Translations under genes and position numbers: made by a program
The notes under the pieces: generated by a model
Databases searched by the model: none
The model's input: only the letters and a program-made list of their open reading frames with translations
What the model was told of the DNA's origin: nothing
Shown: positions 1 through 64,000 of the stretch, one piece after another
How positions within the stretch are numbered: position 1 is the first letter of the stretch
How the letters are laid out: each line of letters starts with the position of its first letter
Assembly: GCF_000430645.1 (NCBI RefSeq)
Contig: NZ_AUMK01000010.1
Coordinates: forward strand, 62,001 to 126,000
Origin: Aquimarina latercula DSM 2041
GTDB lineage: Bacteria; Bacteroidota; Bacteroidia; Flavobacteriales; Flavobacteriaceae
Reading direction: 5' to 3'
Length of the DNA: 64,000 bases

Positions 1-137
1 AGAAATTTATAAACCCCTTTTGCAAAATCCTTTAAACTTGTAGATTCTAAATCGGTATATAACTCGCGCCCATTTTTGAATACTTTTTTATCTCTAATCA
101 AACAAAAATCTGATATGTAATACTTTTCTTCTATCAC
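1..137 (-). CDS. Partial gene, probably another ketosynthase-like protein of the pigment operon
   Basis: The first 45 codons of a gene that runs off the left edge. The reading frame is open with coding-like composition and begins at a GTG that overlaps the TGA stop of the upstream ketosynthase (GTGA), the usual coupling in this operon. The visible peptide begins V-IEEKYYISDFCLIRDKK and has no diagnostic motif. In flexirubin clusters a second ketosynthase or chain-length-factor-like protein often follows the ketosynthase, and the start resembles that kind of N-terminus. The assignment is an inference from position. The existence of the gene is fairly secure, its product is not. Confidence 0.5.
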   Translation of the reverse strand, partial: MIEEKYYISDFCLIRDKKVFKNGRELYTDLESTSLKDFAKGVYKF

Positions 138-1273
138 AGCACTTCCTTTTCAATAATCAATGCAACATTACAACCACCAAAACCAGAAGCTGTTTTCAAA
201 ACTTTATTCAGTTCTCTCTTTTCATTTTTAGCAAGCACGTTTATCGGTTGAGAAACACCTAACTCTTCATAACCTAAAGAAGCGAATAATTCATTATTAA
301 TCAAACAATGTTTAGCTATAATACTCTCTATCAAAGCAGAAGCACCTAATGTATGTCCATAGTACCCCTTTAAGCTATTTAATGGTACCTTTTGCAACCC
401 AGCTCTATTAAATGCAATAGCTTCCATTTCATCATTATATGGAGTCGCTGTACCATGTGCGGTAATATGATCTATTTGACCACTGTCTAAATTAGCTTCT
501 TTTAAAGCTTTACTAATGCTTATAAATAATCCTTCGCCAGTTCTTGAAGGTCCAGAAATATGATTAGCGTCATTAGCAGAAGCCTCTCCGGTAATACTAA
601 TTACGGTATCCGTATTGTTTTCTTTGTTAGCACTAAGCCAGGCGCAGGCTGCAGCTTCTCCCAAACTAATACCCGTTCTATTTTTACAAAATGGTTTACA
701 CGGTGCAGAACTTACCGCTTGAAAAGAAAAGAAACCAGAAAGTGTAAACTCCGAGAGTAAATCACCTCCTATTACAACTACATCTTCAAAAAGTCCTGAT
801 TGAATCATTCTCTTACCAACAGCCAAAGCTAATCCTCCAGAAATACAAGCATTGGATAAAACTTTAGGCGTATGATCCAACTTAAAATACTCCTGAATCG
901 TTCTCGAAATGCTACTTAAATATGCCTTTTCATCTTTATCTCTTCGCAGATTATTAATATTTCCTTTAGTTGTAGAAATTACAATTCCACTTTTAGTAAT
1001 ATTTAATCCAGGATTCTCTTTTAGCAGTTTAGAAACAGATAATAACATCATTTTTTCCAACTTTGTATAGCTAGAGTTTCCTGATATTACACTCCAAGCT
1101 TTAGAAAGCTTTTCATTATCAACTACGGCGCCATAAAATGCGTCAGACCATATCAAATCATCCTCAACTTTCTGAATTCCAGTATGATTATTACGGAGAT
1201 TCACTATATTTTCTTCTGTAGAAAAACCAAGTGGCGAAACTATATTATCAGCAACTATGTAGACTTTTTTCAT
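134..1273 (-). CDS. Beta-ketoacyl-ACP synthase of the aryl polyene/flexirubin pathway
   Basis: A decarboxylating condensing enzyme that would extend an ACP-bound acyl or aryl chain by two carbons in the cytoplasm. All three catalytic residues of the KAS I/II fold are visible: Cys143 in SNACISGG, His273 in TAHGTATP and His307 in GYYGHTLGAS. At 379 residues it is slightly shorter than FabF (about 410) and diverged, as is common for pathway ketosynthases of aryl polyene clusters. The start overlaps the thioesterase stop by 4 nt (ATGA) and the stop overlaps the next gene, so it is translationally coupled inside the pigment operon. The family is certain; the exact chain step is inferred. Confidence 0.88.
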   Translation of the reverse strand: MKKVYIVADNIVSPLGFSTEENIVNLRNNHTGIQKVEDDLIWSDAFYGAVVDNEKLSKAWSVISGNSSYTKLEKMMLLSVSKLLKENPGLNITKSGIVISTTKGNINNLRRDKDEKAYLSSISRTIQEYFKLDHTPKVLSNACISGGLALAVGKRMIQSGLFEDVVVIGGDLLSEFTLSGFFSFQAVSSAPCKPFCKNRTGISLGEAAACAWLSANKENNTDTVISITGEASANDANHISGPSRTGEGLFISISKALKEANLDSGQIDHITAHGTATPYNDEMEAIAFNRAGLQKVPLNSLKGYYGHTLGASALIESIIAKHCLINNELFASLGYEELGVSQPINVLAKNEKRELNKVLKTASGFGGCNVALIIEKEVL

Positions 1274-1716
1274 AACAAACCTACTTTACGTTTCCAATCA
1301 AGAAAAAATTCCGGAATACTTAAAGACATATTTCCATCCAGATCTAAAAATACTTGCGTAGTTTCTCCAACACAAACCAAATCTTTATTCTGGTTATACA
1401 CATTGTACCTAAAAATCATTTTTGCAGCTGGGCTATCTACATATATAGTCTCTACAGTAGCAATATCCCCATACTTTAATGGTAACTTATGATCGCAATT
1501 GGAATTAACAATCGGAGTAACATAATTATTATCCTTTACGTGTAAATACGAAATACCATGAGTTCTACCGAAAGCTTCTCTACCTTCTTCAAAATAGGTA
1601 ATATAAATACCATGCCAAACAATGCTAAGAGGATCACAGTCATTAAACCTGACTCTTACCTCGTGAACATATTTAATATCGGTTACAACTTCTTTAGACC
1701 GCTTTTTTCTTTTCAT
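1270..1716 (-). CDS. Acyl-CoA/ACP thioesterase, 4HBT hotdog family
   Basis: A 148-residue single hotdog protein of the YbgC/FadM type, expected to hydrolyse or release thioesters from ACP or CoA. The family signature is visible as RFNDCDPLSIVWHGIYITYFEEGR (split here: Asp28, His35, Glu44, Arg46), matching the D-x-D...H...Y...E-x-R pattern. The first residues are basic (KRKKRSK) and overlap the end of the ABC permease by 23 nt, so a slightly later start is possible, but the ATG fits the coupled operon. In pigment clusters such an enzyme probably edits or releases polyene intermediates. The substrate is unknown. Confidence 0.85.
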   Translation of the reverse strand: MKRKKRSKEVVTDIKYVHEVRVRFNDCDPLSIVWHGIYITYFEEGREAFGRTHGISYLHVKDNNYVTPIVNSNCDHKLPLKYGDIATVETIYVDSPAAKMIFRYNVYNQNKDLVCVGETTQVFLDLDGNMSLSIPEFFLDWKRKVGLL

Positions 1717-2986
1717 AATATAGTATAGCGATTACGATAGTACTAATAAAAAACCCAATAAGCAAACCTATTTCGGGAAGAATATCTATCAGACTACCTT
1801 TTCTTAAAAAACAATCATAAAAAGCTTCTAATCCCCAATTCATCGGAGATATTTTGGCTATAATCTGCATCGTATCTGGCATTGCAAACACAGGAACCCA
1901 TACTCCACCAATCGCTGCAAGTAATACAACCAAAACAGCACCAAATGGTGCTGCCTGTTCGTGTGAGTTAAATACCGTACCCAACAACACTCCTAATCCT
2001 ATTGCCGCCAATCCAGAAGATAGAGCTACCACGTATAGTAAACCTAGATTATTCCCTAAATCCAAAACCGGAAGACCTAATTTAGGAAACACATAAAGCC
2101 CTAATAACAAAACTAATGTAAATTGCAAAAGACTAACCAATAAAAACAGAAATGCCTTTCCTCCAATAATAGTTGCGTAATTAATCGGTGTTGTTTGCAA
2201 TCGAACAAATGTTCCTTGTCCTTTTTCATGAACAAGGTTTAATGATAAAGGTAAAATCATGAAAAATATTGCGAACAAGGTCCAAGCTGGGATATTATGT
2301 TGAACAGAATTTGGAATAATCAACTCTCCGGATAAAGATGGATTTATCTGATCATATTTAACAAAAGTATCTCTATTAAAAGACTTAAGACTTTCTGACT
2401 CTCCTAATTCTTTTTCAAAAGCTTCGTAAATTGATTTAGTTTCTATACTCGCCACCAACTTATCAACCGCAAATATCACAGAACTTCTAAAGGTTTCTTG
2501 AGTAATAGGATCGAAATAAAGCTTTACGACTTTATTATCCGGTAACGTTTCTGTAACGTCAGCTGTTTTCAAAGAATCTACAGAACCTTCGAACTCTTCG
2601 AGTATTTTAGAAATATTTTTATCTATTTGGTTTTGGAGTTCTTTACTTAACCCCTCTGGTATCACAACAGCTAACTGATAATCTCCAGAAGCTACCAAAA
2701 GTCTTGCTTTTTCTTCTGTTAATGATATATTATCTATCTTAGAAACAGGTTCCAAAAATTCTATTTCAGAAAAACTCTTTTGGATTTCAGCCGATAACTT
2801 CCCATTATCTTTATCAACCAGTAGTATTTCTATTGAACTACTGGATACAGATTTAAATGTCGCATCTTGAATTAATGTAACAGTAACTACTAAAACAATC
2901 GGCATTAAGAACAGAATAATTAATCCTCCAGGATCTCTTAGGAGCAACAAAAATTCTTTTTTTATGGATGCTAAAAATCTATGCAT
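1694..2986 (-). CDS. ABC-2 type transporter permease (pigment operon)
   Basis: Membrane half of an ABC exporter, about 430 residues. There is one N-terminal membrane segment (LIILFLMPIVLVV, near residue 25), a large extracytoplasmic loop of about 180 residues, then five to six membrane segments in the last 200 residues, the layout of NatB/YhaP-type ABC-2 permeases. I chose the ATG at 2986 (MHRFLASIKKEF); a GTG two codons upstream would also work. The start lies within the end of the ATPase gene, so the two are coupled. Its place in the cluster suggests export of the pigment or a precursor to the outer membrane. That substrate is inferred, not visible. Confidence 0.88.
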   Translation of the reverse strand: MHRFLASIKKEFLLLLRDPGGLIILFLMPIVLVVTVTLIQDATFKSVSSSSIEILLVDKDNGKLSAEIQKSFSEIEFLEPVSKIDNISLTEEKARLLVASGDYQLAVVIPEGLSKELQNQIDKNISKILEEFEGSVDSLKTADVTETLPDNKVVKLYFDPITQETFRSSVIFAVDKLVASIETKSIYEAFEKELGESESLKSFNRDTFVKYDQINPSLSGELIIPNSVQHNIPAWTLFAIFFMILPLSLNLVHEKGQGTFVRLQTTPINYATIIGGKAFLFLLVSLLQFTLVLLLGLYVFPKLGLPVLDLGNNLGLLYVVALSSGLAAIGLGVLLGTVFNSHEQAAPFGAVLVVLLAAIGGVWVPVFAMPDTMQIIAKISPMNWGLEAFYDCFLRKGSLIDILPEIGLLIGFFISTIVIAILYYEKKKAV

Positions 2987-3737
2987 AGTCACGAAGTTCT
3001 CTACCTGTAAGTTCTATAAATACATCTTCTAAGTTCCTAGCCTCCTTAGTATTCTTAATCAATTTAGGCGGTGTATCTTCTGCAATAATTTTTCCTGAAT
3101 CAATAATCCCAACCATAGAACACAAATCTTGCGCTTCTCTTAAATGATGGGATGTATAAATTATAGTTGTTCCTGACTGATTGAGTTCTATAAGTTTAGT
3201 AGTAATCGCTTGTTTAGATTGAACATCTACTCCAACGGTAGGTTCATCTAAAAACAACAACATCGGGTTATGTAGTATCCCTGCAATCAGATTCACCCTT
3301 CTTTTCATACCTCCTGAAAACGTTTTAATTTTTTTATCCGCAAAAGGCAACAACCCTAATTGATCTAAATGAGATTTGATTATTGGTGTAAGTTCGGATT
3401 TTTTTATTCCAAACATACTTCCAAAATAAAACAAATTCTCCTTAGCAGTTAACTTGGGATATAATGCATATTCTTGAGGTACAACCCCTATAGATTTTTG
3501 AATATCTTTTGCGTGTGTTTTAAAGCTATTTCCAGAAATCAGCACTTCTCCTGAAGTGGGTTTAATCAATCCACATAAAATGGATATTAATGTAGTTTTT
3601 CCTGCTCCATTAGGTCCAAGAAGTCCATATACTTCTCCGGATTTTATTTGTAAGTTCACCTTATCTAATGAAAGAAATGCAGCTCCTTTATATTGTTTAG
3701 AGATATTTTTTATGTCAATAAGAGGAGTTTTATCCAT
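2979..3737 (-). CDS. ABC transporter ATP-binding protein (pigment operon)
   Basis: Nucleotide-binding subunit of 252 residues that pairs with the downstream ABC-2 permease. Walker A is GPNGAGKT at 41-48, the Q-loop lies near VPQEY (86-90), the ABC signature is SGGMK at 141-145 and Walker B with the catalytic Glu is LLFLDEP at 160-166, followed by an H-loop (YTSHH). The length is typical of a one-domain ATPase of the NatA/CcmA class. The stop overlaps the permease start by 8 nt. It follows the BtrH-like gene by six bases, so the exporter is made together with the biosynthetic enzymes. Confidence 0.95.
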   Translation of the reverse strand: MDKTPLIDIKNISKQYKGAAFLSLDKVNLQIKSGEVYGLLGPNGAGKTTLISILCGLIKPTSGEVLISGNSFKTHAKDIQKSIGVVPQEYALYPKLTAKENLFYFGSMFGIKKSELTPIIKSHLDQLGLLPFADKKIKTFSGGMKRRVNLIAGILHNPMLLFLDEPTVGVDVQSKQAITTKLIELNQSGTTIIYTSHHLREAQDLCSMVGIIDSGKIIAEDTPPKLIKNTKEARNLEDVFIELTGRELRDYA

Positions 3738-3743
3738 TCGCAG

Positions 3744-4742
3744 TTATTTAATTGCTTTCTTAAGATCCAAAAAGAATGCTCTTTCAGCTAATGCAATAGC
3801 ATCTAGTTTATCAGCAATTTTATTATAAGCATCCGTTTCTCTACTTCTATTTTTATAAAGTCTAGAAGCATCAATTGCAAAATCTCTCCATTGATCTCCT
3901 ATTACCGTCATTTCTTTAGATAATTCAGCTAAACGAGGGTTTTCCATAATCACCGATGCTTCCTGTAAAAAAGCAGCAAAAATAAATCGAAAACCTCCAC
4001 CTCCAGTTCCTATTTCTTCTTGCATTCGGACCAATTGACCCAAGTAATGATTTGTCTTTTTTATACCAATTTTATCCGGCCATTTTCGAATTCTTTTGGC
4101 CACAAACCTAATTCCTCTAAATCCAACAATAGGAACTGGTGCTAACATATGTCTATATGCTTGTTTTATTCCTTTAGTAATTGCTTTTTTAAGATCTATA
4201 TCGTTTGGTAATTCTGTCGGATAATAAATATGTCCATTTGGTGCAAAAGGACCTTTAGCGAAACGTACTTTTTCTAATTCCTTAGAAGATAATGTAGTTA
4301 CTTCCTGCATTACAGGATCACTAATAAGGTAATTATCTCCATCCTTACCATACACCACTAAATTGTGTGCATTAAAGTGAAAACGATATTCATCAGGGAA
4401 ATAAGTCAAATTATACACTCCAACCTGTAGTCCTACCGGATTATTTTTTGATAATTCTGCATCTAATGTCTGCTGAGCTTTCTCCTTTGACTTAAATTTA
4501 TGCCTTTTTATCTTAAATCCTAATCTTTTACTTACTCTAGAGAAAATAAAGCCTGGAACAGGTCTAAAACTAAACATTGGAGCGAAATTCACCTTGATAA
4601 AAGGTATATATATAAAGAAGACTCCTGAAGCAATTCCAAATACCATCGGTTCACTTACCTTAAGCCCATTATAATTTAACAAGTTAGAAACTACTCCATT
4701 TTCGCAATGGGCAGATTGATTGTGTTCAAAGTTTATTTTCAA
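3744..4742 (-). CDS. BtrH N-terminal domain protein, putative acyltransferase
   Basis: A 332-residue protein whose N-terminal half matches the BtrH family (butirosin acyltransferase, a papain-like peptidase fold). The conserved FEHNQSAHCENG stretch gives the candidate nucleophile Cys13. This segment exists only if translation begins at a TTG overlapping the upstream stop (TTGA); the first internal ATG is 33 codons later and would delete the catalytic region, so I use TTG. The C-terminal half is helical. In flexirubin clusters a BtrH-like protein is recurrent and could move an acyl chain from ACP to an acceptor, for instance joining polyene and dialkylresorcinol. That role is inferred. Confidence 0.8.
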   Translation of the reverse strand: MKINFEHNQSAHCENGVVSNLLNYNGLKVSEPMVFGIASGVFFIYIPFIKVNFAPMFSFRPVPGFIFSRVSKRLGFKIKRHKFKSKEKAQQTLDAELSKNNPVGLQVGVYNLTYFPDEYRFHFNAHNLVVYGKDGDNYLISDPVMQEVTTLSSKELEKVRFAKGPFAPNGHIYYPTELPNDIDLKKAITKGIKQAYRHMLAPVPIVGFRGIRFVAKRIRKWPDKIGIKKTNHYLGQLVRMQEEIGTGGGGFRFIFAAFLQEASVIMENPRLAELSKEMTVIGDQWRDFAIDASRLYKNRSRETDAYNKIADKLDAIALAERAFFLDLKKAIK

Positions 4743-5140
4743 ATCTTAGGATTTTTAAGTTCTTCTAAAGATATTTCGAAAGCTTCTGCATATTTACTTA
4801 ATGTCTTTTCATTTAGCTTTCTAAATGTTTTGGCCTTAAGGTGTCTTTTTACTTTCCACTGCCACAACCCTACATATCCAGATAAAACGACAACGTCCAT
4901 TCGCTGTAATTCCATATAATACGCAATAGGGCTAAGCTCTCCACTTTTTATTTTTTTGATTGTATCTTGAAGTTGCTCTTCTATCAATTCTAATGATTCG
5001 TTTAATGCAATTGTCTTTGCATCCCAACCAGAACTAAGGGCTTTTCCGTATTTACCATCCTTATCGACAGCATACACAACCTCTTTTATATTTGCTTTAG
5101 AAAGGCTACTTTCATCCTGAGGTACGTCTTCTTTCTTCAT
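4739..5140 (-). CDS. Small conserved protein of the flexirubin cluster, unknown function
   Basis: A 133-residue soluble protein with no signal peptide or membrane segment. I do not recognise a catalytic motif. The centre (about residues 45-70) is a charged helix with heptad-like spacing (NESLELIEEQLQDTIKKIK), then a hydrophobic turn (VVLSGYVGLWQWKVKRHL) and a C-terminal helical segment that resembles a short HTH-like or coiled region. It is locked into the operon by a 4-nt overlap with the BtrH-like gene (TTGA), so the two products may work as a pair. It follows the dehydratase after a 35-nt gap. It is a real gene by composition and coupling; its role is open. Confidence 0.72.
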   Translation of the reverse strand: MKKEDVPQDESSLSKANIKEVVYAVDKDGKYGKALSSGWDAKTIALNESLELIEEQLQDTIKKIKSGELSPIAYYMELQRMDVVVLSGYVGLWQWKVKRHLKAKTFRKLNEKTLSKYAEAFEISLEELKNPKI

Positions 5141-5175
5141 ACTATCAATAAATTAAAATTTAAAAGTTTCCAGAA

Positions 5176-5631
5176 CTAAGAATCTACTATAATAGTTTTC
5201 ATCTCTGAAGAGGCTATTAAATTCCCTTCCGGGTCATTAACCTCGATCTGAACAAGCGAAACTTGCATAATTTCTGCTACAATTTCTACTGTAGTTATAA
5301 GCTCAGTGCCAATTTTTGGTAATGAATTAATGGTGGCATGTTTTATAGAGCCTATAAAACCTGTTTTAGGTTTATCATCTTTACCTCTATTTATATATCC
5401 TCTATAACCTCTATGCAAGGCAATACTTTGTGCCATATTTTCTATAAGCCCACCTTCTGTTAGATAATCTCCTGAGGTTAATATATTATCAGATGTAACT
5501 TTTAATCCTGAAATAACCTTTTCAGTATCAAAGTATAATAACTTATCAATCATAACAAAAGGATCCTTTTGTGGAATCAACTTTTTTATAAAATCAGTAT
5601 CTGTAATATTTTCTTCTAGTTGATTACTCAT
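5176..5631 (-). CDS. Beta-hydroxyacyl-ACP dehydratase-like hotdog protein
   Basis: A 151-residue FabZ/ApeI-type hotdog protein that would dehydrate the 3-hydroxyacyl intermediates left by FabG to give the polyene double bonds. The FabZ pattern is recognisable (IPQKDPFVMIDKL, then GGLIENMAQS with the Glu). The catalytic His of FabZ, which normally stands in the PHRYPF motif, is Gln here. I use the ATG at 5631, which overlaps the DarB stop by one base (TAATG); the TTG upstream is less likely. Either this subgroup uses another residue, or the protein is a non-catalytic or thioesterase-like homologue. Confidence 0.8.
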   Translation of the reverse strand: MSNQLEENITDTDFIKKLIPQKDPFVMIDKLLYFDTEKVISGLKVTSDNILTSGDYLTEGGLIENMAQSIALHRGYRGYINRGKDDKPKTGFIGSIKHATINSLPKIGTELITTVEIVAEIMQVSLVQIEVNDPEGNLIASSEMKTIIVDS

Positions 5632-6767
5632 TAGCAAACAGTAAATAAAATATGAAAGTACGAAAAACGTCCACTTTCTGGAACCATTGCAACTACCTTA
5701 TCTCCCTTTTTTAACTTTCCAGAGTTTTTCAATTCATTTATCATTAAATAAATAGATGCAGAACCAACATTTCCAACCTTTTCTAGATTCGTAAACCATT
5801 TACTCTTAGGAATTGAAATTCCTTGATTTATCATTTCATTACTTAACCTTTCTTCAAAATAAAATGAAGAAATATGAGGTAAGAAGTAATCTATCTCTTC
5901 CTCGTTTAGATTGTTTTTCTCAAAAGCATCTTTCATACTAGAAACTGCTTTTGGAACAACATGTTTATCTAAGATTTTTACATCTTGTTTTAACGAAAAA
6001 ACAGATTCTGACAACCACTCTGCCGGCTCATATTCGCTCCAAGGCTTAAGGCTTCCATCCTCATTTTTATCTCCTCCAGCATACATACAAGCCTCTAATT
6101 CATGCGCAAATGAATAAGCTTGCATCCAATCAATTCGCAAAGAATTTTCTCCTCTTGGTTTATCTTCTAATAAAAAAGCTCCTCCTCCATCAGATAACAT
6201 CCATCTAAGAAAGTCTTTTTTAAATCCAATAATTGGTTGTTCCTCTAAAGATTTTAAATTCTCTACTTCTTTATCAAATTTTCTAGATTGCATCCAAGTA
6301 GAAACTCTTTCTGTTCCTGTACAAATAGCATTTTTAGTACTATCAGATTTAACAGACAGAAAACCATACTTTAACGCACTCATTCCAGAACAACATACAC
6401 CTGAAGCTGTATTTAATTCAATACTATCCTGAGTATCTAACAATCCATGAACCATCGATGCGTGAGAAGGCAACAAATTATCCGGAGTAGAAGTTCCACA
6501 AGAAAGCAACTCTATTTCCTTTTCTGAAAAATCAGAATCGCATAGATTTTTGATCGTTTCTCTTGTAAGTTGAGCATTATTATGAGTAATGTTTCCATGA
6601 CTATCTACAGCATAATACCGTTCTTTAATCCCATTATTTCTCAAAACAATTCTTCTAGCTCTCGAAGGCTGATCATCAATCATCCCTAGTCTCTTTTCCA
6701 TTTCATCATTCGAGACTGGCTCATTCGGCAAGAAGTGCCCTGTTTTTGTTATGTAAACGTTTTTCAT
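5631..6767 (-). CDS. darB: DarB, KAS III-like ketosynthase for dialkylresorcinol formation
   Basis: A 378-residue ketosynthase III homologue that in dialkylresorcinol clusters condenses two beta-oxoacyl units. Features: active-site Cys126 in ASGVCCSGMS (double Cys, the second aligns with FabH), His in FLPHISS near residue 300 and Asn in EKVGNVGSAS near residue 336, the KAS III Cys-His-Asn triad. The N-terminus (MKNVYITKTGHFLPNEPVSN) is typical of DarB. It directly follows the DarA gene (13-nt gap), and the pair is diagnostic for dialkylresorcinol synthesis, the non-polyene half of flexirubins. Confidence is high because DarA and DarB occur side by side. Confidence 0.9.
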   Translation of the reverse strand: MKNVYITKTGHFLPNEPVSNDEMEKRLGMIDDQPSRARRIVLRNNGIKERYYAVDSHGNITHNNAQLTRETIKNLCDSDFSEKEIELLSCGTSTPDNLLPSHASMVHGLLDTQDSIELNTASGVCCSGMSALKYGFLSVKSDSTKNAICTGTERVSTWMQSRKFDKEVENLKSLEEQPIIGFKKDFLRWMLSDGGGAFLLEDKPRGENSLRIDWMQAYSFAHELEACMYAGGDKNEDGSLKPWSEYEPAEWLSESVFSLKQDVKILDKHVVPKAVSSMKDAFEKNNLNEEEIDYFLPHISSFYFEERLSNEMINQGISIPKSKWFTNLEKVGNVGSASIYLMINELKNSGKLKKGDKVVAMVPESGRFSYFHILFTVC

Positions 6768-6780
6768 AAATAATGATTAC

Positions 6781-7704
6781 TTATCGTAATCTTGTTGATT
6801 GATAATATTTAATATCTTTTTTTATGCGTGCATAAAAAGGTACATAAGTCAACAAAAATATAATAAAAACTATAGGTACAAAAACCCAAATAGCAAATTG
6901 TAGATAATACTCAAAAAAGTTTAACCACTTTGCTCTCCTTTTTTGTGATTTAAGTCCCACTTTATATATATGTGCTGACCACTTACTAAAGATATGATTT
7001 CCAGATTTATCTGACCTAATTAAGAAAGGTTTTATTCGAACTGCTCCATCTTTAACCAACTCTTCTTGTAATTGTTCATAATTTTCTTTAAAAAGATATT
7101 TTTTTATAATTGTCCCAAACTTTCCGGCACCGTTAATATCTTCTTCTGAAACTCCAGGTTTTGGGAAAATCCCTAAATATTTAGTTTTCTCACCTCCCAT
7201 CATCCAATGAACAATCGTAATAACACTAATATGATTCCAATGCCTATCTACAAAAGCAATATTACCAACTAATTGTGCTTTACAATCCACCAATAACTTC
7301 TTAACTTTTTCCTGAGTTAAGATCCACATGTTTCTGGAACCATTTACGGTAATAACAGGAGCATCTTTCAACAATACTTTAGCGTCATCACTTTTCAAAA
7401 AAGAATTAATAGGAATCGAGGGTGAAAGATACCAAACTGTATAGCCCAGTATAATCAGATCATATTTTTTTTTCTTTATTTCTTCCGGAATAGGAATATT
7501 AGGGCTTGGGATTTGCAAATAGGATTCTGGAAAAGCTTGTATAAAGTCTTTTTTATTCCAAGGAAATTGATAAGGCTCTTCCGGTTTTATTTGATGTATT
7601 GTTAAATCACATTCTTCATCAATCATCAACGGCTCTACCAGATTCGTTAATATCTCACCTAATTGACCACTTTGACTATAATACAAAACAAGTACATTCT
7701 TCAT
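6781..7704 (-). CDS. darA: DarA, dialkylresorcinol condensing enzyme/aromatase
   Basis: A 307-residue protein that begins with a flavodoxin-like strand-loop (VLVLYYSQSGQLGEI, a phosphate-binding loop for FMN). It ends with one clear membrane segment (FAIWVFVPIVFIIFLLTYV, about residues 270-290) and a basic tail. This flavodoxin-plus-anchor layout matches DarA, which aromatises the cyclohexanedione made by DarB to the dialkylresorcinol. The membrane anchor implies that the ring is formed at the inner membrane. It lies three bases after the acyltransferase gene and just before darB. The reaction is taken from the described DarA/DarB system; the fold and anchor are read directly. Confidence 0.85.
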   Translation of the reverse strand: MKNVLVLYYSQSGQLGEILTNLVEPLMIDEECDLTIHQIKPEEPYQFPWNKKDFIQAFPESYLQIPSPNIPIPEEIKKKKYDLIILGYTVWYLSPSIPINSFLKSDDAKVLLKDAPVITVNGSRNMWILTQEKVKKLLVDCKAQLVGNIAFVDRHWNHISVITIVHWMMGGEKTKYLGIFPKPGVSEEDINGAGKFGTIIKKYLFKENYEQLQEELVKDGAVRIKPFLIRSDKSGNHIFSKWSAHIYKVGLKSQKRRAKWLNFFEYYLQFAIWVFVPIVFIIFLLTYVPFYARIKKDIKYYQSTRLR

Positions 7705-7707
7705 ACA

Positions 7708-8598
7708 TTAGGTTTTAAGATCATCCCAATAGTCGTAGTAATTAAACCATTGCAAGGGATATTTATTAACCATAATCTCAGTATTTCTAACATACTCTTT
7801 TAAAACATGGCTAGGTTTGATAGATTGCTCTGTAAATTCTGGTTCACGAGCGTACAAATTATATTGTTTTTTAGCTCCTTTCATTATATACATAAAAAGA
7901 ATAGGCTTCTTTTTTCTCGCAGCTAACTTATACGGACCTGATGGAAACTTTACTGACTTACCAAAAAACTCATGTTCCAGAAATTGAATCCCTTCTACAT
8001 ATCTATCTGCAGCAAAAATTATCACCTCACCATTTGCTAGAACATCATTCATCTGAAAGATATGAGACATATCCTCCTTAATTACAATAAATTTCATACT
8101 AGTATCGTTAGACACAGCTCCAACATACTCCTTGATTTGTTCATTTTCTTGATCGGTAACCATTAGATTGACACCGGTATTAGTCATATCAAAATCATCA
8201 AAAAAATAACGTGCTATATTAAAACTTCCTACGTGAGCACTGAAGATAATTCCACCCTCACCTTTACTTAAGAGTGCTTGCATTTTTTCCCGACCATCGT
8301 GGGTGAAAGTGAATTTATTTTTTAGTCCAAAAGATATAGCTGTCCTATCGATAAGTGTTTGACCAAAAACTATATAATTTTTATACACACTGACAAAAGA
8401 CTTAAAGCGAGATTGCTTTAGTCTTTTATTATAGAAATAATAACTAGCTTTTGTAGTTGAATAGGAAAATATAACATAATACGCTGCTACAAATATTAGA
8501 ATTGAGTAAGCAGCATTTAATCCTAAATTCTTTATAAAGAAAATGAATATTTTATATCCTAAAGGCGTTCCTTTAGCTTTACCTTCCCATTGGGCCAT
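7708..8598 (-). CDS. LpxL/HtrB-like lysophospholipid acyltransferase family protein
   Basis: A 296-residue member of the lipid A acyltransferase-like family. There is a hydrophobic N-terminal segment (near residues 30-46) and an acyltransferase motif at SAHVGSFNIAR: His122 is the predicted base. The acidic partner of the HxxxxD/E motif is Asn127 here, which is unusual, so the catalytic mechanism is uncertain. In aryl polyene and flexirubin clusters a member of this family is thought to attach an acyl or polyene chain to a membrane acceptor. It follows the ACP gene by eight bases, which fits use of ACP-bound donors. The exact acceptor is unknown. Confidence 0.8.
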   Translation of the reverse strand: MAQWEGKAKGTPLGYKIFIFFIKNLGLNAAYSILIFVAAYYVIFSYSTTKASYYFYNKRLKQSRFKSFVSVYKNYIVFGQTLIDRTAISFGLKNKFTFTHDGREKMQALLSKGEGGIIFSAHVGSFNIARYFFDDFDMTNTGVNLMVTDQENEQIKEYVGAVSNDTSMKFIVIKEDMSHIFQMNDVLANGEVIIFAADRYVEGIQFLEHEFFGKSVKFPSGPYKLAARKKKPILFMYIMKGAKKQYNLYAREPEFTEQSIKPSHVLKEYVRNTEIMVNKYPLQWFNYYDYWDDLKT

Positions 8599-8606
8599 TA
8601 CTTCTT

Positions 8607-8855
8607 CTAAATATTGACTTTACGTTCTATCAAATCATAAAAATCTTGAAAACTTTCTACTCCAACAAAATCATCACCAACCAATTTCACTCCAAAAGTG
8701 GCTTCAATAGCTACAACAAGATCTACGTAATCTAAACTATCTAAATCTAATGTTTCTTTAAGGTTTGCTTCGGGAGCAATTTCATCCGCTTCTACCTCGA
8801 ATTCTTCTATCAAAAAGTCATCAACTTTTTCAACAATTACACTTGTTTCCATCAT
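8607..8855 (-). CDS. Acyl carrier protein
   Basis: An 82-residue acidic carrier protein. The phosphopantetheine attachment site is Ser40 in the motif LDLDSLDYVDLVVAIE, followed by the usual second and third helices. Two adjacent ATG codons begin the gene (MMETS); either may serve. The location between the FabF-like ketosynthase and the acyltransferase makes it the dedicated ACP on which the aryl polyene grows, activated by a phosphopantetheinyl transferase encoded elsewhere. The DSL motif, size and charge leave little doubt about the family. Confidence 0.95.
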   Translation of the reverse strand: MMETSVIVEKVDDFLIEEFEVEADEIAPEANLKETLDLDSLDYVDLVVAIEATFGVKLVGDDFVGVESFQDFYDLIERKVNI

Positions 8856-8878
8856 CTTTCTTGTAATTTTTTTCTATT

Positions 8879-10096
8879 CTAAATCTTTTTTATGACGATT
8901 GCAGAATTTGTGCCCCCAAACCCAAATGAATTCGACAAAAATACATCAATTTTTTTATCTACAGTTTCTTTTACCAAATTTAACTTTGACGAATCTTCAT
9001 CAGGAGACTCAAGGTTAATATTAGGCGCTATAAATGAATTGTTTAACATTATTAAAGAATAAACAATCTCACTTGCACCTGCCATCCAACACTCATGCCC
9101 AGTCATTGATTTTGTAGAACTCACATAAGGTCTTGATTCTCCAAAAACTTCATTAATCGCCTTTGCCTCATTTGCATCTCCTATAGGAGTAGATGTAGCA
9201 TGCGCATTAACATAATCAACATCTTCAGGTTTTACATTCGCCTGATCCACTGCTCGTTTCATAGCTCTAGCAGGTCCCTCTTGGTTTGGTGTAGAAATAT
9301 GATCTCCATTAGATGAAAAACCATAACCTACAACTTCTCCCAAAATAGTTGCCCCTCTTTTAACCGCACTTTCATAAGACTCCATAAACAAGGCAGCACC
9401 ACCGCCACTAGGCACTAATCCATCTCTTCCGCTATCAAAGGGTCTCGATGCTTTTGTTGGGTTTTCTTCATTCACAGAAAAAACTCCTAATCCATCAAAA
9501 CTACCAAAGGCGTAATCATTAATTTCTTGAGCACCTCCACACAACACATAATCCTGAAGCCCTTGCTTAATCAACAAATATCCCATTCCAACCGAGTGTG
9601 ATCCACTTGCGCAAGCAGCACTTATTGTAAAATTAACACCTTTCAGTTTAAAAACAGTTGAAAGATTCATTGTTACCGTAGAGTTCATAGACTTAAAAAC
9701 ACCTCCGGAACCTACTAAAGTAGTATCTTTCTTAATTCTTATCTTATCGATTGCTTGCATTACCGACTCTGCAGTGCTATCATTTCCAAATAGCACACCT
9801 ATTTCTTCATTGTCTAAGAACTCTTGATCTACACCTGCTTGATCAAATGCCTGTTTCGTAGCTATATAAGCATACTCAGACTCAGAACCAAAACTTACTC
9901 TTTGCCTTCTACTTAGCTCCTTTTTTAAATTAGGTTTAGGAACGGTTCCTGTCAAAGCTGATCTATAACCAAACTCTTTTCGAGATGGTTCATAAACAAT
10001 GCCAGACTTCCCTTGGTATAATGATTCTTTTACTTCTTCTACATTAGAACCAATACAAGAATATATTCCCATTCCAGTAATAACTACTCTACGCAT
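8879..10096 (-). CDS. Beta-ketoacyl-ACP synthase II-like enzyme (FabF family)
   Basis: A 405-residue condensing enzyme with a full KAS II triad: Cys162 in ISAACASGSH, His299 in NAHATSTPIGD and His334 in STKSMTGHE, plus the C-terminal NSFGFGGTN motif. Length and motifs are canonical, so this is likely the main chain-extending ketosynthase of the polyene. It stands nine bases after fabG and just before the ACP gene, giving an uninterrupted elongation set. A housekeeping fabF role is possible in principle, but the placement inside the pigment operon and the presence of further diverged ketosynthases argue for the pathway enzyme. Confidence 0.93.
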   Translation of the reverse strand: MRRVVITGMGIYSCIGSNVEEVKESLYQGKSGIVYEPSRKEFGYRSALTGTVPKPNLKKELSRRQRVSFGSESEYAYIATKQAFDQAGVDQEFLDNEEIGVLFGNDSTAESVMQAIDKIRIKKDTTLVGSGGVFKSMNSTVTMNLSTVFKLKGVNFTISAACASGSHSVGMGYLLIKQGLQDYVLCGGAQEINDYAFGSFDGLGVFSVNEENPTKASRPFDSGRDGLVPSGGGAALFMESYESAVKRGATILGEVVGYGFSSNGDHISTPNQEGPARAMKRAVDQANVKPEDVDYVNAHATSTPIGDANEAKAINEVFGESRPYVSSTKSMTGHECWMAGASEIVYSLIMLNNSFIAPNINLESPDEDSSKLNLVKETVDKKIDVFLSNSFGFGGTNSAIVIKKI

Positions 10097-10105
10097 ACTA
10101 ATTTC

Positions 10106-10837
10106 TTATGAATAAATTCCTCCATTAATATTCACAACTTCTCCAGTTATATATGAAGCCTTTTTGGAGGCTAAAAAAGATACTAAATCAGCGACCTCTT
10201 CTGCTTCCCCAAAACGATTCACCGGAATCATACGCTTTAATTCTTTTTCATCCATCTCCGCTGTCATATCCGTTTTTATAAAACCTGGTGCAACCGCATT
10301 TACCGTAATTTTCCTTTTTGCTACTTCTTGAGCCAACGCTTTTGTAGCGGCTACCAAAGCACCCTTGGCAGCAGAATAATTAGCTTGTCCAGGTGTTCCT
10401 TTTACTCCAGAAACAGATACAACATTTACAATACGACCATACCTATTAGTTAACATCTTTTGAATCAAGTGATTGGTTACATTATAAAAACCATTCAAAC
10501 TAATATTAAGAACATCATGCCAATCTTCTGGTTTCATCCACATAAATAATCCATCTCTTGTAATTCCCGCATTATTGATAATAATTTCAACAGTAGCATC
10601 TGGATTTTCAGCCATCCAATTATCTAAAACTTTATGTGTATCCTCCCTATCAGCTACATTAAATTTTAATAATGTACACTGCCCTCCTTCATCTTCAATA
10701 ATTTTTTTAGTTTCATTAGCAGCTGTATCATTAGACTGATAATTAATTAAAACAGGGTACTCCAAATCTTTAGCTAACTTAACAGCAATTGCTCTTCCTA
10801 TTCCTCTGGATCCACCAGTTACAAGGGCGTATTTCAT
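10106..10837 (-). CDS. fabG: 3-oxoacyl-ACP reductase, FabG-like SDR
   Basis: A 243-residue short-chain dehydrogenase that reduces 3-oxoacyl-ACP with NADPH. The Rossmann motif TGGSRGIG is at 7-14, NNAG at 88-91 and the catalytic Ser143, Tyr154 and Lys158 are in place (SVSGVKGTPGQANYSAAK). It is the first gene of the long minus-strand operon; the 140-bp gap upstream must hold the operon promoter after the terminator of the WG-repeat gene. Substrate specificity for the polyene chain is inferred from context; the family could not be clearer. Confidence 0.93.
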   Translation of the reverse strand: MKYALVTGGSRGIGRAIAVKLAKDLEYPVLINYQSNDTAANETKKIIEDEGGQCTLLKFNVADREDTHKVLDNWMAENPDATVEIIINNAGITRDGLFMWMKPEDWHDVLNISLNGFYNVTNHLIQKMLTNRYGRIVNVVSVSGVKGTPGQANYSAAKGALVAATKALAQEVAKRKITVNAVAPGFIKTDMTAEMDEKELKRMIPVNRFGEAEEVADLVSFLASKKASYITGEVVNINGGIYS

Positions 10838-10927
10838 TTACATCTTTTTTTTAAGATCAAATAATTATTGAACAATGTTTAAAACAACAATTATTCCAAA
10901 TTAAGATTTAATTAACAATATTAAAAG

Positions 10928-10968
10928 ATTCCTTACAACTTTAACAATCGTCTAATGTTGTAAGGAAT
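10928..10968 (-). terminator. Terminator after the WG-repeat gene
   Basis: A perfect 12-bp inverted repeat, ATTCCTTACAAC and its complement, separated by 17 nt. On the minus strand it follows the WG-repeat stop by about ten bases and is trailed by a T-rich run. It would separate that gene from the pigment operon, whose promoter should lie between here and 10837; no convincing TAnnTTTG box was found there. Confidence 0.6.
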
Positions 10969-10977
10969 ACAAAATAT

Positions 10978-12120
10978 TTATTTAACGTTAACAAAAGGCT
11001 CTGCATTATCAAACCATGTATCACCTAAAAGCTTCCCGTCCGGAGTTAGAAATCCCCACTTTTTTTCATACTTTACACGAGCTAAACCATCCACAAATCC
11101 TTTCTCTGCCGCTCTACCTGACAAAAACCCAAAACTACCTGCAGTGATACCATATTTAGCCTCTATAACTAATTCTCCTTTCAGATTTACAAATCCCCAA
11201 TCTTCAATTTTGACAGGAGCCATTCCATTATTATCGAAATAATCAACATCTGCATATTTGTAATCAATAACCACTTTACCATTAGTATCAATAAAGCCCC
11301 ATTTGTTACCGTCAAAAACACCTGCGTATCCATTTTTAAAAGGTTTCGCTTTCACAAACTGCGGCTCTATAACCCATTTGCCTTCTTTATCAACAAAACC
11401 TATTTTCTCATCCTTTCTTGCAATAGTATAGGTTCCGCCTGTTCTAAAATCCCATATTTTAGTAGCCCCATCAACTTTATTAAAACTGTTGGAAGATGCT
11501 ATTCCAAAAACTTCTTCTCCTTTTTCAGCTCTAGCTACTCCATTCACATAATTACCTATAGATGTATATTCTGGTTTAATTACTATAGCTCCTTTATTAT
11601 CTATAATACCCCACTGACCAGATTGGCTTGCAAATCTGGCATAACCATTCTGAAATCCTTTGATAGTCTTATATTGTGGTTTTACAATGACTTCTCCCTT
11701 TGGATTCATTAATCCAACCATCTTGCCTTCTCTAACAAAAGCAACTCCTTCTTTAAAAGGATATATTTTTTCGGCATTAGAGTACGTCAACTCTTTACCT
11801 TCTTTATCAATGTATTGCCATTTCTTATTTTTCAATACCATAGCAACTCCATTATTAAAATCCTTTGCTTTATCAAATTGGGCTTCTAACAACCATTTTC
11901 CATCTGGGTTGATGTATCCCCATTTTTTACCCTCCAAAACCAATGCAACTCCATCAGCAAAACTATTTGCTTTCTTGAATTGAGGTTGGATAACAAACTC
12001 GGCTTTTTTATTAATGTACCCAAACTTTCCATCCTTCCTAGCTTTTGCTAGTTGTTGAGAAAACAAGGTTTGTAAACCAAATACTAATGCTAGTGTAATT
12101 AAAAGTGCTTTTTTCATCAT
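10978..12120 (-). CDS. Secreted WG-repeat protein
   Basis: A 380-residue protein with a clear signal peptide (MMKKALLITLALVFGLQTLFSQQ) and about ten tandem WG repeats. Each unit is roughly 22-45 residues, with the pattern (K/R)WGYI(N/D)xxGKxVIxPxF and then a short variable stretch. WG repeats form a beta-rich binding fold and have no known catalysis. It stands alone between the pigment operon and the ammonia-lyase gene, with its own terminator, so a role in pigment assembly is not evident. It would be periplasmic or surface exposed. Two adjacent ATG codons are possible starts. Confidence 0.85.
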   Translation of the reverse strand: MMKKALLITLALVFGLQTLFSQQLAKARKDGKFGYINKKAEFVIQPQFKKANSFADGVALVLEGKKWGYINPDGKWLLEAQFDKAKDFNNGVAMVLKNKKWQYIDKEGKELTYSNAEKIYPFKEGVAFVREGKMVGLMNPKGEVIVKPQYKTIKGFQNGYARFASQSGQWGIIDNKGAIVIKPEYTSIGNYVNGVARAEKGEEVFGIASSNSFNKVDGATKIWDFRTGGTYTIARKDEKIGFVDKEGKWVIEPQFVKAKPFKNGYAGVFDGNKWGFIDTNGKVVIDYKYADVDYFDNNGMAPVKIEDWGFVNLKGELVIEAKYGITAGSFGFLSGRAAEKGFVDGLARVKYEKKWGFLTPDGKLLGDTWFDNAEPFVNVK

Positions 12121-12215
12121 ATCTATATTTAAGGTTTATTTTTAGTACAAATAAAAAAGCATAGGTTAACATGCTTTCTTATATTAATAAATAAATTAAA
12201 TCTTAATCAAATAAT

Positions 12216-13745
12216 CTAATAGGCATCATTTTCTTTAAGGTAGTCTTTAACCTCCTGAACAAATGGATAAGTAACATAATCCTTCGTAAACGGAGGAACA
12301 ATTTTTTTAATATCCTTAACTAACTTTTGAGTTCTACTAGATAACTTATCTCCAAAATCAAGATATTCTAACGCCTGAACTATTGTCATTAACTCAATAG
12401 CTAACACCTCGAATGTATTCTCTATTACTGTTTTGGTCATATTCGCTGCATTGGTTCCCATACTAACAATATCTTGATTATCATTATTATTAGGAATACT
12501 GTGCACATACATTGGGTTGGAAAGAGTCTGGTTTTCTGCAGTTGTAGAAACCGCTGTAAACTGTATCCCTTGCATCCCAAAATTGAATCCTAGTTTACCT
12601 AAATTAGCAAATGGTGGTAGTATATCATTTAGCTTAGAGTTCAACAGATAATTTAACTGACGCTCTGCAAGCATTGATAATTTAGTGACAACAAGTTTTA
12701 GCTTATCCATCTCTAAAGAAACATAATCTCCATGAAAATTACCTCCGTGATATACATGCTTAGTTTCTACATCTATTATTGGATTGTCATTCGCTGAATT
12801 TAATTCTTCAATCAAAATCCTACCCACATGTTTAATCGTATCACAAACAGGCCCTAAAATTTGTGGAACACAACGTAAAGAATAATATTCCTGAACTTTT
12901 TCCTTGAAATAAGTATCTCCGTTTTGACCAGAATACAAATGCTTTGTTCTATCTCTTGTTAACTTACTATCTGATAAATGTTCACGCATTTTACGCGCAA
13001 TATTCTGTTGTCCTAAATGTAATTTACTGTGATTCAATTCTTCAGAAAGGTGATCATCATACGCTTCAACAATCTCATTTATAGCTGAAGAACAAGCTAT
13101 AGACCAATCTAGCAATTTTTGAGCATTAATAACATTAACGATACCGATTCCAGTCATCGCCGACGTACCATTCATTAAAGCTAATCCTTCTCGAATCTTT
13201 ACCTCAATTGGTTTAAGTCCTAATTCTTTAAAAACTTCTGCAGTTTCTCTTCTTTCTCCTTTATAAAAAACTTCTCCTTCACCAATTAGTACCAATGCTA
13301 AATGCGCTAATTGAACTAAATCACCACTTGCACCCACTCCTCCATGTTCGAAAATCAATGGTGTTACATCATGATTTATCAAATCTTTCAAGCCATTAAC
13401 AACTGTTGTATTAACTCCTGATTTCCCTAAAGACAAGGTGTTTAATCTCGCTAACATTAATGCTTTCACATAATCAGGCTCCATCGCTTTACCCGTTCCA
13501 GATGAGTGGCTTCTAATTAAATTGAATTGCAATTCAATCCTATCCTTATCATCTATTTTATATTGGGCCATTGGTCCAAATCCGGTATTTACACCGTAGA
13601 TTACTTTGTTTTCAGAAAATTTCTCCAGAAATTTAAAGCTATCATCAACTCTATTGATTATAGAATCATCTATCGTTAGCTCTTCTTGATTAAAAATAAC
13701 ACTTAGGAAATCTTTAATTTCCAACCTTTCTTTTAGTATTAGCAT
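12216..13745 (-). CDS. Tyrosine ammonia-lyase (aromatic amino acid lyase family)
   Basis: A 509-residue HAL/PAL-family enzyme that eliminates ammonia from tyrosine to give 4-coumarate, the starter for the flexirubin polyene. The MIO cofactor forms from the Ala-Ser-Gly at 139-141 (GGVGASGDLVQ) and the catalytic Tyr loop is YGVNTGFGP near residue 50. The substrate-loop sequence NLIRSHSSGTGK matches what I recall of the characterised Flavobacterium johnsoniae tyrosine ammonia-lyase. I begin at the ATG at 13745, not the TTG 24 codons upstream: it gives the family length and lies about 35 nt after a good promoter. Histidine as substrate cannot be excluded from sequence alone. Confidence 0.88.
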   Translation of the reverse strand: MLILKERLEIKDFLSVIFNQEELTIDDSIINRVDDSFKFLEKFSENKVIYGVNTGFGPMAQYKIDDKDRIELQFNLIRSHSSGTGKAMEPDYVKALMLARLNTLSLGKSGVNTTVVNGLKDLINHDVTPLIFEHGGVGASGDLVQLAHLALVLIGEGEVFYKGERRETAEVFKELGLKPIEVKIREGLALMNGTSAMTGIGIVNVINAQKLLDWSIACSSAINEIVEAYDDHLSEELNHSKLHLGQQNIARKMREHLSDSKLTRDRTKHLYSGQNGDTYFKEKVQEYYSLRCVPQILGPVCDTIKHVGRILIEELNSANDNPIIDVETKHVYHGGNFHGDYVSLEMDKLKLVVTKLSMLAERQLNYLLNSKLNDILPPFANLGKLGFNFGMQGIQFTAVSTTAENQTLSNPMYVHSIPNNNDNQDIVSMGTNAANMTKTVIENTFEVLAIELMTIVQALEYLDFGDKLSSRTQKLVKDIKKIVPPFTKDYVTYPFVQEVKDYLKENDAY

Positions 13746-13786
13746 TCGCGAATTAGTAAGTTTTTTCCAATATTTGTAAAAAAATT

Positions 13787-13818
13787 CAAGTTTACTCTCT
13801 ATTTTTACAGAGGGCAAA
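13787..13818 (-). promoter_or_regulatory. Promoter of the ammonia-lyase gene
   Basis: On the minus strand, TTTG (13818-13815), a 20-nt spacer and TAAACTTG (13794-13787) match the Bacteroidetes consensus TTTG-N19/20-TAnnTTTG with one mismatch. Transcription would begin near 13780, leaving a 35-nt leader before the ATG at 13745. This decides against the TTG start at 13817, which lies upstream of the promoter. Confidence 0.6.
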
Positions 13819-13848
13819 TGTAATGTATTTAAAGTACCTTTGAAAATT

Positions 13849-15090
13849 ATGAAAAAAGAAAATGTAGATGTGCTAGTAATCGGTGCCGGTCCTTCTGGTA
13901 GCGTTAGCGCGGCTTATCTTAACAAACATGGAATTAACGTTAAGGTGGTTGAAAAAACAAAATTCCCTCGATTTCAGGTAGGAGAAAGTCTGATTCCTAG
14001 ATGTATGGATAATTTTGAAGAAGCTGGTCTTCTAGATTGCCTTATGAAACAAGGGTATGAGAAAAAATATGGTGCTAGATTTATTAAGGATGGAGTCACT
14101 GGGAGTTTCGATTTTAGTAAAAAGTATGGAGATGGTTGGGATTGGACTTGGCAAGTTCCAAGAGATCATTTTGACAAAACTCTGATCGATGAAGCAATTC
14201 GACAAGGAGTAAGTGTAGATTTTGAAACTGAAGTAACTAATGTAGAATTTAACGGAACAGATTCGTTAACCACAGTAAAACACAAAGACGGTTCTGAAAG
14301 TCAGATAGAAGCAAAATTCATTATAGATTCTAGTGGTTTTGGACGTGTTGTTGCAAGACAACTTGGCCTTGAAGCTCCCTCTAAATTAGCAGAACACGGA
14401 TCCATTTTTACACAAGTAAAAGACATCAAAAGACCTGAGGGAATAGAAGGTACAACTATTACATTTGAAATTATCGAAACTGAAGTATGGTTTTGGTATA
14501 TCCCTTTTTCTAATGGTAATACCAGTATTGGATTTGTTGGACCGATGGAATGGATTAATAAATTCGAAGGAAATAAAACAGAAGTTTTACAAGAAATGAT
14601 GAAAACTTCTCCTTATTACTATGAGCAGTTTAAAGACGTTCCTTATTTGTTCGAACCTTATAAAGTAGAAAATATTGCAAAAAATGTAACAAAATTATTT
14701 GGTAATGGCTTCGTCTTAACTGGTAATAGTGCTGAGTTTCTTGACCCTGTATTTTCATCAGGGGTATCTTTTGCAACAGAAACAGGTCTTTTATCTGCTA
14801 AATTAGCTATCAAACAACTGAACAATGAAGAAGTTGATTGGCAAACTGATTTTGTAGATTATATGAGACAAGGAGTTGATGTATTTACAACTTATGTAAA
14901 AGAATGGTACACAGGAAATTTGCAAAAAATTATTTTTCATGATAAACCAAATGAAGATTTTAAAGAACAAATCTGCGCAGTGCTTGCTGGTTATGTTTGG
15001 GATAAAACAAACCCATTTGTTAAAAAGCATAATCACATTGTAAGAAATGTAGCAAAGCTTGTAGAAATGGAAGAAAATATGTCAGAATAG
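13849..15090 (+). CDS. Flavin-dependent halogenase/monooxygenase-like oxidoreductase
   Basis: A 413-residue FAD enzyme of the tryptophan/phenol halogenase superfamily. The dinucleotide-binding GAGPSG is at 12-17 and the halogenase hallmark WxWxIP is present as WFWYIP at 214-219. A Lys at 73 (EKKYGARF) stands where the catalytic lysine of phenol halogenases is expected, though I cannot verify the alignment. GNSAEFLDPVFSSG forms the C-terminal FAD contact. It would chlorinate or hydroxylate the aryl end of the flexirubin. The frame can be opened at a TTG three codons earlier, but the ATG is preferred. It is divergent from the ammonia-lyase and convergent with the next gene. Confidence 0.85.
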   Translation: MKKENVDVLVIGAGPSGSVSAAYLNKHGINVKVVEKTKFPRFQVGESLIPRCMDNFEEAGLLDCLMKQGYEKKYGARFIKDGVTGSFDFSKKYGDGWDWTWQVPRDHFDKTLIDEAIRQGVSVDFETEVTNVEFNGTDSLTTVKHKDGSESQIEAKFIIDSSGFGRVVARQLGLEAPSKLAEHGSIFTQVKDIKRPEGIEGTTITFEIIETEVWFWYIPFSNGNTSIGFVGPMEWINKFEGNKTEVLQEMMKTSPYYYEQFKDVPYLFEPYKVENIAKNVTKLFGNGFVLTGNSAEFLDPVFSSGVSFATETGLLSAKLAIKQLNNEEVDWQTDFVDYMRQGVDVFTTYVKEWYTGNLQKIIFHDKPNEDFKEQICAVLAGYVWDKTNPFVKKHNHIVRNVAKLVEMEENMSE

Positions 15091-15104
15091 TTTTTCTGAC
15101 AACA

Positions 15105-15142
15105 ATAATAAAAAAGGAGGCAATTGCCTCCTTTTTTATTAT
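15105..15142. terminator. Bidirectional terminator between convergent genes
   Basis: A perfect 19-bp palindrome centred on CAATTG: an A-rich arm with GGAGG and its complement CCTCC followed by T6. Since the flanking genes converge here, the A and T tracts can serve as U-tracts on either strand. Confidence 0.85.
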
Positions 15143-15171
15143 GTACCTATATTATTAATTCTTAGCAGTTA

Positions 15172-16761
15172 TTATTTAGCCAAAGAAACTTTTAGCAACA
15201 AGTTATTCTTTTTACCATCATAAGCTTCAAAAATCATGTCTTGATTAGGTAAAATCGCGGCTTTGTACACTTCTAAATTATCTAAACGTGAATTTCTAAT
15301 GTCACTACCTGTAAGAATAGGTTCTTTAATAACTTCTCCAGTAGCATCATCAATAGTGTATGATGTTAGATAAAGAAACTCTTTTTTACCATCAAAATAC
15401 CTCGTTGGGTACTCATCAAAAGATCTTTTAAGATTGGTAAAATCATCTATATAGAATAAATAATGTTTACCTAGGTTTTTAAAATTAATATAAGACATAC
15501 TCTTTTTACCTCTAGCTCCTGTTTGATACTTAGGCAATCTATGAAACCATTTCACATCACCTTCAGAAGAAATTTTAGAAGCAATTACATCTCTGTAATA
15601 ATATTTATATGTTGTTCTAGAACCAGAAGAACTTGATGTAGTAAATGATTCAACATATCGTTGTTCTCCCAAAATCACAAAACTGGCATCATCGTTATAA
15701 ACAACATTATTCACCTTTAAACTTTCAAAATCAAGCTTATCTTTTTCATCCTGGGTACCTTCATTAATCCTTGTCTCTCTTTTTAAAGCATAGTCCTGAA
15801 CAATAGTTGTAGGAATATCACTTTTAATAACAGAAGAAACAACTCCAGAGACATCTAACTTTGCAGAAAACAAGCCAGTAGCTTCTACCTTATTATCATT
15901 TTTAGCATAAAAACCTGAAACACTCATTTTACCTTGCTTGTCTAGACCAATCACAGCATCCATTATAGATCTTCCAGGTAATTCTATTTTGCTTTTAATG
16001 ATTTCTTTAGGGTCTTCCTTTATTTTAAAAACTTCAGTTCTATAAGAATACTCTAATTTATTTTTTTCTTCAGCATTAGAACTAAAAACAGAAGCTGTCA
16101 TATAGAAACTCCCTTCATTATCAATAGCAAAATCCTCATTTTCCAACCACTTATTAGCATAAGGTAATTTTACTTTTCGACTCCAAATAAGCTTCAAACT
16201 AGAATCATATACACTAATTCCTATTTTATCAGCTTTATCATTTGCTGTTTTAACTCTAAACAACACTAATAATTTAGTTCCATCAAATGATTTCTTAAAA
16301 ACAAACTTGTTAATTCTTCCTCCAGCATCAAAACCATAGGTACTTTTAAAACCTACATCATTATTAATATTTTCTTTATCACTCCCTACCAAAATTGGTT
16401 TCTCTGCTATAATACCTGTAAGAGATATTTTTTGAGCATAAACTTTATCTTTAATAGTATAGAAAGCCACAGCCTTCCCATTAAGATCCATAACAGTCTG
16501 AAAATCTCCTTTATCCTCTATAACCTGTCTTTTCTTTACTTCTTCTTTTAAATCTTCTAAAGAAAAGCGTTGAATTGTCATATCCTTTCTTCCTTTTTTA
16601 ATAGCAACCATTCTATTTCCTGAAGCCACATAATAAGAATTAGCACTTTTAATTCTTTTATACTTCTCTCCTATTTTAAAATCAAAATCCTTAGAAAGAA
16701 CAGGTTTTTGAGCATAAGAATACCCGCATAGAAAAATTGTTAAAAATAATAGGTGTTTCAT
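15172..16761 (-). CDS. Secreted protein of unknown function
   Basis: A 529-residue protein beginning with a signal peptide (MKHLLFLTIFLCGYSYAQ). I use this start; the open frame extends 20 codons upstream from a GTG, but those codons would bury the signal sequence. The mature part is rich in beta strands and short repeats that describe residues such as KVYAQKI, VSVYDSSLKLIWSRKVKL and KISSEGDVKWFHRLPKY, reminiscent of beta-propeller proteins of Bacteroidetes. No catalytic motif was recognised. It is a single-gene unit closed by the shared terminator. A TATATTTG box lies on the minus strand at 16828-16821, about 55 nt upstream of the start. Confidence 0.75.
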   Translation of the reverse strand: MKHLLFLTIFLCGYSYAQKPVLSKDFDFKIGEKYKRIKSANSYYVASGNRMVAIKKGRKDMTIQRFSLEDLKEEVKKRQVIEDKGDFQTVMDLNGKAVAFYTIKDKVYAQKISLTGIIAEKPILVGSDKENINNDVGFKSTYGFDAGGRINKFVFKKSFDGTKLLVLFRVKTANDKADKIGISVYDSSLKLIWSRKVKLPYANKWLENEDFAIDNEGSFYMTASVFSSNAEEKNKLEYSYRTEVFKIKEDPKEIIKSKIELPGRSIMDAVIGLDKQGKMSVSGFYAKNDNKVEATGLFSAKLDVSGVVSSVIKSDIPTTIVQDYALKRETRINEGTQDEKDKLDFESLKVNNVVYNDDASFVILGEQRYVESFTTSSSSGSRTTYKYYYRDVIASKISSEGDVKWFHRLPKYQTGARGKKSMSYINFKNLGKHYLFYIDDFTNLKRSFDEYPTRYFDGKKEFLYLTSYTIDDATGEVIKEPILTGSDIRNSRLDNLEVYKAAILPNQDMIFEAYDGKKNNLLLKVSLAK

Positions 16762-16970
16762 ATTAAGTACTGAAAGGGTTTTGTCTAAATTCATAACATC
16801 TAACATTAGGTCAAGTATCACAAATATATGATTCTTGATTGAAACTACTGTTTTTGGAAATTTTTAAACTAAAATTAGATGTTTCAGAAAAATATTTCAG
16901 CCAAAGAAAACTGATTTTCAACTTTTTAAAAAAGCGTCATTAATAAATTAAAAATAATGCAAAAAAAATG

Positions 16971-17001
16971 TTGCATTGTAGATTCATAAAAGCTACATTT
17001 G
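16971..17001 (+). promoter_or_regulatory. Promoter of the tRNA-Ser/tRNA-Pro unit
   Basis: TTG at 16971-16973, a 20-nt spacer and TACATTTG at 16994-17001 fit the Bacteroidetes promoter consensus exactly in the -7 box. The first tRNA begins 50 nt downstream. Confidence 0.7.
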
Positions 17002-17050
17002 CATCCGCATTTGAAATATTAATGTGTAGTTCTTAATCAATTTTGATTTC

Positions 17051-17134
17051 GGAGAGGTGCCAGAGTGGTAATGGAGCAGATTGCTAATCTGTCAACGCGT
17101 AAGTGTTGCCAGGGTTCGAATCCCTGTCTCTCCG
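17051..17134 (+). tRNA. tRNA-Ser (anticodon GCT)
   Basis: A complete cloverleaf with a long variable arm, as expected for a class II tRNA. The acceptor pairs GGAGAGG with TCTCTCC (last pair G-U), the discriminator is G, the anticodon loop is TTGCTAA closed by CAGA/TCTG, and the T arm is CAGGG-TTCGAAT-CCCTG. CCA is not encoded. Confidence 0.95.
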
Positions 17135-17165
17135 CAATAACTTTTGAGTATTATTTTTCAAAATT

Positions 17166-17240
17166 CGGGGTGTAGCGTAGCCCGGTTATCGCGCCGCGTT
17201 TGGGACGCGGAGGTCGCAGGTTCGAATCCTGCCACCCCGA
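17166..17240 (+). tRNA. tRNA-Pro (anticodon TGG), integration target
   Basis: The acceptor pairs CGGGGTG with CACCCCG, the discriminator is A, the anticodon loop is TTTGGGA closed by CCGCG/CGCGG, and the T arm is GCAGG-TTCGAAT-CCTGC. CCA is not encoded. The adjoining integrase gene and the tRNA-3'-end-like sequence behind that gene mark this tRNA as the attachment target of the neighbouring element. Confidence 0.95.
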
Positions 17241-17247
17241 CAAAAGT

Positions 17248-17285
17248 AAACCGTTCATTTTCAGTAGTTAATGAACGGTTTTTTG
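17248..17285 (+). terminator. Terminator of the tRNA unit
   Basis: AAACCGTTCATT pairs with AATGAACGGTTT around a 10-nt loop and runs into T6. It stands seven bases after tRNA-Pro and ends the tRNA transcript before the integrase gene. Confidence 0.85.
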
Positions 17286-17365
17286 TTTCTACACGACAGG
17301 GGTCGGCAGTAAAGTCGTCAGTTTATAGTATATTTGGTCTAGTACCAAAGGATATATACGAAGAT

Positions 17366-18532
17366 ATGCATAAATTCAAAAAAGCGCGTCTAGTTAAGTC
17401 AAAAGCTGCAAAAGGCAACTACATCATGTTTTATGTGTGGGATGTACAAAAGAATGATCTAGTCAGACAAAGGCGTTATATTCCAAAGAAATACAAAACC
17501 GAAGCCGAACAGAAAGCCTATGCAAAAGATATCATAAAACAAATCAATGGGCTGCTAGCTGATGGATTTCATATTGACCGAAAAAAAGCATCCAAAAGCA
17601 AGGTAGAGCAACAAACTGCTGTATCAGAAAAGATATATTCTGTTAGAGAAGCGGTAACAGCATTTATTGAAATTAAGAAAGCCAAAAAACTTTACAAAAG
17701 AGGAATAGAGTTTTACACCAATACACTAGAACGCTTTATAAAGTGGTTGGAGGATAAAGGTTTGGATAGTATTTGGATTGGAAATTTAGACAATAGGTTG
17801 ATTCAGGAGTATTTCAATTATTTACTCACCAAAAGAAAGAATAGTGCAAAAACTTATAACAATACTCTTGGAGTTCTTAAAACGTTCTATAATATCTGTT
17901 TAAAGCAAGAATGGGTAGAAGGTAAAAATCCATTTGACAAGGTTGATAAACTTCCTGAAGAATACGGCACGAAAAACAAACCTTTCACCAATGAACAAAT
18001 AGCTGATATCAAAGAATATGTTTTGGAACGCGATCCATATCTCTGGAAGATTATCTCTTTTGTATATTACTCCTTTATGCGCCTTTCGGAAATCAGACGG
18101 TTAAAGGTAGGAGATATTGATTTAGAAAAAGACCTTATTTGGGTATCTGGACGGACGAGTAAAACTAAAAAAAGAGATGTAATACCTATTGTTCCTGCTT
18201 TGAGAAAAATTGTTTCAGAAATGAAACTGGAACAGTATCACCCAGATGATTTTTTATTTGGCTCGAATCAAACTCCTTCTGCGACCAAAATGGGAGAAAA
18301 CTATATGGGCAAGCATTTTAGAAAAGTAAAAGAATATTTTGAATTAGATGATGATTATACACTTTATGGTTTTAAACATACAGCTGTAGTGAATTGGTAT
18401 AAAAAGGAAAAAGATATTCGTAAAATTCAGAAAATGTGCAGGCATTCCAGTATGTTAATGACTGAACGTTATTTAAAGTCACTTGGTCTCTTAGATGATA
18501 AAGATGCTGTTTCTGAGTTGCCAGAGATTTGA
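17366..18532 (+). CDS. Tyrosine recombinase (integrase) beside tRNA-Pro
   Basis: A 388-residue phage-type integrase. It has an N-terminal arm-type domain, a SAM-like core-binding domain (about 88-190) and a catalytic domain with Arg239 (FMRLSEIRRL), Lys near 266 (SKTKKRDVIPI), His360 (CRHSSM) and the nucleophile Tyr369 (TERYLKS). The first position of the HxxR box is His338 but the Arg is Val (KHTAV), a variant seen in many Bacteroidetes integrases. The frame is open further upstream through the tRNA, so I start at the ATG before MHKFKKARLV. It faces away from the tRNA and would integrate its element into the tRNA 3' end. Confidence 0.9.
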   Translation: MHKFKKARLVKSKAAKGNYIMFYVWDVQKNDLVRQRRYIPKKYKTEAEQKAYAKDIIKQINGLLADGFHIDRKKASKSKVEQQTAVSEKIYSVREAVTAFIEIKKAKKLYKRGIEFYTNTLERFIKWLEDKGLDSIWIGNLDNRLIQEYFNYLLTKRKNSAKTYNNTLGVLKTFYNICLKQEWVEGKNPFDKVDKLPEEYGTKNKPFTNEQIADIKEYVLERDPYLWKIISFVYYSFMRLSEIRRLKVGDIDLEKDLIWVSGRTSKTKKRDVIPIVPALRKIVSEMKLEQYHPDDFLFGSNQTPSATKMGENYMGKHFRKVKEYFELDDDYTLYGFKHTAVVNWYKKEKDIRKIQKMCRHSSMLMTERYLKSLGLLDDKDAVSELPEI

Positions 18533-18569
18533 TCTTCTCCATTGAGTTTGAATCCTGCCGAGGTCACAA
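18531..18569 (+). repeat. tRNA-3'-end-like attachment remnant behind the integrase
   Basis: Directly after the integrase stop comes TTGATCTTCTCCATTGAG and then TTTGAATCCTGC, which equals the T loop and 3' T stem of tRNA-Pro with one change, followed by CGAGGTC-A, the size of an acceptor strand plus discriminator. The acceptor part differs from tRNA-Pro, so this looks like an attachment site carried over from a different tRNA. A diverged inverted copy lies at 52631-52669. Confidence 0.6.
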
Positions 18570-18578
18570 ATTTTATGT

Positions 18579-18611
18579 AAAGCTATTTAAACCAATTGTT
18601 TAAATAGCTTT
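18579..18611 (+). terminator. Terminator after the integrase
   Basis: A perfect 14-bp stem, AAAGCTATTTAAAC with its complement, a 5-nt loop and a T6 tract. It closes the integrase transcript and isolates it from the metal island. Confidence 0.85.
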
Positions 18612-18666
18612 TTTATTTTACCTAAAATTCATTAAATCAAGACAAATTGTTGATTACCATACAAAT

Positions 18667-18680
18667 AAAAGTTTGAACTA
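18667..18680 (+). repeat. 14-bp direct repeat, left copy
   Basis: AAAAGTTTGAACTA, repeated exactly at 52579-52592, just outside the two ends of the GC-richer metal island. A 13-bp version is also at 52449-52461. It may be a junction scar or a chance AT-rich match. Confidence 0.35.
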
Positions 18681-18763
18681 TTTATAAGTTTTTTAAGGCG
18701 ATAAATTAGTAATGCGAAAAAACAACATTTCGTTAAAACAAACATTTATGTTAAAATATTTGC

Positions 18764-18771
18764 TAATTTTG
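18764..18771 (+). promoter_or_regulatory. -7 box immediately before the HYC_CC_PP gene
   Basis: TAATTTTG fits TAnnTTTG and ends only six bases before the ATG, so the transcript would have almost no leader. No clear -33 TTG lies at the usual distance, which suggests an activator-dependent promoter. Confidence 0.45.
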
Positions 18772-18777
18772 CAATAA

Positions 18778-19197
18778 ATGAAACAAATTATCCACAAATC
18801 AATGGCAATTGTAATGGCTGTTGTGGTTCTACTGACCACAATGTCATTTGCTGTGGATATGCATTATTGTGGAGATACGTTAGTAGATTTTTCATTCATC
18901 CAAGATGTTAAGACTTGCGGAATGGAAAAAGCTGAACCTGCTAAGAGTTGTTCTAACTCAATGATTTCTAAAAAATCTTGTTGCTCAGATGAACAATTAA
19001 TTATTGAAGGTCAGGACGATTTAAAACAGGATTTTTCACAACTTACGTTTGAGCAACAAATATTCGTTACCTCTTTTGCTTACTCATATATTAGTCTCTT
19101 TGAAGGAACTGAATCTGAAGAGATCTCTTTCTCAGATCACTCGCCCCCATTTATTAGGCGGGACTTGCAGGTATTGCACCAGACATTCTTAATTTGA
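18778..19197 (+). CDS. HYC_CC_PP family small secreted protein, copper locus
   Basis: A 139-residue protein with a membrane/signal segment (IVMAVVVLLTTMSFAV) followed by the three marks that name the family: His-Tyr-Cys at 29-31, Cys-Cys at 68-69 and Pro-Pro at 123-124, with further cysteines between. The cysteines and histidine suggest metal binding in the periplasm. Homologues typically stand next to copper efflux genes of Bacteroidetes, as here before a CusA-type pump. The precise role, perhaps passing Cu(I) to the pump, is not known. It opens the metal island and is followed by a 142-bp structured gap. Confidence 0.75.
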   Translation: MKQIIHKSMAIVMAVVVLLTTMSFAVDMHYCGDTLVDFSFIQDVKTCGMEKAEPAKSCSNSMISKKSCCSDEQLIIEGQDDLKQDFSQLTFEQQIFVTSFAYSYISLFEGTESEEISFSDHSPPFIRRDLQVLHQTFLI

Positions 19198-19198
19198 T

Positions 19199-19330
19199 TT
19201 ATTAAACAGTACCAGTAGCAATTTAATTGCGACTGGAAAAGCCCAGCGATACATTCGTTTTGGGCACGCTTTATTGTTTCTCATTTGTACTGTGAGCAAA
19301 CCAAAGCATATTTCTATAACTGTTTAATAA
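19199..19330 (+). ncRNA. Candidate structured RNA leader (cloverleaf) before the CusA-type pump
   Basis: A perfect 12-bp inverted repeat (TTATTAAACAGT ... ACTGTTTAATAA) closes a 108-nt interior that holds three hairpins: CCAGT/ACTGG plus GCAA/TTGC at 212-236, GCCCA/TGGGC plus CGA/TCG at 241-265 and GTTT-CTCA/TGAG-C-AAAC at 276-301. The 3' strand of the closing stem ends nine bases before the pump ATG, so opening or closing it could control initiation. It begins two bases after the upstream stop. No known riboswitch family was recognised; the structure was read by eye and has no covariation support yet. Confidence 0.45.
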
Positions 19331-19339
19331 TCATATCGT

Positions 19340-22300
19340 ATGCTAAATAAAAGCATAAAATTTCTCATAGAAAACAAACTTGTTGCCGTTATACTACTCG
19401 CCCTATTCGTAGGTTGGGGCATTGTCAACGCACCCTTCAATTGGGAAACAGGCATTTTACCAACTGATCCTGTGGCTGTTGATGCCATTCCAGACATCGG
19501 CGAAAACCAGCAAATCGTTTTCACAAAATGGCAAGGGCGTTCGCCACAGGATATTGAAGACCAGATTACCTATCCACTTACAACTTCATTGTTGGGAATT
19601 CCTGGTGTTAAAACCATCCGAAGCTCTTCAATGTTCGGTTTTTCCAGTATCTACATCATTTTTGAAGAAGATGTAGAATTCTATTGGTCGCGAAGCCGTA
19701 TTCTCGAAAAACTCAATTCGCTTCCCGCTAACTTATTGCCCGATGGTGTAAACCCTGCATTGGGTCCAGATGCTACAGGCTTGGGACAAATTTTTTGGTA
19801 CACCTTGGAAGGTCGTGACAGAAATGGCAACGTAACTGGCGGTTGGGATTTACAGGAATTGCGTAGCATACAGGATTATTATGTGAAATACGGATTGTCT
19901 TCGGCAAGCGGTGTTTCTGAAGTGGCCTCAATTGGTGGGTACGTCCAAGAATACCAAGTGGATGTTGACCCTGAAAAAATGCGGCAGTACAATATCGGCT
20001 TGACCGATATCGTAAAAGCGGTTAAGGAAAGTAATCAAGACATCGGTGCGCAGACGTTGGAAATCAATCAAGCGGAATACCTTGTTCGTGGTCTGGGGTA
20101 TGTGAAATCTGCTTCAGATATTGAAAATGCGGTGGTCGCTTCTGAAAATTTCACATCTATCCGAATTAAAGACATCGCAAATGTTCATTTAGGACCACAA
20201 ACGCGACGTGGTATTTTGGATAAGGAAGGTGCCGAAGTGGTAGGCGGTGTCGTGGTAGCTCGCTATGGCGCAAACCCAATGGAAGTTATCAATAATGTTA
20301 AAGACCAAATAACCGAATTATCATCAGGACTACCCACAAAAACCTTGGCAGATGGTCGTACTTCACAAGTAACTATCGTTCCCTTTTACGACCGCACACA
20401 ACTTATTCAGGAAACACTTCACACGCTCAATGAAGCCCTCACGCTTGAAATACTGATTACTATTTTGGTCATCATCGTAATGGTGTTCAACCTACGTGCA
20501 TCCATTTTAATTTCTGGCTTGTTGCCTGTTGCCGTTTTAATGGTTTTCATAACAATGAAGCTCTTTAATGTAGATGCCAACATTGTTGCCTTGTCAGGAA
20601 TTGCCATTGCTATCGGTACAATGGTGGACGTGGGCGTCATACTTGCCGAAAATATGATTCGGCATCTGGAAGATGAAAAACTTAGACTTAAGGTAAATGG
20701 ACAGGCATACACTACAAACGAAATTATTTACAATGCAACTGCCGAAGTCTCTGGTGCAATTTTAACTGCGGTGCTCACTACGATTATCAGTTTTCTACCC
20801 GTGTTCACAATGATAGGTGCTGAAGGGAAACTCTTCAGACCATTGGCTTTTACAAAGACAATGGCACTTTCTGCATCGCTTGTAATCGCGCTGTTTTTAA
20901 TACCGCCATTTGCCGCTTTCCTTTTCAGAAAAACAAACGTTCGCCAGCGATCTAAACTGCTTTTGAATGGTCTTTTAATCGCACTCGGCATCACTACACT
21001 TGTATTTGGTTATTGGCTTGGGTTGATTTTGATAGCTTTTGGATGTAGTGGTTTATTCTTTTCGCTTAAAGCGAAAAAGGAATACCACCATACCATTGCT
21101 GGCTACAGGCTCAACATCAATCAAAATGTAGTAAATATCATCATTTCCTGTATTGCTATCGTCGTGCTGTTAGCCGAATACTGGCGACCACTTGGTTTTG
21201 ACCGCAGTATTCTAATGAATTTGATTTTTGTAGCGATTATCTGCTTTGGACTGCTTGGTGTGTTTACTGTTTTCCGAAGATACTATGACAGCATTTTACG
21301 CTGGGCACTGCAAAACCGATACCTGTTTTTAATTGTTCCAACCACGGTGCTGATTTTAGGTGTGGTCATAATGCGTAACACTGGGAAGGAATTTATGCCA
21401 GCACTTAATGAAGGTTCATTCTTATTAATGCCTACATCCTTACCACACGCCGGTGTGGAAGAAAACAAGAGGGTTCTACAACAGCTCGATATGGCTGTGG
21501 CAAGCATCCCTGAAATTGAAACTGTGGTTGGAAAAGCGGGTAGAACGGAATCTGCTCTCGACCCTGCGCCACTCTCGATGTATGAAAATGTCATTCAGTA
21601 CAAATCTGAATATATGAGAAATGAAAATGGCGAGAGACAACGCTATCGTGTAAATGAGGATGGTCTATTTGTGCTGAAAAATGACAAGTTCATTATTAAC
21701 CCCAATAATGAAATCGATGATGATGCAAACTATGAAGCGTCACAACTCAAAACAAGTGTAACACGCAATGATTTAATTGAAGATAACGATGGGGAATATT
21801 ATCGAAACTGGCGACCAGAAATAAGCAGTCCTGATGATATTTGGAATGAAATTGTAAAAGTGACCAAGTTTCCAGGCGTGACTTCTGCGCCCAAGTTGCA
21901 GCCCATCGAGACACGACTCGTGATGCTACAAACAGGTATGCGAGCACCTATGGGAATTAAGGTCAAAGGACCAGATTTAAAAACCATAGAAAACTTTGGA
22001 TTGCAATTGGAAGACATCCTAAAACAAGCCGAAGGTGTTAAAGAACAAGCCGTTTTTGCAGACCGCATCGTGGGTAAACCCTATTTGCTAATTGACATTA
22101 AACGAGACCAGTTGGCACGCTATGGGATTTCAATAATGGATGTTCAGGAAGTGCTTCAAGTAGCTGTGGGCGGTATGCAGCTTACCCAAACGGTAGAAGG
22201 CCGTGAGCGGTATGGTGTAAGAGTACGCTATCCACGGGAATTGCGTGCAAATCCAGAAGATTTAAAAAGTATCTATGTACCTGTATCAACTGGAAGTCCG

Positions 22301-23125
22301 GTTCCTTTGGGTGAACTGGTAGATATACGATATGAGCAAGGTCCACAAATCATTAAAAGTGAAGACACCTTCTTGATTGGCTACGTGCTGTTTGATAAGC
22401 TCGATGGCTTTGCCGAAGTCGATGTGGTGGAAAATGCACAAGCACTCATTCAACAGAAAATCGATAATGGCGATTTGGTCGTGCCACAAGGCATCAGTTA
22501 CCGATTTACAGGAACCTATGAAAATCAATTACGAGCAGAAAAAACGTTATCGGTAGTTGTGCCACTTTGTTTGCTGGTCATTTTCTTGATTTTATATTTC
22601 CAATTCAGGTCGGTTTCTACGTCGCTTATGGTTTTTACTGCCATCGCCGTAGCATTTGCAGGTGGCTTTATAATGATTTGGTTTTACGGTCAGGATTGGT
22701 TTTTCAATTTCAGCTTTTTTGGCGAGAACCTACGGGACTTGTTCAATATGAAAACCATCAATTTAAGTGTGGCAGTGTGGGTCGGTTTTATTGCCCTTTT
22801 CGGTATTGCGACTGATGATGGTGTCGTAATGGCAACCTATTTAGACCAATCTTTTAAAAGCAACGAGCCAGACAGTAAAAAAGGCATACGTCTCGCCACA
22901 TTGGAAGCGGCAGGAAAACGCATACGCCCGTGTTTAATGACTACCGTTACCACGGTTTTGGCATTGCTGCCAGTACTCACATCTACAGGAAAGGGAAGCG
23001 ACATTATGATACCGATGGCAATACCCATTTTTGGCGGAATGATTATCGACGTTACATCCTATTTCCTCTTACCAGTATTATATAGCTGGAAAAAAGAATA
23101 CCAACTTAAAAGAGCAAACAAATGA
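19340..23125 (+). CDS. cusA: CusA-type heavy metal RND efflux permease
   Basis: Inner-membrane proton-driven pump for Cu(I)/Ag(I), 1261 residues. The TM4 proton-relay motif is AIGTMVDVGVILAEN (about 420-440), the HME4 form of monovalent-ion pumps, unlike the DFGIIVDG form of the second RND gene in this window. Two large periplasmic regions follow TM1 and TM7. It is about 200 residues longer than E. coli CusA because four extra hydrophobic segments and a linker (about 540-650) separate the two halves. It overlaps the TolC-like gene by 4 nt (ATGA), while its CusB partner is 9 kb downstream. Copper specificity is inferred from the motif and neighbours. Confidence 0.88.
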   Translation: MLNKSIKFLIENKLVAVILLALFVGWGIVNAPFNWETGILPTDPVAVDAIPDIGENQQIVFTKWQGRSPQDIEDQITYPLTTSLLGIPGVKTIRSSSMFGFSSIYIIFEEDVEFYWSRSRILEKLNSLPANLLPDGVNPALGPDATGLGQIFWYTLEGRDRNGNVTGGWDLQELRSIQDYYVKYGLSSASGVSEVASIGGYVQEYQVDVDPEKMRQYNIGLTDIVKAVKESNQDIGAQTLEINQAEYLVRGLGYVKSASDIENAVVASENFTSIRIKDIANVHLGPQTRRGILDKEGAEVVGGVVVARYGANPMEVINNVKDQITELSSGLPTKTLADGRTSQVTIVPFYDRTQLIQETLHTLNEALTLEILITILVIIVMVFNLRASILISGLLPVAVLMVFITMKLFNVDANIVALSGIAIAIGTMVDVGVILAENMIRHLEDEKLRLKVNGQAYTTNEIIYNATAEVSGAILTAVLTTIISFLPVFTMIGAEGKLFRPLAFTKTMALSASLVIALFLIPPFAAFLFRKTNVRQRSKLLLNGLLIALGITTLVFGYWLGLILIAFGCSGLFFSLKAKKEYHHTIAGYRLNINQNVVNIIISCIAIVVLLAEYWRPLGFDRSILMNLIFVAIICFGLLGVFTVFRRYYDSILRWALQNRYLFLIVPTTVLILGVVIMRNTGKEFMPALNEGSFLLMPTSLPHAGVEENKRVLQQLDMAVASIPEIETVVGKAGRTESALDPAPLSMYENVIQYKSEYMRNENGERQRYRVNEDGLFVLKNDKFIINPNNEIDDDANYEASQLKTSVTRNDLIEDNDGEYYRNWRPEISSPDDIWNEIVKVTKFPGVTSAPKLQPIETRLVMLQTGMRAPMGIKVKGPDLKTIENFGLQLEDILKQAEGVKEQAVFADRIVGKPYLLIDIKRDQLARYGISIMDVQEVLQVAVGGMQLTQTVEGRERYGVRVRYPRELRANPEDLKSIYVPVSTGSPVPLGELVDIRYEQGPQIIKSEDTFLIGYVLFDKLDGFAEVDVVENAQALIQQKIDNGDLVVPQGISYRFTGTYENQLRAEKTLSVVVPLCLLVIFLILYFQFRSVSTSLMVFTAIAVAFAGGFIMIWFYGQDWFFNFSFFGENLRDLFNMKTINLSVAVWVGFIALFGIATDDGVVMATYLDQSFKSNEPDSKKGIRLATLEAAGKRIRPCLMTTVTTVLALLPVLTSTGKGSDIMIPMAIPIFGGMIIDVTSYFLLPVLYSWKKEYQLKRANK

Positions 23126-24339
23126 AAAATATAAAAATCATAATCTGTCTTTTGTTTGTTTCCGCATTAGCAAAAGCGCAACAACTACAAAGCTATATTG
23201 AAGAAGCTGAAGCTAATAACCCAGAGATTCAGGCTTTTGAACTGCGTTACAATATTGCCGAAGAAAAAGTCAATGAAGCAAACTGGCTACCTAATACGGA
23301 AGTCAGCGCAGGTTATTTTGTGAGTGAGCCAGAAACCAGAGTGGGCGCGCAACGAGCACGGATAGGCGTAAAACAGATGTTGCCTTGGTTTGGCACCATT
23401 AGCGCACGTGAAAACTATGCGACATCAATGGCCGAAGCTGAATATGTGGAAATCACAATCGCCAAACGAAAATTGGCGCTTTCAGTAGCGCAATCCTATT
23501 ACAGATTGTATGAAACAAGAGCAAAGAAAAAGGTACTTGACGAGAACATCCAACTATTAAAAACCTATGAGCAACTTGCCCTGACCTCGGTGGAAGTGGG
23601 CAAGGCATCTGCGGTAGATGTATTGCGATTGCAGATTCGTCAAAATGAATTGCAACAGCAAAAAGAGGTATTGGAAGAAGAATTCAATTCAGAACAAACA
23701 ATCTTTAATAATCTTCTCAATCGGGATGAAAATAGCACGGTTGATGTGGTTGCAATAATGGAAATCCCAGAGGATGACCCTATATACGGAACAGATGCAC
23801 TATCGCTCAATCCTGAACTACTCAAATACGACAAACTTTATGAATCCGTAGCACAATCAGAATTGCTCAATCAACGTGAAAGTCTACCTATGATTGGCTT
23901 TGGTGTGGATTACCTGCCAGTTACAGAACGTGGCGATGTCAATTTTAGCGACAACGGCAAAGATGTGTTGATGCCTATGGTTTCGGTTTCCATACCCATT
24001 TTTAACAATAGGTACAAGTCCATTTCAAGGCAAAATGAGCTACGCCAACAGGAAATCGAAACCCAAAAAGAGCAACGATTGAATGTTCTGGAATCCGCTT
24101 TCGCAAAAGCGATATCACAGCGCAACCAAGCTCGAATTAAATTTAACACCCAGACTAAGAATTTAAAGCAAGCCAAAGATGCCGAGCAAATTCTTATCAA
24201 GAATTATGAAACGGGAACCATAGACTTTAATGACGTACTCGATATACAGGAACTGCAATTAAAATTTCAGATGAATCAGATAGAATCGGTTCAGATGTAT
24301 TACGTGCAACAATCTATAATCAATTATTTAATTCAATAG
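23122..24339 (+). CDS. cusC: TolC-family outer membrane channel of the copper efflux system
   Basis: A 405-residue TolC/OEP protein with a signal peptide (IICLLFVSALAKAQQ) and two halves of long alpha-helical hairpins (LQSYIEEAEANNPEIQAFELRYNIAEEK; then KQAKDAEQILIKNYETG), the pattern of the efflux duct that docks on a CusB trimer. It is translationally coupled to the pump gene. The coding sequence contains a near-perfect copy of the palindrome CCGCTTTCGCAAAAGCG at 24095. The gene symbol is by role only; sequence alone shows the family, not the substrate. Confidence 0.85.
   Translation: MKNIKIIICLLFVSALAKAQQLQSYIEEAEANNPEIQAFELRYNIAEEKVNEANWLPNTEVSAGYFVSEPETRVGAQRARIGVKQMLPWFGTISARENYATSMAEAEYVEITIAKRKLALSVAQSYYRLYETRAKKKVLDENIQLLKTYEQLALTSVEVGKASAVDVLRLQIRQNELQQQKEVLEEEFNSEQTIFNNLLNRDENSTVDVVAIMEIPEDDPIYGTDALSLNPELLKYDKLYESVAQSELLNQRESLPMIGFGVDYLPVTERGDVNFSDNGKDVLMPMVSVSIPIFNNRYKSISRQNELRQQEIETQKEQRLNVLESAFAKAISQRNQARIKFNTQTKNLKQAKDAEQILIKNYETGTIDFNDVLDIQELQLKFQMNQIESVQMYYVQQSIINYLIQ
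24095..24112. repeat. Palindromic repeat in the TolC-like gene
   Basis: CCGCTTTCGCAAAAGCGA, one base off a perfect palindrome, in frame as Ser-Ala-Phe-Ala-Lys-Ala. Confidence 0.5.
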
Positions 24340-24341
24340 CA

Positions 24342-24908
24342 ATGGTAAAAGATTTTTACATAAAAAATATGGTGTGCGACCGTTGCATCAAAGTCTTGAA
24401 AGATGAACTGTTTAAGGCTCACATTAGTCTTTTGGATATTGAGTTGGGTAGGCTTCGATTAGATATCAATGAAAAAGAACAATTGAACACACTAATCGAA
24501 ATTTTAGACAGAAATGGATTTGCACTCATCGCTTCTACCGAGGATAAATTGACCGAGCAAGTAAAAATTGAATTGATAAAGTTATTGAATGTAAAGCCGC
24601 TTGAAATTGATGGAAAGTTATCAGACTTCCTTGCGGATAAATTACAAAAGGACTATTCAAAAATCAGCAAGGTGTTTTCCATTACCGATGGCATCACTAT
24701 TGAAAAATATTTTATCAAACTGAAGATAGAAAAGGTCAAGGAACTTATCCAAACACCCGATTATAATTTCACAGAAATAAGCCAATTGCTCAATTACAGC
24801 AATGTCAATCATCTAAGCAAACAGTTTAAAAGTGAATCCGGGATGAGCCTTAGCGATTATAAGGATGGGCATAAAAATTTTAGAAATCCTTTAGACAAGA
24901 TTATATAG
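24342..24908 (+). CDS. HMA-like domain fused to an AraC-type DNA-binding domain, putative copper regulator
   Basis: A 188-residue protein in two parts. Residues 1-65 look like a heavy-metal-associated ferredoxin fold with the metal-binding motif MVCDRC (10-15). Residues 105-175 are an AraC-type double helix-turn-helix (ITIEKYFIKLKIEKVKELI ... FTEISQLLNYSNVNHLSKQFKSESGMSLSDY). It would bind Cu(I) through the two cysteines and switch DNA binding, making a one-component sensor. It lies between the efflux genes (two bases after the TolC-like stop) and the oxidase gene. The domain reading is clear; the metal and the target sites are inferred. Confidence 0.82.
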   Translation: MVKDFYIKNMVCDRCIKVLKDELFKAHISLLDIELGRLRLDINEKEQLNTLIEILDRNGFALIASTEDKLTEQVKIELIKLLNVKPLEIDGKLSDFLADKLQKDYSKISKVFSITDGITIEKYFIKLKIEKVKELIQTPDYNFTEISQLLNYSNVNHLSKQFKSESGMSLSDYKDGHKNFRNPLDKII

Positions 24909-24982
24909 ATATGAACCAGAATTATAACACAACAAACTGAATATCAATAATATTTTTGTTAAACAAAAACATTAAGAAAACT

Positions 24983-27412
24983 ATGAAAATGCTAAGAATT
25001 ATTACACTACTGCTATTTTCTTCAACAGTATTTGCCCAAGTGGGAACTAACGGACAAGACAGAAAAGAAGAAGGAAGACCAGTTAAGGAATACAATCTTA
25101 CGATTGAAGAAAATGAAGTGACGCTCGCTGGTGTAACCGCTAAGGGAATGACCATCAATGGTGGTATCCCTGGACCAGTTTTGGAATTTAACGAAGGCGA
25201 CCTTGCCATCATTAATGTAACCAATAAAATGGATGAAGAAACCTCAGTACACTGGCACGGGTTGATACTTCCCAACTTTTATGATGGCGTACCGTATTTA
25301 ACAACACCGCCAATAAAGCCCGGTACAACATTTCAATATAGAATTCCTATTAATCAATCAGGAACCTATTGGTACCATTCCCATACGATGCTACAGGAGC
25401 AAAGCGGTGTTTATGGTTCAATAGTCATTCAACCTAAAGAAAAAACATTGGATTATGACAAAGATTTAGTAGTTGTTCTATCTGATTGGACTAACGAGGA
25501 CCCAATGAATGTATTGCGAAACCTTAAAAGGGGAAATGAGTGGTATCAAGTTAAAAAAGGAACAGCAGTACCATTAAGTAGAGTCATAAAAGAAGGTGCC
25601 TTGGGAGCACAATTTAAGTTCTGGAGAGATAGAATGGAAGGTGCAGATATAGCAGATATTTATTATCCCGCATTCTTGAGCAATGGTAAATCACTTGCCG
25701 AATATCCAGAATTTAAACCAAGGGAAAAAGTACGTCTTCGCTTTATCAATGCCTCGGCTTCTACTTACTACTGGGTGGATTTCGGTGGTGGTAATCCATT
25801 GTTAGTTGCAAGTGACGGTGTTGATGTGCAGCCCGTTTCTAAAAACAGATTTCTCTTTGGTATAGCTGAGACGTATGATGTTATCGTTACTATTCCCGAA
25901 GGTGCTATAGAGGTTACCGCTACTGCACAAGATGGCTCTGGTCATACCTCTATACAATTAGGGAGCGGGACTCTCTATCCAGCTAAAAGAATTGACAGAC
26001 CTGATAAAGTGGAGATGATGAAGCAAATGGCTAAAATGGATATGAAAATGGGCGCACCTGCAATGGTAGGTAACAAAAAGAAGAAAACACCAGAATATTT
26101 GAAGGAGAATTATGGAATGAAGATGGATATGAAGGACGGCGAGATGAAAATGGGAATGCACGATAAGATGTCGATGAATAAGGGTCAAATGGATGATAAA
26201 ATGAAAATGGAAGACCAAAAACCTATGGATATGAATAAAAATCATATGCAAATGGAGACGGATAAAAAGATGGACGGTATGGCAGGAATGAAAAAAGATA
26301 CAATGTCAATGAAATCCACTCAACCGTCGCATAAGATGGACGGTCATATGGGTCACGATATGTCTATGATGCAGAAGGATACTTCTTCATTTGATTACAG
26401 CACACGTAAAACCTATTTTAACTATGATTTCTTAAAAGCGAAGGAAAATACCACCTACAATGCTGATTTGCCAGTAAATGACATCCTGTTGAACCTGACC
26501 GGCAATATGCAACGATATGTTTGGAGTATGAATGGTGTGCCATTATCAGAAACTGACAAGATAAATATAAAAGGAGGTGAAGTAACCAGAATTACACTTA
26601 ATAACCTCACAATGATGCACCACCCAATGCACTTGCACGGCCATTACTTTAGGGTCATCAACGAAAATGGTGAACGTTCCCCATTAAAACATACTGTCAA
26701 TGTACCACCAATGCAGAAAGTGGTCATAGAATTTTATAACGAAGAATATGGCGATTGGTTCTTTCATTGCCACGTATTATACCATATGATGGGTGGTATG
26801 GCGCGAGTGTTTAGTTACGATACGCCAAGGGACGAAAGAATGAAAGATTATCCAGTTCAAAAGCTTATCAATGAGACAGACCATTACTATTCTTGGGGAT
26901 TGGCTCGTTTAGGCTCAAATTTTAACGAACTCTTTTTGATGTCAAGCAATATCAGAAATGGATTTGGTTTAAGAGCAGAGTTCGACTATGACAAGAACCT
27001 TGAGGCCGAAGTGAACTATGATAGATATCTTAATGATTGGGTGCGTCTCTATGTAGGGATAAATACCGAAACTTCCACACCCGATTCATATGAAACCTTC
27101 AATACCGTAGGATTGGTCGGTGTAAAGTATTTTACGCCATATAGATTTAATGTAGATGTGAGTATGGACCATCAACTGCGCCCAAGAATTCGTCTGGACA
27201 GGGAAATCTTGATTTTTCCAAGAATTTTTCTGGAAGGCGAATATGAATATAGGGCAGACTTTGGATGGGTGAACGATATAGGAGACACATCTTATCAGGG
27301 GGAAACCCAATGGCTGGTGGGAGCTTCATATATCCTATCCCGAAATTTTTCGTTACAGGCAAATTACAATAACCGATATGGCTGGGGTGGCGGCTTATTA
27401 GCCCGATTCTAA
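24983..27412 (+). CDS. copA: Multicopper oxidase fused to a CopB-like outer membrane barrel
   Basis: A periplasmic copper oxidase of about 809 residues, expected to convert Cu(I) to less toxic Cu(II). The ATG at 24983 gives a proper signal peptide (MLRIITLLLFSSTVFAQ); the TTG nine codons upstream is disfavoured. Copper ligands: HWHG (90-93), WYHSH (near 131), HPMHLHG, and HCHVLYHMMGGM for the type 1 site (about 594). A Met- and His-rich insert (about 345-465, many M-x-M units) should bind extra copper. After the oxidase ends near 625, about 180 residues resemble CopB, the outer-membrane copper-resistance barrel, ending in Phe. So CopA and CopB are joined in one chain. Confidence 0.88.
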   Translation: MKMLRIITLLLFSSTVFAQVGTNGQDRKEEGRPVKEYNLTIEENEVTLAGVTAKGMTINGGIPGPVLEFNEGDLAIINVTNKMDEETSVHWHGLILPNFYDGVPYLTTPPIKPGTTFQYRIPINQSGTYWYHSHTMLQEQSGVYGSIVIQPKEKTLDYDKDLVVVLSDWTNEDPMNVLRNLKRGNEWYQVKKGTAVPLSRVIKEGALGAQFKFWRDRMEGADIADIYYPAFLSNGKSLAEYPEFKPREKVRLRFINASASTYYWVDFGGGNPLLVASDGVDVQPVSKNRFLFGIAETYDVIVTIPEGAIEVTATAQDGSGHTSIQLGSGTLYPAKRIDRPDKVEMMKQMAKMDMKMGAPAMVGNKKKKTPEYLKENYGMKMDMKDGEMKMGMHDKMSMNKGQMDDKMKMEDQKPMDMNKNHMQMETDKKMDGMAGMKKDTMSMKSTQPSHKMDGHMGHDMSMMQKDTSSFDYSTRKTYFNYDFLKAKENTTYNADLPVNDILLNLTGNMQRYVWSMNGVPLSETDKINIKGGEVTRITLNNLTMMHHPMHLHGHYFRVINENGERSPLKHTVNVPPMQKVVIEFYNEEYGDWFFHCHVLYHMMGGMARVFSYDTPRDERMKDYPVQKLINETDHYYSWGLARLGSNFNELFLMSSNIRNGFGLRAEFDYDKNLEAEVNYDRYLNDWVRLYVGINTETSTPDSYETFNTVGLVGVKYFTPYRFNVDVSMDHQLRPRIRLDREILIFPRIFLEGEYEYRADFGWVNDIGDTSYQGETQWLVGASYILSRNFSLQANYNNRYGWGGGLLARF

Positions 27413-27436
27413 AAATAATAATTTAAAACAAAGAAA

Positions 27437-28027
27437 ATGAAAACAGTAAAAAGAACAATGAGTACAATGGCACTGGCTGCCACAATGATTTTAACAGTTT
27501 CCTGTAAAGACGGAAACAAAGAAGAGGCTGCTGCGCCGATGAGCAATGAGATGCACCAAGAATCTATGGATGACAAGGACGATATGGCGATGAGTGACAA
27601 CCAAGATACAAAAGCAGAAGCAATCCTGAATGATTATTTCAACTTAAAAGATGCGCTTGTAAGCGATGACAATGGTAAAGCAAAGGAATTGGGGAATACA
27701 ATGGCTCAATCCCTAAAAGCATTTGATGCATCCAACTATTCGGACAATGAAAAATCAGAATTAAATGACATAATCGAAGATGCAACAGAACACGCAGAGC
27801 ACATTTCAGAAAGCGACATCAAACATCAACGCGAGCATTTCAAAGTGTTAAGTAAAGACATTACAGATATGGTAGCAATAACAGGAACAGCAACAAAACT
27901 GTACGAGCAATATTGCCCTATGTATGATGGTGGTACCGCTTGGTTGAGCAAAGAAGAAAATGTTTTAAATCCGTATTACGGTAGTTCAATGTTGAGATGT
28001 GGTAAAGTACAGCGAGAAATAAACTAA
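27437..28027 (+). CDS. DUF3347 lipoprotein, copper-locus periplasmic protein
   Basis: A 196-residue lipoprotein: the signal ends in a lipobox with Cys23 (ILTVSCKD). The linker is Met/Asp rich ([20 protein letters not shown], split sequence), then a four-helix DUF3347 domain begins near 57. Its C-terminus has the family's conserved end: [15 protein letters not shown], then [12 protein letters not shown], with two cysteines and methionines that could hold copper. The same domain is found at the C-terminus of the CusB protein encoded 4 kb downstream, which suggests a common metal-handling role. Function is otherwise undescribed. Confidence 0.82.
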
Positions 28028-28483
28028 ATGAAATTTCTAAAAATCATAGCTTGGGTAGCGCTTATTGCGTTAATCGTTATTCAATTTTTTCCGGTGGATA
28101 AAAATGAAAGCTATACAACACTTGAAACTGATTTTATGATGGTTAATAAAGTACCGTTAGATATTGAGAATCAACTCAAGGTGTCCTGCTATGATTGTCA
28201 CAGTAATAACACTGCTTATCCTTGGTATAGTAAAATTCAGCCCGCAGCTTGGTTTTTAGAAAACCATATTAAAGAAGGAAAAGCAGAGCTGAATTTTAAT
28301 GAGTGGAGTAATTATTCTGATAGGCGAAAGAGAAGTAAGTTACGGTCTATTATTAAACAGATAGAAAATGGCGAGATGCCTATGGATAGTTACACGCTTA
28401 TTCACAAGGATGCTATACTATCAGAAAACGATAAAAAGGTCGTCATAGATTTTATTGCCAAATTGAAGGATAGTTTAAACTAA
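28028..28483 (+). CDS. Small haem-binding (CxxCH) membrane-anchored protein
   Basis: A 151-residue protein beginning directly after the DUF3347 stop. It has one N-terminal membrane anchor (IIAWVALIALIVIQFF) and a periplasmic domain with a single c-type haem site, CYDCH, near residue 55, followed by the conserved YPWYSKIQPAAWFL and GEMPMDSYTLIHKDA stretches of the haem-binding domain family (PF14376). It could pass electrons or sense redox state beside the copper oxidase. The family is recognised with good confidence; its physiological partner is not known. Confidence 0.82.
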   Translation: MKFLKIIAWVALIALIVIQFFPVDKNESYTTLETDFMMVNKVPLDIENQLKVSCYDCHSNNTAYPWYSKIQPAAWFLENHIKEGKAELNFNEWSNYSDRRKRSKLRSIIKQIENGEMPMDSYTLIHKDAILSENDKKVVIDFIAKLKDSLN

Positions 28484-28486
28484 AGC

Positions 28487-28612
28487 CCTGATTAGGAAAA
28501 GATGTTTTTTTAACATTGATTATGGAACTTTTCCTTTTCAGGCACAAATTAAAGTCCTGATAAGAGAAAGGAACGCTTTTTTCATTGGTTGGATCAGTAA
28601 ACCCTTTCTCTT
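28487..28612 (+). promoter_or_regulatory. Two tandem inverted repeats before the copper ATPase unit
   Basis: The 149-bp gap carries two consecutive, similar hairpins that both begin with CCTGAT. The first pairs CCTGATTAGGAAAAG (28487) with CTTTTCCTTTTCAGG (28528) with two mismatches. The second pairs AAGAGAAAGG (28562) with CCTTTCTCTT (28603); its CTGAT can alternatively pair with ATCAG at 28593-28597. Competing hairpins would fit a terminator/attenuator or a regulator site. Neither has a clean U-tract. Confidence 0.35.
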
Positions 28613-28632
28613 TATTTTGGCAAAATAACATT

Positions 28633-28758
28633 ATGAAACAATGCTGTAAAACAGGAAATAATAATTCATCAAACGCTTTTAGTAGATGGTTGAACTACAT
28701 TTTATATGGAGTCCTTCTAATCATCTTACTGGGTGTGCTTTTACTGCAATTAAAATAA
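28633..28758 (+). CDS. 41-residue membrane peptide, Cys-Cys N-terminus
   Basis: A short gene encoding MKQCCKTGNN, a polar linker and one strong transmembrane helix (YILYGVLLIILLGVLLLQLK). It ends six bases before the CopA-type ATPase start, so both are on the same transcript. The vicinal cysteines at 4-5 face the cytoplasm and could bind Cu(I). Small peptides of this look recur at Bacteroidetes copper and mercury loci as far as I recall. It is too short for routine gene callers, but the frame, the hydrophobic profile and the spacing favour a real gene. Confidence 0.6.
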   Translation: MKQCCKTGNNNSSNAFSRWLNYILYGVLLIILLGVLLLQLK

Positions 28759-28764
28759 TATACT

Positions 28765-31275
28765 ATGAAACACACCTATCAAATACAAGGAATGACCTGC
28801 AACGGTTGTCGAAATCACGTAGAGCAGACACTTTCAAAAGTGAAAGGTGTGATTAACGCTTCAGTTAATTTAGAAAAAGAAGAGGCGACTATCGAAATGG
28901 AATCTCATATTCCCATCGAAACATTTCAGAAAGCATTGAAAGAAGATGGCGATTCGTACAGTATTCATAAATCAGGCGAGCATCATCATAAAGATGATTC
29001 CGCTTCCGCGAAAAAGCAAAAACCTAAAGGCAAAGGAACAGGAACCTTCTACTGCCCAATGCATTGTGAAGGCGATAAAACCTACGACAAGCCGGGCGAC
29101 TGCCCAGTCTGCGGAATGGATTTAGTCGAAGAACAAAATTTGTCAGCAACGACTTCAGAACAATGGACGTGCCCAATGCACCCAGAAATTGTCAAAGAAG
29201 AACCTGGAGCTTGTCCAATTTGCGGAATGGATTTAGTGCCGATGGAACCTGATTTATCTGCCGAAGAAAAAACATATAACAAGCTGATTAAGAAATTCTG
29301 GATAGCAGTAGGCTTTACGCTTCCTATTTTCCTAATCGCTATGAGCGAAATGATTCCCAACAATCCGCTATACGATGTAATGGAACAGAAATGGTGGAAC
29401 TGGATTCAATTTGGGCTATCGATTCCTGTGGTGTTTTATGCCACTTGGATGTTCTTTGAACGTGCCTACCGAAGCATCAAAACGTGGAATCTCAATATGT
29501 TCACGCTAATCGGTATAGGTGCGGGCGTAGCTTGGTTATTCAGTGTTTTTGGGATGTTGTTTCCAGACTTTTTTCCCGAACAGTTTAAAACAGAATCTGG
29601 TGCGGTTCATGTGTATTTTGAAGCCGCTACCGTAATTCTCACGCTGGTTTTGATGGGTCAAGTTTTGGAAGCGCGTGCGCATAGTAAAACCAATTCAGCA
29701 GTCAAAGAATTATTAAAACTTGCACCTAACAAAGCAGTACGCGTAGTGGATGGAAACGAAGAAGAAGTTTCCATAGACCAGATTGAAAAAGGAGATATCC
29801 TACGAGTGAAGCCAGGAGATAAAATCCCTGTGGATGGCAAAATTACCGAAGGCAAAACTACCGTAGATGAATCAATGATTTCGGGAGAGCCTATTCCAGT
29901 TAATAAAACTATTGATGATAAAGTAAAAAGCGGTACCATTAATGGGAACCAGTCTTTCTTGATGGAAGCCGAAAAAGTAGGTAGCGATACCTTGCTTTCC
30001 CAAATCATACATATGGTTAACGATGCCAGTCGCAGTCGCGCCCCTATTCAGAAATTGGCAGATACCGTTTCAGGCTATTTTGTGCCTGTCGTGGTTATCA
30101 TTGCGGTCATCACTTTTATTGTTTGGGCGATTTGGGGACCAGAACCAGCTTATGTCTATGCGTTGGTAAATGCCATTGCCGTTTTGATTATTGCCTGTCC
30201 GTGTGCTTTAGGATTGGCAACGCCTATGTCCGTTATGGTAGGTGTTGGTAAAGGTGCACAAAATGGTGTGTTGATTAAAAATGCTGAAGCCTTAGAGAAA
30301 ATGGACAAAGTGGACACGCTTATCGTGGATAAGACCGGAACTATTACGGAGGGAAGACCTACTGTTGAGAAAATCGGCGCTTTTGGAGAACGCTTTCGCG
30401 AAAGCGAAATTCTACATCTTATCGCATCCCTAAACAGTTCAAGCGAGCATCCTCTTGCCGAAGCTACCGTAAAATATGGAAAGGAGCAGAATGTCGAAAT
30501 ATCAAAAACCGAAAACTTTAGCGCAGTAACTGGAAAAGGTGTAGAAGGAACAGTTGATGGCAAGAAGCTCGATTTAGGAAATGCCAAAATGATGGAGTAT
30601 GCAAATGCCAAGTTATCACCTAAAATGGAGAGCGAAGCACAATCTTTTCAGAAACAGGGAAAAACAGTTTCTTACTTATCCATTGATAGCGAAGTTTCAG
30701 GCTATGTAGTTATTGGCGATAAAATAAAAGAAACGAGTGCAAAGGCAATCAAAGAATTACAGGATAAAGGCATCGAAGTAATTATGCTTACGGGCGATAA
30801 TCACGATACCGCCCGAGCAGTAGCCAGCGAACTAAATCTCGCCGACTTCAAAGCGGGTATGCTACCTGAAAACAAACTGGACGAGGTTAAGAAACTACAA
30901 GAACAAGGTCACGTAGTTGCAATGGCAGGCGATGGTATCAACGATGCACCTGCTCTGGCTAAAAGTGATGTGGGTATCGCAATGGGTACAGGAACAGATG
31001 TCGCAATAGAAAGCGCGATGATAACCTTGGTAAAGGGAGATTTGCACGGTATTGTAAAAGCAAGAAATTTAAGCCACAAAGTAATGCGGAACATCAAGCA
31101 GAATCTGTTTTTCGCGATGATATACAACACGCTGGGCGTACCGATTGCGGCAGGAGTGTTATTCCCATTTTTCGGAATTCTATTATCGCCTATGATTGCA
31201 GCCTTGGCAATGAGCTTTAGTTCAGTTTCTGTAATAGCAAACGCACTTAGATTAAGAACAAAATCGATAAATTAA
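28765..31275 (+). CDS. copA: Copper-exporting P1B-1 ATPase with HMA and two HMBD domains
   Basis: An 836-residue Cu(I) pump. The N-terminus has an HMA domain with MTCNGC (Cys12, Cys15), a His-rich linker and two heavy-metal-binding repeats (CPMHCEG ... CPVCGMD; CPMHPE ... CPICGMD). Then follow eight membrane segments with the ion motif CPC (IIACPCALG, about 477), DKTGT with the phosphorylated Asp (about 522), HP (SSEHPLAEA) and GDGINDAP. These make it a classical CopA-type ATPase. The coding sequence carries one perfect copy and one degenerate copy of the CGCTTTCGCGAAAGCG palindrome. It is distinct from the two later P-type ATPases (SPC-type and His-rich CPC-type). Confidence 0.95.
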   Translation: MKHTYQIQGMTCNGCRNHVEQTLSKVKGVINASVNLEKEEATIEMESHIPIETFQKALKEDGDSYSIHKSGEHHHKDDSASAKKQKPKGKGTGTFYCPMHCEGDKTYDKPGDCPVCGMDLVEEQNLSATTSEQWTCPMHPEIVKEEPGACPICGMDLVPMEPDLSAEEKTYNKLIKKFWIAVGFTLPIFLIAMSEMIPNNPLYDVMEQKWWNWIQFGLSIPVVFYATWMFFERAYRSIKTWNLNMFTLIGIGAGVAWLFSVFGMLFPDFFPEQFKTESGAVHVYFEAATVILTLVLMGQVLEARAHSKTNSAVKELLKLAPNKAVRVVDGNEEEVSIDQIEKGDILRVKPGDKIPVDGKITEGKTTVDESMISGEPIPVNKTIDDKVKSGTINGNQSFLMEAEKVGSDTLLSQIIHMVNDASRSRAPIQKLADTVSGYFVPVVVIIAVITFIVWAIWGPEPAYVYALVNAIAVLIIACPCALGLATPMSVMVGVGKGAQNGVLIKNAEALEKMDKVDTLIVDKTGTITEGRPTVEKIGAFGERFRESEILHLIASLNSSSEHPLAEATVKYGKEQNVEISKTENFSAVTGKGVEGTVDGKKLDLGNAKMMEYANAKLSPKMESEAQSFQKQGKTVSYLSIDSEVSGYVVIGDKIKETSAKAIKELQDKGIEVIMLTGDNHDTARAVASELNLADFKAGMLPENKLDEVKKLQEQGHVVAMAGDGINDAPALAKSDVGIAMGTGTDVAIESAMITLVKGDLHGIVKARNLSHKVMRNIKQNLFFAMIYNTLGVPIAAGVLFPFFGILLSPMIAALAMSFSSVSVIANALRLRTKSIN
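29000..29017. repeat. Degenerate palindromic repeat in the copper ATPase gene
   Basis: CCGCTTCCGCGAAAAAGC, a decayed copy in the His-rich linker of the copper ATPase. Confidence 0.35.
30391..30406. repeat. Perfect palindromic repeat in the copper ATPase gene
   Basis: CGCTTTCGCGAAAGCG, a perfect 16-bp palindrome read in a different frame (Arg-Phe-Arg-Glu-Ser) from the other copies. Confidence 0.55.
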
Positions 31276-31298
31276 ATATAACTTAAAAACCAAAAATT

Positions 31299-31787
31299 AT
31301 GAATTCAAACGAACATAGCAACAAAGAAGGAATGAGCCAGTACACTAAGTTTTTCTTGATGCTGGGAGCATCATTTATAGCAATGTACATTACAATGTAT
31401 TTAAATACTTATGAATTTGATCACGTAAGATTTAGTCTTACTCGATTTTATATGGTCTGTTTAGGTATTTCTACTATGGCTGTAATTATGCTATTATTTA
31501 TGCTTAATATGTATAAAAATAAGAAGAAGAATATAGCTATTCTAGTAGGTAGTGTTGTATTGTTTCTAGGAGCTTTAGGATTAGTGCGTGAGCAAAAATC
31601 TACTGTAGGCGATATACTCTGGATGAAAGCAATGATACCACACCATTCAATAGCAATTTTAACAAGTGAGCGTGCAGATATACAAGATCCTGAAGTAAAA
31701 AAACTTGCAGAAGAAATCATCAAAGCACAACGTAAAGAGATTGAAGAGATGAATGCAATGATAGAACGTTTGCAAAACGAGAAATAA
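31299..31787 (+). CDS. DUF305 membrane protein
   Basis: A 162-residue protein with three hydrophobic segments (about 17-35, 50-72 and 78-95), followed by a soluble DUF305-like four-helix tail that contains MKAMIPHHSIAILTSERA. In DUF305 proteins the paired histidines (here PHHS) and methionines are candidates for copper binding. It lies between the copper ATPase and cusB in the same direction with short gaps. The base composition is clearly more AT-rich than the ATPase and pump genes beside it, which suggests a separate origin. Function is not established. Confidence 0.78.
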   Translation: MNSNEHSNKEGMSQYTKFFLMLGASFIAMYITMYLNTYEFDHVRFSLTRFYMVCLGISTMAVIMLLFMLNMYKNKKKNIAILVGSVVLFLGALGLVREQKSTVGDILWMKAMIPHHSIAILTSERADIQDPEVKKLAEEIIKAQRKEIEEMNAMIERLQNEK

Positions 31788-31791
31788 TAGT

Positions 31792-33534
31792 ATGAAAAAG
31801 AACATTTTATATATAGCAATTGCACTAATCGTGGGACTACTAGGTGGATGGCTTATTTTTGGAAATTCTGGAAATGATGTAAATCCAAACAAGGATGTTT
31901 CTGAAATGTCAGATACCCACGACCATTCTGGCGGATCTGCAAACCAAATGTGGACCTGCTCAATGCACCCATCAATTATGCAGCCCGAACCAGGCGACTG
32001 CCCTATATGTGGAATGGACTTGATACCTGCTGAATCTGGTGTCGATGGCCTTGCAATGAATGAGATTAAAATGACAGAGAACGCAATGGCGCTGGCAAAC
32101 ATTCAAACTACTATTGTGGGTAAAGGCAGTATGTCAGAAGATGATGGAATGATTACGCTTTCGGGCAAAATCGCCACCAACGAAGAAAACAATGCCGTAC
32201 AAGCAAGCTATTTTGATGGGCGTATCGAGCGTCTGAATGTTAATTATGAAGGTCAGAAGGTAAATCGAGGTCAATTACTGGCGACTATTTATGCGCCAAA
32301 TCTGGTCGCTGCACAGCAAGAATTACTAACAACAGCTTCACTTAAAGAATCACAGCCTGAACTGTATAAAGCAGTGCGCAATAAATTAAAGCTCTGGAAA
32401 CTTTCAGAAACCCAAATTAATGCGATTGAAACTTCAGGAAAAGTGCGAGATAATTTCCCCATTTATGCCACCGTTTCAGGTACTGTTTCAGAAGTGATGG
32501 CACGAGAAGGTGACTATGTAAAGCAAGGTGAGCCCATTTTGAAAGTGAGCAATTTGAATTCGGTTTGGGCAGAATTTGATGCCTATGAAAATCAGATTTC
32601 AGATTTAAAAGTAGGTCAGAAAATAAAGGTAGAAACTAATGCCTATGCCAATAAAGAATTTGACGCCACGGTTTCTTTCATTGACCCCATCTTGAACAAC
32701 GCAACGAGAACGGTTACCGTAAGAGCAACACTAAAAAATACAGAAAACATCTTTAAACCAGGAATGTTTGTAACGGGCAAACTCAAAGGGGAAATGATGA
32801 TGACTAACGAAGTGATAACAGTTCCTGCAAGTGCTGTTATGTGGACAGGGGAACGTTCATTGGTCTATATAAAAACCAATCCCAACGAACCCGTTTTTGA
32901 AATGCGTGAAGTAACCATCGGAAACCGAAATGGCGAAAATTATGCTGTAACAGAGGGCTTACAAAATGGCGATGAGATTGTGACCAACGGAACTTTTACA
33001 GTAGATGCGGCGGCACAGTTACAAGGCAAAAATTCTATGATGAATCAAGGAAAGAAAGAGGATGCTATGATGCCAATGTCTGAAATGAAAATGGATTTTT
33101 CAGAGAATTTTCAGAAGCAATTTAAAAAGGCGCTCAAGCCTTATTTACAGATCAAAGATGCTTTGGTAGCGAGCGATGCAAATCAGGTTTCCGCTTTCGC
33201 GAAAGCGACATCAGTATCCTTAAAATCCGCAGATATTAAGAGTCTCGGTAGTATGGAACAATCACATATCAAGAAAAGTATCGAAATGCTTGACGCCATT
33301 GCAACGAATGACGATCTTGAAAATCAACGCGACCATTTTGTGATATTAAATGAAAATATGGTGCCCATTGCGATGAGTATAAATGGAACCGATGAGATGC
33401 TATACGTTCAGAAGTGTCCAATGGCAAATAATAATAAAGGCGCGGTCTGGCTAAGCGCTGAAAAGGACATCAAAAATCCGTACTATGGTGAGCAAATGTT
33501 AACTTGCGGGAGCACAATAGATGAGATAAAGTGA
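31792..33534 (+). CDS. cusB: CusB-type periplasmic adaptor with HMBD and C-terminal DUF3347
   Basis: The membrane fusion protein of the CusCBA-type pump, 580 residues. A single N-terminal anchor (IAIALIVGLLGGWLIF) is followed by a heavy-metal-binding domain (CSMHPSIMQPEPGDCPICGMD, residues about 57-78), then the adaptor: barrel-sandwich/lipoyl halves around a helical hairpin (YFDGRIERLNVNYEGQKV; EVMAREGDYVKQGEPILKV) and beta-barrel. The last about 150 residues are a DUF3347 domain ending in NPYYGEQMLTCG, homologous to the free lipoprotein upstream. The fusion would bring a metal-binding module to the adaptor. It overlaps the next gene by one base (TGATG). Confidence 0.88.
   Translation: MKKNILYIAIALIVGLLGGWLIFGNSGNDVNPNKDVSEMSDTHDHSGGSANQMWTCSMHPSIMQPEPGDCPICGMDLIPAESGVDGLAMNEIKMTENAMALANIQTTIVGKGSMSEDDGMITLSGKIATNEENNAVQASYFDGRIERLNVNYEGQKVNRGQLLATIYAPNLVAAQQELLTTASLKESQPELYKAVRNKLKLWKLSETQINAIETSGKVRDNFPIYATVSGTVSEVMAREGDYVKQGEPILKVSNLNSVWAEFDAYENQISDLKVGQKIKVETNAYANKEFDATVSFIDPILNNATRTVTVRATLKNTENIFKPGMFVTGKLKGEMMMTNEVITVPASAVMWTGERSLVYIKTNPNEPVFEMREVTIGNRNGENYAVTEGLQNGDEIVTNGTFTVDAAAQLQGKNSMMNQGKKEDAMMPMSEMKMDFSENFQKQFKKALKPYLQIKDALVASDANQVSAFAKATSVSLKSADIKSLGSMEQSHIKKSIEMLDAIATNDDLENQRDHFVILNENMVPIAMSINGTDEMLYVQKCPMANNNKGAVWLSAEKDIKNPYYGEQMLTCGSTIDEIK
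33192..33207. repeat. Perfect palindromic repeat in the cusB gene
   Basis: CGCTTTCGCGAAAGCG, perfect copy in the DUF3347 part of CusB, read as Ser-Ala-Phe-Ala-Lys-Ala. Confidence 0.55.
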
Positions 33535-35138
33535 TGGGTAAAGAAGTTGAAACTGAGAATAGAGATAACGATTGGAGAAAAATCGTAGAAGGTGGTTATA
33601 TGGGAATCATCAAAGGTTCTTTAAATAGAATTGCTGTCTTTGGACACGATACAATTTTAAACAATGTCATTAGATTACTCGTTAATGTTAATACAGATGG
33701 TGAAGAGCAAAATCAAAATGCAGATGAAGTTTTAGTAGCTTCAGACAAGTTTTTCATATTTAAAAATATGTGGAAACCAACTCTTGAGATTCTTTATGAA
33801 AAGTACTTGCCAGGAGTTGATTATGAATTCAATTGGATTATAGAAGCAACACCATATACTCTAACAATCTGTAAACTTACAGAAGAGCATTTTGAGGACG
33901 TTGAATTAAAGTACCTTATGGATCTTGCTAAACTTGATGATAATGACATAGAACATAATTTTTCTAAGGTTGTTGAAGATTTAGGCTTAAAAAATATGAA
34001 TCTCGATAGCCACTTAGAAAAAAGATTGAGTCAATCTACGCTACCGTCAACTAACAAAGAAAAATTAGAGCTACTTTTTAGATTAATGAATTTTCCACCA
34101 TTACAGGAATTAACTCTTTTTTATAGACGTTATGTTGAAAAAGTAAATAGAGAGCATAGAGAATTAGGCGTAGGGTTTACAACCATTGCAGAAGTGGAAA
34201 TGCCCAAAATTGGTATGAGTGAAGCTCTTCACTACTCGTATTTTCAAATAGATCACGAAGTATTTAAAAAACACGGATTAAAAGGTTTTTCTATAAATCC
34301 TGAGCTTAAACAATTTTCCAAGCAATTTGAAAATATCAGAGCAAAAGCGCATTCCAGAAAAGATGAGCTTAAAGATGATATGATTTGTCCTTGTTGTGGT
34401 GAAAAACAAACTATTACTTTACCAGAAGAACTTCTTCAATACAAGTTGTTGTTAGAAAACACTAAGATAGCAGAAAAAATAGGATTTGTATATTTTAATG
34501 AGTTTATTGACGATTTTAAAAATTCTATGGCTGATAGACTTGGAAATTTCTTGCCAAATCTCAATAAAGTTAATAATCCTAAAATCATCATTTTAGTTGA
34601 GGGAGAAAGTGAGGAAATTGCTATACCAATCTTAGCATTCAGAAAACGATTTGTATTATCTCATAATGACATACAAGTCTATAATTCAAAGTCAAAGCAA
34701 AAATTGAAAGAAGACTTTTTCAATTTCCGAAGCAAATACCCTAAAAGAAAAATGGTGTGCTTTTTAGATTCCGATGCAACTAAAGAAAGAGATGATATTA
34801 ATCGCGTCATACAGAATGAACAGAATAAATATAGAATGATCTTTATTGAGAATGGAACGTTTGAAGACTTATTTGATATTAAGTATTCTGTGGAAATTTT
34901 AAACTATTTATATCCAGAAGAACCCAAGATTTTAGTTACAGATTTTGACCCTACTAAGGACTTTCTATCAAATATCAATAGAATTTTATATCAAAAGAAA
35001 AAAGCGTCTTTTGATAAAGTACTCTTTGCACGAACCATTGCCCTACGTATAAATATTGATAGTGTCCCAGAACCTATAAATCAGATTCTGGATATTGTAA
35101 AGGATTTCTCAGAGCCATCTAAATTTATTCGTAAATAA
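33534..35138 (+). CDS. TOPRIM-domain protein with zinc ribbon, unknown role
   Basis: A 534-residue cytoplasmic protein coupled to cusB by a TGATG junction. Residues about 1-270 contain no motif I recognise. A zinc-finger-like CPCCG is near 284. A TOPRIM domain follows: IIILVEGESEEIAIPIL (acidic Glu, about 354) and FLDSDATKERDD (DxD, about 410), then IENGTFEDLFD, as in OLD-family nucleases and primases. There is no Walker ATPase domain, so this is not a full OLD protein. It looks like a nuclease or nicking enzyme. Its base composition is AT-rich next to its neighbours. Whether it is a cargo defence gene or acts in the copper response cannot be told. Confidence 0.75.
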   Translation: MGKEVETENRDNDWRKIVEGGYMGIIKGSLNRIAVFGHDTILNNVIRLLVNVNTDGEEQNQNADEVLVASDKFFIFKNMWKPTLEILYEKYLPGVDYEFNWIIEATPYTLTICKLTEEHFEDVELKYLMDLAKLDDNDIEHNFSKVVEDLGLKNMNLDSHLEKRLSQSTLPSTNKEKLELLFRLMNFPPLQELTLFYRRYVEKVNREHRELGVGFTTIAEVEMPKIGMSEALHYSYFQIDHEVFKKHGLKGFSINPELKQFSKQFENIRAKAHSRKDELKDDMICPCCGEKQTITLPEELLQYKLLLENTKIAEKIGFVYFNEFIDDFKNSMADRLGNFLPNLNKVNNPKIIILVEGESEEIAIPILAFRKRFVLSHNDIQVYNSKSKQKLKEDFFNFRSKYPKRKMVCFLDSDATKERDDINRVIQNEQNKYRMIFIENGTFEDLFDIKYSVEILNYLYPEEPKILVTDFDPTKDFLSNINRILYQKKKASFDKVLFARTIALRINIDSVPEPINQILDIVKDFSEPSKFIRK

Positions 35139-35152
35139 TTTGAATAAAAACC

Positions 35153-35169
35153 TTTGCACACCAGTTGCA
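35153..35169 (+). promoter_or_regulatory. TGCA-N7-TGCA operator 1, overlapping the DUF6660/czc promoter
   Basis: TTTGCACACCAGTTGCA. The second half-site TTGCA stands in the -33 position, 12 bp before the TATCTTTG box. A repressor bound here would block the promoter. It is one of six sites of this form in the metal genes. Confidence 0.55.
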
Positions 35170-35181
35170 TTATAATTCTGT

Positions 35182-35189
35182 TATCTTTG
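35182..35189 (+). promoter_or_regulatory. -7 box of the DUF6660/czcA transcript
   Basis: TATCTTTG, a perfect TAnnTTTG, ends four bases before the GTG start codon. The same arrangement (AGTTGCA, 12 bases, TATCTTTG, four bases, GTG) is found at the other DUF6660 gene at 57192, so this promoter and the GTG start are supported by comparison. The message would be leaderless or nearly so. Confidence 0.65.
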
Positions 35190-35193
35190 TATT

Positions 35194-35511
35194 GTGAAAA
35201 TTTTTACGCTCATATTCTCATTTTATCTACTCGCGCTTAATTTTGCGCCTTGTAGTGATGCAAATGTTGACTCTTCTGAGGATAGCACGCAAATAGAATT
35301 GTCACAAAATGATACTGGCGATCACGACCACAACCTACTTGATATGTGTTCTCCTTTTTGTTATTGTCATTGCTGTCACGTTCACACGTTGGATTTTGGG
35401 TTAAATGTCTTAGACCTATACCATCCTGCAGACTATAAACTTTCTACAGTTTATTTTGACAGTATAGGTAAGGATATTTCCCTTTCCCTATTCCAACCAC
35501 CACGGGCATAA
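35194..35511 (+). CDS. DUF6660-like small periplasmic protein with Cys/His cluster
   Basis: A 105-residue protein starting at GTG with a signal segment (IFTLIFSFYLLALNFAPC) and an Asp/His-rich stretch. It then has the dense motif CSPFCYCHCCHVH (about 52-64), followed by a conserved Pro-Pro end (LFQPPRA). The Cys/His run is a probable divalent metal site. A paralogue with the same layout is at 56878-57192. Each precedes a large metal-transport gene (RND pump here, TonB receptor there). A role in periplasmic zinc or copper handling is inferred; the family is uncharacterised. Confidence 0.75.
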   Translation: MKIFTLIFSFYLLALNFAPCSDANVDSSEDSTQIELSQNDTGDHDHNLLDMCSPFCYCHCCHVHTLDFGLNVLDLYHPADYKLSTVYFDSIGKDISLSLFQPPRA

Positions 35512-35617
35512 TTTAGTTTTTATAGGATAGCTATATCCTTACGTGATGCTTTTTAAAGTAAGCATCGCATTATAAACGCATTGCATCTATTTGCATTGCG
35601 AGGTTTAAACTGAATTA
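35509..35617 (+). ncRNA. Candidate structured RNA leader (cloverleaf) before the CzcA-type pump
   Basis: An 11-bp RNA helix (TAATTTAGTTT with AAACTGAATTA, one G-U pair) encloses three hairpins: AGGATA-GCTA-TATCCT (524-539), GATGCTT/AAGCATC (545-566) and CGCA-T-TGCA/TGCA-T-TGCG (577-600). The closing stem ends 11 bases before the ATG. The layout equals that of the candidate at 19199-19330 before the other RND gene, although the sequences differ. The last hairpin also resembles the TGCA operator (TTGCA-N5-TTGCA), so a DNA-binding site is an alternative reading. Confidence 0.4.
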
Positions 35618-35628
35618 ATACTTTTTCT

Positions 35629-38600
35629 ATGATTAACAAAATCATTTCATTTTCCATTAATAACAAGTTTATTATTGGCCTATTTATAGTAGCGCTTGTG
35701 GGTACGGGCATTTGGTCTATGGCTACTATAAACCTGGGTTCTGTACCCGATATTACCAACAACCAAGTACAGGTTATTACCGTTGCCCCAAATTTAGGTA
35801 CTGAAGATATTGAGCAATTTGTTACCTATCCAGTAGAATTGGCAATGGCCAACCTTCCTGACGTTATCGAGCTACGTTCCGTATCCCGATTTGGGCTGTC
35901 TGTGGTTACCATTGTCTTTGAGGATGAAGCGGGTACCTACCTGCCCCGGCAATTGGTGCAAGAAAAATTAACCGAAGTTTCAGGGGAAATCCCCGAAGGC
36001 TTCGGCGAGCCATTTATGGCACCCATAACTACAGGTTTGGGCGAAATATTCCAATATACCTTAAAAGTAAAGGAAGGCTACGAAGAAAAATACGATGCTA
36101 TGGAGCTTCGTACCATTCAGGATTGGATTGTAAAGCGCCAAATGGCATTAGTTCCTGGAGTAGTTGAAGTGAATGCTTTTGGAGGCTACGTAAAGCAGTA
36201 CGAAGTGGCCATAAACCCTGACAAACTAAAAAGTTTTGGCATTACAATGAATCAGGTTTTTGAAGCCCTTGAAATGAACAACGCCAATACGGGAGGCGCT
36301 TATATTGAAAAAAACCACCAAGCCAATTTTATTCGTGGCGAGGGTTTAGCGCGTAGCCTTGAAGACTTGGAAAACACCGTTGTAACCACTCAAAACGGAA
36401 GCCCAGTTTTGGTAAGGGACGTTGCCGAAAAAGTAGGCTTTGGCAATCAAGTGCGCTATGGTGCGTTTACCCAAGATGGACACGAAACTGTTGGTGGCCA
36501 AATTTTAATGCTTAAAGGCGAAAGCCCTGGCACTGTCATAGAAAATGTACAAGAGCGCATCAACGAAATTCAAAAATCGCTTCCAGAAGGTGTTTACATA
36601 GAACCGTTTTTAAGCCGAAGTGAACTCATTGGAAGAACCACAAGTACCGTAGAAACAAATCTTATTGAAGGTTCGCTTATCGTGATTTTTGTACTGGTAT
36701 TACTCTTGGGAAGTTTCCGTGGCGGATTGATAACAGCCTCTGTAATTCCGCTATCATTACTCTTTGCATTTATCCTGATGAAGCAATTTGGTGTATGGGC
36801 CAATTTAATGTCCTTGGGAGCAATCGATTTTGGAATCATTGTGGATGGCGCAGTTATTATTGTAGAAGGAATGGTATTTCACATCCATCAACGGATGAAA
36901 AAATCAAAAGCAGCGATAGGTCAGGCCGAAATGGACGAAATCGCCTACGACTCGGCAAGTACAATGATGAATTCTGCATTTTTCGGACAGCTAATTATCC
37001 TTATTGTATTTACACCGATTCTCTTTTTGACCGGTGTTGAAGGAAAAATGTTCCGTCCAATGGCATTTACTTTCGGATTTGCAGTTCTGGGAGCGATTAT
37101 CCTTTGTCTTACCTACGTGCCAATGATTTCGTCAATGTTCCTAAAACCTGCCAAAAATCAGAACAGTTGGTTCGCCAAATTTGAAAACAAGATTGATAGG
37201 TTCAGTGATAAAATAATGTCCGGTTTAAACAGGGCGTATGTACCCTTGCTCAATTTTGCACTTCGATTTAGAGCAGGTGTTGTTTTAGGTGCAGTCGCCT
37301 TATTATTGATTGCGGGATATATTTTCAGCAATATGGGTGGCGAATTCATACCCAAATTTGATGAGGGCGATATTGCATTTCAGGCCTTGATAAAACCGGG
37401 TAGTAGTCTTACAGAATCTATAGAGGCATCAAAAAAACTTCAGAATTTAATCAATGAATTTCCTGAAGTAAAAACAGTGGTTTCAAGGATTGGTGTTGCC
37501 GAAATACCAACCGACCCAATGCCAATGGACATTGCCGATAGCTATATCATTCTTGAAAAGGATAAGAGTAAATGGACTTCCGCAGAGAGCAAAGAAGAAC
37601 TTATAGAAAAAATACAGGAAAAAATTTCTGTAGTACCAGGTGTAAATTTCGTGTTTACGCAACCTGTAGAACTTCGTTTTAATGAATTATTGACAGGTGT
37701 TCGTGAGGACGTGGCCATTAAATTATATGGAGAAGATTTGGACGTGTTGGCAGACAAGGTTCAGGAAATCGCAGCGGTTATCAGAAGTGTTCCCGGAGCG
37801 GCCGACCTCAATGTGGAAGCTACGAGCGGTTTACCACAGATGACGGTAGAATACAATCGCGCAAAAATGGCACAATACGGAGTAACCGTCGATAAACTAA
37901 ATGATTATGTAAGTGCTGCCTTTGCAGGAGAAGCGGCAGGTGTGATTTTTGAGGGTGAAAAACGCTTTGATGTGGTTATTCGTTTGGCAAAGGAGTTTAG
38001 ACAAGACATCAACAATCTTAAAAATCTGTATATCGATTTACCCAGTGGTGCACAAGTACCGTTGAAAGAGGTTGCAAATATTAGTTACAAACCAGGGCCG
38101 ATGCAAATTTCAAGGGATAACACCTCGCGTCGTATTTCGGTAGGGGTCAATGTTCGTGGACGTGATGTAAAATCGATGGTCGAGGAAATTCAGCAAAAAT
38201 TGGAAACTGATGTAAAACTGCCACCTGGTTATTTTGTAACCTACGGAGGCTCGTTCGAGAACTTACAGCGTGCATCAGACCGATTAATGATTGTAGTGCC
38301 TATCGCACTTTTCCTAATATTCATATTGCTCTACTTTGCGTTGAGCTCGTTCTCGCAATCGCTTATGATTTATATGGCAGTACCTCTGGCAGCCATTGGC
38401 GGTGTGTTTGCCCTTTGGATAAGGGGAATGCCATTCAGTATTTCAGCAGGAGTCGGTTTTATTGTACTGTTTGGGGTAGCGGTATTAAATGGATTGGTAC
38501 TGATAAACAAATTCAACGAATTAAAAGAAAGTGGAATGACAGACTTAAAGAAACGAATATACGAAGCAACACACGAGCGCCTACGCCCTATTTTATTAAC

Positions 38601-40032
38601 TGCAACGGCGGCCATTATGGGCTTTATCCCAATGGCGATTTCTACCTCGGGCGGTGCAGAAGTGCAGCGACCATTGGCAACAGTAGTTATTGGTGGATTG
38701 CTTACTGCCACGTTTTTAACCCTTGTAGTCCTTCCAGTATTATATTATTGGTTGGAAGCTCGTAAGCAGCGAAAGGATAACGGTAATGACCCAAGTTATA
38801 TTAACAAGAGCACTACTGTTTTGGTTGTGTTATTGAGCTTGGGAGGATTTTTAACTTCGAATTCAGTAAATGCACAAGACCGTGGTATCGCACAGACTAT
38901 TACTTTAAAGGAAGCTATTTCTTTGGCAAAAGAAAACTACCCTTCCCTTAAGGAAAGTCAGTCTTTTATAGACCGTGAGCGGGCGATGAAAGGAACAAGT
39001 TTCGACCTTGGTAGTACACAAATTTTTACGGGTAAGGAAGAATTCGGTAATGACCTGCCCGGTGTGCAAACTACCATTGGGGTGCAGCAGGGAAATATCG
39101 ATTTGTTATCTGGTTTCTCAAAATCCAAGTTCTATAAGCAACGTGTTCAATTGGGCGAGAAGTTTTATGCCCTTAGCGAGCAACAATTGGTGCGTAATGT
39201 GATGCAGGCCTATGACCAGATAAATTATAATAAAGCCCAGTTGCGCTTCGCGGAACAGTTGGATAGTGTGTATAACAACTTCAAGACAGCTGCAGAACTG
39301 CGTTTTGATACAGGTGAAACGGGGAAGCTGGAATTTATCGCGGCTTCTTCTGAATATCAACAGATACAGGTCTTGAGACAACAGGCCTATGACGATATCG
39401 AGATTGCCAAAAGGGCGTTGAAACAGTATTTGGGGATTGACCAAGAAATTGAAACCGTTGGAGGTACTTATGAACCGTTGAATTATATGAACGTTTTAGA
39501 TTCAACATCCATAGATAACAATCCATTGTTGCAATATTCTATGCAAAATGCCGAGGTGAGCAAAGCCAACGTTGGCGTCGAAAAATCACAGTTTTTGCCA
39601 AAGTTCAACCTTACCTATGGAAGACAAATCGTTGACGATGTTTCAGGGTTCAACACCTATCAAGCAGGTATAAGTATCCCGTTGTGGTTCTTCCCTCAAA
39701 AAGCAAGGGTCAAGGCTGCTAAGGCAGATGCAATGGTAGCCGAGAACCAATATTTGGAACAAAAGGCAATAACCGAAAGCAGGGTATCACAATTGTTAAA
39801 ATCATTGGAAAAAACCCAAAAAACACTGAATTATTACCAAGAAGGTGCACTGGTTTTGGCCGAAGAGCAAATTACAACAGCAGAACTTGCTTCCAAAGAA
39901 GGCGAGATAGACTATGTAAACTATATCACGATTTTAAACAGTGCCATTCGCATAAAGCAGAACCACTTACAATTTATTAACCAATATAATCAACAAGCCA
40001 TTGAGTTACAGTATCAATTGGGCAATCTATAA
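35629..40032 (+). CDS. czcA: CzcA-type RND efflux pump fused to a TolC-like domain
   Basis: A 1467-residue fusion. Residues 1-1050 are an RND pump for divalent ions (Zn, Co, Cd): the TM4 motif is DFGIIVDGAVIIVEG at about 399, carrying the Asp and Glu residues typical of CzcA/HME1 pumps. A membrane linker (VLVVLLSLGGFLTSNSVNAQ, about 1060-1080) follows and resembles a signal peptide. The last about 390 residues are a TolC/CzcC-like helical-hairpin protein. The joined form is known in Bacteroidetes; the second part may be cut off at the signal-like site. It is coupled to a czcB gene 20 bases downstream. Confidence 0.9.
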   Translation: MINKIISFSINNKFIIGLFIVALVGTGIWSMATINLGSVPDITNNQVQVITVAPNLGTEDIEQFVTYPVELAMANLPDVIELRSVSRFGLSVVTIVFEDEAGTYLPRQLVQEKLTEVSGEIPEGFGEPFMAPITTGLGEIFQYTLKVKEGYEEKYDAMELRTIQDWIVKRQMALVPGVVEVNAFGGYVKQYEVAINPDKLKSFGITMNQVFEALEMNNANTGGAYIEKNHQANFIRGEGLARSLEDLENTVVTTQNGSPVLVRDVAEKVGFGNQVRYGAFTQDGHETVGGQILMLKGESPGTVIENVQERINEIQKSLPEGVYIEPFLSRSELIGRTTSTVETNLIEGSLIVIFVLVLLLGSFRGGLITASVIPLSLLFAFILMKQFGVWANLMSLGAIDFGIIVDGAVIIVEGMVFHIHQRMKKSKAAIGQAEMDEIAYDSASTMMNSAFFGQLIILIVFTPILFLTGVEGKMFRPMAFTFGFAVLGAIILCLTYVPMISSMFLKPAKNQNSWFAKFENKIDRFSDKIMSGLNRAYVPLLNFALRFRAGVVLGAVALLLIAGYIFSNMGGEFIPKFDEGDIAFQALIKPGSSLTESIEASKKLQNLINEFPEVKTVVSRIGVAEIPTDPMPMDIADSYIILEKDKSKWTSAESKEELIEKIQEKISVVPGVNFVFTQPVELRFNELLTGVREDVAIKLYGEDLDVLADKVQEIAAVIRSVPGAADLNVEATSGLPQMTVEYNRAKMAQYGVTVDKLNDYVSAAFAGEAAGVIFEGEKRFDVVIRLAKEFRQDINNLKNLYIDLPSGAQVPLKEVANISYKPGPMQISRDNTSRRISVGVNVRGRDVKSMVEEIQQKLETDVKLPPGYFVTYGGSFENLQRASDRLMIVVPIALFLIFILLYFALSSFSQSLMIYMAVPLAAIGGVFALWIRGMPFSISAGVGFIVLFGVAVLNGLVLINKFNELKESGMTDLKKRIYEATHERLRPILLTATAAIMGFIPMAISTSGGAEVQRPLATVVIGGLLTATFLTLVVLPVLYYWLEARKQRKDNGNDPSYINKSTTVLVVLLSLGGFLTSNSVNAQDRGIAQTITLKEAISLAKENYPSLKESQSFIDRERAMKGTSFDLGSTQIFTGKEEFGNDLPGVQTTIGVQQGNIDLLSGFSKSKFYKQRVQLGEKFYALSEQQLVRNVMQAYDQINYNKAQLRFAEQLDSVYNNFKTAAELRFDTGETGKLEFIAASSEYQQIQVLRQQAYDDIEIAKRALKQYLGIDQEIETVGGTYEPLNYMNVLDSTSIDNNPLLQYSMQNAEVSKANVGVEKSQFLPKFNLTYGRQIVDDVSGFNTYQAGISIPLWFFPQKARVKAAKADAMVAENQYLEQKAITESRVSQLLKSLEKTQKTLNYYQEGALVLAEEQITTAELASKEGEIDYVNYITILNSAIRIKQNHLQFINQYNQQAIELQYQLGNL

Positions 40033-40052
40033 ACCTAAAAAAGGAGAATATA

Positions 40053-41312
40053 ATGAAAAATATAGCAATAATTACAACAGTACTATTAACCTTCTTATTG
40101 GTAGGCTGTAACAATAAGCCCGATTCTGAATTGGGTCAAAATGAAACAGAAGGCGTGTCAAAAACCGAAGCTATTGGAGAAGATACGCACGGCGAAGATG
40201 GTCACGACGATGAAGAAGGTGGCCACGAGGAAGAAGGAGAAGAAGGCGTGGTAGAACTTACCACACAACAAATAGAGACCATTGGCTTGGAGACCAAGAC
40301 CTTGGAAAAAAGAAACCTCGGTAACAATATTAAAGTTACAGGTAACCTGGAGCTATTTCCTCAAGATATGGCCAACATTAGTCCTTTTGTAGGCGGTAAT
40401 GTCCGTTCCATCAAAGTAATAGAAGGAGATAAAGTACGAAAGGGTGAGGTTTTGGCCTATTTGGAACATCCAGATATCATTTCTATGCAACAGGAATATC
40501 AGGAAAAGAACGATGAACTTGTGTTTCTCAAGCAAGATTTTGAGCGAAAACAGACCCTTTATGATAAAGGAGTTTCCTCTGGAAAAGAATTTCAAATGGC
40601 GCAATCCAAATTTCGTTCTACAACATCGAGTGTAAATGGATTAAGGTCAAAACTACGCCTGTTGGGAATCAATACGGCTAAGGTTGAACAAGGTGAAATA
40701 TTTTCAGCCGTACCCATTACTACGCCAATTTCTGGCTATGTCGATGATGTAATGGTAAGCTTGGGCGATTACGTGGCACCACAATCCAAGATGTTTACAG
40801 TAAGTGATAATTCAAAAATTCACTTGGACCTTAAGGTATATGAAAAAGACATACCAAAAGTTAAGGTGGGTCAAAAAATACAATTTACGGTAGCGTCAAG
40901 ACCAGATGAGCTGTTAAGTGCCGAAGTACATTCCATTGGAAAAACATTTGAGGAAGACCCAAAAGCCCTGCACGTTCACGCAGATATAGACAATAAAAAC
41001 GGCGACCTCTTACCAGGTATGTATGTAGAGGGACGAATTATACAGGGTAAAAAGTCAGGGTTTGCTGTTCCTGAGGAAGCAATCATCAAGGAAGGAGAAC
41101 AGTCCTACGTGTTTATCGTGGATGAAGACGAAGCACCAGAAGAAAATAAAATGAAGTTTAAGAGAATACCTGTAAGCATTGGCGTGCACGATTTAGGGTT
41201 TGTAGAAGTAAACCTTCCAGCTGAGATTACCAATGACATAAAAATAGTAACAAAAGGAGCCTATACCCTTTCTTCGGAAATGGTCAAGGGCGAATTGGAG
41301 CACGGGCATTAA
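40053..41312 (+). CDS. czcB: CzcB-type periplasmic adaptor lipoprotein
   Basis: A 419-residue membrane fusion protein partnering the CzcA-TolC fusion. The signal peptide ends in a lipobox with Cys19 (LLVGCNNK). The linker is rich in Asp, Glu and His (GEDGHDDEEGGHEEEGEEG), likely a divalent metal-binding tail. The adaptor fold follows (VGGNVRSIKVIEGDKVRKG; helical hairpin around 150-200; PISGYVDDVMVSLGDYV). The start has an unusually clear Shine-Dalgarno AAAGGAG seven bases before ATG, rare in this phylum. Zinc/cobalt/cadmium specificity is inferred from the pump partner. Confidence 0.9.
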   Translation: MKNIAIITTVLLTFLLVGCNNKPDSELGQNETEGVSKTEAIGEDTHGEDGHDDEEGGHEEEGEEGVVELTTQQIETIGLETKTLEKRNLGNNIKVTGNLELFPQDMANISPFVGGNVRSIKVIEGDKVRKGEVLAYLEHPDIISMQQEYQEKNDELVFLKQDFERKQTLYDKGVSSGKEFQMAQSKFRSTTSSVNGLRSKLRLLGINTAKVEQGEIFSAVPITTPISGYVDDVMVSLGDYVAPQSKMFTVSDNSKIHLDLKVYEKDIPKVKVGQKIQFTVASRPDELLSAEVHSIGKTFEEDPKALHVHADIDNKNGDLLPGMYVEGRIIQGKKSGFAVPEEAIIKEGEQSYVFIVDEDEAPEENKMKFKRIPVSIGVHDLGFVEVNLPAEITNDIKIVTKGAYTLSSEMVKGELEHGH

Positions 41313-41330
41313 TTCAACAATAATTAAAGG

Positions 41331-41400
41331 TTTTGATTCCGAGTTTGTTTATCGACTTAATTTAGTTAGTTAAAAATTAAAGAACAGGCTCGGTTCAAAA
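41331..41400 (+). promoter_or_regulatory. Inverted repeat in the czcB-PII gap
   Basis: TTTTGA-TT-CCGAG (41331) pairs with CTCGG-T-TCAAAA (41389) over 11 bp; a weaker CTTAATTT/AAATTAAAG hairpin lies inside. It stands 27 bases before the PII-like gene. It has no U-tract, so it is more likely a leader structure or regulator site than a terminator. No regulator can be assigned. Confidence 0.3.
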
Positions 41401-41427
41401 TCAATTAAAAATGTAAATAGCATCGAT

Positions 41428-41766
41428 ATGAAAGAAATAAAAGCATTTGTAAAACCAAACCGCATACAAAGAGTCATCGAAGCCCTAAGCGACAATGGTT
41501 TTAAAAGTATGACCCTTTCACAAGCAGAGGGTACAGGCGCATTCAAAGCAAAAGGAGCAAGACCTTCCCTTGATTTTAATATAACCGATAGCCCAGTTGT
41601 TAAAGTGGAATTGGTATGTCAAAATGAAGAAGCGCAATCAGCAATCGACATCATCTTAGAAAATGGTAAAACGCCCGAACCTGGCGACGGAATTATTTAT
41701 CTATCTGATATTGAGGATGCCTTCCAAATCAAAACAGGTGAATCCCTAAAACGGTACGACCTCTAA
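41428..41766 (+). CDS. PII-like protein linked to metal efflux (PII-NG type)
   Basis: A 112-residue PII-superfamily trimer-forming protein (MKEIKAFVKPNRIQRVIEAL at the start; PGDGIIYLSDIEDAFQIKTGE at the B/C-loops). The T-loop keeps roughly the usual length but lacks the modified Tyr51 of nitrogen PII proteins and has lysines and small residues instead. PII homologues beside CzcBA genes have been described as a separate group (PII-NG) without known ligand. It follows czcB in the same direction. It probably monitors the pump or a nucleotide, not nitrogen. Confidence 0.78.
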   Translation: MKEIKAFVKPNRIQRVIEALSDNGFKSMTLSQAEGTGAFKAKGARPSLDFNITDSPVVKVELVCQNEEAQSAIDIILENGKTPEPGDGIIYLSDIEDAFQIKTGESLKRYDL

Positions 41767-41781
41767 AACCCAGTGATAGAA

Positions 41782-42204
41782 ATGGAAAAAATAGTCCAAC
41801 TTCTGGAAAGCAAAGGCATACGACCTACGGCTATGCGGCTAATGACCTATAAGCGCTAGGCAGAATTAGAGGTGGCAATTAGCCTTGGCGATTTGGAAAA
41901 GGATTTTAAAATATCCGAAAGGAGCACCCTATTTAGAACAATGAAAACCTTTGAAGATAAAGGCATTGTCCACCAAATTGAAGATGGCACAGGAGTATTA
42001 AAGTACGCGCTATGCGAAGAGAATTGTGAATGTGAGGTGGGCAATGACCTGCACCTGCATTTTCATTGCAGCAACTGCGATGAAACCGTTTGCCTCACAG
42101 AACATAAAATACCACAAATCAATCTACCGGAGGGTTATATCACAGAAGATATCAATCTGGTTGTAAAAGGTGTGTGTGAGAAATGCAGTAGGCAATCAGA
42201 CTAA
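41782..42204 (+). pseudogene. Fur-family regulator interrupted by an in-frame amber codon
   Basis: Reading from the ATG, the first 25 codons are a normal Fur start (MEKIVQLLESKGIRPTAMRL). Then TAG stands at 41857-41859, and the same frame continues without a shift through the winged helix (RSTLFRTMKTFEDKGIVHQI), the zinc site HLHFHCSNC and the end VCEKCSRQ, 141 codons in all. The paralogues at 49181 and 54213 are intact at this position. Only a truncated fragment from GTG at 41872 could be translated, lacking the first DNA-binding helix. It is most likely a recent pseudogene, possibly a sequencing error. Confidence 0.85.
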
Positions 42205-42241
42205 TTAATATCAAGAAATATAAACCATAAAAAATCCTATT

Positions 42242-42592
42242 ATGTTAGCGATTTATAAAAAAGATAATATCCTATACGCATTGGCAGAAAATGGTATGGA
42301 CAAAGATGATGCCACAATGTTATTAACGGCTGTTAGTGAGCATCTTGAAAAATACAAAAGTGCTGCTTGGGATATAGAAGTCAGTGAAGTCAAAAATACA
42401 AGGCATCAAACTGTAGAAAATGAAATGGAATTCAAAATTCCAAAACAAGACCATTTAAAAAAAGTGGCACTTGTAGGTAGTATAGAATGGCAGGAAGAAT
42501 TTACCAAAAATCTTTTGCCATTCTCTGAGGCACATATTAAATATTTTCATTCGGAAGATAAAGAACTTGCTAAAAGCTGGATTGAAAAATAA
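42242..42592 (+). CDS. SpoIIAA/STAS-like small protein, paralogue 1
   Basis: A 116-residue protein of the SpoIIAA-like (STAS/SEC14) group, the most diverged of four copies in the island. The family pattern is a beta strand at the start, then KVALVGSIEWQEEFTKNLLPF and a C-terminal AKSWIEK, matching the other copies (KIAFVGNEKWQEWAAKATDFF ... AMAWVNS). No phosphorylatable serine is obvious. It has no signal or membrane segment. Its role beside metal genes is unknown; the retention of several copies argues for a regulatory or binding job. Confidence 0.65.
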   Translation: MLAIYKKDNILYALAENGMDKDDATMLLTAVSEHLEKYKSAAWDIEVSEVKNTRHQTVENEMEFKIPKQDHLKKVALVGSIEWQEEFTKNLLPFSEAHIKYFHSEDKELAKSWIEK

Positions 42593-42700
42593 CGATGGCG
42601 AAATAAAATATTGAATTTTTTAAAATGAAAAGCGTGTAATTAGGAATTCCGAAGAAAAATGTAAGAATCCCAGGATTTAGATAGTCAAGGTTAAAAAAAA

Positions 42701-43474
42701 ATGGTTTACAGGAAAAAAATAGCGTTTATAATAATAATTGGCTTTCTCTTTGGACTGTTCATCATTCAGCCCTTGGGACTATCACTTTACTTATATGATG
42801 AAACAGGAGATACTGGTAACTGGTACGCACTTTTTTTAGCAACCATTAAAAACACGATACGTTTTGGTGATATAGACCAAATATTTAAAAATGTTTTGTT
42901 CGGGATTATGGGCAGTAGCCTTACCCTTATGGTTTTTCTAAGAAATAAAATTTTCATTTTAACAAAGAAAAGAAATGACGGCAATGCAATTATAGCGCTT
43001 ATCAAAGACGGCGAAAATCAGTTTGTAGAGTTCAAGGCTACCTTGAGGTGGGATTTACGTCAATCCAAAGTGAATAAACAATTGGAATTTGTTGTTGCCA
43101 AGACCATTGCGGGCTTTATGAACACCAACGGTGGTAAATTGCTTATAGGAGTAGATGATAACGGCAACATCCTCGGTTTAAATCAGGATTTTGAAACTTT
43201 GAAAAAACCTGATATAGATGGTTTTGAACAATACCTGATGCAGTTGATATCTCTAAAATTGGGCACCCATTTATGTACGGCTGTAAATGTATCTTTTTAC
43301 AGATATGGAGAAAATGATGTGTGCTACATAGAAATAGACCCGGCCAAAACACCGGTCTATCTAAGTCAAGACGGGAGGTCACGGTTTTATATTAGAACGG
43401 GCAATGGAACGCGCGAACTCGATTTGCCCGAAGCCATCTTGCACTTAGGAAAAAAGAAGGCGCTTTATAATTAA
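42701..43474 (+). CDS. Membrane-anchored AlbA_2/Schlafen-like protein
   Basis: A 257-residue protein with two N-terminal membrane segments (FIIIIGFLFGLFIIQPLGL; VLFGIMGSSLTLMVFL), and a cytoplasmic AlbA_2 (Schlafen-type) domain from about 105. Its marks are QFVEFKATLRWD, KTIAGFMNTNGGKLLIGVDDNGNILG and FYIRTGNGTRELD. Such domains bind nucleic acid or ATP and are common in transcriptional regulators. Tethering to the membrane is uncommon and suggests a signalling role. It lies among the STAS-like genes with about 100 bases of gap on each side. The function remains open. Confidence 0.78.
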   Translation: MVYRKKIAFIIIIGFLFGLFIIQPLGLSLYLYDETGDTGNWYALFLATIKNTIRFGDIDQIFKNVLFGIMGSSLTLMVFLRNKIFILTKKRNDGNAIIALIKDGENQFVEFKATLRWDLRQSKVNKQLEFVVAKTIAGFMNTNGGKLLIGVDDNGNILGLNQDFETLKKPDIDGFEQYLMQLISLKLGTHLCTAVNVSFYRYGENDVCYIEIDPAKTPVYLSQDGRSRFYIRTGNGTRELDLPEAILHLGKKKALYN

Positions 43475-43501
43475 GAAAAGCAAGTGTAAAGCCAATGGAT
43501 A

Positions 43502-43518
43502 TTTGCACATACAATGCA
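43502..43518 (+). promoter_or_regulatory. TGCA-N7-TGCA operator 3, before STAS-like gene 2
   Basis: TTTGCACATACAATGCA, 25 bases before the ATG. The 25-base stretch around it is nearly identical to the one at 46715 before STAS-like gene 3. Confidence 0.5.
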
Positions 43519-43543
43519 CTAATAATAATATTAATTTTAAAAG

Positions 43544-43903
43544 ATGTTACAGATTACAGACATAAAGAGCGAAAATGTGGTTACCACAAAGGCTAGCGGT
43601 AAACTCAACCAGTACGACTTTGAAAAAATACATCCGCTTATCCATAGTATTCTCGATAAGGGCTTAAAGGTTCGGTGGTATTTCGAAATGAACGATTTTC
43701 AAGGCTGGCATATAGATAGGCTATGGAAAGATTTCTCTAAAGATGTTGAGCACGAAAAGGAGTATGAAAAAATAGCATTGGTCGGCGAAAAAAAGTGGCG
43801 ACAGTGGGCCACCCAATTTATGAAACCATTTTGCAATGCCGAAATTAAATATTTTGGTCCAGACCAAAAACAGGAAGCCAAAATATGGATTGAAAGTGAC
43901 TGA
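43544..43903 (+). CDS. SpoIIAA/STAS-like small protein, paralogue 2
   Basis: A 119-residue protein: strand-rich start (MLQITDIKSENVVTTKASGKL), then HPLIHSILDKGLKVRWYFEMNDFQGW and KIALVGEKKWRQWATQFMKPF, with a C-terminal AKIWIESD. It aligns along its whole length with the copies at 46770 and 49676. In this copy the end of the second helix differs, replacing the WEDLK block by WKDFSKD. It is preceded by a TGCA-type operator. As with the other copies, the fold predicts a soluble SpoIIAA-like protein; no partner is known. Confidence 0.75.
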   Translation: MLQITDIKSENVVTTKASGKLNQYDFEKIHPLIHSILDKGLKVRWYFEMNDFQGWHIDRLWKDFSKDVEHEKEYEKIALVGEKKWRQWATQFMKPFCNAEIKYFGPDQKQEAKIWIESD

Positions 43904-43953
43904 TGGCAGGTATTGGCTGGTTAATAAAAGAATAAACTAAAAGATATATTGAT

Positions 43954-44226
43954 ATGGGGTTTTTAAAACATTTATTTCGAGGCTTTCAAAACGGAGGCCA
44001 TCATTCTCGCGGACATCATAATAAGCGCGGTTATGATTATAGGGAAAATAATCCAGATGCAAAGGTTATGATTCGTTGCACGGCCTGTGGTGAGAAAAAT
44101 GAAGAGAGCGCAGCCTTTTGTAAAAAGTGCGGTTCACCTTTAGGCAAGTCCAAGTGTAGTAACTGTAACGAGAGTGTGCCAGTCGAGGCAAAATTTTGCC
44201 CCAATTGTGGCACTGAAAGAAAATAA
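43954..44226 (+). CDS. Double zinc ribbon protein
   Basis: A 90-residue protein with a basic, His-rich N-terminus (NGGHHSRGHHNKRGYD) and two zinc ribbons: CTACGEKNEESAAFCKKCG (about 43-61) and CSNCNESVPVEAKFCPNCG (about 68-86). Each has a CxxC-x10-12-CxxC pattern. With eight zinc-ligating cysteines and a His-rich tail it could buffer zinc or serve as a small nucleic-acid-binding adaptor. It is in the same direction as the STAS-like genes and ends before a strong terminator. No catalytic function is expected. Confidence 0.75.
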   Translation: MGFLKHLFRGFQNGGHHSRGHHNKRGYDYRENNPDAKVMIRCTACGEKNEESAAFCKKCGSPLGKSKCSNCNESVPVEAKFCPNCGTERK

Positions 44227-44235
44227 TGATAGTGC

Positions 44236-44270
44236 AATACAGTAAAGAATTGAAGTTCAATAGTTGTATT
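44236..44270 (+). other. Hairpin upstream of the terminator
   Basis: AATACA pairs with TGTATT and, inside, ATTG with CAAT around AAGTT. It starts ten bases after the zinc-ribbon stop. It may protect the 3' end of the message before the terminator that follows. Confidence 0.35.
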
Positions 44271-44277
44271 AATAGCA

Positions 44278-44350
44278 GGCAGCTTTTATGATGCTTTTTT
44301 AAAGCAAAATGATTGATAGCATTAAAAGCTAAAGTAGAAGCTGCTTTTTT
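44278..44350 (+). terminator. Terminator between the zinc ribbon and YceI-like genes
   Basis: GGCAGCTTTTATGATGC pairs in two blocks (AGCAT-TAAAAGC and AGCTGC) with the right arm and runs into T8. It splits the operon after the zinc ribbon gene. Confidence 0.7.
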
Positions 44351-44377
44351 TTAATTATACAATTAAAGATAGATATT

Positions 44378-44926
44378 ATGAATGTTAAACACTTTATTTT
44401 AATAATCTTGTTGGTTAGCTATTTTAATGGTAGTGCCCAAAAAATTTACAGTACAAAAGAAGGCCACATTGAGATAATGGCAATGCTTGATAGTGTCCCC
44501 TTTAAGGCAGAAAGCCATAACTTGGCATTATACCTTGACTATGATTCCAAAGTGGTCAGTGGTGTCCTCGACCTTAAAACGCTATCGACCAACAACCCTG
44601 AAATTAAAGCTATGCTGGCAGGGGAGGAAGACCCCTTAATGCTTCGGTTTACCGGTACGGTGCCTTCTGCTGATTTTTTGTCAAAACGGCACGACCCTAT
44701 CGACTTTAATTGGCTGATAGATGTTACTTATCAAGGAAAAGCCTTTAAATCACAATTTAAAGCAACCATTACACATATTGAACAAGGTGTAAGTATGTCG
44801 TGTTTGATAAGTGCCAGAGGACAGGTTTTGGTGGCTGATACAGGCTTGGATTCCATCATAAAAGGTATCGATGATGCCATAGAAGTGCAGTTTGCACAAA
44901 TGGTTTTAAAATTGGACAACCAGTAA
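44378..44926 (+). CDS. Secreted YceI-like protein
   Basis: A 182-residue protein with a signal peptide (FILIILLVSYFNGSAQ). The mature part is beta-rich, with VPFKAESHNLALYLDYDSKVVSGVLDLKTLSTNNPE and DFNWLIDVTYQGKAFKSQFKATITH, in the style of the YceI lipocalin-like fold that binds isoprenoid or other lipophilic molecules. The match is partial, so the family is probable, not certain. It is followed within 15 bases by a small channel-like gene. A periplasmic role in the island is likely; the ligand is unknown. Confidence 0.6.
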   Translation: MNVKHFILIILLVSYFNGSAQKIYSTKEGHIEIMAMLDSVPFKAESHNLALYLDYDSKVVSGVLDLKTLSTNNPEIKAMLAGEEDPLMLRFTGTVPSADFLSKRHDPIDFNWLIDVTYQGKAFKSQFKATITHIEQGVSMSCLISARGQVLVADTGLDSIIKGIDDAIEVQFAQMVLKLDNQ

Positions 44927-44940
44927 TTTAATAAAAAAAT

Positions 44941-45267
44941 ATGGGAACTTGGAACGATAGGCTATATCATAAAATATTCAATAGTACGGTAATAATGATG
45001 GTAATCGTTACAGCCTCTTTGGGTATAGGAATGATGGGGTATCATTTTTTGTTGGGCTTAAGTTGGATAGATAGTTTTTTAAATGCCGCAATGATTCTTA
45101 CGGGAATGGGACCATTAGACGAAGCAAATACCAATGCCGGCAAACTTTTTTCTGGGATTTATGCAATGTATTCTGGAATCGTCTTCCTTTCTGCCATTGC
45201 TATTTTCATCTATCCAATTATACAAAAAATAGGAAAGAAGTTTGAGCACCAGCATAAACAAGAATGA
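44941..45267 (+). CDS. Small two-helix protein resembling a potassium-channel pore module
   Basis: A 108-residue membrane protein. Two membrane helices (VIMMVIVTASLGIGMMGYHFL; GIYAMYSGIVFLSAIAIFIYPII) flank a re-entrant stretch WIDSFLNAAMILTGMGPLD, which resembles the pore helix and filter of two-helix K+ channels (TVGYGD), with TGMGP in its place. The filter is not canonical, so conduction of K+ is doubtful. It shares the transcript with the YceI-like gene upstream and precedes the bestrophin gene. It could be a metal or anion conduit. Its function is uncertain. Confidence 0.6.
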   Translation: MGTWNDRLYHKIFNSTVIMMVIVTASLGIGMMGYHFLLGLSWIDSFLNAAMILTGMGPLDEANTNAGKLFSGIYAMYSGIVFLSAIAIFIYPIIQKIGKKFEHQHKQE

Positions 45268-45325
45268 AAAGTATAAACGGAAATTACAAGCAAACAATTT
45301 TAAAACATAAAAATAAACAAACAAA

Positions 45326-46216
45326 ATGCTCTTAAACAAACGTATATCCATCTGGTCCTTTCTTAAATATATTAAATATGATATTTTATTTATTGTATTT
45401 TATGCTATAGCAATTGGTGTTTTGGACCAATTTGGTTTTCTGAGTAAAATTTCGATACCTATTGCCGTTACAGGGGTTTTTGGTACTGCTGTGGCACTAT
45501 TGTTAGGTTTCAGAACCAATCAAGCCTATGAACGCTGGTGGGAAGCCCGTATTATTTGGGGCGCCATTGTCAACGATTCTCGTACTTTGGTACGACAGAG
45601 TATAACCTTTTATGACCGACAGGATAGTCAGTATGAATTTAGGATTAAAGAAATAGTTTTACGACAAATTGTGTGGTGCTATGCACTGGGTGAGTCCTTG
45701 AGAAAATTATCCTTTTCAGATAAAGTCCAACCCTACCTTGAAATGCAAGGCATTACCGATAGCAATGTTCCCAATGCTATACTATTAAAGCATTCAGAAG
45801 CATTGGCAATTGCAAAAAAGGAAAACCAAGTGAACGACTATCAGCAAGTACAGATAGATAGTACAATCGCTAGGTTATGCGATTCAATGGGCAAATGCGA
45901 AAGGATTAAAAACACGGTATTCCCCAAGGCACATAGCCTGTTGATCCACCTCATCATTTATGTTTTTGCCACAATGCTTCCGTTTGGTTTGTCCGATAAT
46001 TACCTCTCTGTGGAAATTGGCCTTACCATCGCTATCCCTATCATCTTTATAGCCATTGAGAAAACATCAATTTTAATGCAGGATCCCTTTGAAAACAACC
46101 CAATGGACACACCAATGACCGATTTGGCCCAAACTATAGAAATTAATCTAAAGCAGATGACAGGTGATGATGACATCCCACAGAAAAAGAAACCTGAAAT
46201 GTTTTACATTCTATAA
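45326..46216 (+). CDS. Bestrophin family channel
   Basis: A 296-residue member of the bacterial bestrophin (UPF0187) family, with the signature GFRTNQAYERWWEARIIWGAIVNDSR (about 71-95) and four membrane segments, the first near residue 20-40 and 44-70 and the last pair near 210-255. Bacterial homologues form pentameric cation-selective channels. Here it lies next to another channel-like gene and MgtC, an accessory group for ion balance within the metal island. The family is clear; the ion is not. Confidence 0.88.
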   Translation: MLLNKRISIWSFLKYIKYDILFIVFYAIAIGVLDQFGFLSKISIPIAVTGVFGTAVALLLGFRTNQAYERWWEARIIWGAIVNDSRTLVRQSITFYDRQDSQYEFRIKEIVLRQIVWCYALGESLRKLSFSDKVQPYLEMQGITDSNVPNAILLKHSEALAIAKKENQVNDYQQVQIDSTIARLCDSMGKCERIKNTVFPKAHSLLIHLIIYVFATMLPFGLSDNYLSVEIGLTIAIPIIFIAIEKTSILMQDPFENNPMDTPMTDLAQTIEINLKQMTGDDDIPQKKKPEMFYIL

Positions 46217-46217
46217 T

Positions 46218-46664
46218 ATGGATTTACAAACTGAAATAACGCTGATTCCCAGATTATTGGTTGCCTTGTTACTGGGCATCTTGATTGGGCTTGACCGTGA
46301 AATTCACGGTCACGATGCAGGTATAAGAACCTATGCTTCCGTTTGTTTGGGAGCTGCACTTTTAACCATCATCAATACACATACTGAGATGGCAGACCAA
46401 ACCAGGATTGTCGCCAATATTGTCTCTGGTATTGGTTTTTTGGGAGCGGGTATCATTTTTAGGGACAGTTCAAAGAATACCATATCAGGGTTAACAACGG
46501 CCGCTACTATATGGGCCAGTGCTGGTGTTGGCATTGCCATAGGATATGGGATGTATTTAATTGGTATAACCAGTACACTATTGATTATACTATTGCTGGT
46601 TTCGCATCATTTCCCATTTTTTAAGGCTAAGTACGGTAAAGAAACAAGGGGTAACAATGAATAA
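46218..46664 (+). CDS. MgtC/SapB family membrane protein
   Basis: A 148-residue protein with four membrane segments and the family signature LLVALLLGILIGLDREIHGHDAGIRTY at the start, then GIGFLGAGIIFRDSSKNTISGLTTAATIWASAGVGIAIGYG. I start at the ATG (MDLQTEIT); the open frame extends 18 codons into bestrophin. The C-terminal ACT-like domain of MgtC is absent, so it is of the short SapB type. It follows the bestrophin gene by one base. MgtC-type proteins affect Mg2+ and membrane potential; no direct substrate is known. Confidence 0.88.
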   Translation: MDLQTEITLIPRLLVALLLGILIGLDREIHGHDAGIRTYASVCLGAALLTIINTHTEMADQTRIVANIVSGIGFLGAGIIFRDSSKNTISGLTTAATIWASAGVGIAIGYGMYLIGITSTLLIILLLVSHHFPFFKAKYGKETRGNNE

Positions 46665-46714
46665 ACAAAGTGTAATTGAAATAAGAAAATTAGTGTGACG
46701 TGTAGAGCGTATCA

Positions 46715-46731
46715 TTTGCACATACAACGCA
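46715..46731 (+). promoter_or_regulatory. TGCA-N7-TGCA operator 4, before STAS-like gene 3
   Basis: TTTGCACATACAACGCA, one base off the consensus in the second half-site, 39 bases before the ATG. The flanks resemble operator 3. Confidence 0.45.
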
Positions 46732-46769
46732 CTAATATTTTAAATAGATGAATATAAAGATATACAAAT

Positions 46770-47126
46770 ATGTTACAGATAATAAATTTGGAAAAAGAAC
46801 ATCTTATTGCCGCTAAAATCAGCGGGAAACTTACGGAAAAGGATATGGAAAAGATGCATCCGCTTATCCACAACATCATAGAAAAAGGCCATAAAGTGGA
46901 CTTCTATTTTGAAATGGAAGATTTTAAAGGCCATACCCTTAAAGGCTTTTGGGAAGACCTAAAGATTGATTCGGCTCATTTGGGAGATTATGGCAAGATG
47001 GCCTTTGTCGGCAACAAAAAATGGCAGGAATGGGCCGCGAAGGCAACTGATTTTTTCATAAAGTCTGAAGTTAAATTTTTTGATATTTCTGAGAAACAAC
47101 AGGCTCAAAACTGGATTAAATCTTAA
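46770..47126 (+). CDS. SpoIIAA/STAS-like small protein, paralogue 3
   Basis: A 118-residue copy very close to the one at 49676: both carry HPLIHNIIEKGHKVDFYFEMEDF-type and GKMAFVGNKKWQEWAAKATDFF-type blocks. The first third (INLEKEHLIAAKISGKLTEKDME) differs most. It precedes the SPC-type ATPase by 26 bases and so probably shares its transcript. The strong conservation of the EMEDF and KWQEWAAKAT blocks suggests a conserved binding surface. Function is unknown. Confidence 0.78.
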   Translation: MLQIINLEKEHLIAAKISGKLTEKDMEKMHPLIHNIIEKGHKVDFYFEMEDFKGHTLKGFWEDLKIDSAHLGDYGKMAFVGNKKWQEWAAKATDFFIKSEVKFFDISEKQQAQNWIKS

Positions 47127-47152
47127 TTAACGATAACAAAACCATTAATAAT

Positions 47153-49141
47153 ATGAAAGACAAGGAAAAACACAGCAAAGACGATGGCCACAATCACGAC
47201 CACGGCGGCATCTTCGGCAAAAACACGGAGCTCTATTTTGCAATTTTAAGTGGGGTCACACTAATTACAGGTTTCCTGTTGGAAAAATATACAGGGGTTT
47301 CAGCTAACATCCCTTTTGGGCTCTATATTGCAGCCTATTTTTTTGGAGGTTATTTTACCCTAAAGGAGGCCATTACCAAAGTGTCCAAAGGCGAATTTGA
47401 AATCGATTTCCTGATGCTGGTCGCAGCTGCAGGAGCCGCCTATTTGGGCGAATGGGCAGAAGGTGCCTTGCTGCTGTTCCTTTTCAGTCTGGGTCACGCA
47501 CTGGAAAACTACGCAATGGGCAAGGCAAAAAAGTCCATTGCAGCATTAACAGACCTTGCGCCTAAAACCGCACTATTAAAGAAGGATGACGATACCGTTG
47601 AAGTTGGTATAGAAGAGTTACAGATAGGTGATACTATCGTGGTACGCCCAAACAGTAAAATATCTGCTGATGGTGTTATTGTAAAGGGCAATAGTAGTAT
47701 AGACCAGTCACCCATTACCGGGGAAAGCGTTCCGGTGGACAAAACACCAATAGAAAATCCCGATAAGGAGTACAACTCAAAAAGCGATATCCCGGACGAG
47801 AACCGTGTTTTTTCAGGAACCATCAATGGCAACAATACCCTTGAAATAAAGGTGATTAAAGAGGCAAAAGATTCTACCCTCAACCGCTTGGTCACTATGG
47901 TTCAAGAGGCTCAGGACCAAAAATCGCCCACACAATTATTGACCGACAAGTTTGAGCGGTACTACGTGCCATCGGTAATCTTATTGGTCATACTATTGAA
48001 TTTTGCTTTTCTGGTCATCGATGAAACGTGGAGCGAAAGTCTCTATCGTTCCTTGGCTGTACTTGTGGCTGCAAGTCCGTGCGCGCTCGCCATCTCTACA
48101 CCTTCTGCGGTATTGAGTGGCGTTGCAAGGGCTGCGCGTGGCGGCGTTTTGATAAAAGGCGGTCGCCCCTTGGAAGACTTAGGGGTACTTACCGCTCTCG
48201 CTTTTGACAAAACGGGAACACTTACCGAAGGAAAACCAAAGCTTACCGACGTCGAAAGTTTTGGCAACATAGATAAAAAGGAACTGTTGGAAATCACGAT
48301 TGCTGTTGAGGAACTGAGCGACCATCCCCTGGCAAAGGCTGTTGTACGTGACGGAATGGAACGGCTTGGGGAGGACACCAAGATTCCAGATGCCGATGAT
48401 TTAGAAGCCGTACAGGGCAAGGGAATAAAGGCAAACTATCAAGGGAATTCCATTTACATAGGCAACCTGGAGCTTTTCGAGGATATCGATAAAGGCGTTC
48501 CCAACGACGTATCAGAAAAGGTAAGAGCACTTGAAGGGGAAGGAAAGACCACGATGCTAATAAAAAGGGGCGATGAATTTATAGGGATGCTCGGGCTGAT
48601 GGACACCCCACGGGAAAAAGCTAAGGAAACCCTGGCCCAACTTAAGGAAATAGGCATCAAGAAAATGATAATGCTTACGGGCGACAACCAGAAAGTGGCC
48701 GACGCTGTAGCCGAGGAAATCGGTTTGACCGAAGCACGCGGAAGCCTGCTTCCCGAAGAAAAAGTGGAGGCCATCAAAAAACTTGCGGAACAGGAAAATA
48801 AACTGGCAATGGTGGGAGATGGGGTCAATGATGCCCCTGCAATGGCAAACAGTACCGTTGGTATTGCAATGGGTGCAGCAGGAAGCGACGTGGCCTTGGA
48901 GACCGCAGATATAGCGCTGATGGCCGATAAACTGGAAACCTTGCCTTTTGCCATTGGTTTGAGCAGAAAAGCAAAAGCGATTATCAGGCAAAACTTATGG
49001 GTAAGTTTGGGGGTTGTTGCCTTTCTAATCCCTGCGACCATAATGAGTTGGGCAAGTATCGGCATAGCCGTTGCGGTTCACGAAGGCTCTACGTTGGTAG
49101 TGGTGGTCAATGCATTGCGTTTGCTCGCCTACAAAAAGTAA
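47153..49141 (+). CDS. P1B-4-type metal ATPase (SPC motif)
   Basis: A 662-residue heavy-metal P-type ATPase. The ion site in TM4 is SPC (VAASPCALAIS, about 307) and the last membrane helix has HEGS (VAVHEGSTLVVVVNALR, about 643). The SPC plus HEG(G/S)T pair marks subgroup P1B-4, which exports Co(II), Zn(II) or Fe(II). DKTGT (352), HP (SDHPLAKA) and GDGVNDAP are canonical. There is no HMA domain, only a short His/Asp tail (KHSKDDGHNHDHGG). Base composition is the richest in G and C of the whole window. It lies between the third STAS-like gene and the intact Fur gene. Confidence 0.93.
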   Translation: MKDKEKHSKDDGHNHDHGGIFGKNTELYFAILSGVTLITGFLLEKYTGVSANIPFGLYIAAYFFGGYFTLKEAITKVSKGEFEIDFLMLVAAAGAAYLGEWAEGALLLFLFSLGHALENYAMGKAKKSIAALTDLAPKTALLKKDDDTVEVGIEELQIGDTIVVRPNSKISADGVIVKGNSSIDQSPITGESVPVDKTPIENPDKEYNSKSDIPDENRVFSGTINGNNTLEIKVIKEAKDSTLNRLVTMVQEAQDQKSPTQLLTDKFERYYVPSVILLVILLNFAFLVIDETWSESLYRSLAVLVAASPCALAISTPSAVLSGVARAARGGVLIKGGRPLEDLGVLTALAFDKTGTLTEGKPKLTDVESFGNIDKKELLEITIAVEELSDHPLAKAVVRDGMERLGEDTKIPDADDLEAVQGKGIKANYQGNSIYIGNLELFEDIDKGVPNDVSEKVRALEGEGKTTMLIKRGDEFIGMLGLMDTPREKAKETLAQLKEIGIKKMIMLTGDNQKVADAVAEEIGLTEARGSLLPEEKVEAIKKLAEQENKLAMVGDGVNDAPAMANSTVGIAMGAAGSDVALETADIALMADKLETLPFAIGLSRKAKAIIRQNLWVSLGVVAFLIPATIMSWASIGIAVAVHEGSTLVVVVNALRLLAYKK

Positions 49142-49180
49142 ATTCAATAAAGGAGATTGCTTTTGAATCAAGATTAAAAA

Positions 49181-49618
49181 ATGAACAAAACGGAAAAAAT
49201 ATTGTCAAATCACGTTATTCGCCCTACTCAAATGAGGTCCAAGATATACAGGTATCTGAGAAGGAAGCAAAGTGCCGTGTCCTTTTCCGATTTGAAAAAG
49301 GTCTTTGCTGAAAAGAGCGAAACCAATAAGACAGCAAACAGAACGACCTTTTACCGCACCCTTAAAACCTTTGAGGATAAAGGTGTGGTACACCAAATAG
49401 ACGCCGGCACGGGAATACAGAAATACGCCTTATGCGAACCGGGATGCAATTGCGACCTGAATCAGAAACTGCACTTACATTTTCATTGCCATAATTGCGA
49501 TGAGACCGTATGTCTGACAGAGCATAAAATACCATATATCAATTTGCCCGATGGGTATGTGGCTGAGGATGCTAACTTGGTTATAAAAGGAATTTGCGAA
49601 AAGTGTAGCGGGCAATAA
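49181..49618 (+). CDS. Fur-family metalloregulator, intact copy in the island
   Basis: A 145-residue Fur protein. An N-terminal winged helix with NRTTFYRTLKTFEDKGVVHQID (about 52-73) and a dimerisation domain with HLHFHCHNCDETVCL and a C-terminal CEKCSG; the four cysteines form a structural zinc site. It shares the start and zinc motifs with the amber-interrupted copy (41782) and with the copy at 54213. TGCA operator 5 overlaps its stop codon, directly before the STAS-like and ATPase genes. Zur-like zinc or PerR-like control are both possible; iron is less likely by context. Confidence 0.88.
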   Translation: MNKTEKILSNHVIRPTQMRSKIYRYLRRKQSAVSFSDLKKVFAEKSETNKTANRTTFYRTLKTFEDKGVVHQIDAGTGIQKYALCEPGCNCDLNQKLHLHFHCHNCDETVCLTEHKIPYINLPDGYVAEDANLVIKGICEKCSGQ

Positions 49619-49634
49619 ATGCACTTCCGTTGCA
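49618..49634 (+). promoter_or_regulatory. TGCA-N7-TGCA operator 5, behind the Fur stop codon
   Basis: AATGCACTTCCGTTGCA begins on the last two bases of the TAA stop codon. The identical 17-mer occurs inverted at 54197-54213 behind the other Fur gene. A TACTTTG box follows at the same distance as the -7 box of operator 1. Confidence 0.6.
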
Positions 49635-49675
49635 CGGTTTAAACCTGTACTTTGAACGCTGAAAAATAAGAACTT

Positions 49676-50032
49676 ATGATACAGTTTATAGATACGAAAA
49701 AAGAGAGCCTGATTGCCGCAAAGCTTTCGGGTAAATTGAACGAAGAAAATTTAAAAACCATTCACAAACAAATCCATCGAATCATCGACAAGGGTCACAA
49801 AGTGGACTTCTATTTTGAAATGGAAGATTTTGAAGGCTATACTATTAAAGGATTTTGGGAAGACATCAAGACTGATGTAGCCCATATCAAGGATTACGGG
49901 AAAATAGCATTCGTTGGAAATGAAAAATGGCAGGAATGGGCAGCAAAGGCAACCGATTTCTTTACCGGAAGCGAGTCCAAATATTTTGAAGCCAAAAAAA
50001 AGGAACAGGCTATGGCTTGGGTCAATTCATAA
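49676..50032 (+). CDS. SpoIIAA/STAS-like small protein, paralogue 4
   Basis: A 118-residue copy, nearly collinear with the one at 46770. It follows the operator-bearing gap behind Fur and leads into DUF3703 and the P1B-2 ATPase, so it is probably the first gene of that transcript. Blocks: IHRIIDKGHKVDFYFEMEDFEGY and KWQEWAAKATDFFTGSESKYFEAKKKEQAMAW (split by position: about 42-64 and 86-117). No enzymatic site is visible. Its position before a zinc exporter suggests a part in metal homeostasis. Confidence 0.78.
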   Translation: MIQFIDTKKESLIAAKLSGKLNEENLKTIHKQIHRIIDKGHKVDFYFEMEDFEGYTIKGFWEDIKTDVAHIKDYGKIAFVGNEKWQEWAAKATDFFTGSESKYFEAKKKEQAMAWVNS

Positions 50033-50043
50033 AAACTTGTTAG

Positions 50044-50418
50044 ATGAAATTGAATACCACCATCCCTAAAGGTTTAAAAGAACACTATGATAAGGAAGTG
50101 AATCTATATCGTAACGCATTGAATCGGAAAGATTATGGAATTGCTTGGAAGCATCTTGAACGTTCACACATTCTCGGGCAGTCCTATCCTTACGAACATA
50201 CCTATTCCCATTGGCTGATGCTCAAATTTGGCTTTAGACAAAAAAACATAAAAGAGATTTTAGGTCAAGTTGTTCGATTGGTCGTTGGCGGGTGGAAATC
50301 ATTTATTGACCACGTGCCCGTAGGAAATACGGGTGGTGCTAACGTTCCACCTCTTATGAGAATGGAACTTCCTCACGACTTGGAAATAATTATAAAAAAA
50401 TACATACCAACCTTATGA
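50044..50418 (+). CDS. DUF3703 protein
   Basis: A 124-residue soluble helical protein with conserved AWKHLERSHILGQSYPYEHTYSHWLMLKFGFRQ (about 38-70) and GNTGGANVPPLM (about 99-110). The His-rich first block (HLERSH ... HTYSHW) may bind zinc. The family is uncharacterised but regularly sits with heavy-metal exporters. Here it overlaps the ATPase start by 4 nt (ATGA). A close paralogue (53785-54156) is likewise coupled to a zinc transporter (CDF), so the pairing of DUF3703 with a zinc exporter is repeated in this window. Confidence 0.8.
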   Translation: MKLNTTIPKGLKEHYDKEVNLYRNALNRKDYGIAWKHLERSHILGQSYPYEHTYSHWLMLKFGFRQKNIKEILGQVVRLVVGGWKSFIDHVPVGNTGGANVPPLMRMELPHDLEIIIKKYIPTL

Positions 50419-52382
50419 AAAAGAAAAAAGTAAATGTACGCGACATAGACCCTAAAGAACATCAGGGCGAGCACAGCCACGATGACGGACACAATCACAG
50501 CAGTCCGGAAGAATTGTCAAACTTCAGAACTTATTTACCTGCCATTTTTAGCTTTGTGATGCTGATAGTTGGCATTGCCATTGATTATTTTGATGCCTTC
50601 CCCTTCTTTAAAGGTTGGATTCGTGTTGTCTGGCACACTGTGGCTTATATCCCAGTTGGATTTCCTGTCATACGGGAAGGCTGGAACAGTATCTTAAAAG
50701 GCGACTTTTTCACGGAATTTTTCTTGATGTCCATTGCCACATTGGGGGCTTTTGCCATAGGCGAATATCCCGAAGGTGTGGCGGTAATGCTTTTCTACGC
50801 CGTAGGCGAACTGTTTCAAAACGCAGCGGTCAATCGCGCCAAAAGAAATATTAAAGCGTTACTCGACGTGCGCCCTAACGAAGCATTGGTCTACCGAGAT
50901 AATGATTTTGTCTCTGTCAATCCTGAAACCGTCGAGATTGGCGAGAAAATTCAGGTTCGGGTGGGTGAAAAAGTACCACTCGATGGTATTTTACTTTCAG
51001 ATAAAGGGTCGTTTAATACGGCAGCTTTGACAGGTGAAAGCAAGCCCGATACCATTGCGAAAGGCGAAAAGGTTTTTGCGGGAAGCATCAATCTCGATGG
51101 TGTCATCGAAGTTGAAACCACTAAAGAATTTAAGGACAGTTCCATAGCGCGAATTCTGGATATGGTGCAGAATGCCACCGCCCGTAAATCAAAGACTGAA
51201 CTGTTCATCAGAAAGTTTGCACGGATTTACACACCTATCGTTGTATTTCTGGCTATTGGTCTGACTTTTCTTCCTTATTTCTTTGTTGATGATTACGTGT
51301 TTCGTGATTGGTTGTACAGAGCATTAATTTTCTTAGTTATTTCCTGTCCCTGTGCATTGGTTATTTCTATACCATTGGGCTATTTCGGTGGTCTGGGTGC
51401 AGCATCACGTAACGGTATTTTATTCAAAGGCGCATCCTTTTTGGATGCAATGACCAAAGTGAATACCGTGGTAATGGACAAAACGGGAACTGTTACCAAA
51501 GGGGTTTTTAAGATTAAGGAAGTGGTCAATACATCCGCTTTCGCGGAGGCGGAATTTATGCAATACCTGATGGCGATGGAAGAACAATCCACCCATCCCA
51601 TTGCAAAAGCAATTTTGGAATATAAGGCAGATGGTGCCGACTATGACGCAACCGACGTAACTGAAATCGCGGGAAAAGGATTGAAAGGAACCATAAACGG
51701 AAAAACCGTGCTGGTAGGAAACAAAGCTTTAATGACTTCAAATAGCATTGATGTCCCTTCAGAAACTGATATTATTGTGGAATCTATAGTAATGGTAGGA
51801 ATAGATGGCAAATTTGCAGGTTACGTAACGATTGCAGATGAACTGAAGGAAGATGCCCATCAGGCGATTAAGCAAATTCGCGAGGCTGGTATTTCAAAAA
51901 TCATAATGCTGTCTGGGGATAAAGATTCCATTACGCAAAAAGTCGCTAAAGAATTAGGTATTGATTGGGCAAAAGGTGGTTTGTTGCCAGAAGATAAGCT
52001 TAACGAAGTAGAAAAACTCAAAGCACAACCAGATACAACAGTCGCTTTTATAGGCGATGGTATTAATGACGCACCAGTTTTGGCAGCAAGTGATGTTGGT
52101 ATGGCAATGGGTGGTTTAGGAAGTGATGTTGCCATAGAAACGGCAGATGTTATCATTCAAAACGACCAACCTTCAAAAATTGCCCGTTCTATAAAAATAG
52201 GACGTTCTACCAGAAGTATTGTTTGGCAAAATATTGTTTTAGCCTTTGGCGTAAAAATTATAGTTCTCATTTTAGGAGCCGGTGGACTAGCCACAATGTG
52301 GGAAGCTGTTTTTGCAGATGTAGGTGTTGCCTTGCTTGCAATTTTAAATGCTGTCAGGTTGCAAAAGATGAAGTGGGATTAA
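50415..52382 (+). CDS. zntA: P1B-2-type Zn/Cd/Pb-exporting ATPase
   Basis: A 655-residue metal ATPase with an N-terminal His/Asp tail (EHQGEHSHDDGHNHSSPEE) instead of an HMA domain. The ion site is CPC (VISCPCALVISIP, about 310), DKTGT is at 354, HP (QSTHPIAKA) and GDGINDAPV are canonical, and the last helix has ADVGVALLAILNAVRL with the Asp expected of P1B-2 zinc/cadmium/lead pumps. It is the last plus-strand gene of the metal island. The coding sequence carries a degenerate copy of the CGCTTTCGCG palindrome (51535). Zinc/cadmium specificity is inferred from the subgroup. Confidence 0.93.
   Translation: MKKKKVNVRDIDPKEHQGEHSHDDGHNHSSPEELSNFRTYLPAIFSFVMLIVGIAIDYFDAFPFFKGWIRVVWHTVAYIPVGFPVIREGWNSILKGDFFTEFFLMSIATLGAFAIGEYPEGVAVMLFYAVGELFQNAAVNRAKRNIKALLDVRPNEALVYRDNDFVSVNPETVEIGEKIQVRVGEKVPLDGILLSDKGSFNTAALTGESKPDTIAKGEKVFAGSINLDGVIEVETTKEFKDSSIARILDMVQNATARKSKTELFIRKFARIYTPIVVFLAIGLTFLPYFFVDDYVFRDWLYRALIFLVISCPCALVISIPLGYFGGLGAASRNGILFKGASFLDAMTKVNTVVMDKTGTVTKGVFKIKEVVNTSAFAEAEFMQYLMAMEEQSTHPIAKAILEYKADGADYDATDVTEIAGKGLKGTINGKTVLVGNKALMTSNSIDVPSETDIIVESIVMVGIDGKFAGYVTIADELKEDAHQAIKQIREAGISKIIMLSGDKDSITQKVAKELGIDWAKGGLLPEDKLNEVEKLKAQPDTTVAFIGDGINDAPVLAASDVGMAMGGLGSDVAIETADVIIQNDQPSKIARSIKIGRSTRSIVWQNIVLAFGVKIIVLILGAGGLATMWEAVFADVGVALLAILNAVRLQKMKWD
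51535..51553. repeat. Degenerate palindromic repeat in the P1B-2 ATPase gene
   Basis: CCGCTTTCGCGGAGGCGGA, two bases off the palindrome, read as Ser-Ala-Phe-Ala-Glu-Ala. Confidence 0.4.
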
Positions 52383-52484
52383 ATCTTTGCGAGGAAGCAT
52401 TATTCATAATCATTGATTTTGAGAGAATTAAGTTAATATCATCATTCAAAAAGTTTGAACTCTGTCTCTTCGAGGTCATTGAAT

Positions 52485-52530
52485 ATTGCAAATCCCTTGT
52501 AAACATAGAGGTTTATAAGGGGTTTGCAAT
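52485..52530 (+). terminator. Inverted repeat ending the metal island transcript
   Basis: ATTGCAAATCCCTTGTAAAC pairs with GTTTATAAGGGGTTTGCAAT with two mismatches around a 6-base loop. It lies 103 bases after the ATPase stop. There is no proper U-tract, so it may be a protected 3' end or a recombination feature. Confidence 0.4.
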
Positions 52531-52578
52531 GTTTAATAAAATTTATAAAAACACACAACATATTGATTTTTAGTGTTA

Positions 52579-52592
52579 AAAAGTTTGAACTA
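52579..52592 (+). repeat. 14-bp direct repeat, right copy
   Basis: AAAAGTTTGAACTA, identical to 18667-18680 on the other side of the metal island. Confidence 0.35.
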
Positions 52593-52630
52593 CCCATTTA
52601 GTGTTCGCAGGAAAATATTTACAGAATATT

Positions 52631-52669
52631 GTGCCGGATGCAGGATTCGAACTCAATGAAGACAGATCA
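52631..52669 (-). repeat. Inverted tRNA-3'-end-like attachment remnant
   Basis: On the minus strand: TTGATCTGTCTTCATTGAG, then TTCGAATCCTGC (identical to the T loop and T stem of tRNA-Pro), then ATCCGGC-A. It is the counterpart of the sequence behind the integrase at 18531, but carries yet another acceptor end. No integrase lies upstream of it any more. It probably marks the edge of a second, decayed tRNA-targeted element. Confidence 0.5.
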
Positions 52670-52897
52670 AAAAAAATAACAATCTGTATTAGATAGTTTT
52701 ATATTTTTGGAACAGGTATATCAATGAATTTAACAACGATTCAGAACTCAAAAAAAACCTTGCTCAAAATCTGCATATTTTTATAATCAGATTTACACAT
52801 TTATTATCCATTAAATTATATTAGTTTATAAACTCTAATAAAAATCGTAAAAAAGTAAAGAGTTATTCAAGAATATATTATTCAAACATTGGGGATA

Positions 52898-53785
52898 TTA
52901 AAAGGAGTTTTTATTCAAATCGCAGGATTCTTCTTCAAGTTCAGTTTCAATAGTATAATGATCAAAATGATATTCTTTCAAGATTCCCTTGACCTGTTTT
53001 TTAATCTCAATTATTTGGTCAAGATTTTCTATGTTTTTGAGCGTAATATGAGTGGTAAATACATGATGCTCACCTTCTAATGACCATAGATGAGTATGGT
53101 GTAAAGAAGCGACGTTTTCTATTGTAGATATTTTTGACTTTATTTCCTCTAAATTTAATCCCTTGGGAACCCCTTGCAAAAATAGGTAGAGTGTATCTCT
53201 CAAACGTTTTATTGCACCATAAAGAATGTAAAGTGAAATTAACAAAGAAAGTGCAGGATCGAGATAGTGTATATCTCTAATAGATAATATAATTGCTACA
53301 ATCAAAACTGCAACCCATCCAAGTACATCTTCAAGTAAATGCCAAGAGACTACTTTTTCATTTAATGATTTACCCTTACTGACTTTCCAAGCAGCGTATC
53401 CGTTTACCGTAATACCAATAATGGCAAAAATGATCATACCTTGCGCATCTGAATGTTCAGGTTTTAGAATTCTGCCTATTGCCTCATATATAACATAAAC
53501 CGACCCAACTATTAATACTACACTATTAATCAATGCCCCTAATAGTGAAAAGCGTTTATAGCCAAACGAGAACTTAGAGTCAGCATCCTTTTTTGATTTT
53601 ATGTCCAAATACCAAGATGTACCCAATGATAAGCTATCACCTAAGTCATGTATGGCATCAGATACAATCGCAATGCTATTTACATATAGTCCACCTATAA
53701 ATTCTAAAATTGTAAATCCAAGATTTAAGAAAAAGGCAATTTTTAAGTTTTTAGTAGATGTATGATGTTGATGATTATGCCCCAC
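52898..53785 (-). CDS. czcD: Cation diffusion facilitator (zinc transporter)
   Basis: A 295-residue CDF family antiporter that moves Zn2+ (and perhaps Cd, Co) out in exchange for protons. Six membrane segments; the zinc site residues are visible in SDAIHDLGDSL (TM2) and SWHLLEDVLGW (TM5), with a His-rich N-terminus (GHNHQHHTS). The C-terminal domain has the usual HHTHLWSLEGEHHVFTTHI. The start codon is GTG sharing one base with the DUF3703 stop (TAGTG). Thus it is coupled to DUF3703, mirroring the DUF3703-ATPase pair of the island. Confidence 0.92.
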   Translation of the reverse strand: MGHNHQHHTSTKNLKIAFFLNLGFTILEFIGGLYVNSIAIVSDAIHDLGDSLSLGTSWYLDIKSKKDADSKFSFGYKRFSLLGALINSVVLIVGSVYVIYEAIGRILKPEHSDAQGMIIFAIIGITVNGYAAWKVSKGKSLNEKVVSWHLLEDVLGWVAVLIVAIILSIRDIHYLDPALSLLISLYILYGAIKRLRDTLYLFLQGVPKGLNLEEIKSKISTIENVASLHHTHLWSLEGEHHVFTTHITLKNIENLDQIIEIKKQVKGILKEYHFDHYTIETELEEESCDLNKNSF

Positions 53786-54156
53786 TATCCTCTTTTATTT
53801 TTTTCTAAAATCAACTGTAAATCTTTCGGTAGTTCCATTTTTCTTAATGGAAGTACATTGCTTCCTCCTGTGTTTCCTAGTGGTACATGATCAATAAATG
53901 ATTTCCATCCGCCAACTAAAAGTCGAAGTATTTGCCCTAAAACTTCTTTAACATCCTTTTGGCGAAACCCAAACTTTAACATTAGCCAATGAGAATAACA
54001 ATGTTGTAAAGGATAAGATTGACCGAGAATATGAGAACGTTCCAAATGATACCAGGCCATTGACAAGTTTCCTTTTTGTAAATATGTCTGATAGTGTTCA
54101 AGTTCTATTAAATAACTTTCCTTAAGTACTGAGGGTATGATAGTATTGAATTTCAT
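53785..54156 (-). CDS. DUF3703 protein, second copy
   Basis: A 123-residue paralogue of the protein at 50044, with AWYHLERSHILGQSYPLQHCYSHWLMLKFGFRQKDVKEVLGQ (positions about 37-78) and GNTGGSNVLPLRKME near the end. The base composition is AT-rich, like its own cluster, so the two copies were not duplicated recently. It precedes the CDF gene with a one-base overlap and lies 40 bases after the TGCA operator. Its function is unknown. Confidence 0.8.
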   Translation of the reverse strand: MKFNTIIPSVLKESYLIELEHYQTYLQKGNLSMAWYHLERSHILGQSYPLQHCYSHWLMLKFGFRQKDVKEVLGQILRLLVGGWKSFIDHVPLGNTGGSNVLPLRKMELPKDLQLILEKNKRG

Positions 54157-54196
54157 AATGCTTTTATTTATGGATCTAAACTAGGTATTAAAAACG

Positions 54197-54213
54197 TGCA
54201 ACGGAAGTGCATT
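54197..54213 (-). promoter_or_regulatory. TGCA-N7-TGCA operator 6, before DUF3703/CDF
   Basis: Minus-strand AATGCACTTCCGTTGCA, the same 17-mer as operator 5, and again overlapping the stop codon of a Fur gene. The conservation of this spot at two separated Fur loci with diverged coding sequence points to selection on the site. Confidence 0.6.
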
Positions 54214-54629
54214 TAATTTCCACTACATTTATCGCATATCCCTTTTAAAACCAAATTAGCGTTTTCTGTAATAAAACCTTCCGGTAAGTTAATATGTGGA
54301 ATTTTATGAGATGTCAAACAAACAGTTTCATTACAGTTATTACAATGAAAATGTAAGTGCAAATCTCTCTCTAGCTCGCAATTACACCCTTCTTCACACA
54401 ATGCATATTTGGTAACGCCCGAACCGTCATCTATTTGATGAACCACTCCTTTTTGCTCAAAGGTTTTAAGAGTTCTATAGAGTGTTGTCCTATCTGCTTT
54501 TACGAAAGCATTTTCTACGTCCGTGAGAGTTTTGGCCACTTTTTCATTGGCGAGGTATTGAAAGACCAAAAGACGCATTGCAGTAGGTCGAACTCCTTTA
54601 TCTTCTAAAAACTTGTCTGATGATATCAT
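54213..54629 (-). CDS. Fur-family metalloregulator, AT-rich cluster
   Basis: A 138-residue Fur protein with ADRTTLYRTLKTFEQKGVVHQIDDGSG (about 45-71), HLHFHCNNCNETVCL and a C-terminal CDKCSGN. It is intact where the copy at 41782 has an amber codon, and shares the zinc motif with the copy at 49181. It stands between the TonB receptor gene and DUF3703/CDF. Repression of the zinc exporters through the TGCA operator that abuts its stop codon is a plausible model; it is inferred. Confidence 0.9.
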   Translation of the reverse strand: MISSDKFLEDKGVRPTAMRLLVFQYLANEKVAKTLTDVENAFVKADRTTLYRTLKTFEQKGVVHQIDDGSGVTKYALCEEGCNCELERDLHLHFHCNNCNETVCLTSHKIPHINLPEGFITENANLVLKGICDKCSGN

Positions 54630-54639
54630 TTCTTTCGTT

Positions 54640-56820
54640 TTAATGATTGTCTTCGTTTCCGAATGGTTTTAAAATAATTCCTAAACTAAAAATAAACCCA
54701 TCTGTTGGAGCATAGATTTCAGGAAACGTTGGACTCTCATGTGGAGGAAGTACCAATGGTGAAAAGCGACTTTGCCGTCTGTCTGTAAAATTCTCGAAAT
54801 TTACAAAAACACTTCCCCACTTAAAATTACGCATTCCAAGTAAACCCATAGTTACAAAATCGGTAGTCTCAACTCCATTGGAGAGAATTTGTTTTCCTGT
54901 ATAATAAGTTTCATACCCTATACGCCATTTTTCAGATTCATACATCAAGACACTACCAACGTTGTGTCGGGCTGTTAAAGGTTTCTGAGGATTACCAGGT
55001 AGATAATTTAGTCTTGTATCAATGAATGCATAATTCAAAAACCATCTAAAATCTTTATAGGTAAATTTTATATTGGTTTCTGTTCCTTTACTTAGAATTT
55101 CACCTGATGCATTTTCGAACTGAAAAAATTCATTGTCTACAGGATTTAAAAGTAATCCTTTATTAATGGCTGTTAGATAGAACAATTGATTGATTGAGAA
55201 GTTTACATTGTCAAATAATCGAGTTTGAAAGTTGAAATCCAAATTAAGACCATAAGAACGTTCCGCTTCAAGGGAATCTCTGTCTATCGGTAGTATATTT
55301 CTAAAATTGATAAATTCTGCTTCTTCAGTAAAGATATCTGGGATTTTATATCCCAAACCACCACCTAGCCTGCTTGAAAAACTACTATCGGATTTTAATA
55401 ATATTGAAACTCTTGGCAACGCAAAAAAGCCCCAATCCCTTGCATAATCCGTACGCAAACCTGTTTCTAGAATCCATTGATCGGAAATGTCATAAATATT
55501 GTTTGCAAACAATCCTACGGTAAGATCCTTCTGATCTCGATTTAACGGATTCTCCAGTTCATCAAATGATGTAGTATATAAGTTTGCTCCTAAAACCCAA
55601 TCAGTCTTTATTCCCTCCTTTTGATAAGTTGTTTCTGTAAATGTATTCCATTGTTTTCCTTTAAATAACAAATCTGGTATTTCTAAACTTCTATCAAAAA
55701 AAGCAATACTATTTTTTATGGAAACAGATCGAGTAGAATCAATTTGAGTATCATAAACAGCTTGAGTACTTACTCGTTTAGATAGGTTCTCTTCAGAATA
55801 CTGATGAATACCATTTTCGCCATCTTCTATTTTGGTAATATCTCCACCTATTCTATCATCATAAGTACCATTAATTCCAAACCAAATAGTAGTATTTTCT
55901 GAAGGGTAATAAAACAATTTAGGATTGAAACTTATGGACTGAGTTTGTGGTAAATTACTGAAACCATCATCTTCTGGATCATAAGCATTTTGATAATGTC
56001 CTGAACCATAAAGTGTCCATCCCCAATTATTTTTTCGCTCTGCATAAAAGATATTGGCAGTGCTACCAAGTGCCTGTGTTTGATTAAGCATTATATCAAG
56101 TTGTGGATCTTCTTCTGGGTTTTTAGAGACCATATTTACAAGTCCTGCTATGGCACCACCACCATAGAGGGTTGATGAACTTCCATTTATAATCTCGAAT
56201 TGTTTCAAGTCTAGTGGAGGAATTTGTAAAATGCTTAAACCACTGGAAAATCCACCATATAGAGGAAAACCATCTCGTAATAACTGTGTATAACGACCGT
56301 CTAAACCTTGTATTCGAATATTGGTATTGGCACTACTCAATGAAGTTTGTTGCATTTGAATACCCGTACTCTCGCGCAATACCATCGATATATTAGTAGG
56401 ATTCATTATGGCTTTTTCACTCAGTTCTTCAGCTCCGATAAATTCAATTCGGGTTGGTATTTTCTTTACGGTACGAGTGCTTCTGGTGGATTGTAAGAAA
56501 ACTTGATCTAAAGAATTCGCACTTTCTTTCAGATAGAACATTAGATTACCATTCATTGGAACTTTGATAGATGTTTTCAATGTCTGAAAACCTAAGAAGG
56601 ATATTTGTACATTATATTCACCATCTGGTAAATCTGTAAACTCAGCAATCCCATCAAAATTTGTGATCGAACCTCTATCTAAAGATTCAATATACACGGT
56701 CGCTCCCAACAAGGGTTCTTTTTCTTTTTCGGTTAAAATTTTTATTTCCAAGGTGTTTTGCGCAAAAGTGAATGCACCAAACAATAGTATAAACCAAAGG
56801 CTTATATAGTATTTGTTCAT
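54640..56820 (-). CDS. TonB-dependent receptor with CarboxypepD-like N-domain
   Basis: A 726-residue outer membrane receptor. A signal peptide (YYISLWFILLFGAFTFAQ), a carboxypeptidase-regulatory-like beta-sandwich (about 22-105), a plug (about 120-230; IQMQQTSLSSANTNIRIQGLDGRYTQLLRDG) and a 22-strand barrel that ends in Phe-containing C-terminal beta strands. It lies ten bases upstream of Fur and behind DUF6660, which favours uptake of a metal complex such as zinc or copper. The ligand is not readable from sequence. No SusD partner is nearby, so polysaccharide uptake is unlikely. Confidence 0.9.
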   Translation of the reverse strand: MNKYYISLWFILLFGAFTFAQNTLEIKILTEKEKEPLLGATVYIESLDRGSITNFDGIAEFTDLPDGEYNVQISFLGFQTLKTSIKVPMNGNLMFYLKESANSLDQVFLQSTRSTRTVKKIPTRIEFIGAEELSEKAIMNPTNISMVLRESTGIQMQQTSLSSANTNIRIQGLDGRYTQLLRDGFPLYGGFSSGLSILQIPPLDLKQFEIINGSSSTLYGGGAIAGLVNMVSKNPEEDPQLDIMLNQTQALGSTANIFYAERKNNWGWTLYGSGHYQNAYDPEDDGFSNLPQTQSISFNPKLFYYPSENTTIWFGINGTYDDRIGGDITKIEDGENGIHQYSEENLSKRVSTQAVYDTQIDSTRSVSIKNSIAFFDRSLEIPDLLFKGKQWNTFTETTYQKEGIKTDWVLGANLYTTSFDELENPLNRDQKDLTVGLFANNIYDISDQWILETGLRTDYARDWGFFALPRVSILLKSDSSFSSRLGGGLGYKIPDIFTEEAEFINFRNILPIDRDSLEAERSYGLNLDFNFQTRLFDNVNFSINQLFYLTAINKGLLLNPVDNEFFQFENASGEILSKGTETNIKFTYKDFRWFLNYAFIDTRLNYLPGNPQKPLTARHNVGSVLMYESEKWRIGYETYYTGKQILSNGVETTDFVTMGLLGMRNFKWGSVFVNFENFTDRRQSRFSPLVLPPHESPTFPEIYAPTDGFIFSLGIILKPFGNEDNH

Positions 56821-56877
56821 AATTAAGTTTGATAAATTGACTAAATGATATTGTGGGTGATATTATATCACTTGAAA

Positions 56878-57192
56878 TTAGCCAACTATCTTGGGGGGTT
56901 GAAAGAAACGAAAGGATACATCTTGCAAAAACCCTTGTTCTCTTGAAGAAACTTTTTTACTGATTACTACATAATCAATTTCATACCAAAAATGTTGCTC
57001 ATTGATAACATGTGTATGACAACAATGGCAATTACAGAATGGAGAACAAAACTCACAAGCATGATCGTGATTAGCATCAAAACTTTCTATGGACACATTT
57101 CCAGTTTCGTGATTGGTAAAGTCGATATCTCCACAAGGCACAAAATTAAGTGCCACAAAATACACAGACAATATGATCGCTAAATATTTCAC
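56878..57192 (-). CDS. DUF6660-like small periplasmic protein, second copy
   Basis: A 104-residue paralogue of the protein at 35194: signal segment (YLAIILSVYFVALNFVPCGD), then CEFCSPFCNCHCCHTH and a Pro-Pro end (FFQPPKIVG). I choose the GTG at 57192: it aligns with the start of the other copy and follows a TATCTTTG box by four bases, while the ATG 16 codons upstream lies before that promoter. It precedes the TonB receptor gene. The conserved nine Cys/His positions favour divalent metal binding. Confidence 0.75.
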   Translation of the reverse strand: MKYLAIILSVYFVALNFVPCGDIDFTNHETGNVSIESFDANHDHACEFCSPFCNCHCCHTHVINEQHFWYEIDYVVISKKVSSREQGFLQDVSFRFFQPPKIVG

Positions 57193-57196
57193 TTGG

Positions 57197-57204
57197 CAAA
57201 GATA
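57197..57204 (-). promoter_or_regulatory. -7 box of the second DUF6660 gene
   Basis: TATCTTTG on the minus strand, four bases before the GTG start. With AGTTGCA 12 bases upstream it is superposable on the promoter at 35182. Confidence 0.65.
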
Positions 57205-57216
57205 AAAAAATAGATG

Positions 57217-57233
57217 TGCAACTGAATTGCAAA
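57217..57233 (-). promoter_or_regulatory. TGCA-N7-TGCA operator 2, overlapping the second DUF6660 promoter
   Basis: Minus-strand TTTGCAATTCAGTTGCA. It aligns with operator 1 base for base in both half-sites and in CAG. The second half-site covers the -33 region of the promoter. Confidence 0.55.
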
Positions 57234-57256
57234 TGTTCATTCTATTTACAGATAAC

Positions 57257-57278
57257 TTTAGATTTCGTTTAGATTTAT
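57257..57278 (+). promoter_or_regulatory. Response-regulator box, autoregulatory (11-bp direct repeat)
   Basis: Two tandem 11-mers, TTTAGATTTCG and TTTAGATTTAT. The GA of the second lies exactly 11 bases before TAATTTTA at 57283-57290, a one-mismatch -7 box. The response-regulator gene starts 26 bases later, so the system would control its own promoter. Confidence 0.6.
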
Positions 57279-57315
57279 AACATAATTTTATAAATTAAGG
57301 TTTTAACTATTTTCT

Positions 57316-57990
57316 ATGAAAATTCTAGTAGCAGAAGATGAAATCGCACTTCAGGAGTCTATTGTCAAGTTTTTGAAACGTGACGGGAATGTATGTGAGA
57401 CGGCATCAGATTTTGATCAGGCAATGTATAAAGTATCACTGTACGAATACGATATCATACTTTTAGATATCAATTTGATTACAGGCAGTGGTATTGATGT
57501 CTTAAAAGAAGTCAAAGGTAATGGCAAGAAAACTGGAGTTATTATTATTTCAGCAAATAACTCTTTGGATGACAAGCTTGAAGGACTTGATTTAGGTGCA
57601 GATGATTATCTTACCAAACCTTTTCACTTACCGGAGTTAAATGCTAGAATAAAAGCAGTTTTGCGACGAGGAAAATACGATGGAGATTCGTATCTTACGT
57701 ACAATGAAATAAAGGTAGATACAGAGGCAAAACAAGCCTATGTCAACGGAAGTACTATGCAGTTAACCAAAAAGGAATATGATCTATTAGTTTATTTTAT
57801 GGTTAACAAAAATCGGGTATTATCCAAAGAGATCATAGCCGAACATCTCTGGGGTGATCATATTGATTTAGTTGATAATTTTGATTTCATATATGTACAT
57901 ATCAATAACCTTAGAAAAAAACTAACTAAAGTTGCTGCAGACTATATAAAAACAGTCTATGGTATTGGGTATAGATTTACTGATGAATAA
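57316..57990 (+). CDS. OmpR-family response regulator
   Basis: A 224-residue two-component regulator. The receiver domain (1-120) has acidic residues Glu7/Asp8, phospho-acceptor Asp51 (LLDINL) and Lys in TKPF (near 101). A winged-helix DNA-binding domain (Trans_reg_C, about 130-222) ends in GIGYRFTDE. This type binds direct repeats about 11 bp apart, which is what stands upstream of this gene and of several nearby genes. It is four bases from its histidine kinase. CusR/RprY-type responses to metal or envelope stress are possible; the regulon found here favours the envelope. Confidence 0.93.
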   Translation: MKILVAEDEIALQESIVKFLKRDGNVCETASDFDQAMYKVSLYEYDIILLDINLITGSGIDVLKEVKGNGKKTGVIIISANNSLDDKLEGLDLGADDYLTKPFHLPELNARIKAVLRRGKYDGDSYLTYNEIKVDTEAKQAYVNGSTMQLTKKEYDLLVYFMVNKNRVLSKEIIAEHLWGDHIDLVDNFDFIYVHINNLRKKLTKVAADYIKTVYGIGYRFTDE

Positions 57991-57992
57991 TA

Positions 57993-59255
57993 ATGAGTAC
58001 TGAGAAAAAAAAGATTAAATTAATTACCAAGACATCCAAAAGCTTCCTGATCTCAGGAATAGTTTTAATGTCTTTAAGCATGGTGGCATTATATTTTGTA
58101 ACCAATTTCTTTATTCGAGATGAAACTGATGAAGGGCTGGAGTCTACATTATACCGTATTGAACAAGCATTGGAAAAAGATCAAAATATCAATTCGCTTG
58201 AGCCATTAATCACCGTACAGAATACAGAAGAATTAGGCAAAACCGTTTTAAAGGATACTTTGATTTTTGATCCTGCCCAAAATGAAGAGGAATTATTTCG
58301 TGAAATTTCATCCTACAAAAAGGTACACAATAAAAATTATAAAATATCTGTAAGAACTCTAGTTGTGGAATCTGATGATATTATTCTGGCGATTTTGATA
58401 GCATACCTCAGTATTATCTTTCTGGTTTTTTTAACCCAATTTTATTATAACCGGATCAATTCAAAAATTATCTGGAAACCTTTCTTTAAAAACATCAAGA
58501 AAATACAGCAATTCTCGCTCCAATCAGATCAAGAAATTGTGTTAGAAGACACTGATATACTAGAGTTTTCTGAATTGAATAATGAAATAAAATCACTTAC
58601 CACTAAAGTAGTTACGGACTATAGAAACTTAAAACAATTTACAGAAGATGTTTCTCACGAGATTCAAACACCTTTGGCTATTGCGCAGGCCAAGGTAGGA
58701 AATCTTATAGATGAAGATGGGATAAGTGATAAACAGTTTCAGTTGCTTACCGAAGTGCAACAAAACATACAACGATTGGCTAATCTAAACAAAAGACTCG
58801 TATTACTTACTAAAATTGAAAATCAGCAATTTGATTACAACCAAAAAATAAATATAACCGAAAGTCTAAAGTCATCTATTAGCAATTTAAAAGAGATTAG
58901 CGATATCCCTATTGAAAGTAATGGATTAAAGGATCTAAACATTTTATTAGACGAAAATTTGGCGGGAATTCTTACCGATAATCTTCTTTCTAACGCTATT
59001 AAATACACTCCAAAAACTGGAAAGATTTTTATACGCACAGACAAAAAGTCTTTTACTGTTTCAAATAGTGGAAAAGATGCTATTAAGGAACCCCATAAAT
59101 TATACAACAGATTTTATACTGAAAACAAATCGAAAAAATCTTTGGGCTTGGGATTAGCTATTGTTAAAAAGATATGTGACGAATATGATTTTAATATAGA
59201 GTACTCATTTAAAGATCAGCATCATAATTTTACGATACACTTTCCAGCTGCTTAG
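57993..59255 (+). CDS. Sensor histidine kinase
   Basis: A 420-residue kinase partner of the response regulator. Two membrane segments (about 19-40 and 129-150) surround a periplasmic domain of about 90 residues. A dimerisation domain with phospho-acceptor His222 (DVSHEIQTPLAIAQAK) follows, then a HATPase domain with LTDNLLSNAIKYTPKTGK and a shortened G-box (GLGLAIVKKI). The signal is unknown; the small periplasmic domain has no recognised ligand fold. The last 26 bases overlap the convergent epimerase gene. Confidence 0.92.
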   Translation: MSTEKKKIKLITKTSKSFLISGIVLMSLSMVALYFVTNFFIRDETDEGLESTLYRIEQALEKDQNINSLEPLITVQNTEELGKTVLKDTLIFDPAQNEEELFREISSYKKVHNKNYKISVRTLVVESDDIILAILIAYLSIIFLVFLTQFYYNRINSKIIWKPFFKNIKKIQQFSLQSDQEIVLEDTDILEFSELNNEIKSLTTKVVTDYRNLKQFTEDVSHEIQTPLAIAQAKVGNLIDEDGISDKQFQLLTEVQQNIQRLANLNKRLVLLTKIENQQFDYNQKINITESLKSSISNLKEISDIPIESNGLKDLNILLDENLAGILTDNLLSNAIKYTPKTGKIFIRTDKKSFTVSNSGKDAIKEPHKLYNRFYTENKSKKSLGLGLAIVKKICDEYDFNIEYSFKDQHHNFTIHFPAA

Positions 59256-60189
59256 CATTTTTTTTGAACCATAGAATTTGTTCAGAAACGCCTTCTTCTA
59301 AAGTAATTGAAGGATTATACCCTAAAAGTTTCCTAGCCTTATCAATATTGGCATTAGTCCTTTTTTGATCTCCTATTCGCTTAGGCAGCATATCAAACTG
59401 GATCTTGGTTTTTAGTAATCGTTCAACAGTCTGTATACCTTCTTTGGTAGTATATTCTGCTTCTGTTCCAATATTAAAAATTTCACCATTACAAATATCT
59501 TCTTTACCAATAACAGAAACTACTCCATCCACTATGTCTTTAATATGAGTAAAACTTCTTAAATGCTGTAAACTACCATCAAAAAGAGGGAATTTCTTAT
59601 TGTGCATACCACAATCAATTAATTTGGTAAACAATTTATCTGGCCGTTCTCTTGATCCATAAACGGAAAACAGGCGTAATGAGCAAGCATTTAATAAACT
59701 TGTTCTTTGTTTAGACATCACTAGTTGTTCTGCTGCTAATTTAGTCACTCCATAATACGAAAACGGCTGGGGAATTTTGTTTTCAGTGCATGTTATCATC
59801 TTACCATACACAGAAGAGGAACTAATATTAACGAACATTTTTGGTTTTGTAAACTGTAATACATACTCTAATAGATTTTGTGTTCCCGTGATGTTATTAG
59901 TTAGGTAATCATCAAAGGTTGATGTTTTAGATATACCAGATTGTGCGGCAAAATGGAACACATAATCGATATCTACAGGCAATGAATTTACAATATGACC
60001 AATACGTAAATCCTGTTCAACGATTTGAATTCCCTTAAGGGATAATTCATCGGCATTTTTCCTTTTTAAAGAAGCATCATAATAATTAGAGAAATTATCA
60101 ATACCAATAACATCATGATTAAGTTCATTAAGTCTTTCTGCTACATGAGACCCTATAAACCCTGCAATTCCTGTAACCAAAATCTTCAT
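59230..60189 (-). CDS. NAD-dependent sugar-nucleotide epimerase/dehydratase
   Basis: A 319-residue extended SDR enzyme of the UDP-glucose/UDP-glucuronate epimerase group. Its NAD site is GIAGFIGSHVAERL (7-20), the catalytic Tyr and Lys are in YYGVTKLAAEQ (about 144-154) with Ser at NISSSSVYG (about 122), and the substrate region carries RLFSVYGSRERPD. It would make an activated sugar for the cell envelope. It overlaps the histidine kinase gene by 26 bases at the 3' ends. The exact sugar (glucose, glucuronate or another) cannot be determined by eye. Confidence 0.88.
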   Translation of the reverse strand: MKILVTGIAGFIGSHVAERLNELNHDVIGIDNFSNYYDASLKRKNADELSLKGIQIVEQDLRIGHIVNSLPVDIDYVFHFAAQSGISKTSTFDDYLTNNITGTQNLLEYVLQFTKPKMFVNISSSSVYGKMITCTENKIPQPFSYYGVTKLAAEQLVMSKQRTSLLNACSLRLFSVYGSRERPDKLFTKLIDCGMHNKKFPLFDGSLQHLRSFTHIKDIVDGVVSVIGKEDICNGEIFNIGTEAEYTTKEGIQTVERLLKTKIQFDMLPKRIGDQKRTNANIDKARKLLGYNPSITLEEGVSEQILWFKKNAKQLESVS

Positions 60190-60319
60190 TTATTTTAGGT
60201 ATTTATGCTTTTTCATTAAATATAAACCTTTATCAGATAGGAAGATTCGTTAATAGTCGAATATATGACTAACATATAAGGCTTCTAGTAAATGTTCGCT
60301 TTTTCTATAAAAATTAATT

Positions 60320-61393
60320 CTAAACTTGAACTGGGTATTCTTTTCCCGAAACTAAAATAAGATTGATTTTATCATAATAAGTATCCATGTTCTTTTTATT
60401 TGTAACGAATCCAAAGCTTTTTAATGTATTATAAGGTTCGTATTTTTCTTTTGCTGTTCCAGAAAACAAACCAATTGTTGGAGTATTGGTAGCACTCGCT
60501 AAATGCATAACTCCGCAATCCGCACTAATATGTAAATCTGTGTTTTCTATAACAGCTGCCATTTCCCTTATATCTTTGCTATAATACGTTGGAGCCGTGA
60601 AATTAATTTGCGATGTGTTCTCTATAGGAAGAATTTCTACAATATTATGATCAGGATATTTATGGAGTAATTCTGTATATCTCTCTTTCCACCATGCAAC
60701 TGAGTATTTTTTATCGCCTGTAGCATTGGTAAATATGGCAATAGTTTTTCTATTAACATCTATAATTTGGTTAAGAACTTCTTTCCCTTTTTTAATTTCT
60801 TGTTCTGTGAGCTTTATATCTAAACCAGGAATCTTCTTTTTTGATTTTGTATCACTTGTCTTTGTGAAATAATATCTAAAAAGATATACTGGTGTTTTAC
60901 CAAGATGCTTAAAATCTTCTGGAAAAGATTCTATTTTTTCTGGAGCATCAAATATCTTATATTTTCCGTTAGCGAGAAGGGTTAGAATTTTTCCCGAGGA
61001 AGATCCAATTTCTGCGTTAATCACCAAATCATATTTTCTAAAGCTTACCGATAAAAATATTTTTATATAAGTAAACAAGTTTTTAAATGGTTTTCTAGGA
61101 AGTTTAATAATTGTATTTACATTATTATAATTTTTAAATATTTTATCGGCCATATTCCCCTTAACTACCAAATCTATTTCACAATTCGGATAAACATCAA
61201 TAACTTCCTGAACTATCGGTGTAACCAATAAAAGATTTCCTAATCGACTGTTAGGTCTGCATATAAGAACCTTGTTGATATTAATATTTTCAGGATTTAC
61301 TAATAGTTTTTTTTGATATTTCCTCCCTATTTGCCTTGTTAGTAATGGCATGAGTTTTTTTCTTAATTTGTTTAGGAATGGTAATATGTTCAT
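60320..61393 (-). CDS. Glycosyltransferase family 9 (heptosyltransferase-like)
   Basis: A 357-residue GT9 enzyme for the lipopolysaccharide core. The Rossmann start is INKVLICRPNSRLGNLLLVTPIVQEVIDVYP (about 38-68) and the donor-binding C-terminal region has the conserved HISADCGVMHLASATNTPTIGLFSG (about 283-307), with the Asp/Ser-rich motif of ADP-heptose transferases. The transferred sugar is unknown. Its promoter carries three tandem 11-bp repeats of the response regulator. A 130-bp gap separates it from the epimerase gene and shows no strong feature. Confidence 0.88.
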   Translation of the reverse strand: MNILPFLNKLRKKLMPLLTRQIGRKYQKKLLVNPENININKVLICRPNSRLGNLLLVTPIVQEVIDVYPNCEIDLVVKGNMADKIFKNYNNVNTIIKLPRKPFKNLFTYIKIFLSVSFRKYDLVINAEIGSSSGKILTLLANGKYKIFDAPEKIESFPEDFKHLGKTPVYLFRYYFTKTSDTKSKKKIPGLDIKLTEQEIKKGKEVLNQIIDVNRKTIAIFTNATGDKKYSVAWWKERYTELLHKYPDHNIVEILPIENTSQINFTAPTYYSKDIREMAAVIENTDLHISADCGVMHLASATNTPTIGLFSGTAKEKYEPYNTLKSFGFVTNKKNMDTYYDKINLILVSGKEYPVQV

Positions 61394-61430
61394 GATTAAA
61401 TTAATTTATATAACCACAAACTAGTAAGTG

Positions 61431-61463
61431 ATTCTAAAGAGAATCTAAAGGAAATCTTAAGAT
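61431..61463 (-). promoter_or_regulatory. Response-regulator box before the GT9 gene (three 11-bp repeats)
   Basis: Minus-strand units CTTAAGATTTC, CTTTAGATTCT and CTTTAGAATCA in tandem, then TAGTTTG (61423-61417) 11 bases after the GA of the last unit. The gene starts 24 bases further on. Confidence 0.65.
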
Positions 61464-61513
61464 GTTCATAGAATCAAAAACACCTTAAAATTAATTCATT
61501 ACATTTAAAAGAA

Positions 61514-61558
61514 TTTAGATTTACTTTAAAATGCCTTAAGATTTCCCCTTTAGTTTTG
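61514..61558 (+). promoter_or_regulatory. Response-regulator box before the PepSY-like gene
   Basis: In register: TTTAGATTTAC (61514), TTTAAAATGCC (61525) and TTAAGATTTCC (61536). TAGTTTTG, a perfect TAnnTTTG, is at 61551-61558, exactly 11 bases after the GA of the last unit. The gene start is at 61586. Confidence 0.65.
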
Positions 61559-61585
61559 AGGTATTAATTTAAACACTTGTCATAA

Positions 61586-62029
61586 ATGAAAAAAATAGTA
61601 CTTATTACATCATTAGTAACAGCTATCAGTTCGGTAAGCTGCCATACTAAAGTAGTTGTTCCTGCTAAAGTGAAAGACACATTTGCTCAAAGGTTTCCTG
61701 ACGTTAAACCAATATTATGGGAAAAAGAAGATGAAAAAGAATGGGAAGTTAATTTCAAAATAGATGGAGTTAAACATTCTGCCAATTTTCTAGAGGATGG
61801 AACCTGGAAAGAAACTGAATATGAAATTTCTAAAAAGGATCTTCCAGAATTTATTCTACAATCATTGAAAGCAAACTTCGAGGATTTTGAAATTGAAGAA
61901 GTTGAAATCTCAGAAACCAAAACGGGCAAAGCTTACGAAATCGAAATCGAAGTTGGAGAAGAGAAATTAGAAGTTTTATTGGATATGAAGGGTACTATTA
62001 TTAAAAAAGAAGTGAAAGAAGATGATTAA
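61586..62029 (+). CDS. PepSY-like periplasmic lipoprotein
   Basis: A 147-residue protein with a signal sequence whose Cys19 (ISSVSCHTK) makes a plausible lipobox. Two PepSY-like repeats follow: VKDTFAQRFPDVKPILWEKEDEKEWEVNF (about 28-56) and LPEFILQSLKANFEDFEIEEVEISETKTGKAYEIEIEV (about 85-122). This group (PF11396) is common in Bacteroidetes and often sits next to OmpR-type two-component genes, perhaps as a periplasmic inhibitor or sensor accessory. It is controlled, by prediction, through the 11-bp repeats just upstream. Function is not established. Confidence 0.82.
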   Translation: MKKIVLITSLVTAISSVSCHTKVVVPAKVKDTFAQRFPDVKPILWEKEDEKEWEVNFKIDGVKHSANFLEDGTWKETEYEISKKDLPEFILQSLKANFEDFEIEEVEISETKTGKAYEIEIEVGEEKLEVLLDMKGTIIKKEVKEDD

Positions 62030-62033
62030 TAAA

Positions 62034-62696
62034 TTACTCCCTATAAATGCGATAGTTTTTGGGATTTATAAAAATGAGGAAAAAAATTAAAGCAAAACAA
62101 AATTCATATACTTCCCACTTTCTATCCGCCTGTATGATAACTATGGTAAGAGTTGCTATCACAAATGCCAAGGTATGGTGATATCTTGGTAAAGGAATCG
62201 CAAATAAGTTAATTTTATCTTTAATCCATAAAGACTTCTTATACAAAAAAGGAAAAATCAATAGATAAATAGTTAGTATCAATATAATAAGTTTGCCAAA
62301 AATATGCTTATTAACACTCACATCACCAACCATAAGATTATGCAAATTTGTTTCTTTTTGCTTATTGTTTTGATTGAAAAAATCTCCCGACTTTAAATCA
62401 AATAATCGTTGCCCCCAAGAAATTTCTTCTCCTGCAGCGAATAAAAATAAAATTGCTAGTCCAACAACTCCTAAAAACCAATATATCCTTTTGTTCTTAT
62501 ATTCCTTTAAGAAGACAAACCATAAATATATAGAGGAACAGCCCAATAAAATAGTTGTTCCCCATTCTATAAATCCGTCTTCGGCGGCGAAAACACCATT
62601 AAAGTACATTTTATCACTTATCGACAGGTATAAGCTTATAGATAGAATTACTACCAAAAAAAGGTACCCAATATATTCCTTACGTTTTAAATTCAT
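62034..62696 (-). CDS. Multi-pass membrane protein, unknown function
   Basis: A 220-residue integral membrane protein with about six hydrophobic segments. A conserved motif AAGEEISWGQRLFDLKSGDFF lies near residues 84-105, the mark of an uncharacterised family that I know only by this motif. The acidic GEE and Trp could form an active site facing the periplasm. It converges with the PepSY-like gene (four bases apart) and follows the PAP2 gene by 15 bases, so it probably shares that promoter. Envelope lipid remodelling is a possible role. Confidence 0.7.
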   Translation of the reverse strand: MNLKRKEYIGYLFLVVILSISLYLSISDKMYFNGVFAAEDGFIEWGTTILLGCSSIYLWFVFLKEYKNKRIYWFLGVVGLAILFLFAAGEEISWGQRLFDLKSGDFFNQNNKQKETNLHNLMVGDVSVNKHIFGKLIILILTIYLLIFPFLYKKSLWIKDKINLFAIPLPRYHHTLAFVIATLTIVIIQADRKWEVYEFCFALIFFLIFINPKNYRIYRE

Positions 62697-62711
62697 AGTA
62701 ATGATGTTAAT

Positions 62712-63455
62712 TTAGAATTTCATTGCAAAATATACTCCATAATTCCCGTTTTCAATTCTAGGAATTAGGCTGATTCTATCCTTAGAATTCTTAAATGGAT
62801 TCCATTTAATTATAGGATCAAAATAATAAATTAATTCTGTGATCAATATTCCTATTCCCGCACTCATCATTACATCAGATAACCAATGGGCATTGTTCAC
62901 CATTCTAAATGTACCTGTAGTAATGGCAAAACCAAAACCACTGTAAGCCAATAATGGACTTGTGTCTTTAAATTCTTGGTATAATAATCCTGCTCCGGTA
63001 AAAGGAAGAGATGTGTGCCCGGATGGAAATGATTCGTAATCATCACTGCCATTCGGTCTTCTTTTCTTTATCAGTCTTTTGAGTCTAGTTGTAACGAAAT
63101 CATTTACTACTACGGCAATGGCAAGATTTTTTGTTTGATCAAACCAATGATTTTTAGCTTTGACTCCAAAAATATCAGCTCCATACATTTGAACAAAGGG
63201 TACATATCTTGTATAATCATCTATATTATTGTAATAATCGTTTCCAACTTGATTTCTTAAATCTCTTTGTAAATCCTTTTCAAAATCACTACCACTTATT
63301 AAAGCGCTCCAGAGCATAATAGATGCTGGTAATGTTAAACGTTTAACAAGTTTGTTCTCTGTTTTCTTCTTTTTAGGTATGCTAAAATTCTGAGAATTTC
63401 CGAAGGTGAATGACAACAATAAAACTATACCTACCAATACTTTTTTATAATCCAT
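62712..63455 (-). CDS. PAP2-family phosphatase
   Basis: A 247-residue secreted or membrane-anchored phosphatidic-acid-phosphatase-type enzyme with a signal peptide (KVLVGIVLLLSFTFGNSQ). The three motifs are in order: KRLIKKRRPNG (about 129-139), ESFPSGHTSLPF (about 145-156) and FRMVNNAHWLSDV (about 187-199); the catalytic histidines are those in PSGH and in AHWLSD. The SR of the third motif is FR here. It would dephosphorylate a lipid phosphate such as undecaprenyl diphosphate or lipid A. Four tandem response-regulator repeats stand upstream. Confidence 0.9.
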   Translation of the reverse strand: MDYKKVLVGIVLLLSFTFGNSQNFSIPKKKKTENKLVKRLTLPASIMLWSALISGSDFEKDLQRDLRNQVGNDYYNNIDDYTRYVPFVQMYGADIFGVKAKNHWFDQTKNLAIAVVVNDFVTTRLKRLIKKRRPNGSDDYESFPSGHTSLPFTGAGLLYQEFKDTSPLLAYSGFGFAITTGTFRMVNNAHWLSDVMMSAGIGILITELIYYFDPIIKWNPFKNSKDRISLIPRIENGNYGVYFAMKF

Positions 63456-63483
63456 AATGTTTTTTGTTTCAAACTATTATGGA

Positions 63484-63526
63484 ATTCTAAAGTTGATCTT
63501 TAGAAAATCTAAAGGAAATCTTAATT
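63484..63526 (-). promoter_or_regulatory. Response-regulator box before the PAP2 gene (four 11-bp repeats)
   Basis: Minus-strand units ATTAAGATTTC, CTTTAGATTTT, CTAAAGATCAA and CTTTAGAATTC. TAGTTTG (63476-63470) begins exactly 11 bases after the GA of the last unit, the same distance as at the GT9 promoter. Confidence 0.65.
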
Positions 63527-63575
63527 TCAGAAATTAGGTGGGTCTAAATATTATAATTTCTTATTGATTACATTC

Positions 63576-63597
63576 TTTAAAATTGCTTTAGATTTCA
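63576..63597 (+). promoter_or_regulatory. Weak response-regulator-like box before the LptF/G gene
   Basis: TTTAAAATTGC and TTTAGATTTCA in tandem, 80 bases before the start codon. There is no -7 box at the distance seen at the other four promoters, so this is a doubtful member. Confidence 0.3.
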
Positions 63598-63677
63598 TTG
63601 ATATTTTTAGTTTTTATTAGACATTAACAGTTAGTGATCCAGTTTGGTTTTAATACTAGCATCTTTATCAGGTAAGA

Positions 63678-64000
63678 ATGAAAATATTAGATTGGTATAT
63701 CTTAAAAAGGTATTTAGGAACATTTCTAGTTATGTTGTCACTATTCATTCCCATTGGTATTATAGTTGATCTTGCGGATCATATTGATAATATTATTAAA
63801 AATAAGGCACCTCTTTCTGCGGTAATACAATTCTATTTGGATTTCATAATTTACTTTGCAAATCTTTTATTTCCCTTATTTCTATTTTTATCTGTTATAT
63901 GGTTTACTTCTAAGCTTGCCAATAAAACTGAAATAATAGCCATATTATCTTCAGGAGTTTCCTTTTGGCGTTTTCTAAGACCATACATTATTGGTGCAAC
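63678..64000 (+). CDS. lptG: LptF/LptG-family permease, 5' part
   Basis: The first 107 codons of a membrane permease cut by the window edge. It begins MKILDWYILKRYLGTFLVML, the usual start of YjgP/YjgQ permeases in Bacteroidetes, and already shows three membrane segments (near 14-32, 52-68 and 76-92). The Lpt complex extracts lipopolysaccharide from the inner membrane and moves it towards the outer membrane. The paralogues LptF and LptG cannot be told apart from this fragment, so the symbol is tentative. It adjoins the lipid-related genes of the 11-bp-repeat regulon. Confidence 0.85.
   Translation, partial: MKILDWYILKRYLGTFLVMLSLFIPIGIIVDLADHIDNIIKNKAPLSAVIQFYLDFIIYFANLLFPLFLFLSVIWFTSKLANKTEIIAILSSGVSFWRFLRPYIIGA

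Follow-up and report, generated by a model that had tools for sequence, protein, structure and literature searches.

The window, by which we mean the whole 64,000-nucleotide stretch of Aquimarina latercula DNA that was analysed, carries towards its end a response regulator gene, a sensor histidine kinase gene and the neighbours listed in Table 1. The first-pass annotation had assigned the regulator to the OmpR family, and the protein indeed combines a receiver domain with a Trans_reg_C winged helix, as OmpR/PhoB-family members do. Its partner kinase passes the cut-off of the NCBIfam PorY family, as do all 8 further kinases adjoining such regulators that were tested. Downstream of the glycosyltransferase family 9 (GT9) gene, and on its strand, lies a sugar-nucleotide epimerase gene, and the two likely form one operon; a relative of the epimerase (60%) in locus L125 has a separate operator. 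Core-sugar transfer, the role first proposed for the GT9 protein, is unproven because the protein reaches no heptosyltransferase cut-off. Fur-family and cation-efflux genes also lie near the regulator. Past the window end, in the coordinates of locus L010, further operators precede a pair of overlapping PAP2 and eptA genes, an HD and PAP2 gene pair, and another PAP2 gene. The EptA product scores 699.1 bits against the equivalog model NF007160 (cut-off 561 bits), and the EptA of L125 likewise exceeds that cut-off at 681.8 bits; the PAP2 partner of eptA in L010 gave no LpxE model match at 1e-3.

Table 1 Genes and operators of the locus (window coordinates unless marked L010)
Feature	Position	Strand	Details
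Operator and −7 box, response regulator gene	57256..57290	+	CTTTAGATTTC GTTTAGATTTA TAACA TAATTTTA; matrix score 28.9
Response regulator, 224 aa	57316..57990	+	Receiver PF00072, 87 bits; OmpR-type winged helix PF00486, 75 bits
Sensor histidine kinase, 420 aa	57993..59255	+	PorY family NF052314, 403 bits (cut-off 350)
NAD-dependent sugar-nucleotide epimerase/dehydratase	59230..60189	-	No equivalog cut-off reached
GT9 protein	60320..61393	-	PF01075; no equivalog cut-off reached
Three-unit operator and box, GT9 gene	61416..61461	-	CTTAAGATTTC CTTTAGATTCT CTTTAGAATCA CTTAC TAGTTTGT; matrix score 30.1
Three-unit operator and box, PepSY-like gene	61513..61558	+	Matrix score 25.2
PepSY-like protein, 147 aa	61586..62029	+	PF11396; lipoprotein signal likely, judged by eye
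Membrane-type protein, 220 aa	62034..62696	-	No Pfam family; after PAP2 gene, same strand
PAP2-family protein, 247 aa	62712..63455	-	PF01569
Four-unit operator and box, PAP2 gene	63469..63525	-	Matrix score 19.9; stricter matrix 20.2
Fifth operator and box, LptF/LptG gene	63575..63609	+	CTTTAAAATTG CTTTAGATTTC ATTGA TATTTTTA; matrix score 28.1
LptF/LptG-family permease	63678..64000	+	PF03739; full gene 358 aa, L010:7179-8255, past window end
Operators before PAP2 and EptA pair	L010:8328/8339		Past window end
PAP2 ORF	L010:8430-9308		Overlaps eptA ORF
eptA ORF	L010:9265-10785		NF007160
Operator before HD and PAP2 pair	L010:10861		Past window end; weak
Operator before PAP2 gene	L010:12151		Past window end

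Tandem units with an 11-bp period stand, as first described, at the promoters of the regulator (two units), GT9 (three), PepSY-like (three) and PAP2 (four) genes, and at all four the last unit's G and the −7 box are exactly 11 bases apart. The unit consensus is approximately CTTWAGAWTNN, repeated in tandem at no fewer than five promoters beside the kinase–regulator pair; at the PepSY-like gene the middle unit of the three is degenerate (CTTTAAAATGC). The boxes at the four promoters (TAATTTTA, TAGTTTGT, TAGTTTTG and TAGTTTGA) are TAnnTTTG-like, with the full consensus sometimes incomplete, and the operator-box of the regulator gene ends 25 nt upstream of its ATG. What the original set of four promoters had missed was the fifth operator, before the LptF/LptG gene, which is also a zero-mismatch pattern match, together with the sites past the window end. 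The consensus of 92 sites from this and related loci contains no TTTG about 20 bp upstream of the box, and the box itself resembles an ordinary Bacteroidota −7 element. A third unit, with at least 7 of 9 positions matched, occurs in 19/92 sites (0.026 of random 9-mers match as well) and at 4 of the 7 sites of this genome; units beyond two are general only in part.

To score these sites, we used a matrix trained on promoters of orthologous regulators from other genomes. Scanning the 64-kb window returned five sites at 19.9 to 30.1, with the sixth best at 7.6; 20 dinucleotide-shuffled versions of the window reached at most 16.9. A stricter matrix gave 7.1 for the sixth site and 20.2 to 30.2 for the five, four of which exceeded every one of 300 mononucleotide shuffles; with the best of these shuffles at 20.3, the PAP2 site (20.2) is borderline if judged by its score alone. 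One of the 22 rows of the first matrix (L190) proved to be a background stretch, and the matrix was therefore rebuilt with 20 rows. Because the seed used to anchor the 21 training promoters contained the box itself, counts are also given without them. TAnnTTT stood at one distance from 57/98 unit pairs (approximately 0.4 expected), and among non-training pairs at one single distance in 40/77 (fewer than one expected); an apparent further class of boxes, lying 14 bases beyond that distance (8/98), fell to 1/77 once regulator promoters were removed and was discarded. Matches scoring at least 15 numbered 95, including 21 training sites, in 456,882 bases, compared with none in one shuffle. Of the 92 sites, 71 were not training sites, and 91 lay outside ORFs of at least 100 aa (first 15 codons disregarded) in loci that are 85% coding. 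In the upstream regions of orthologous regulators, only a lag of 11 stood out among lags 4 to 30 (z 6.1, next 1.9). Shuffles, lag, phase and matrix scores rule out chance repeats in AT-rich DNA.

Nor is the motif confined to this genome. The first-pass annotation had proposed conservation at orthologous promoters as a check. Of 23 orthologous regulator genes in other genomes, across genera, 21 have the operator, located 39 to 56 nt ahead of the ATG; the remaining two (L190 and L197) have no operator before the regulator gene. The lowest score among the 21 is equalled or exceeded in 14 of 1200 mononucleotide-shuffled upstream regions. Zobellia, Maribacter, Arenibacter and Algibacter are among the named genera that carry close homologues. 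These regulators form a clade with support 100/99 in a tree without L120, whose frame was not recovered. L205 (genome G241) was kept outside the 24 regulators because an in-frame TAG leaves its close orthologue without a full ORF; its locus was scanned and its genome included in the whole-genome scan. That scan, likewise proposed at the outset, placed the motif above chance: 28 genomes (a set without G021, G161 and the sister-group genomes G453 and G270) gave 114 pattern matches, compared with 2 when the pattern was reversed. Across genomes, sites repeatedly gather near the regulator gene; here, 7/9 matches, and 6/7 among the matches listed, fall within 12 kb, so the regulon in this organism is local rather than global. 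In 63 genus mates without a close orthologue, allowing up to two mismatches gave 106 matches against 33 controls among the matches listed, and this looser pattern is not specific. Several genus mates have near copies of one pattern match (G000:C1:618505), which looks like a conserved element of a different kind. A protein scan of genome contigs gave at least 80 matches, all at or below 55% identity among the matches listed, and was useful mainly for L013-L024. In the sister group (56 to 58% identity), the operator occurs, yet not ahead of the regulator gene; some of its sites precede gyrB and unknown genes.

The genes behind the operator recur as PepSY proteins, PAP2 phosphatases, LtaS-like transferases, TonB receptors and TolC. 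Among the 89 sites with a downstream gene (three of the 92 had none within reach), PAP2, LtaS-like, EptA and ArnC-like genes together account for 26, TonB receptors for 10 and TolC-type outer membrane proteins for 8. EptA is under the operator in only 2/25 loci, here through the PAP2-eptA pair and directly in L125. The predicted regulon is larger than had been described and in this organism includes EptA.

Known systems offer partial counterparts. The closest is PmrAB (BasRS) of Gammaproteobacteria, whose regulator is also of the OmpR family. The PmrA box reads TTTAAG-N5-TTTAAG in Acinetobacter and is a YTTAAK repeat in Salmonella, according to the portions of the source consulted (PMC10927774). 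Like it, the operator described here, CTTWAG-N5-CTTWAG, has 6-bp half-sites and an 11-bp period and falls within the PmrA type (YTTAAK/TTTAAG-like half-sites); the commoner form, CTTTAG, departs at its fourth base from the TTAA of the PmrA box. PmrAB targets its own operon and eptA/pmrC, and co-regulation extends to dgkA and the PAP2 gene ybjG (PMC7559476). Here too the regulator's own operon and eptA lie under the operator, as in a regulon of this type, with the eptA part limited as given above. The earlier statement that no such operator had been described holds for the Bacteroidota literature searched (mostly open-access; titles and abstracts), which gave no account of the operator or regulon; the PmrA box is a precedent outside the phylum. 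Differences from PmrAB are the PorY-family kinase, the Bacteroidota −7 box, and the PepSY, TonB receptor, LtaS-like and LptF/G targets. BasR (8jo2), the PmrA protein, shares VHI-NLR-K with the window regulator in the core of the recognition helix; this resemblance is weak evidence because DrrD (1kgs), the top structure match, also has HI-NLRKK there. The regulator scored 166.2 bits against the PmrA model (NF007928, cut-off 330), 168.3 against PhoB (TIGR02154, 296.2) and 155.8 against Bacteroidetes PhoB (NF053854, 270), and it did not reach the cut-offs for CtrA, QseB or CopR. Membership of PorXY of Porphyromonas gingivalis was likewise rejected: despite the PorY-family kinase, the adjacent 224-aa regulator has an OmpR-type DNA-binding domain and is not a PorX with a C-terminal alkaline-phosphatase-like domain. 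The kinase gene here adjoins an OmpR-type regulator gene preceded by an operator, whereas the genes for PorX and PorY lie apart and PorXY is reportedly not autoregulated (PMC8050853). In Capnocytophaga canimorsus, the lpxE-eptA pair acts on the 1-phosphate of lipid A, modifying it, and increases resistance to polymyxin B, and the parts consulted of that report name no regulator of the operon (PMC4730577). As far as that source was seen, its operon and the L010 PAP2-eptA pair both overlap a phosphatase gene with an EptA gene in Flavobacteriaceae; the two differ in that the PAP2 partner here lacks the LpxE match. Titles and abstracts of the literature searched gave no account of how Bacteroidota control lipid A phosphate modification.

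Collectively, the 21/23 orthologues, fixed phase, intergenic placement (91/92) and recurrent targets support the autoregulated OmpR-type envelope regulon predicted at first, and we consider it quite probable that a PmrAB-like circuit operates here, in which the phosphorylated regulator would bind the repeats and turn on its own operon and envelope genes. The window regulator is the probable binder and a likely activator. It would sit on the 11-bp repeats as a head-to-tail dimer, two units covering approximately −38 to −17, the stretch in which a −33 element would be expected, and from there would activate the kinase–regulator operon and a set of envelope genes. The Pho box likewise consists of two 11-bp direct repeats where the upstream promoter element would be, with half-sites other than those found here, and both PhoB and PmrA are activators placed at the position of the upstream (−33-like) element. 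The output would be remodelling of lipid A/LPS phosphate and charge through EptA, PAP2 phosphatases, LtaS-like and ArnC-like transferases, a lipid kinase and the Lpt permease; the presence of EptA points more specifically to lipid A/LPS phosphate modification. As a guess, the inducing signal might be a cationic peptide, a metal or another envelope stress.

A possible but doubtful variant accepts the regulon and assigns it metal or siderophore-type uptake and efflux in place of lipid A modification. It draws on the TonB receptors and TolC-type proteins, one TolC gene being followed by a HlyD-type and another by an AcrB-type gene, on the Fur-family and cation-efflux neighbours, and on the iron response of PepSY-like loci in Bacteroides, as given in the portions consulted of PMC10434189; the combined lipid-modifying class is nevertheless commoner. 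The two outputs are compatible, because PmrA also responds to iron in the consulted part of PMC7559476.

Repression, with the regulator sitting over the promoter and released on phosphorylation, appears unlikely. The units lie directly upstream of the −7 box, where bound protein could exclude polymerase, and sequence does not distinguish the two modes; however, the missing TTTG implies promoters that are likely weak without help, and OmpR-type proteins on 11-bp repeats at such a position, PhoB and PmrA among them, usually activate. It is very improbable that the motif serves a different transcription factor or an alternative sigma factor, with the kinase–regulator pair just one of the targets: the sister group does place the operator at other genes, but sites cluster about the regulator gene, the box is of the ordinary kind, direct repeats at 11 bp are characteristic of the OmpR family, the number of units varies, unlike in a sigma element, and less related regulators have 11-bp repeats of their own.

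Less related regulators (n = 38, after removal of nine near-identical or repeated upstreams and with L120-L122 not included) also have 11-bp repeats ahead of their own genes, though with a different sequence (z 5.7); approximately half of these upstreams, by eye, lack a convincing repeat. Sister regulators have CTACAG, TTCCCA or TTTCAG as half-site in place of the CTTWAG found here; where the helix position is H, both CTTTAG-like and TTCAAAATT units occur. With confidence about evenly divided, we propose that Bacteroidota may possess their own PmrAB-like circuit controlling outer-membrane charge, a PorY-family kinase with an OmpR-type partner, in which a phylum-wide promoter code (two 11-bp units, 5 bp and TAnnTTTG, replacing the −33 element) would persist as the half-site drifts with the recognition helix. 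An operator readable at fixed phase would make the regulon of this regulator family predictable from sequence, these PorY-family kinases could be matched to a probable cognate regulator and a set of targets, and the locus would offer a case of a PmrA-like half-site serving a different promoter system.

Tandem CTTTAGATTTN units with an 11-bp period, described in the first-pass annotation before the response regulator, GT9, PepSY-like and PAP2 genes, are present in the sequence, and the distance of 11 bases between the G of the last GA and the T of a TAnnTTTG-like box is exact at all four promoters and at four further sites found in our analysis. The unit is better given as CTTWAGAWTNN, with CTTAAG and CTTTAG alternating. 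Scanning both strands of the 64-kb window with a 35-position matrix, built from aligned promoters of orthologous regulator genes of other genomes and taking from A. latercula only the alignment-anchoring seed, yielded five sites, one of which, before an LptF/LptG-family permease gene, had not been listed earlier; the sixth-best score was 7.6 and the maximum over 20 dinucleotide shuffles of the window was 16.9. A stricter 20-row matrix scored the five sites at 20.2 to 30.2 and the sixth at 7.1, and because the top of 300 mononucleotide shuffles reached 20.3, the PAP2 site is marginal on its own score. This site holds four units, and in locus L229 a PAP2 gene with 57% identity has a site scoring 23.7. 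The 220-amino-acid membrane-type protein without a Pfam family encoded 3′ of the window PAP2 gene lies on the same strand and is thus a possible regulon member. A metal-type cluster of Cation_efflux, FUR-family regulator (by Pfam), TonB receptor and DUF6660 genes adjoins the regulator, and the operator at 57256, from which the DUF6660 gene diverges, could act on that gene as well.

Operator sites and neighbouring features
Feature	Position	Strand	Score
Window, matrix site	61450	minus	30.1
Window, matrix site	57256	plus	28.9
Window, matrix site before LptF/LptG-family permease gene	63575	plus	28.1
Window, matrix site	61524	plus	25.2
Window, matrix site, PAP2 gene	63503	minus	19.9
Window, metal-type cluster	52898-57240	minus	
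Window, DUF6660 ORF start	57240	minus	
Window, 220-aa protein	62034-62696		
L010, array before PAP2-EptA pair	8328 and 8339		19.7 and 18.3
L010, site before another PAP2 gene	12151		17.7
L010, weak site before HD-domain gene, then PAP2 gene	10861		14.4
A. latercula, two-mismatch match	G000:C1:618505-618539		
Regulator orthologue with in-frame TAG	G241:C21:21609-22274		
Operator at PepSY gene near it	L205:11593		
Variant operators	L098:470; L101:1430	minus; minus	
Back-to-back operators, left of regulator gene	L016:2928; L016:2960	minus; plus	
Tandem operators before gyrB, first genome	L227:945 and 1166 (= L209:12345 and 12566)		
Tandem operators before gyrB, second genome	L217:2956 and 2732		

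Of 140 relatives, 5 encode a regulator with at least 62% identity, and of 397 family members 22 do so (A. latercula counted in both); the 24 such regulators that we examined, from 23 genomes, form one clade (support 100/99). The operator, at a threshold of at least 17 of 21 seed positions, was found before the regulator gene in 21 of the 23 orthologues outside A. latercula, lying 50 to 56 nt from the ATG in 20 of these promoters and 39 nt in one. At the same threshold, none was found before the regulator gene in L190 and L197; a score of 17 was reached by 14 of 1,200 shuffles of the same upstream regions. In a motif-free test of the best 9-base self-match by lag, the sole peak fell at lag 11, with z values of 6.1 for the upstream regions of the 23 orthologues (next-best lag, 1.9) and 4.9 for those of 14 less related regulators (next-best, 1.8). 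One close orthologue carries a single in-frame TAG, and the operator is still present at the PepSY gene near it.

The phase was quantified by searching for unit pairs without the box in 25 loci (456,882 bases). TAnnTTT stood at one single distance in 57 of 98 pairs, against approximately 0.4 expected per distance; with the 21 pairs that are regulator promoters used in matrix training removed, it did so in 40 of 77, any other distance occurring at most twice. One shuffle of the loci gave 5 unit pairs. Although the loci are 85% coding, 91 of 92 full sites, 71 of them independent of matrix training, lay outside ORFs of at least 100 amino acids (first 15 codons ignored). A second TAnnTTT 14 bases past the first was seen in 7 of the 21 training promoters (8 of 98 pairs overall, 1 of 77 with these removed), which might reflect a second start or else a leader rich in AT.

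Across 28 whole genomes, of which 22 have a close orthologue (interrupted by an in-frame stop in one of them) and 6 have none, pattern plus box with up to two mismatches matched 114 times, versus 2 for the reversed control. Ninety matches were in the 22 genomes and 23 in four genomes whose regulator has 56 to 58% identity. A looser pattern was less specific in the 140 relatives, with 24 matches versus 2 controls in the five carriers and 106 versus 33 in 63 genus mates that lack a close orthologue; CTACAG variants and a conserved element unrelated to the operator account for part of the latter. Among the matches listed, those with zero mismatches came from four of these five genomes, at most 7 kb from the regulator gene.

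Within the 6.25-Mb A. latercula genome, CTTWAGATTNNCTTTAGATTN with up to two mismatches matched nine times. Seven of these, including all five with at most one mismatch, fall within 119-131 kb of the contig (C7) that holds the window at 62001-126000, so that the regulon here seems to form a single local cluster. A two-mismatch match on another contig has near-identical copies in several genus mates and is probably a different conserved element rather than this operator. In the 6 kb that follow the window (L010), an array of four units precedes a PAP2 gene overlapping an EptA gene; the EptA protein scores 699 bits, above the NCBIfam equivalog cut-off of 561 bits for phosphoethanolamine-lipid A transferase. 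The weak L010 site before an HD-domain gene gains support from L229 and L230, where relatives of this gene (52% and 49% identity) lie directly 3′ of PAP2 genes that have strong operators.

The layout extends to sister regulators. For 38 less related Bacteroidota regulators (including the 14; near-identical rows removed), lag 11 again peaked (z 5.7; next, 2.3). Units read TTCCCAATT or TTTCAGAAT where the helix has Q (IYxQIKNLRK) and CTACAGATT near regulators with YSHLKNLRK, and a Bacteroidales regulator of 55% identity has CTTTAG units on either side of a divergent promoter. These patterns suggest an old layout whose half-site may have drifted with the regulator. Variants such as CTACAGATTTT CTACAGAATCT CACAA TATGTTTA, near sister regulators of the same genus (L098, L101), keep the layout with a different half-site. 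In the 56-58% group, the operator as known from A. latercula was found 3′ of the kinase gene and elsewhere, and not before the regulator gene. Two genomes of this group have two tandem full operators before gyrB, the nearer approximately 270 nt away, possibly with a small unannotated gene in the interval.

The regulator combines a receiver with an OmpR-type winged helix and falls below every NCBIfam cut-off among the matches listed (25 models), PmrA (166 versus 330 bits) and PhoB (168 versus 296) included. By score, solved structures ranked DrrD (1kgs), RegX3 and then, third and fourth, BasR (8jo2, 4s04), a name also used for PmrA. The DNA-reading helix core VHI-NLR-K is common to the regulator and 8jo2 in the alignment, a weak argument for PmrA because DrrD has HI-NLRKK at the same position. 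The PmrA box, given in a passage of PMC10927774 as TTTAAG-N5-TTTAAG in Acinetobacter and a YTTAAK repeat in Salmonella, has an identical period and a nearly identical half-site. The kinase belongs to the PorY family, as do all eight other kinases tested, yet the adjoining regulator is not PorX.

The gene directly 3′, assigned for 89 of the 92 sites by comparison with representatives, was the regulator gene at 22, a PepSY-like, LpxE-like PAP2 or TonB receptor gene at 10 each, an LtaS-like transferase (658 aa) or TolC-type gene at 8 each, another PAP2 gene at 5, a PhoX-like, ArnC-like glycosyltransferase or DUF347 gene at 2 each, and GT9, LptF/G, EptA and epimerase genes at 1 each, with 6 left unassigned; the LpxE-, LtaS- and ArnC-like labels come from matches below curated cut-offs. 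A diacylglycerol kinase-family gene follows the LtaS-like gene in both loci tested (L229, L230). Diacylglycerol is released by EptA-kind transferases. In Enterobacteriaceae, according to a section of PMC7559476, dgkA and a PAP2 gene are co-regulated with eptA. The targets cohere with this co-regulation, and we therefore infer that the regulon serves to remodel the phosphate groups and charge of the outer membrane.

The observation is real, with a defined repeat sequence, phase, conservation and set of target genes, and the first-pass interpretation of an autoregulated envelope-remodelling system was largely right. The Bacteroidota promoter consensus, as outlined in part of PMC7366714, comprises the -7 box TAnnTTTG and a TTTG near -33. 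A phosphorylated regulator dimer would bind two units head to tail beside the -7 box and recruit polymerase, at its own operon first and at envelope genes next; extra units at some promoters would bring in a second dimer, and the end result would be an altered outer-membrane charge. A PmrA-like operator and target set is here coupled to a promoter of the Bacteroidota type and a kinase of the PorY family, and the system, by cut-off outside the PmrA family, would on this evidence work like PmrAB.
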